10,677 nucleotides of DNA, from contig JALSOU010000115.1 of NCBI GenBank assembly GCA_026986305.1, positions 1 to 10,677 on the forward strand, given 5' to 3'. The DNA is from Thermoplasmata archaeon (lineage in GTDB: Archaea > Thermoplasmatota > Thermoplasmata > WALJ01). The notes under the pieces were generated by a model, which was not told the origin of the DNA, did not search any database, and saw nothing but the letters and a program-made list of their open reading frames with translations. Position 1 is the first letter of the stretch, and each line of letters begins with the position of its first letter. This document shows positions 1 to 10,677 of the stretch, in pieces. A program made the position numbers and the translations under genes.

Positions 1-1863
1 TTTGAAGGCACCTATGGCCTTTTCATCTATAGTACCGCTGACTAGCTTTCCGTTGACTATCCTTACGAAGGCATCATCTGGACATGCCTCGCCCCTCGTA
101 CAAAGACCTCTCCTCTGGCATATGGAGGCCTTGAAGCTCATGTTCAGGTCCTTTGGCAGTGCTAGGCTGAATATGTCCTTTCCAAGGTAGTATTTTACCC
201 CATCCTTAACCTCAACAGGCTCAGGCAGGGAATCGTACTCTATGCCTTTCAGTATCCTTATAACCTGCTCCTCGGTGAACTTCGCATCTTTGTGGGTTAA
301 GAAGAACATGCCTGTTATGTGGTCGTGTATGCCTCCTATAACCGGCCCACCGAATCTGGGAGAAAGTATGTTTTCCTGAACCTTCATTATTATTCTGGCC
401 TCAGCCCTTGCCTCCTCACTCTGTAGGACATGGAGATTCATCTCATCTCCATCGAAGTCTGCATTATATGGCGGACACACAGCCAGATTGAACCTGAATG
501 TCTTGTAAGGAAGGACTTTGACTTCGTGGGCCATCATGGACATCCTGTGCAGAGAGGGTTGCCTGTTGAACAGCACTATGTCTCCATCCTGCAGTTGCCT
601 TTCCACTATGTATCCGATATCTACCTTCTCAGCCACTGTTTCCTTGTTCCTCTCAGTTACTTTGATTCTCCTTCCATCTGGCCTTATAACATAGTTAACC
701 CCCGGAATATATCTGCCCTCTTCATCCACCGGATTATTTCCCCTTAGGACTAGCTCCTTTGCCTTCTCCAGATTGTACTGGTTTACCCTCAATCCAACTG
801 TAAGCTCCCTTGCAGCAGCTATGGGAACACCCACCTGATTTATGGATAGATTCGGGTCTGGAGATATTACAGTTCTTGATGAGAAGTTGACCCTCTTACC
901 TGATAGGTTTGACCTAAACCTTCCCTCTTTTCCTTTAAGCCTCTGCACCAGTGTCTTGAGAGGTCTTCCAGAGCGGTGCCTTGCCGGAGGTATTCCTGAT
1001 GTCTGATTGTCAAAGTATGTGGCCACATGGTACTGAAGGAGCTCCCACATATCCTCAATGATCAGCTGAGGAGCACCGGAATCTCTGTTTTCTCTAACTC
1101 TCTGATTTATCCTCAGTATATCCACTAGCTTATGGGTAAGGTCATCCTCGGACCTGTCTCCTGATTCAAGGGTTATGGAGGGCCTCACCGTGACAGGTGG
1201 AACAGGAAGAACTGTTAGGACCATCCACTCAGGTCTGGCTACCTCAGGGTTTATTCCAAGAGGTATGAGGTCCTCATCAGGTATCTTTTCAAGGCGCTCC
1301 CTTATCTCCTTAGGAGACAGCTTATGCCCCTCTTCTCTGAATGTGTATGGTTTATCCAATACCAGTTTCTTCTGCTCTGCGCCACAATGGGGGCATATAG
1401 TCCTTGAAGAGGCATCAGCCACTATCTCCTTCGTTATCATTTCCAGATCTGAGAGGTCCCCGCCAAGCTCTTTAAGATTATCTACAACCTCTTTGTACTC
1501 CTTTATCTGGTCATCTGTTAGAAGTATTCTGCCGCAGGTGGAGCATGTGCTCTGAAGTAGCTTCTTTATCTCTTTGACATATCCAACATGAATAACAGGA
1601 AGTGCGAGCTCTATATGTCCAAAGTGGCCGGGGCACTCATCCACCTTTCCGCCGCAGGTTTTACACCTGAGACCCGGCTCTATTACACCCATATGCGGGT
1701 CCACAAGACCCATTTCCTTTGGAAAACCGTCCTCATCATAGGTGTCCGGAGTTATGACCCTTATTGCAGACATCTTTCTTATCTCATCAGGGGATAGGAG
1801 GGCGAACTTTATTGAGCCTATCCTTTTAAGAACGCCCACCATGGAAATAGTCGGGGCTCTCAT
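1..1863 (-). CDS. rpoA1: DNA-directed RNA polymerase subunit A' (RpoA1), 3' end outside window
   Basis: This is the N-terminal 621 residues of the archaeal A' subunit, the homolog of the N-terminal part of bacterial beta' and eukaryotic Rpb1, which carries the catalytic centre. The family is usually about 870-900 residues, so roughly the last third lies beyond position 1. The active-site motif NADFDGD, whose three Asp bind the catalytic Mg, is at residues 467-473 (positions 445-465). An N-terminal zinc site is C67/C70/C77/H80 (CPGHFGH), and a second Cys set is C107/C110/C157/C160. A further Cys trio, C581/C587/C593, lies near the left edge. Two in-frame ATGs exist. The one at 1866 overlaps the rpoB stop by one base. 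The one at 1863 lies 7 nt after a GGAGG, the spacing used by rpoB and rpoH, so I chose it. The frame is intact from start to edge, with no intein. Identification is secure. Confidence 0.98.
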   Translation of the reverse strand, partial: MRAPTISMVGVLKRIGSIKFALLSPDEIRKMSAIRVITPDTYDEDGFPKEMGLVDPHMGVIEPGLRCKTCGGKVDECPGHFGHIELALPVIHVGYVKEIKKLLQSTCSTCGRILLTDDQIKEYKEVVDNLKELGGDLSDLEMITKEIVADASSRTICPHCGAEQKKLVLDKPYTFREEGHKLSPKEIRERLEKIPDEDLIPLGINPEVARPEWMVLTVLPVPPVTVRPSITLESGDRSEDDLTHKLVDILRINQRVRENRDSGAPQLIIEDMWELLQYHVATYFDNQTSGIPPARHRSGRPLKTLVQRLKGKEGRFRSNLSGKRVNFSSRTVISPDPNLSINQVGVPIAAARELTVGLRVNQYNLEKAKELVLRGNNPVDEEGRYIPGVNYVIRPDGRRIKVTERNKETVAEKVDIGYIVERQLQDGDIVLFNRQPSLHRMSMMAHEVKVLPYKTFRFNLAVCPPYNADFDGDEMNLHVLQSEEARAEARIIMKVQENILSPRFGGPVIGGIHDHITGMFFLTHKDAKFTEEQVIRILKGIEYDSLPEPVEVKDGVKYYLGKDIFSLALPKDLNMSFKASICQRRGLCTRGEACPDDAFVRIVNGKLVSGTIDEKAIGAFK

Positions 1864-1865
1864 CA

Positions 1866-4800
1866 TCACACCTCCTCAAGCTGGAGTCTCATAACGACTC
1901 CAAGGGACATGAGTTCATCTCTCAGCAGCTTGAAAGCGTAGCTCACCTGCACAGGATGTATATTGGTCCTGTTTCCGCAGACTGGGCAGTACATGGCTCC
2001 CTTCTTATCCAGGATGGCTATATGCCCGCATTTTGGATTTCCGCAGACATAAACTATGGTACCATCAGACTGATCCAGAAGCCTGTCCTTGATAACCATC
2101 GCAACGCCATGGCCTATGAGGGTATCTCTTTCCATCTCTCCGAACCTAAGACCTCCCTGCCTTGACCTTCCCTCTGTAGGCTGTCTGGTAAGTATCTGTA
2201 CAGGTCCACGGGACCTCATGTGCAGCTTTCCTGACACCATGTGGTGCAGCTTCTGATAATAGATTATTCCCACATAAATCTCAGCCTTAATCTTCTCACC
2301 TGTAATTCCGTCATACATCACCTGGGTTCCTGTGTGCTTGTACCCGTTCCTGACCAGAGCCTCCCTTATTGCCATCTCCCTCTCCCCGCTGAAGGGAGTG
2401 CCGTCAATAAACCTTCCTTCCATTGATCCAACGACTCCTCCGATCATCTCCAATATGTGGGCTACGGTCATCCTTGAAGGTATGGCGTGCGGATTTATTA
2501 TTAGATCAGGAGATATTCCTTCCTCTGTGAAAGGCATGTCTTCCTGAGGCAATATGGCGCCTATGACCCCTTTCTGACCGTGTCTGGATGCGAACTTATC
2601 GCCGAGTTCAGGTATCCTCAGGTCCCTCACGACCACCTTAACCAGCCTACTTCCATTCTCTGACTCTGTTAACATGACTGAATCAACCCAGCCCCCTTCT
2701 CTTGGTCTAACAGTTGTGGATGATTCCCTGCGCTCCTGGGCAGCAAGAAAGTCTGCGCTCTCCTCTATGAACCTCGGAGGAGATGTCTTTCCTACCAGAA
2801 CATCCCCTTCTTTAACAGCGAGCTCAGGGCTTATTATGCCGTCCTCTCCCAAATGGGCATAGGCCTCTTCGCCCCTAGCTCCCTTAACTCCGGGCCCGGG
2901 AATCTCAAAGTGGTCTTCCTGACCGCCCGCATATCTGCGCTCCTCGTCCTTGTATGTCCTGAAGAATGTGGACCTTCCCAGACCCCTGTCTACAGATGCC
3001 TGATTGAATATTATGGCATCCTGCATATTGTAACCTTCATGCGATATTATGGCAACCACGCAGTTCTGCCCAGCAGGCCTGCGGTTGTAGTTTATGAACT
3101 CCATGGTCTTTGTCTGCACCAGCGGTTTCTGAGGATAATGCAATAGATGAGCCCTGGTATCTGTCCTCATCCTGAAATTGGAAACAGCCAGGCCGAGGGA
3201 CTGCTTTCCCATCGCTGCTCCCATGGTGTTTCTCGGAGATGAGTTGTGCTCAGGATATGGAACTATGCCTGTGGCCACTCCCAACATAAGGAGCGGGTCA
3301 ACCTCCATGTGAGTGTGCTCCTTTGTTAAAAGAAGTTCTGTCTCAAACCTTCCTCCACATTTCTTGCACTCCAGCCTCGCTATGTTCTCTCCAGCACCCA
3401 TGTTTATCCAGAGAACATCCTCTCTTGACAGATACCTGCCGCAGTGCGGGCACTTTTCAGGCACCTCATACGGATAAACCGCTATGTAGGTGTCCTCCTC
3501 CTCTTCCGCATCTATCCACTCTATTATTCCCCTTTCAACCAGATCGCTGAGCTTGAACTCTCCTTTTCTCAGAGCCTCAACTTCATCCATGGTTATGTCG
3601 GGCTTACCGTCCTTGAGAACTAGGAGCGCTCTCCTTATCCTTCCAGCGTCGGAGTTTATGAGGACTTCGTTCATGTGGTCGTCATACCTTACATTGACCT
3701 CATGAGATAGCATGTTGCTCCTTCTTCTTTCCCTTATGGCCTCAACCAACTCCCTAGGATTATCTATGGTTCCAACGAGGTCTCCGTTGACATAGACCCT
3801 GGCTTTTCCTGCCACATCCTCCTCCTTTTTCAGCCCCATGTCTTCAAGCATGTATAGAACTTCATTCTCGGGATAGCCCTCTGAGACATCCACGATGAGG
3901 GCGAGGTTCTTCACCAGACCGCAGTTCTGACCCTCAGGGGTTTCATTGGGGCACAACCTACCCCACTGTGTAGGATGCAAATCCCTTGCCTCAAAGTGGG
4001 GCTGTGACCTTGTCAAAGGCGATGTTACCCTCCTCATGTGTGAGAGAGCGCTCAGGTTTGATGTCCTGTCAAGCAGCTGAGATACTCCCGTCCTTCCGCC
4101 GACCCAGTTTCCTGTGGCCATGGCGTGCATTATCCTCTGGGTTAGGAGGTCCGGCCTTATAACAGATCTGATCTTTATGTCATCCCTCTTTCCGAGCCTC
4201 TCTATCTGGTATTTCAGGTCTGAAAGCAGGGCATTTACAGCCATTCTGAACAGGTCTTCCATGAGGTCTCCTGAGAGCTTCAGCCTTTTGTTGGCATAGT
4301 GGTCCTTATCATCGGGCTCTCTCTTTCCTATAGCCAGCTCAAGAACGCTCCTCGCCATTCTTCCGAGGAATATTGCCTTCTTCTTCCTGTCCCCCTTGCT
4401 TGATCCTAGGTGGGGAAGGAGGGCATTGTCCAGTATGGAAGATACCTTCTTCTCCCTGTACTCCTTGGCCTGCCCAGCTGCATATCTCCTCTCAAGGTAA
4501 TCCAAAGCATCCTGAGTGGTGAATATTCCATTTGGTTTGTATGCTTTGGGATCGTGGATTTCCTCAAGATTGGCGTAGACTATGTTCTCCATCTCTGGCT
4601 CAGTAACTATGGCCTTGAATATCTCCTCGTCGCTGTCCATACCCAAAGCTTTCATAAGAACCATCAGAGGTATGGAGCCTGAGGCTGTTGGGACACTGAC
4701 AGTGAGTATACCATCCTTCTTCTTTTCCATGAGTGTCAGTGCCCTGTACCCCTCTCTCTGTGAAAAGACCTTGGCGACCTCTATGCTCGTACCGTATCTC

Positions 4801-5453
4801 TCATCTCTTTCTACAAGTATCCTGTTTGGGGCCAGATCCTCCAAGGATATGAGCACTCTTTCGGAGCCACCTATTATGAAATAGCCACCCGGATCTAAGG
4901 GATCTTCAAACCTTTTTTCGAGCTCCTTTCTATACTCCTCATCTGTGAGCTTTCTCTGCAGCTCCTGCTCAAGGTTATCCCTGTGCAGGTTGCATTTAAC
5001 AGATTTTACCATTATAGGTATGTTTCCCACAAATATCCTCTGCGGGTCTCTTTCAACCCCATTGACGGTTATAGTAAACTCTATTTCTACAGGGGCCACA
5101 TAGCTAAGGTCTCTGAGCCTAGCCTCCATAGGTGTAATCTTGTGTGATGAACCGTTAGCCTCTTTCACCTGGGGCTGCCCAACAAATATGGTCGGACCTG
5201 AATCTGAATCTATCTGACCTGTTACAGGATCTCGCCTCCTTCCAACCCTTATGATTATCTCTGAGCCACCGACCCTGTCTGGATTTAGAACTATGGTCCC
5301 GGGTTCAGCGCCCTCTCCTATGCGTATGGTATCCAGAACCCTCTGCATCCTTGAATTTGGGTTTTTCTCACTGGCTATGAAGTCGTTAAACGAGGCTATG
5401 TGGTGGTTTACCACGCTCCTTTCCTTAAAGAATGCGTCTATAAACTCTCTCAT
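1866..5453 (-). CDS. rpoB: DNA-directed RNA polymerase subunit B (RpoB), single-chain form
   Basis: This second-largest polymerase subunit (Rpb2/beta homolog, 1195 aa) forms the other half of the active-site cleft. Visible landmarks are the fork region [11 protein letters not shown] (503-513), [12 protein letters not shown] (806-817), the catalytic-lysine segment [12 protein letters not shown] (951-962), the clamp anchor [10 protein letters not shown] (1101-1110), and the usual C-terminal zinc ribbon with C1137, C1142, C1156 and C1159. The chain is unsplit, whereas many methanogens and haloarchaea encode B'' and B' separately; from memory the split falls near residue 550. Between DTYIAVYP (654-661) and EHTHMEVDP (712-720) lies an additional ribbon with C668/C671 and C696/C699 (about 3330-3470), which the B subunits I can recall from other archaeal lineages lack. 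The start is set by AGGAGG with 7 nt to ATG. The gene lies 19 nt after rpoH and ends at the rpoA' start. No intein or frameshift is seen. Confidence 0.99.
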
Positions 5454-5472
5454 TTCTAATCCTCCTTCTGTT

Positions 5473-5727
5473 TTAGCCCCTCACCACAACACGGTATGCT
5501 ATGGATATGCCGGCGGTCTCGCTTTCCCTTATTATCCTTATTATTGTGCCTTCCTCTATGGTTCCATAAGCAGATTCTAGAACCTGAATGACGGGATCGC
5601 TCTTCCTTATCTTCGGGAGCTCATCCTTGCTTATTTTCATCTCTTCAAGTATCTTTTTCTCATTTTCTTTGCTAACTATCTGGTGCTCAGGGACGAGGTG
5701 GTTTACGAGTATATTTACATCGGGCAT
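5473..5727 (-). CDS. rpoH: DNA-directed RNA polymerase subunit H (RpoH)
   Basis: This 84-aa protein is the archaeal H subunit, equivalent to the C-terminal domain of eukaryotic Rpb5. It contacts the A subunit at the downstream-DNA jaw. Family signatures are [11 protein letters not shown] near the N terminus (residues 8-18), [10 protein letters not shown] (37-46), and the C-terminal strand region ending AYRVVVRG, with [12 protein letters not shown] just before it. The length is normal for the family. The start is fixed by GGAGG with 7 nt to ATG. Its place directly ahead of rpoB and rpoA' is the usual archaeal order. Unusually, a tRNA-Lys gene ends only 22 nt upstream on the same strand, leaving no room for a separate TATA-box promoter, so this cistron probably shares the tRNA transcript. 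Confidence 0.97.
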
Positions 5728-5749
5728 TTTGAGACCTCCGTTTTTTGAG

Positions 5750-5842
5750 CGGGCCTGTGGGGAATTTCGGCGCTCCTGCGCTTTCGAACCCCAGGCCGTC
5801 TGGTTAAAAGCCAGACGCTCTACCTAGCTGAGCTACAGGCCC
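5750..5842 (-). tRNA. tRNA-Lys (anticodon UUU) with a 19-nt T-loop intron
   Basis: Read on the minus strand, the cloverleaf is complete. Acceptor GGGCCTG (5842-5836) pairs with CAGGCCC (5757-5751), with discriminator G at 5750 and no encoded CCA. The D stem is GCTC/GAGC with a 9-nt loop. The anticodon stem TCTGG/CCAGA encloses CTTTTAA with anticodon TTT at 5808-5806. The variable loop is CGGCC and the T stem is TGGGG/CCCCA. The T loop is 26 nt instead of 7. Removing positions 5782-5764 restores a perfect TTCGAAT loop and a 74-nt mature tRNA. The excised segment folds as a BHB splicing motif (see the intron entry). The gene lies 22 nt upstream of rpoH on the same strand. Identity follows from the anticodon and stems, without database comparison. 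Confidence 0.95.
5764..5782 (-). other. 19-nt BHB intron at position 59/60 of tRNA-Lys
   Basis: Minus-strand folding, outside to inside: T-stem GGGG (5792-5789) with CCCC (5762-5759); a 4-bp central helix TTCG (5788-5785) with CGAA (5769-5766); an inner helix GCGC (5781-5778) with GCGC (5773-5770); and a terminal AGGA loop. A 3-nt bulge AAA (5784-5782) interrupts one strand and a 3-nt bulge ATT (5765-5763) the other. This is exactly the 3-4-3 substrate of the archaeal splicing endonuclease EndA. Cleavage after the second base of each bulge, the usual site, removes 5782-5764 and leaves TTCGAAT. The strict geometry suggests that even an EndA of narrow specificity could cut it. The fold is read directly; the splicing is inferred. 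Confidence 0.93.
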
Positions 5843-5866
5843 GCTGAGAGGAAGAAGGCTTTCCGC

Positions 5867-5888
5867 AATATAGCATCACTTTAAAAAA
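5867..5888 (-). promoter_or_regulatory. Candidate promoter of tRNA-Lys and the rpo operon
   Basis: Upstream of the tRNA-Lys 5' end on the minus strand are two TATA-like elements: CTATATT (5873-5867), centred about 28 bp upstream of the mature tRNA end, and TTTTTTAAA (5888-5880), about 42 bp upstream with an A-rich stretch before it that could serve as BRE. The first would give almost no leader and the second a leader of about 15-20 nt. Sequence alone does not decide between them. No comparable element is visible between the tRNA and rpoH, so this promoter probably also drives rpoH-rpoB-rpoA'. Confidence 0.5.
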
Positions 5889-6059
5889 CTTTGCATTTCA
5901 AAATCCTTATTTTAAGCTCTACAACAAAACTCAAATAACTAAAATATTTTAAATTAAATTCAATTTGACATTTCATCTCAAGGTAGAAATCTATAAATAA
6001 TGAATCTGAAAAAAGGATATAAATGCCCAATAATGAAAGAGTATGAAGTTAAGAAAATC

Positions 6060-6066
6060 TTTTATA
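6060..6066 (+). promoter_or_regulatory. TATA box of tRNA-Gly
   Basis: TTTTATA lies 33-39 bp upstream of the tRNA-Gly 5' end, inside an AT-rich spacer and preceded by the A-rich stretch AAGAAAATC that could act as BRE. With an archaeal TATA-to-start distance of about 25 bp, transcription would begin roughly 8-10 nt before the mature tRNA, and RNase P would trim the leader. This is a position-based inference. Confidence 0.5.
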
Positions 6067-6098
6067 CCTAATCCTATACCACATATCTCCCGGAGAGC

Positions 6099-6172
6099 GC
6101 GGGTGTAGTGTAGTCTGGTTATCACTGGAGCTTGCCAAGCTTCTAACCCGGGTTCAAATCCCGGCACCCGCA
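6099..6172 (+). tRNA. tRNA-Gly (anticodon GCC)
   Basis: The cloverleaf is complete at 74 nt. Acceptor GCGGGTG (6099-6105) pairs with CACCCGC (6165-6171), with discriminator A at 6172. The D stem is GTG/CAC with one T-T mismatch at its end. The anticodon stem GGAGC/GCTTC encloses TTGCCAA with anticodon GCC at 6134-6136. The variable loop is 4 nt, and the T stem CCGGG/CCCGG has loop TTCAAAT. CCA is not encoded and there is no intron, in contrast to the tRNA-Lys nearby. It faces away from tRNA-Lys and is followed by a T-rich tract. Its downstream neighbour is a toxin-antitoxin module of different base composition; I saw no second copy of the tRNA 3' end that would mark an integration event. Confidence 0.96.
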
Positions 6173-6180
6173 TATATTTT
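6173..6180 (+). terminator. Possible T-rich terminator after tRNA-Gly
   Basis: The tRNA is followed at once by TATATTTT, and further T-rich tracts occur near 6230-6248. Archaeal polymerase commonly stops at U-rich stretches without a hairpin, so this is a plausible terminator, but it lies in generally AT-rich DNA and has little specificity. Confidence 0.3.
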
Positions 6181-6263
6181 CATTAAAATTCTTGCAAGGT
6201 ATCTTAGGTGATCTTATCCTACTTTAAAAATTTTAATTATATTTTTTAATATGAAAAGAAAAA

Positions 6264-6272
6264 CTTTAAATA
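6264..6272 (+). promoter_or_regulatory. TATA box of the toxin-antitoxin module
   Basis: CTTTAAATA is preceded by the purine-rich run GAAAAGAAAAA, which fits a BRE. Its centre is about 27 bp before the antitoxin ATG at 6295, so transcription would start at or very near the start codon and give a leaderless mRNA. In agreement, no good Shine-Dalgarno sequence precedes that ATG. Confidence 0.6.
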
Positions 6273-6294
6273 GTAAGTAGAGAATAAGTGACAT

Positions 6295-6468
6295 ATGCCA
6301 GTAACAGTGGAGGAATTAAAAGCACTATTGGAGCTAGAAGAGAGAGAACGGGGCATTAAGTTAGGAACATACCTATATAACCTAGGAAAAAAGGTGGAGA
6401 ATGCAGATCCTACTAAAGACATAAGGGAATTGAGAGAGGACAGGCATGAGTTTCATAGTAGACAGTGA
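6295..6468 (+). CDS. Putative VapB-like antitoxin, small protein upstream of VapC
   Basis: This 57-aa reading frame begins MPVTVEELKALLELEERERG and ends at the TGA at 6466-6468. It is strongly charged and predicted helical at its N terminus (residues 5-20), has a middle segment LGTYLYNLGKKVE, and a C-terminal acidic/basic tail DIRELREDR (42-50) of the kind antitoxins use to block a PIN-domain toxin. I see no clear AbrB or ribbon-helix-helix signature, so the DNA-binding family is unassigned. The role is inferred from position: it overlaps vapC by 23 nt, precedes it, and has its own TATA box spaced for a leaderless transcript. Its AT-rich codon use matches vapC and differs from the flanking housekeeping genes. 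It could instead be an unrelated small protein, but the tight overlap argues against that. Confidence 0.7.
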   Translation: MPVTVEELKALLELEERERGIKLGTYLYNLGKKVENADPTKDIRELREDRHEFHSRQ

Positions 6469-6853
6469 TGTATTTATTCATGATTTATTGCACACAGAAA
6501 GGAGTGAAGAAGCAAGAACTTTCTTAGACAAATACACGGAAGAAATAAGTACCACAGCTTTGAATATTATGGAAATTGGCTCGGTCTTATCTCGAAAATA
6601 TAGATGGAAGAAAAAGGATATAAATGATGTGGTAAATGTAATTAGAAAATCAATAAAAATTATAATCCCAAATGAATACGATATAATTGGTGCTCTGAAC
6701 CTATCTCTGCAGTATTATCTTACTCCTATAGATGCATTGATGCTTACTATGGCTGAGAAAATGAAGACATCTCTGGTAACATTTGATAGAGAACTATTGA
6801 ATTTTTCTAAAAGGGGATTTTCTGTGATATGTCCGGAGGAGTTGCAAAATTAG
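6446..6853 (+). CDS. vapC: VapC-family PIN-domain ribonuclease toxin
   Basis: This 135-aa PIN-domain protein has the length usual for VapC toxins, Mg-dependent endoribonucleases that often cut tRNA or rRNA; the target here is unknown. The acidic active-site residues are present: D6 (with D8) in FIVDSDVFI, E43 in NIMEIGS, D96 in TPIDALML and D114 in TFDREL. The toxin therefore looks catalytically intact. The start follows a weak GAGG 6 nt upstream inside the antitoxin gene. The 23-nt overlap covers the first eight codons, including D6 and D8, so both proteins constrain the same bases. Codon use is clearly more AT-rich than in the rpo genes or mevalonate kinase, which suggests acquisition by transfer. 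The function call is secure at family level. Confidence 0.92.
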   Translation: MSFIVDSDVFIHDLLHTERSEEARTFLDKYTEEISTTALNIMEIGSVLSRKYRWKKKDINDVVNVIRKSIKIIIPNEYDIIGALNLSLQYYLTPIDALMLTMAEKMKTSLVTFDRELLNFSKRGFSVICPEELQN

Positions 6854-6856
6854 GAA

Positions 6857-6880
6857 AATATTTTTATTAGTAAATATATT
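6857..6880 (+). terminator. Possible T-rich terminator after vapC
   Basis: Four bases after the vapC stop the sequence runs AAATATTTTTATT, with a T5 at 6861-6865. A U-rich stop of this kind is normal for archaeal transcription termination. The surrounding DNA is AT-rich, so specificity is low. Confidence 0.3.
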
Positions 6881-6918
6881 AATATAAATCACTATTTTCA
6901 AATTCACAACCCTCAAAC

Positions 6919-6926
6919 CTTATATC
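6919..6926 (+). promoter_or_regulatory. TATA box of the mevalonate kinase operon
   Basis: CTTATATC is preceded by CTCAAAC and centred about 26 bp before the ATG at 6948. This places the transcription start at or within a few bases of the start codon, a leaderless arrangement. There is no Shine-Dalgarno sequence before that ATG, which supports the reading. Confidence 0.6.
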
Positions 6927-6947
6927 TGTGTTACTAATTTCATCTCT

Positions 6948-7871
6948 ATGGTCAAAGCATCAGCCCCGGGAAAATTCATACTCTTTGGAGAGCATGCTGT
7001 GGTTTACGGAAAAGCTGCCATAGCCTTGGCAGTGGACATGAGGACTGAAGTTAGTGCGGATTATTCGTCCTCACTTCTGATAGATGGAAAGCCTCTTAAA
7101 GCCCACAGGAGTTTTTATATAAGAGAGATTATGAGGAGATGGGGAGGGAAACCCGTATCCGTTGATATAGATAGCAATGTTCCTCCCTCCTCCGGACTGG
7201 GCTCTTCGGCGGCTCTCACCGTGGCTATGCTCGGAGCCATGCTCTCTCTTGAAGGTTCTATAGGGAAAGAGGAGATAGCGAAGGAGGCTTTTGAAGTTGA
7301 ATATAAGGTTCAGGACGGAGCCAGCCCAACAGACACCTCCACATCGACGCTTGGCGGGGCAGTTTATATCTCTCCTGAAAAAGAAGAAGGGCTGAAATGG
7401 ACTGTAGAAAAGAATGGAAGGGTGTGGAACATACATTCGATAGAGACCCCTGAGCTTGGCTTTGTGGTTGGCTACACAGGAGTTCACGCCCCAACAAAGA
7501 AAATGGTGATGAGAGTAAGAAAGGCTGTGGAGAGTCATCCCTCAAACATGGAGAAAATTGAAAGAATAGGGGAAGTCACGATGGAAGGGAGGGAGGCACT
7601 CAAAAAAGGGGATGTTGTCCGTATTGGAGAGCTGATGGATGAAAACCACAGTCTGCTAAGGGGACTAGGAGTCAGCTGTAAAAGGCTTGAAAAGCTGATA
7701 AATGCCGTAAAAGACACATCTTACGGTGCGAAGCTCACAGGATCTGGAGGCGGAGGAAGCATGATAGCCCTAACTGATAGGCTGGAAGAGGCTGCTGAAA
7801 AGATAAAAAATGCAGGTGGAACCCCGTACATCGTAAGAGTGGATAAAAAAGGACTAATCAGAAAACTGTAA
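6948..7871 (+). CDS. mvk: Mevalonate kinase
   Basis: This 307-aa GHMP-family kinase phosphorylates mevalonate to 5-phosphomevalonate in the archaeal isoprenoid lipid pathway; it is cytosolic. All three GHMP motifs are present: KASAPGKFILFGEHAVVYG (3-21), the phosphate-binding loop PPSSGLGSSAA (79-89), and GAKLTGSGGGGS (260-271). The mevalonate kinase hallmark SPTDT places the catalytic Asp at D129, and PGK places a Lys at residue 9. This separates it from the mevalonate 3-kinase of Thermoplasma and from diphosphomevalonate decarboxylases. The length is typical of archaeal enzymes. The start is the ATG 26 bp after a TATA box, giving a leaderless mRNA. gatD follows after 14-23 nt, depending on its start, so this is probably the first gene of an operon. 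Confidence 0.96.
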   Translation: MVKASAPGKFILFGEHAVVYGKAAIALAVDMRTEVSADYSSSLLIDGKPLKAHRSFYIREIMRRWGGKPVSVDIDSNVPPSSGLGSSAALTVAMLGAMLSLEGSIGKEEIAKEAFEVEYKVQDGASPTDTSTSTLGGAVYISPEKEEGLKWTVEKNGRVWNIHSIETPELGFVVGYTGVHAPTKKMVMRVRKAVESHPSNMEKIERIGEVTMEGREALKKGDVVRIGELMDENHSLLRGLGVSCKRLEKLINAVKDTSYGAKLTGSGGGGSMIALTDRLEEAAEKIKNAGGTPYIVRVDKKGLIRKL

Positions 7872-7885
7872 AATATGGAGGGTGA

Positions 7886-9142
7886 TTGCGGCACATGATT
7901 GATTACACAGAGAGCTCAGGTGACCTAGTGGAAATAACCACGAAAAAAGGTGTTTACCGCGGCAGACTCCTTCCGAGGCACATGCTGAGCAGAGATGACA
8001 TAATCATCGTAAAGCTGGAGAACGGTTATAATGTTGGATTTTCCACAGAAGACATAGTTTCAATAAAGACAATAAAAAAGGCTGAAGAGGTGAAATCTGT
8101 TAAAAGGGAGATTAGGAGGGGAAAAGGCCCAAAGATAACCCTTTTTGGAACAGGTGGAACTATAGCCAGCTATGTGGATTATCGCACAGGCGCGGTTCAC
8201 CCAGCCATAAGCTCTGAGGACTTCCTCTTTTCTGTGCCTGAGCTTGCGGATATAGCGGACATAGATGCTGAGATGCTTTTCAGCGTTCTGAGTGAGGACA
8301 TAACCCCTGAGCACTGGAAAAAAATGGCATTGGAGGCGGGAAAGGCCCTGAATTCTGGATCAGAAGGTGTGGTCATAGCCCACGGCACGGATACCATGTC
8401 ATACAGCGCCTCAGCCCTTTCCTTCGCGCTCCGCAACCTGAACGGCCCTGTTGTTTTTGTCGGATCTCAGCGCTCCTCGGATAGACCCAGCTCCGATGCT
8501 GTGATGAACCTTCTCTCTGCAGTAAGGCTGGCTACATCAGACCTTGGAGAGGTGGTCATAGTTATGCACGCGAGCAGCAGCGACGATTACTGCCATGTTC
8601 ACCGTGGAACCAGAGCGAGGAAGATGCACACATCCAGAAGGGACGCTTTCAAGAGCATAAACTCAGACCCCATAGGAAAGGTGACACCTGAGGGATATGA
8701 GCTGAAAAACTACAGAAAAAAATCGGAAGGTGATGTGGAGATATTCCCCGAATTTGAGGAAAAGGTCGCTCTCATATGCGCATATCCGGGACTGAGCGCT
8801 GAAACTCTTGAGCATATAATCTCCGAAAACAGGGGAATAGTTATAGCGGGAACAGGGCTGGGACACATAAAATCATCCATGATTCCAGTTATAAAGGAAG
8901 CTGTTAAGGATGGGAAACCTGTGGTAATGACCTCTCAGTGCCTTTACGGAACTGTGAACATGAATGTTTACTCCACAGGAAGGTCTCTGCTGGCCGCAGG
9001 AATAATTCCCGGAGGAGATATGCTACCTGAGACAGCCTATGTTAAGCTATCATGGGCTCTGGCAAACATTGATTTGGAGGAAATAGGAGAGTTTATGAGA
9101 AAGAACATAGCAGGAGAGATGGAAGAGAGGAGATTCCTATGA
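7886..9142 (+). CDS. gatD: Glutamyl-tRNA(Gln) amidotransferase subunit D
   Basis: GatD is the asparaginase-like subunit of the archaeal GatDE complex. It releases ammonia from an amide donor, and GatE uses it to convert Glu-tRNA(Gln) to Gln-tRNA(Gln). Residues 12-60 form the small N-terminal barrel typical of GatD ([11 protein letters not shown]), and the rest is an L-asparaginase fold. The active-site set is visible: T92 in GTGGTIAS, T168-D169 in AHGTDTMS, and K246 in RARKMHTS, with asparaginase-like spacing. At 418 aa it has normal length. The start is uncertain. The TTG at 7886 lies 4 nt after GGAGG and the ATG at 7895 lies 13 nt after it; both give plausible N termini. The stop overlaps the fhs start as ATGA, suggesting translational coupling. 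gatE is not in this window. Confidence 0.96.
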
Positions 9143-10677
9143 AGGCAGATTATGAGATTGCAAACGAGGCTGAGCTTAGGCCCATAAAGGAGATTGCGGA
9201 GAGCGTTGGCTTTCTGGAAAATGAGATAGAACCCTATGGAAACTACATTGCAAAGATATCCTTGAAGGCGTGGGAGAGGCTTAAAGATCGCAGAGATGGA
9301 AAATTAATACTTGTTACAACCATAAATCCCACTCCTGCAGGAGAAGGTAAAACAACCATGACCATAGGCCTCGCACAGGCCCTTGCAAAGCTGGGAAAAA
9401 AATCGTTTATAGCCATAAGAGAACCCTCTTTAGGCCCTGTTTTCGGGATAAAAGGAGGTGCTGCTGGTGGAGGTTATTCCCAAGTGCTTCCCATGGAGGA
9501 TATAAACCTGCATTTCACAGGGGATATACACGCGATAAGCGCAGCCCATAACCTTATTTCTGCGGTGCTGGACAATCACCTACACTTTGGAAACTCCCTC
9601 AACATAGATTCAAGGAGGATACTCTGGCCAAGGGTCATGGACATGAACGACAGAGCCCTTAGAAATATAGTGGTTGGTTTGGGAGGGCCATCTGACGGTG
9701 TGCCCCATGAGAGCTCCTTTTCAATCACCGCCGCATCTGAGATAATGGCGATACTCTGCCTATCAACCTCTCTCAAAGACCTGAAGGAGAGGATTGGTAA
9801 TATTGTTGTGGCCTATGATAGGAAGAAAAAGCCCATAACCGTCAAAGACCTGAAAATAGTAGGAGCGGTTGCATCCCTGCTTAAACATGCCATAAAGCCG
9901 AATCTGGTTCAGAGCATAGAGGGTGTGCCTGCTTTTGTCCACGGAGGTCCTTTTGCAAACATAGCCATGGGCACAAACAGCATAATATCCACGAAAATTG
10001 CACTTAAACTTGCGGATTATGTGATAACTGAGGCTGGATTCGGAGCAGACCTAGGGGCTGAGAAGTACTTCAACATAGTTTCAAGGGTTGCGGGATTCAA
10101 GCCAGATCTGGCTGTTGTGGTTGTGACTGCGAGAGCCCTGAAATACCACGGCGGAGTTAAGGACCTTCAGAAAGAGAACCTCAACGCCATAGAGCGGGGC
10201 TTTGCAAACCTCAAAAAGCACCTGCAGAATATATCCCTTTTCGGAGTGCCTGTGGTTGTGGCGGTTAATCGCTTTGAAGGTGACCATGAAAGCGAGATAA
10301 GGAGGATAGTTGAGCTTTGCGAGGGAATGGATGTTCCAGTTGCTGTGGCGGATGTGCATTCAAAAGGAGGCGAAGGTGGAATTGAGCTGGCTGAAAAGGT
10401 CATAGAAAACTCCGGAAAATCCTCTTTTAAGCCGCTTTACCCCCTTGATATGCCTCTCAGAGAGAAGATTGAGATTATAGCCACATCCATATACGGTGCC
10501 AGAACGGTGAGTTTTTCCTCAAAGGCTGAGAAGGAGATGGAGCATCTTGAGTCCCTCGGTTTCGGGAACCTGCCCATCTGCATGGCAAAAACCCAGTACT
10601 CACTATCAGATGACCCTAAAAAGATAGGGGTGCCTAAGAGGTTCAAGATAAAGATAAGGGAGATGAGGATATCTGCA
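9139..10677 (+). CDS. fhs: Formate-tetrahydrofolate ligase, 3' end outside window
   Basis: The first 513 residues of 10-formyl-tetrahydrofolate synthetase are present; the family is about 550-560 aa, so only the tail is missing. It joins formate to tetrahydrofolate using ATP, supplying one-carbon units, in archaea chiefly for purine synthesis since initiator Met is not formylated. Visible motifs are the P-loop TPAGEGKTT (65-73), the conserved block [20 protein letters not shown] (95-114), the Gly/Pro-rich segment [14 protein letters not shown] (268-281), [15 protein letters not shown] (298-312), and [12 protein letters not shown] (482-493). The start is the ATG overlapping the gatD stop (ATGA), 6 nt after AGGAG, and [20 protein letters not shown] matches the family N terminus. 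The enzyme is common in bacteria and patchy in archaea, so an ancient bacterial origin is likely but not tested here. Confidence 0.97.

Follow-up and report, generated by a model that had tools for sequence, protein, structure and literature searches.

We are highly confident that the tRNA-Lys(UUU) gene of the window (the whole 10,677-nucleotide stretch of DNA analyzed) is a working, probably essential gene, interrupted in its T loop at position 59/60 by a bulge-helix-bulge (BHB) intron of the EndA type, which an alpha'2-type EndA is predicted to cut out before RtcB joins the exons. A spliced, working gene is indicated by the orthology of the gene, its strict BHB, the rarity of the structure among shuffled sequences (42 of 200,000), its unchanged exons, the presence of EndA and RtcB, and the use of AAA codons. 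The intron is inherited and not a local oddity, since orthologous genes across Thermoplasmatota use the same site. The new element is how widely the intron is spread through Thermoplasmatota, where it occurs alongside a two-repeat EndA with no specificity loop.

The interrupted tRNA-Lys(UUU) gene and its host genome

As read from the sequence, the gene (5842-5750 on the reverse strand) is complete apart from a T loop of 26 nt (5788-5763), closed by the T stem TGGGG 5793-5789 / CCCCA 5762-5758. The loop contains a strict 3-4-3 BHB, in which a 4-bp helix between exon and intron is flanked by two 3-nt bulges, AAA 5784-5782 and ATT 5765-5763 (Table 1). The predicted cuts, each between nucleotides 2 and 3 of a bulge, would take out 19 nt at site 59/60 and restore the 7-nt T loop TTCGAAT. 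The initial annotation had proposed these exact ends (5782-5764) and this restored loop; the strict BHB in the sequence and the fold, as well as the shuffles, bear it out, and the site is further confirmed by its recurrence in three relatives.

Table 1. Features of the tRNA-Lys(UUU) locus, in window coordinates
Feature	Positions	Strand	Basis
tRNA-Lys(UUU) exon 1 (positions 1-59; anticodon TTT)	5783..5842	-	Sequence; tRNA parser; ARAGORN tRNA-Lys(ttt)
Predicted 19-nt BHB intron, position 59/60	5764..5782	-	Strict 3-4-3 BHB; shuffles; same site in L002, L003, and L004
tRNA-Lys exon 2 (positions 60-73; CCA not encoded)	5750..5763	-	Sequence; T-stem and acceptor-stem pairing with exon 1
Exon side of the central 4-bp helix, TTCG (positions 54-57)	5785..5788	-	Sequence; fold
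Intron side of the central 4-bp helix, CGAA	5766..5769	-	Sequence; fold
Intron inner hairpin GCGC-AGGA-GCGC (GCGC 5781-5778 / GCGC 5773-5770 around AGGA)	5770..5781	-	Sequence; fold
rpoH (Rpb5 C-terminal domain), start 22 nt past the tRNA	5473..5727	-	Open reading frame; PF01191
rpoB, used to place the genome and its relatives	1866..5453	-	Open reading frame; 80 relatives

Folding of the 93-nt precursor to minimum energy (-45.4 kcal/mol; z, -3.74) gives a structure that includes the BHB. Across 200,000 shuffles of the 19 intron letters, 11,944 formed the exon-intron helix and 648 formed the inner helix; the two helices occurred together in 42. The spliced 74-mer is called as tRNA-Lys by ARAGORN and folds into a cloverleaf-like structure with a 7-nt T loop, its D arm being mispaired as it is in the precursor. 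It is very probable that a splicing enzyme removes the intron. Generic tRNA finders mishandle the unspliced gene, as had been foreseen: ARAGORN calls a tRNA-Lys but sets its end at 5769, and the Rfam tRNA model scores it at 29.7 bits (cutoff, 29) with the 3' half misplaced.

By reading, a GGAGG motif lies between the tRNA end and rpoH (5750-5727). The tRNA-Lys and rpoH-rpoB may be on one transcript, in which case tRNA processing would free the mRNA start.

The genome assembly of the host, an uncultured archaeon (1.03 Mb in 225 contigs; 75% complete), gave 34 tRNA matches and contains both EndA and full-length RtcB genes. Three other tRNAs, with anticodons CAU, GUA, and CCA, have anticodon-loop introns by reading, which indicates that tRNA splicing is in use. 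No other tRNA-Lys(UUU) gene was found among the 34 matches of this 75%-complete genome. An intronless tRNA-Lys(CUU) is present; such a tRNA normally does not read AAA. AAA codons were counted in five genes of the window and occur in all of them (18, 3, 7, 18, and 13).

Two host tRNA loci are of note. On contig C156 (L113, about 183-347), a CCA (Trp) tRNA missed by ARAGORN has, by reading, a long intron that seems to contain C/D-box-like motifs. A second tRNA-Arg (CCG) on contig C46 (about 3088-2969, reverse strand; L112, about 589-470) has a 47-nt T-loop insertion without a clear BHB, and an intact tRNA-Arg copy sits directly downstream of it. A stretch similar to this interrupted copy is found in the relative G003, where a portion of the insert has matches at five further places, and a mobile or integration-site origin of the insert is possible.

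tRNA-Lys(UUU) genes in near relatives and across Thermoplasmatota

Comparison of the tRNA-Lys genes of relatives, as proposed in the initial annotation, revealed same-site introns and near-identical exons in three MAGs (L002, L003, and L004), whose RpoB is 90%, 81%, and 89% identical, respectively, to that of the window. Their introns at 59/60 are 20, 22, and 20 nt long, and their exons equal those of the window except for one letter in L003. The strict BHB is kept in all four genomes.

These comparisons bear on the view that the T-loop insertion disabled the gene and that another tRNA-Lys serves the cell. An assembly that is 75% complete could be missing an intact or heavily interrupted tRNA-Lys(UUU) copy, and the interrupted tRNA-Arg copy of the host, without a recognizable BHB, does adjoin an intact one. 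However, the tRNA-Lys exons have stayed constant but for one letter across four genomes that differ by 10 to 19% in RpoB, the insertion is at one fixed site with its BHB kept in 4/4, and the search of the host genome turned up no other tRNA-Lys(UUU). We therefore consider a pseudogene very improbable, and a functional gene with a spliced intron remains our reading.

We parsed tRNA-Lys(UUU) at the rpoB loci of the window and 80 relatives and obtained the gene at 59 of the 81. The 59/60 intron is present in 34 of these genes, together with a D-loop intron (20/21) in 28 and as the only intron of the two in 6, including the window; 3 genes have the D-loop intron only, and 22 have neither. Among the 22 loci without a parsed tRNA-Lys, three belong to genomes (L176, L178, and L184) with genes elsewhere that carry both introns, and 19 remain unparsed. 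T-loop introns at 59/60 were also found in an anticodon-CAU tRNA (Ile2- or Met-like) in L182, L183, L185, and L187. The initial annotation had regarded the site as unusual for this lineage. That view is not supported, as the site recurs in Thermoplasmatota, in 34 of the 59 parsed genes and, by a strict sequence pattern, in 61 of 389 genomes.

The extra nucleotides might instead survive tRNA maturation and form an enlarged T loop of an unusual kind. Against this, both the length (19, 20, 22, and 20 nt in the clade) and the letters of the insertion vary while the BHB persists, and an ordinary 7-nt loop is common in the orthologous genes (the 22 of 59 with neither intron). Retention of the loop is the least likely of the alternatives weighed here, and we find hardly any room for it beside removal of the insertion as an intron.

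In 33 of the 34 T introns, all four bases of the exon strand TTCG can pair with an intron segment whose distance to the 3' splice site is constant. The inner helix starts immediately in 18 of the 34, so that strictness varies beyond the clade of the window. The D introns (n = 31) are not strict BHBs by reading, their outer side having two exon letters that face a 3-nt bulge. Their exon-intron helix varies with compensation, with 118 of 124 possible pairs formed and 25 of 31 helices full; 5,000 shuffles gave a mean of 95.8 pairs (max, 108) and 11.6 full helices (max, 19), although this shuffle ignores kinship and the 31 related sequences amount to 12 distinct helix types. An association between D and T introns beyond shared ancestry was not significant, the independent pairs that differ across supported branches (3 for D and 6 for T) being too few.

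The strict pattern matched in 80 of the 389 Thermoplasmatota genomes, with the control column at zero among the rows listed. Because the pattern is strict, the counts across the phylum are lower bounds. By script, 61 of the 80 have T introns (18 in other classes and 43 in the class of the window, including the window), and the remaining 19 are intronless genes that also fit the pattern; two genomes scripted as intronless (G323 and G326) look like real introns by eye, which could raise the 61 to 63. Among the 18 T introns from other classes, two (G108 and G072; L207 and L208) failed to parse as whole tRNAs. When 30 of the matched loci were examined whole, 16 had the T intron only, 3 had the D intron only, 8 were intronless, and 3 remained unparsed. 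The exon-intron helix has 4/4 pairs in 43 of the 61 matched strings, 3/4 in 13, and fewer in 5, in which the match may end inside the intron. Several genomes from other classes have only 3/4 pairs in the central helix. In the relative G001, two equal-scoring matches, each as long as an intron-containing gene, were seen (G001:C2:17116-17209 and G001:C87:7406-7499), and this pair may be an assembly duplicate.

By reading, 19 of the 21 other-class genomes with an rpoB match have tRNA-Lys upstream of that gene, with contig and strand in common. This position, shared with the window, indicates that the tRNA-Lys genes are orthologous. In an RpoB tree of 81 rows, the window, L002, L003, and L004 form one group (SH-aLRT, 100), and the next supported set (SH-aLRT, 97) is larger by 18 rows: 17 that are intronless, Aciduliprofundum and Acidiplasma among them, and one whose intron state is not assigned. 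When the 21 other-class genomes were added to the tree, T introns appeared on either side of its deepest split; the rows L079 and L244 fell on the unexpected side. The minimum number of changes, a count that cannot separate gain from loss, was 7 for T and 5 for D over 80 rows, or 7 and 4 over the 79 rows left without one half-length row. The distribution fits a T intron that is old and was lost several times.

The EndA of the host and its relatives

The sole EndA match in the host genome is a 330-amino-acid chain with N- and C-terminal EndA domains, matched by PF02778 (in two stretches) and by PF01974. It has the makeup of an alpha'2 chain (one chain with two EndA repeats, about 290 to 350 amino acids), and from this chain architecture we infer an enzyme of the alpha'2 type, expected to be a homodimer. 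Its relatives in the PDB include the alpha'2 enzymes of Thermoplasma acidophilum and Archaeoglobus fulgidus, and the best sequence match is 5x89 (Methanopyrus kandleri). The initial annotation had associated the intron with a broad-specificity EndA of the crenarchaeal kind; the only EndA found in the host is instead a single two-repeat chain without an insertion of the CSL/ASL type.

PF01974 was matched in 46 of 48 genomes of the class, where 36 of the 46 open frames are 286 to 401 amino acids long and the rest range from 192 to 651, and in 17 of 22 genomes of other classes (frames of 330 to 393 amino acids). The matched genomes span those with and without tRNA-Lys introns. Within each genome all PF01974 matches fall in one open frame, except in G155, where two frames look like one gene duplicated. 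The two-repeat chain of the host and the one-frame pattern of the matched genomes (46/48 and 17/22) speak against separate alpha and beta genes or a three-unit chain, within the reach of a PF01974 search that a diverged beta subunit could escape.

We placed the specificity loop by analogy with A. pernix K44, as described in part of one account (PMC6379350), and by alignment with known EndAs. By reading, six residues separate YG from LxLS in 36 of 36 aligned EndAs, with no Lys-bearing CSL/ASL-type insertion, such as crenarchaeal or ARMAN enzymes carry, before LxLS, and the catalytic repeats of the M. jannaschii and A. fulgidus EndAs have the same six-residue spacing. The catalytic-triad pattern is present in all 36 EndAs of the class and in 44 of 53 overall. 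A longer, glycine-rich loop was seen in the N-terminal repeat of the EndAs of many intron-bearing relatives and also of intronless ones such as L033. In L034, L052, L072, and L081 (Aciduliprofundum- and Thermoplasmatales-like), the N-terminal repeat is shorter and more degenerate than in intron-bearing relatives.

A further alternative accepts the intron but assigns its removal to a broad-specificity EndA, with a CSL/ASL-like loop or with separate alpha and beta subunits, encoded in unassembled DNA. Published accounts link noncanonical introns to such enzymes in the portions cited here (PMC6379350 and PMC4033280), none of the MAGs can be taken as complete, and a beta subunit that has diverged could go unmatched. 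Against this, the matches are confined to one open frame per genome in both sets of genomes, the duplicate-like pair in G155 aside; the 36 aligned EndAs have no insertion between YG and LxLS by reading; and a strict BHB needs no broad enzyme. Removal by a broad-specificity enzyme thus seems very unlikely, and the alpha'2 EndA is the one that we carry into the scheme below.

Predicted maturation and comparison with known systems

In the transcript, the CGAA in the 3' part of the intron would pair with exon nucleotides 54 to 57 (TTCG) to form the strict bulge-4-bp-bulge. EndA would cut at 5783/5782 and 5764/5763, and ligation by RtcB would then restore a T loop of 7 nt, TTCGAAT. Positions 54 to 56 would enter the tRNA elbow only once the exons are joined. 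Cleavage, ligation, the homodimeric state, the order of events, and the effect on folding are all deduced from sequence and predicted structure. Given the predicted fold, the D loop and T loop would be unable to dock before splicing, since the intron would occupy TTCG by pairing with it.

Noncanonical tRNA introns have been reported mainly in Crenarchaeota (especially Thermoproteales) and Thaumarchaeota, according to parts of two papers (PMC8450103 and PMC3218864). In the same parts, these introns resemble the present one in being short, lying outside 37/38, and having a BHB at the junction, with splicing by EndA and RtcB expected and with several introns per tRNA, as in the relatives examined here. 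In contrast, the introns described here are in Thermoplasmatota, in one orthologous gene, at two fixed sites (20/21 and 59/60), and accompany a loop-less two-repeat EndA. Canonical 37/38 introns share the strict 3-4-3 BHB geometry with the intron of the window, which differs in being in the T loop and not in the anticodon loop. In Thermofilum pendens, permuted tRNAs are joined at 59/60, as a section of PMC3218864 describes, and so share the T-loop splice position; their gene halves are reversed, whereas the gene of the window is colinear.

The usual rule, as stated in parts of three accounts (PMC6379350, PMC12397907, and PMC4033280), links tRNA introns at unusual sites to EndAs that gained a specificity loop, and passages in the first two describe the alpha'2 EndA as narrow. 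Methanopyrus kandleri, in the sections of PMC6379350 and PMC4033280 that treat it, is comparable in being euryarchaeal, with multiple introns and an EndA without CSL/ASL; its EndA is (alpha beta)2 in vivo, whereas the host EndA is one fused chain. Korarchaeum cryptofilum combines a two-repeat EndA (proposed alpha2) with noncanonical introns, as covered in part of a 2014 review (PMC4033280), which in that part names Korarchaeum as the only archaeon with both. Its EndA is said to carry the specific loop, while the 36 aligned Thermoplasmatota EndAs have no insertion at that place. Thermoplasmatota look like a large exception to the Korarchaeum-only statement. In a literature search, with supplements and GtRNAdb outside its scope, none of the papers that came up treats D- or T-loop introns of Thermoplasmatota.

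Relaxed motifs are also cut by related enzymes: according to parts of two papers, homodimeric EndAs can cut BHL-like motifs (PMC8707768), and the A. fulgidus EndA does so at 37/38 (PMC6379350). Removal of the relaxed D introns by an alpha'2 EndA would thus not be without precedent. A more far-reaching scheme, which we offer as speculation and judge doubtful, is that Thermoplasmatota keep an ancient pair of elbow-loop introns in tRNA-Lys(UUU) (20/21 and 59/60), each pairing with exon nucleotides of the elbow. A plain alpha'2 EndA without a loop would remove both, relaxed motifs included, making the elbow an ordered, EndA-gated step (T first and D second), and the clade of the window would represent the T-only state.

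Annotation of tRNAs in Thermoplasmatota can truncate or miss intron-bearing tRNA-Lys genes. In many Thermoplasmatota genomes one orthologous gene carries D- and T-loop introns, and the EndA, where tested, is a two-repeat chain without the loop, so that the rule tying noncanonical introns to a specificity loop is testable in this phylum with one enzyme and a few transcripts. Moreover, the states of tRNA-Lys (both introns, T only, D only, and none) form a series for studying intron gain and loss.
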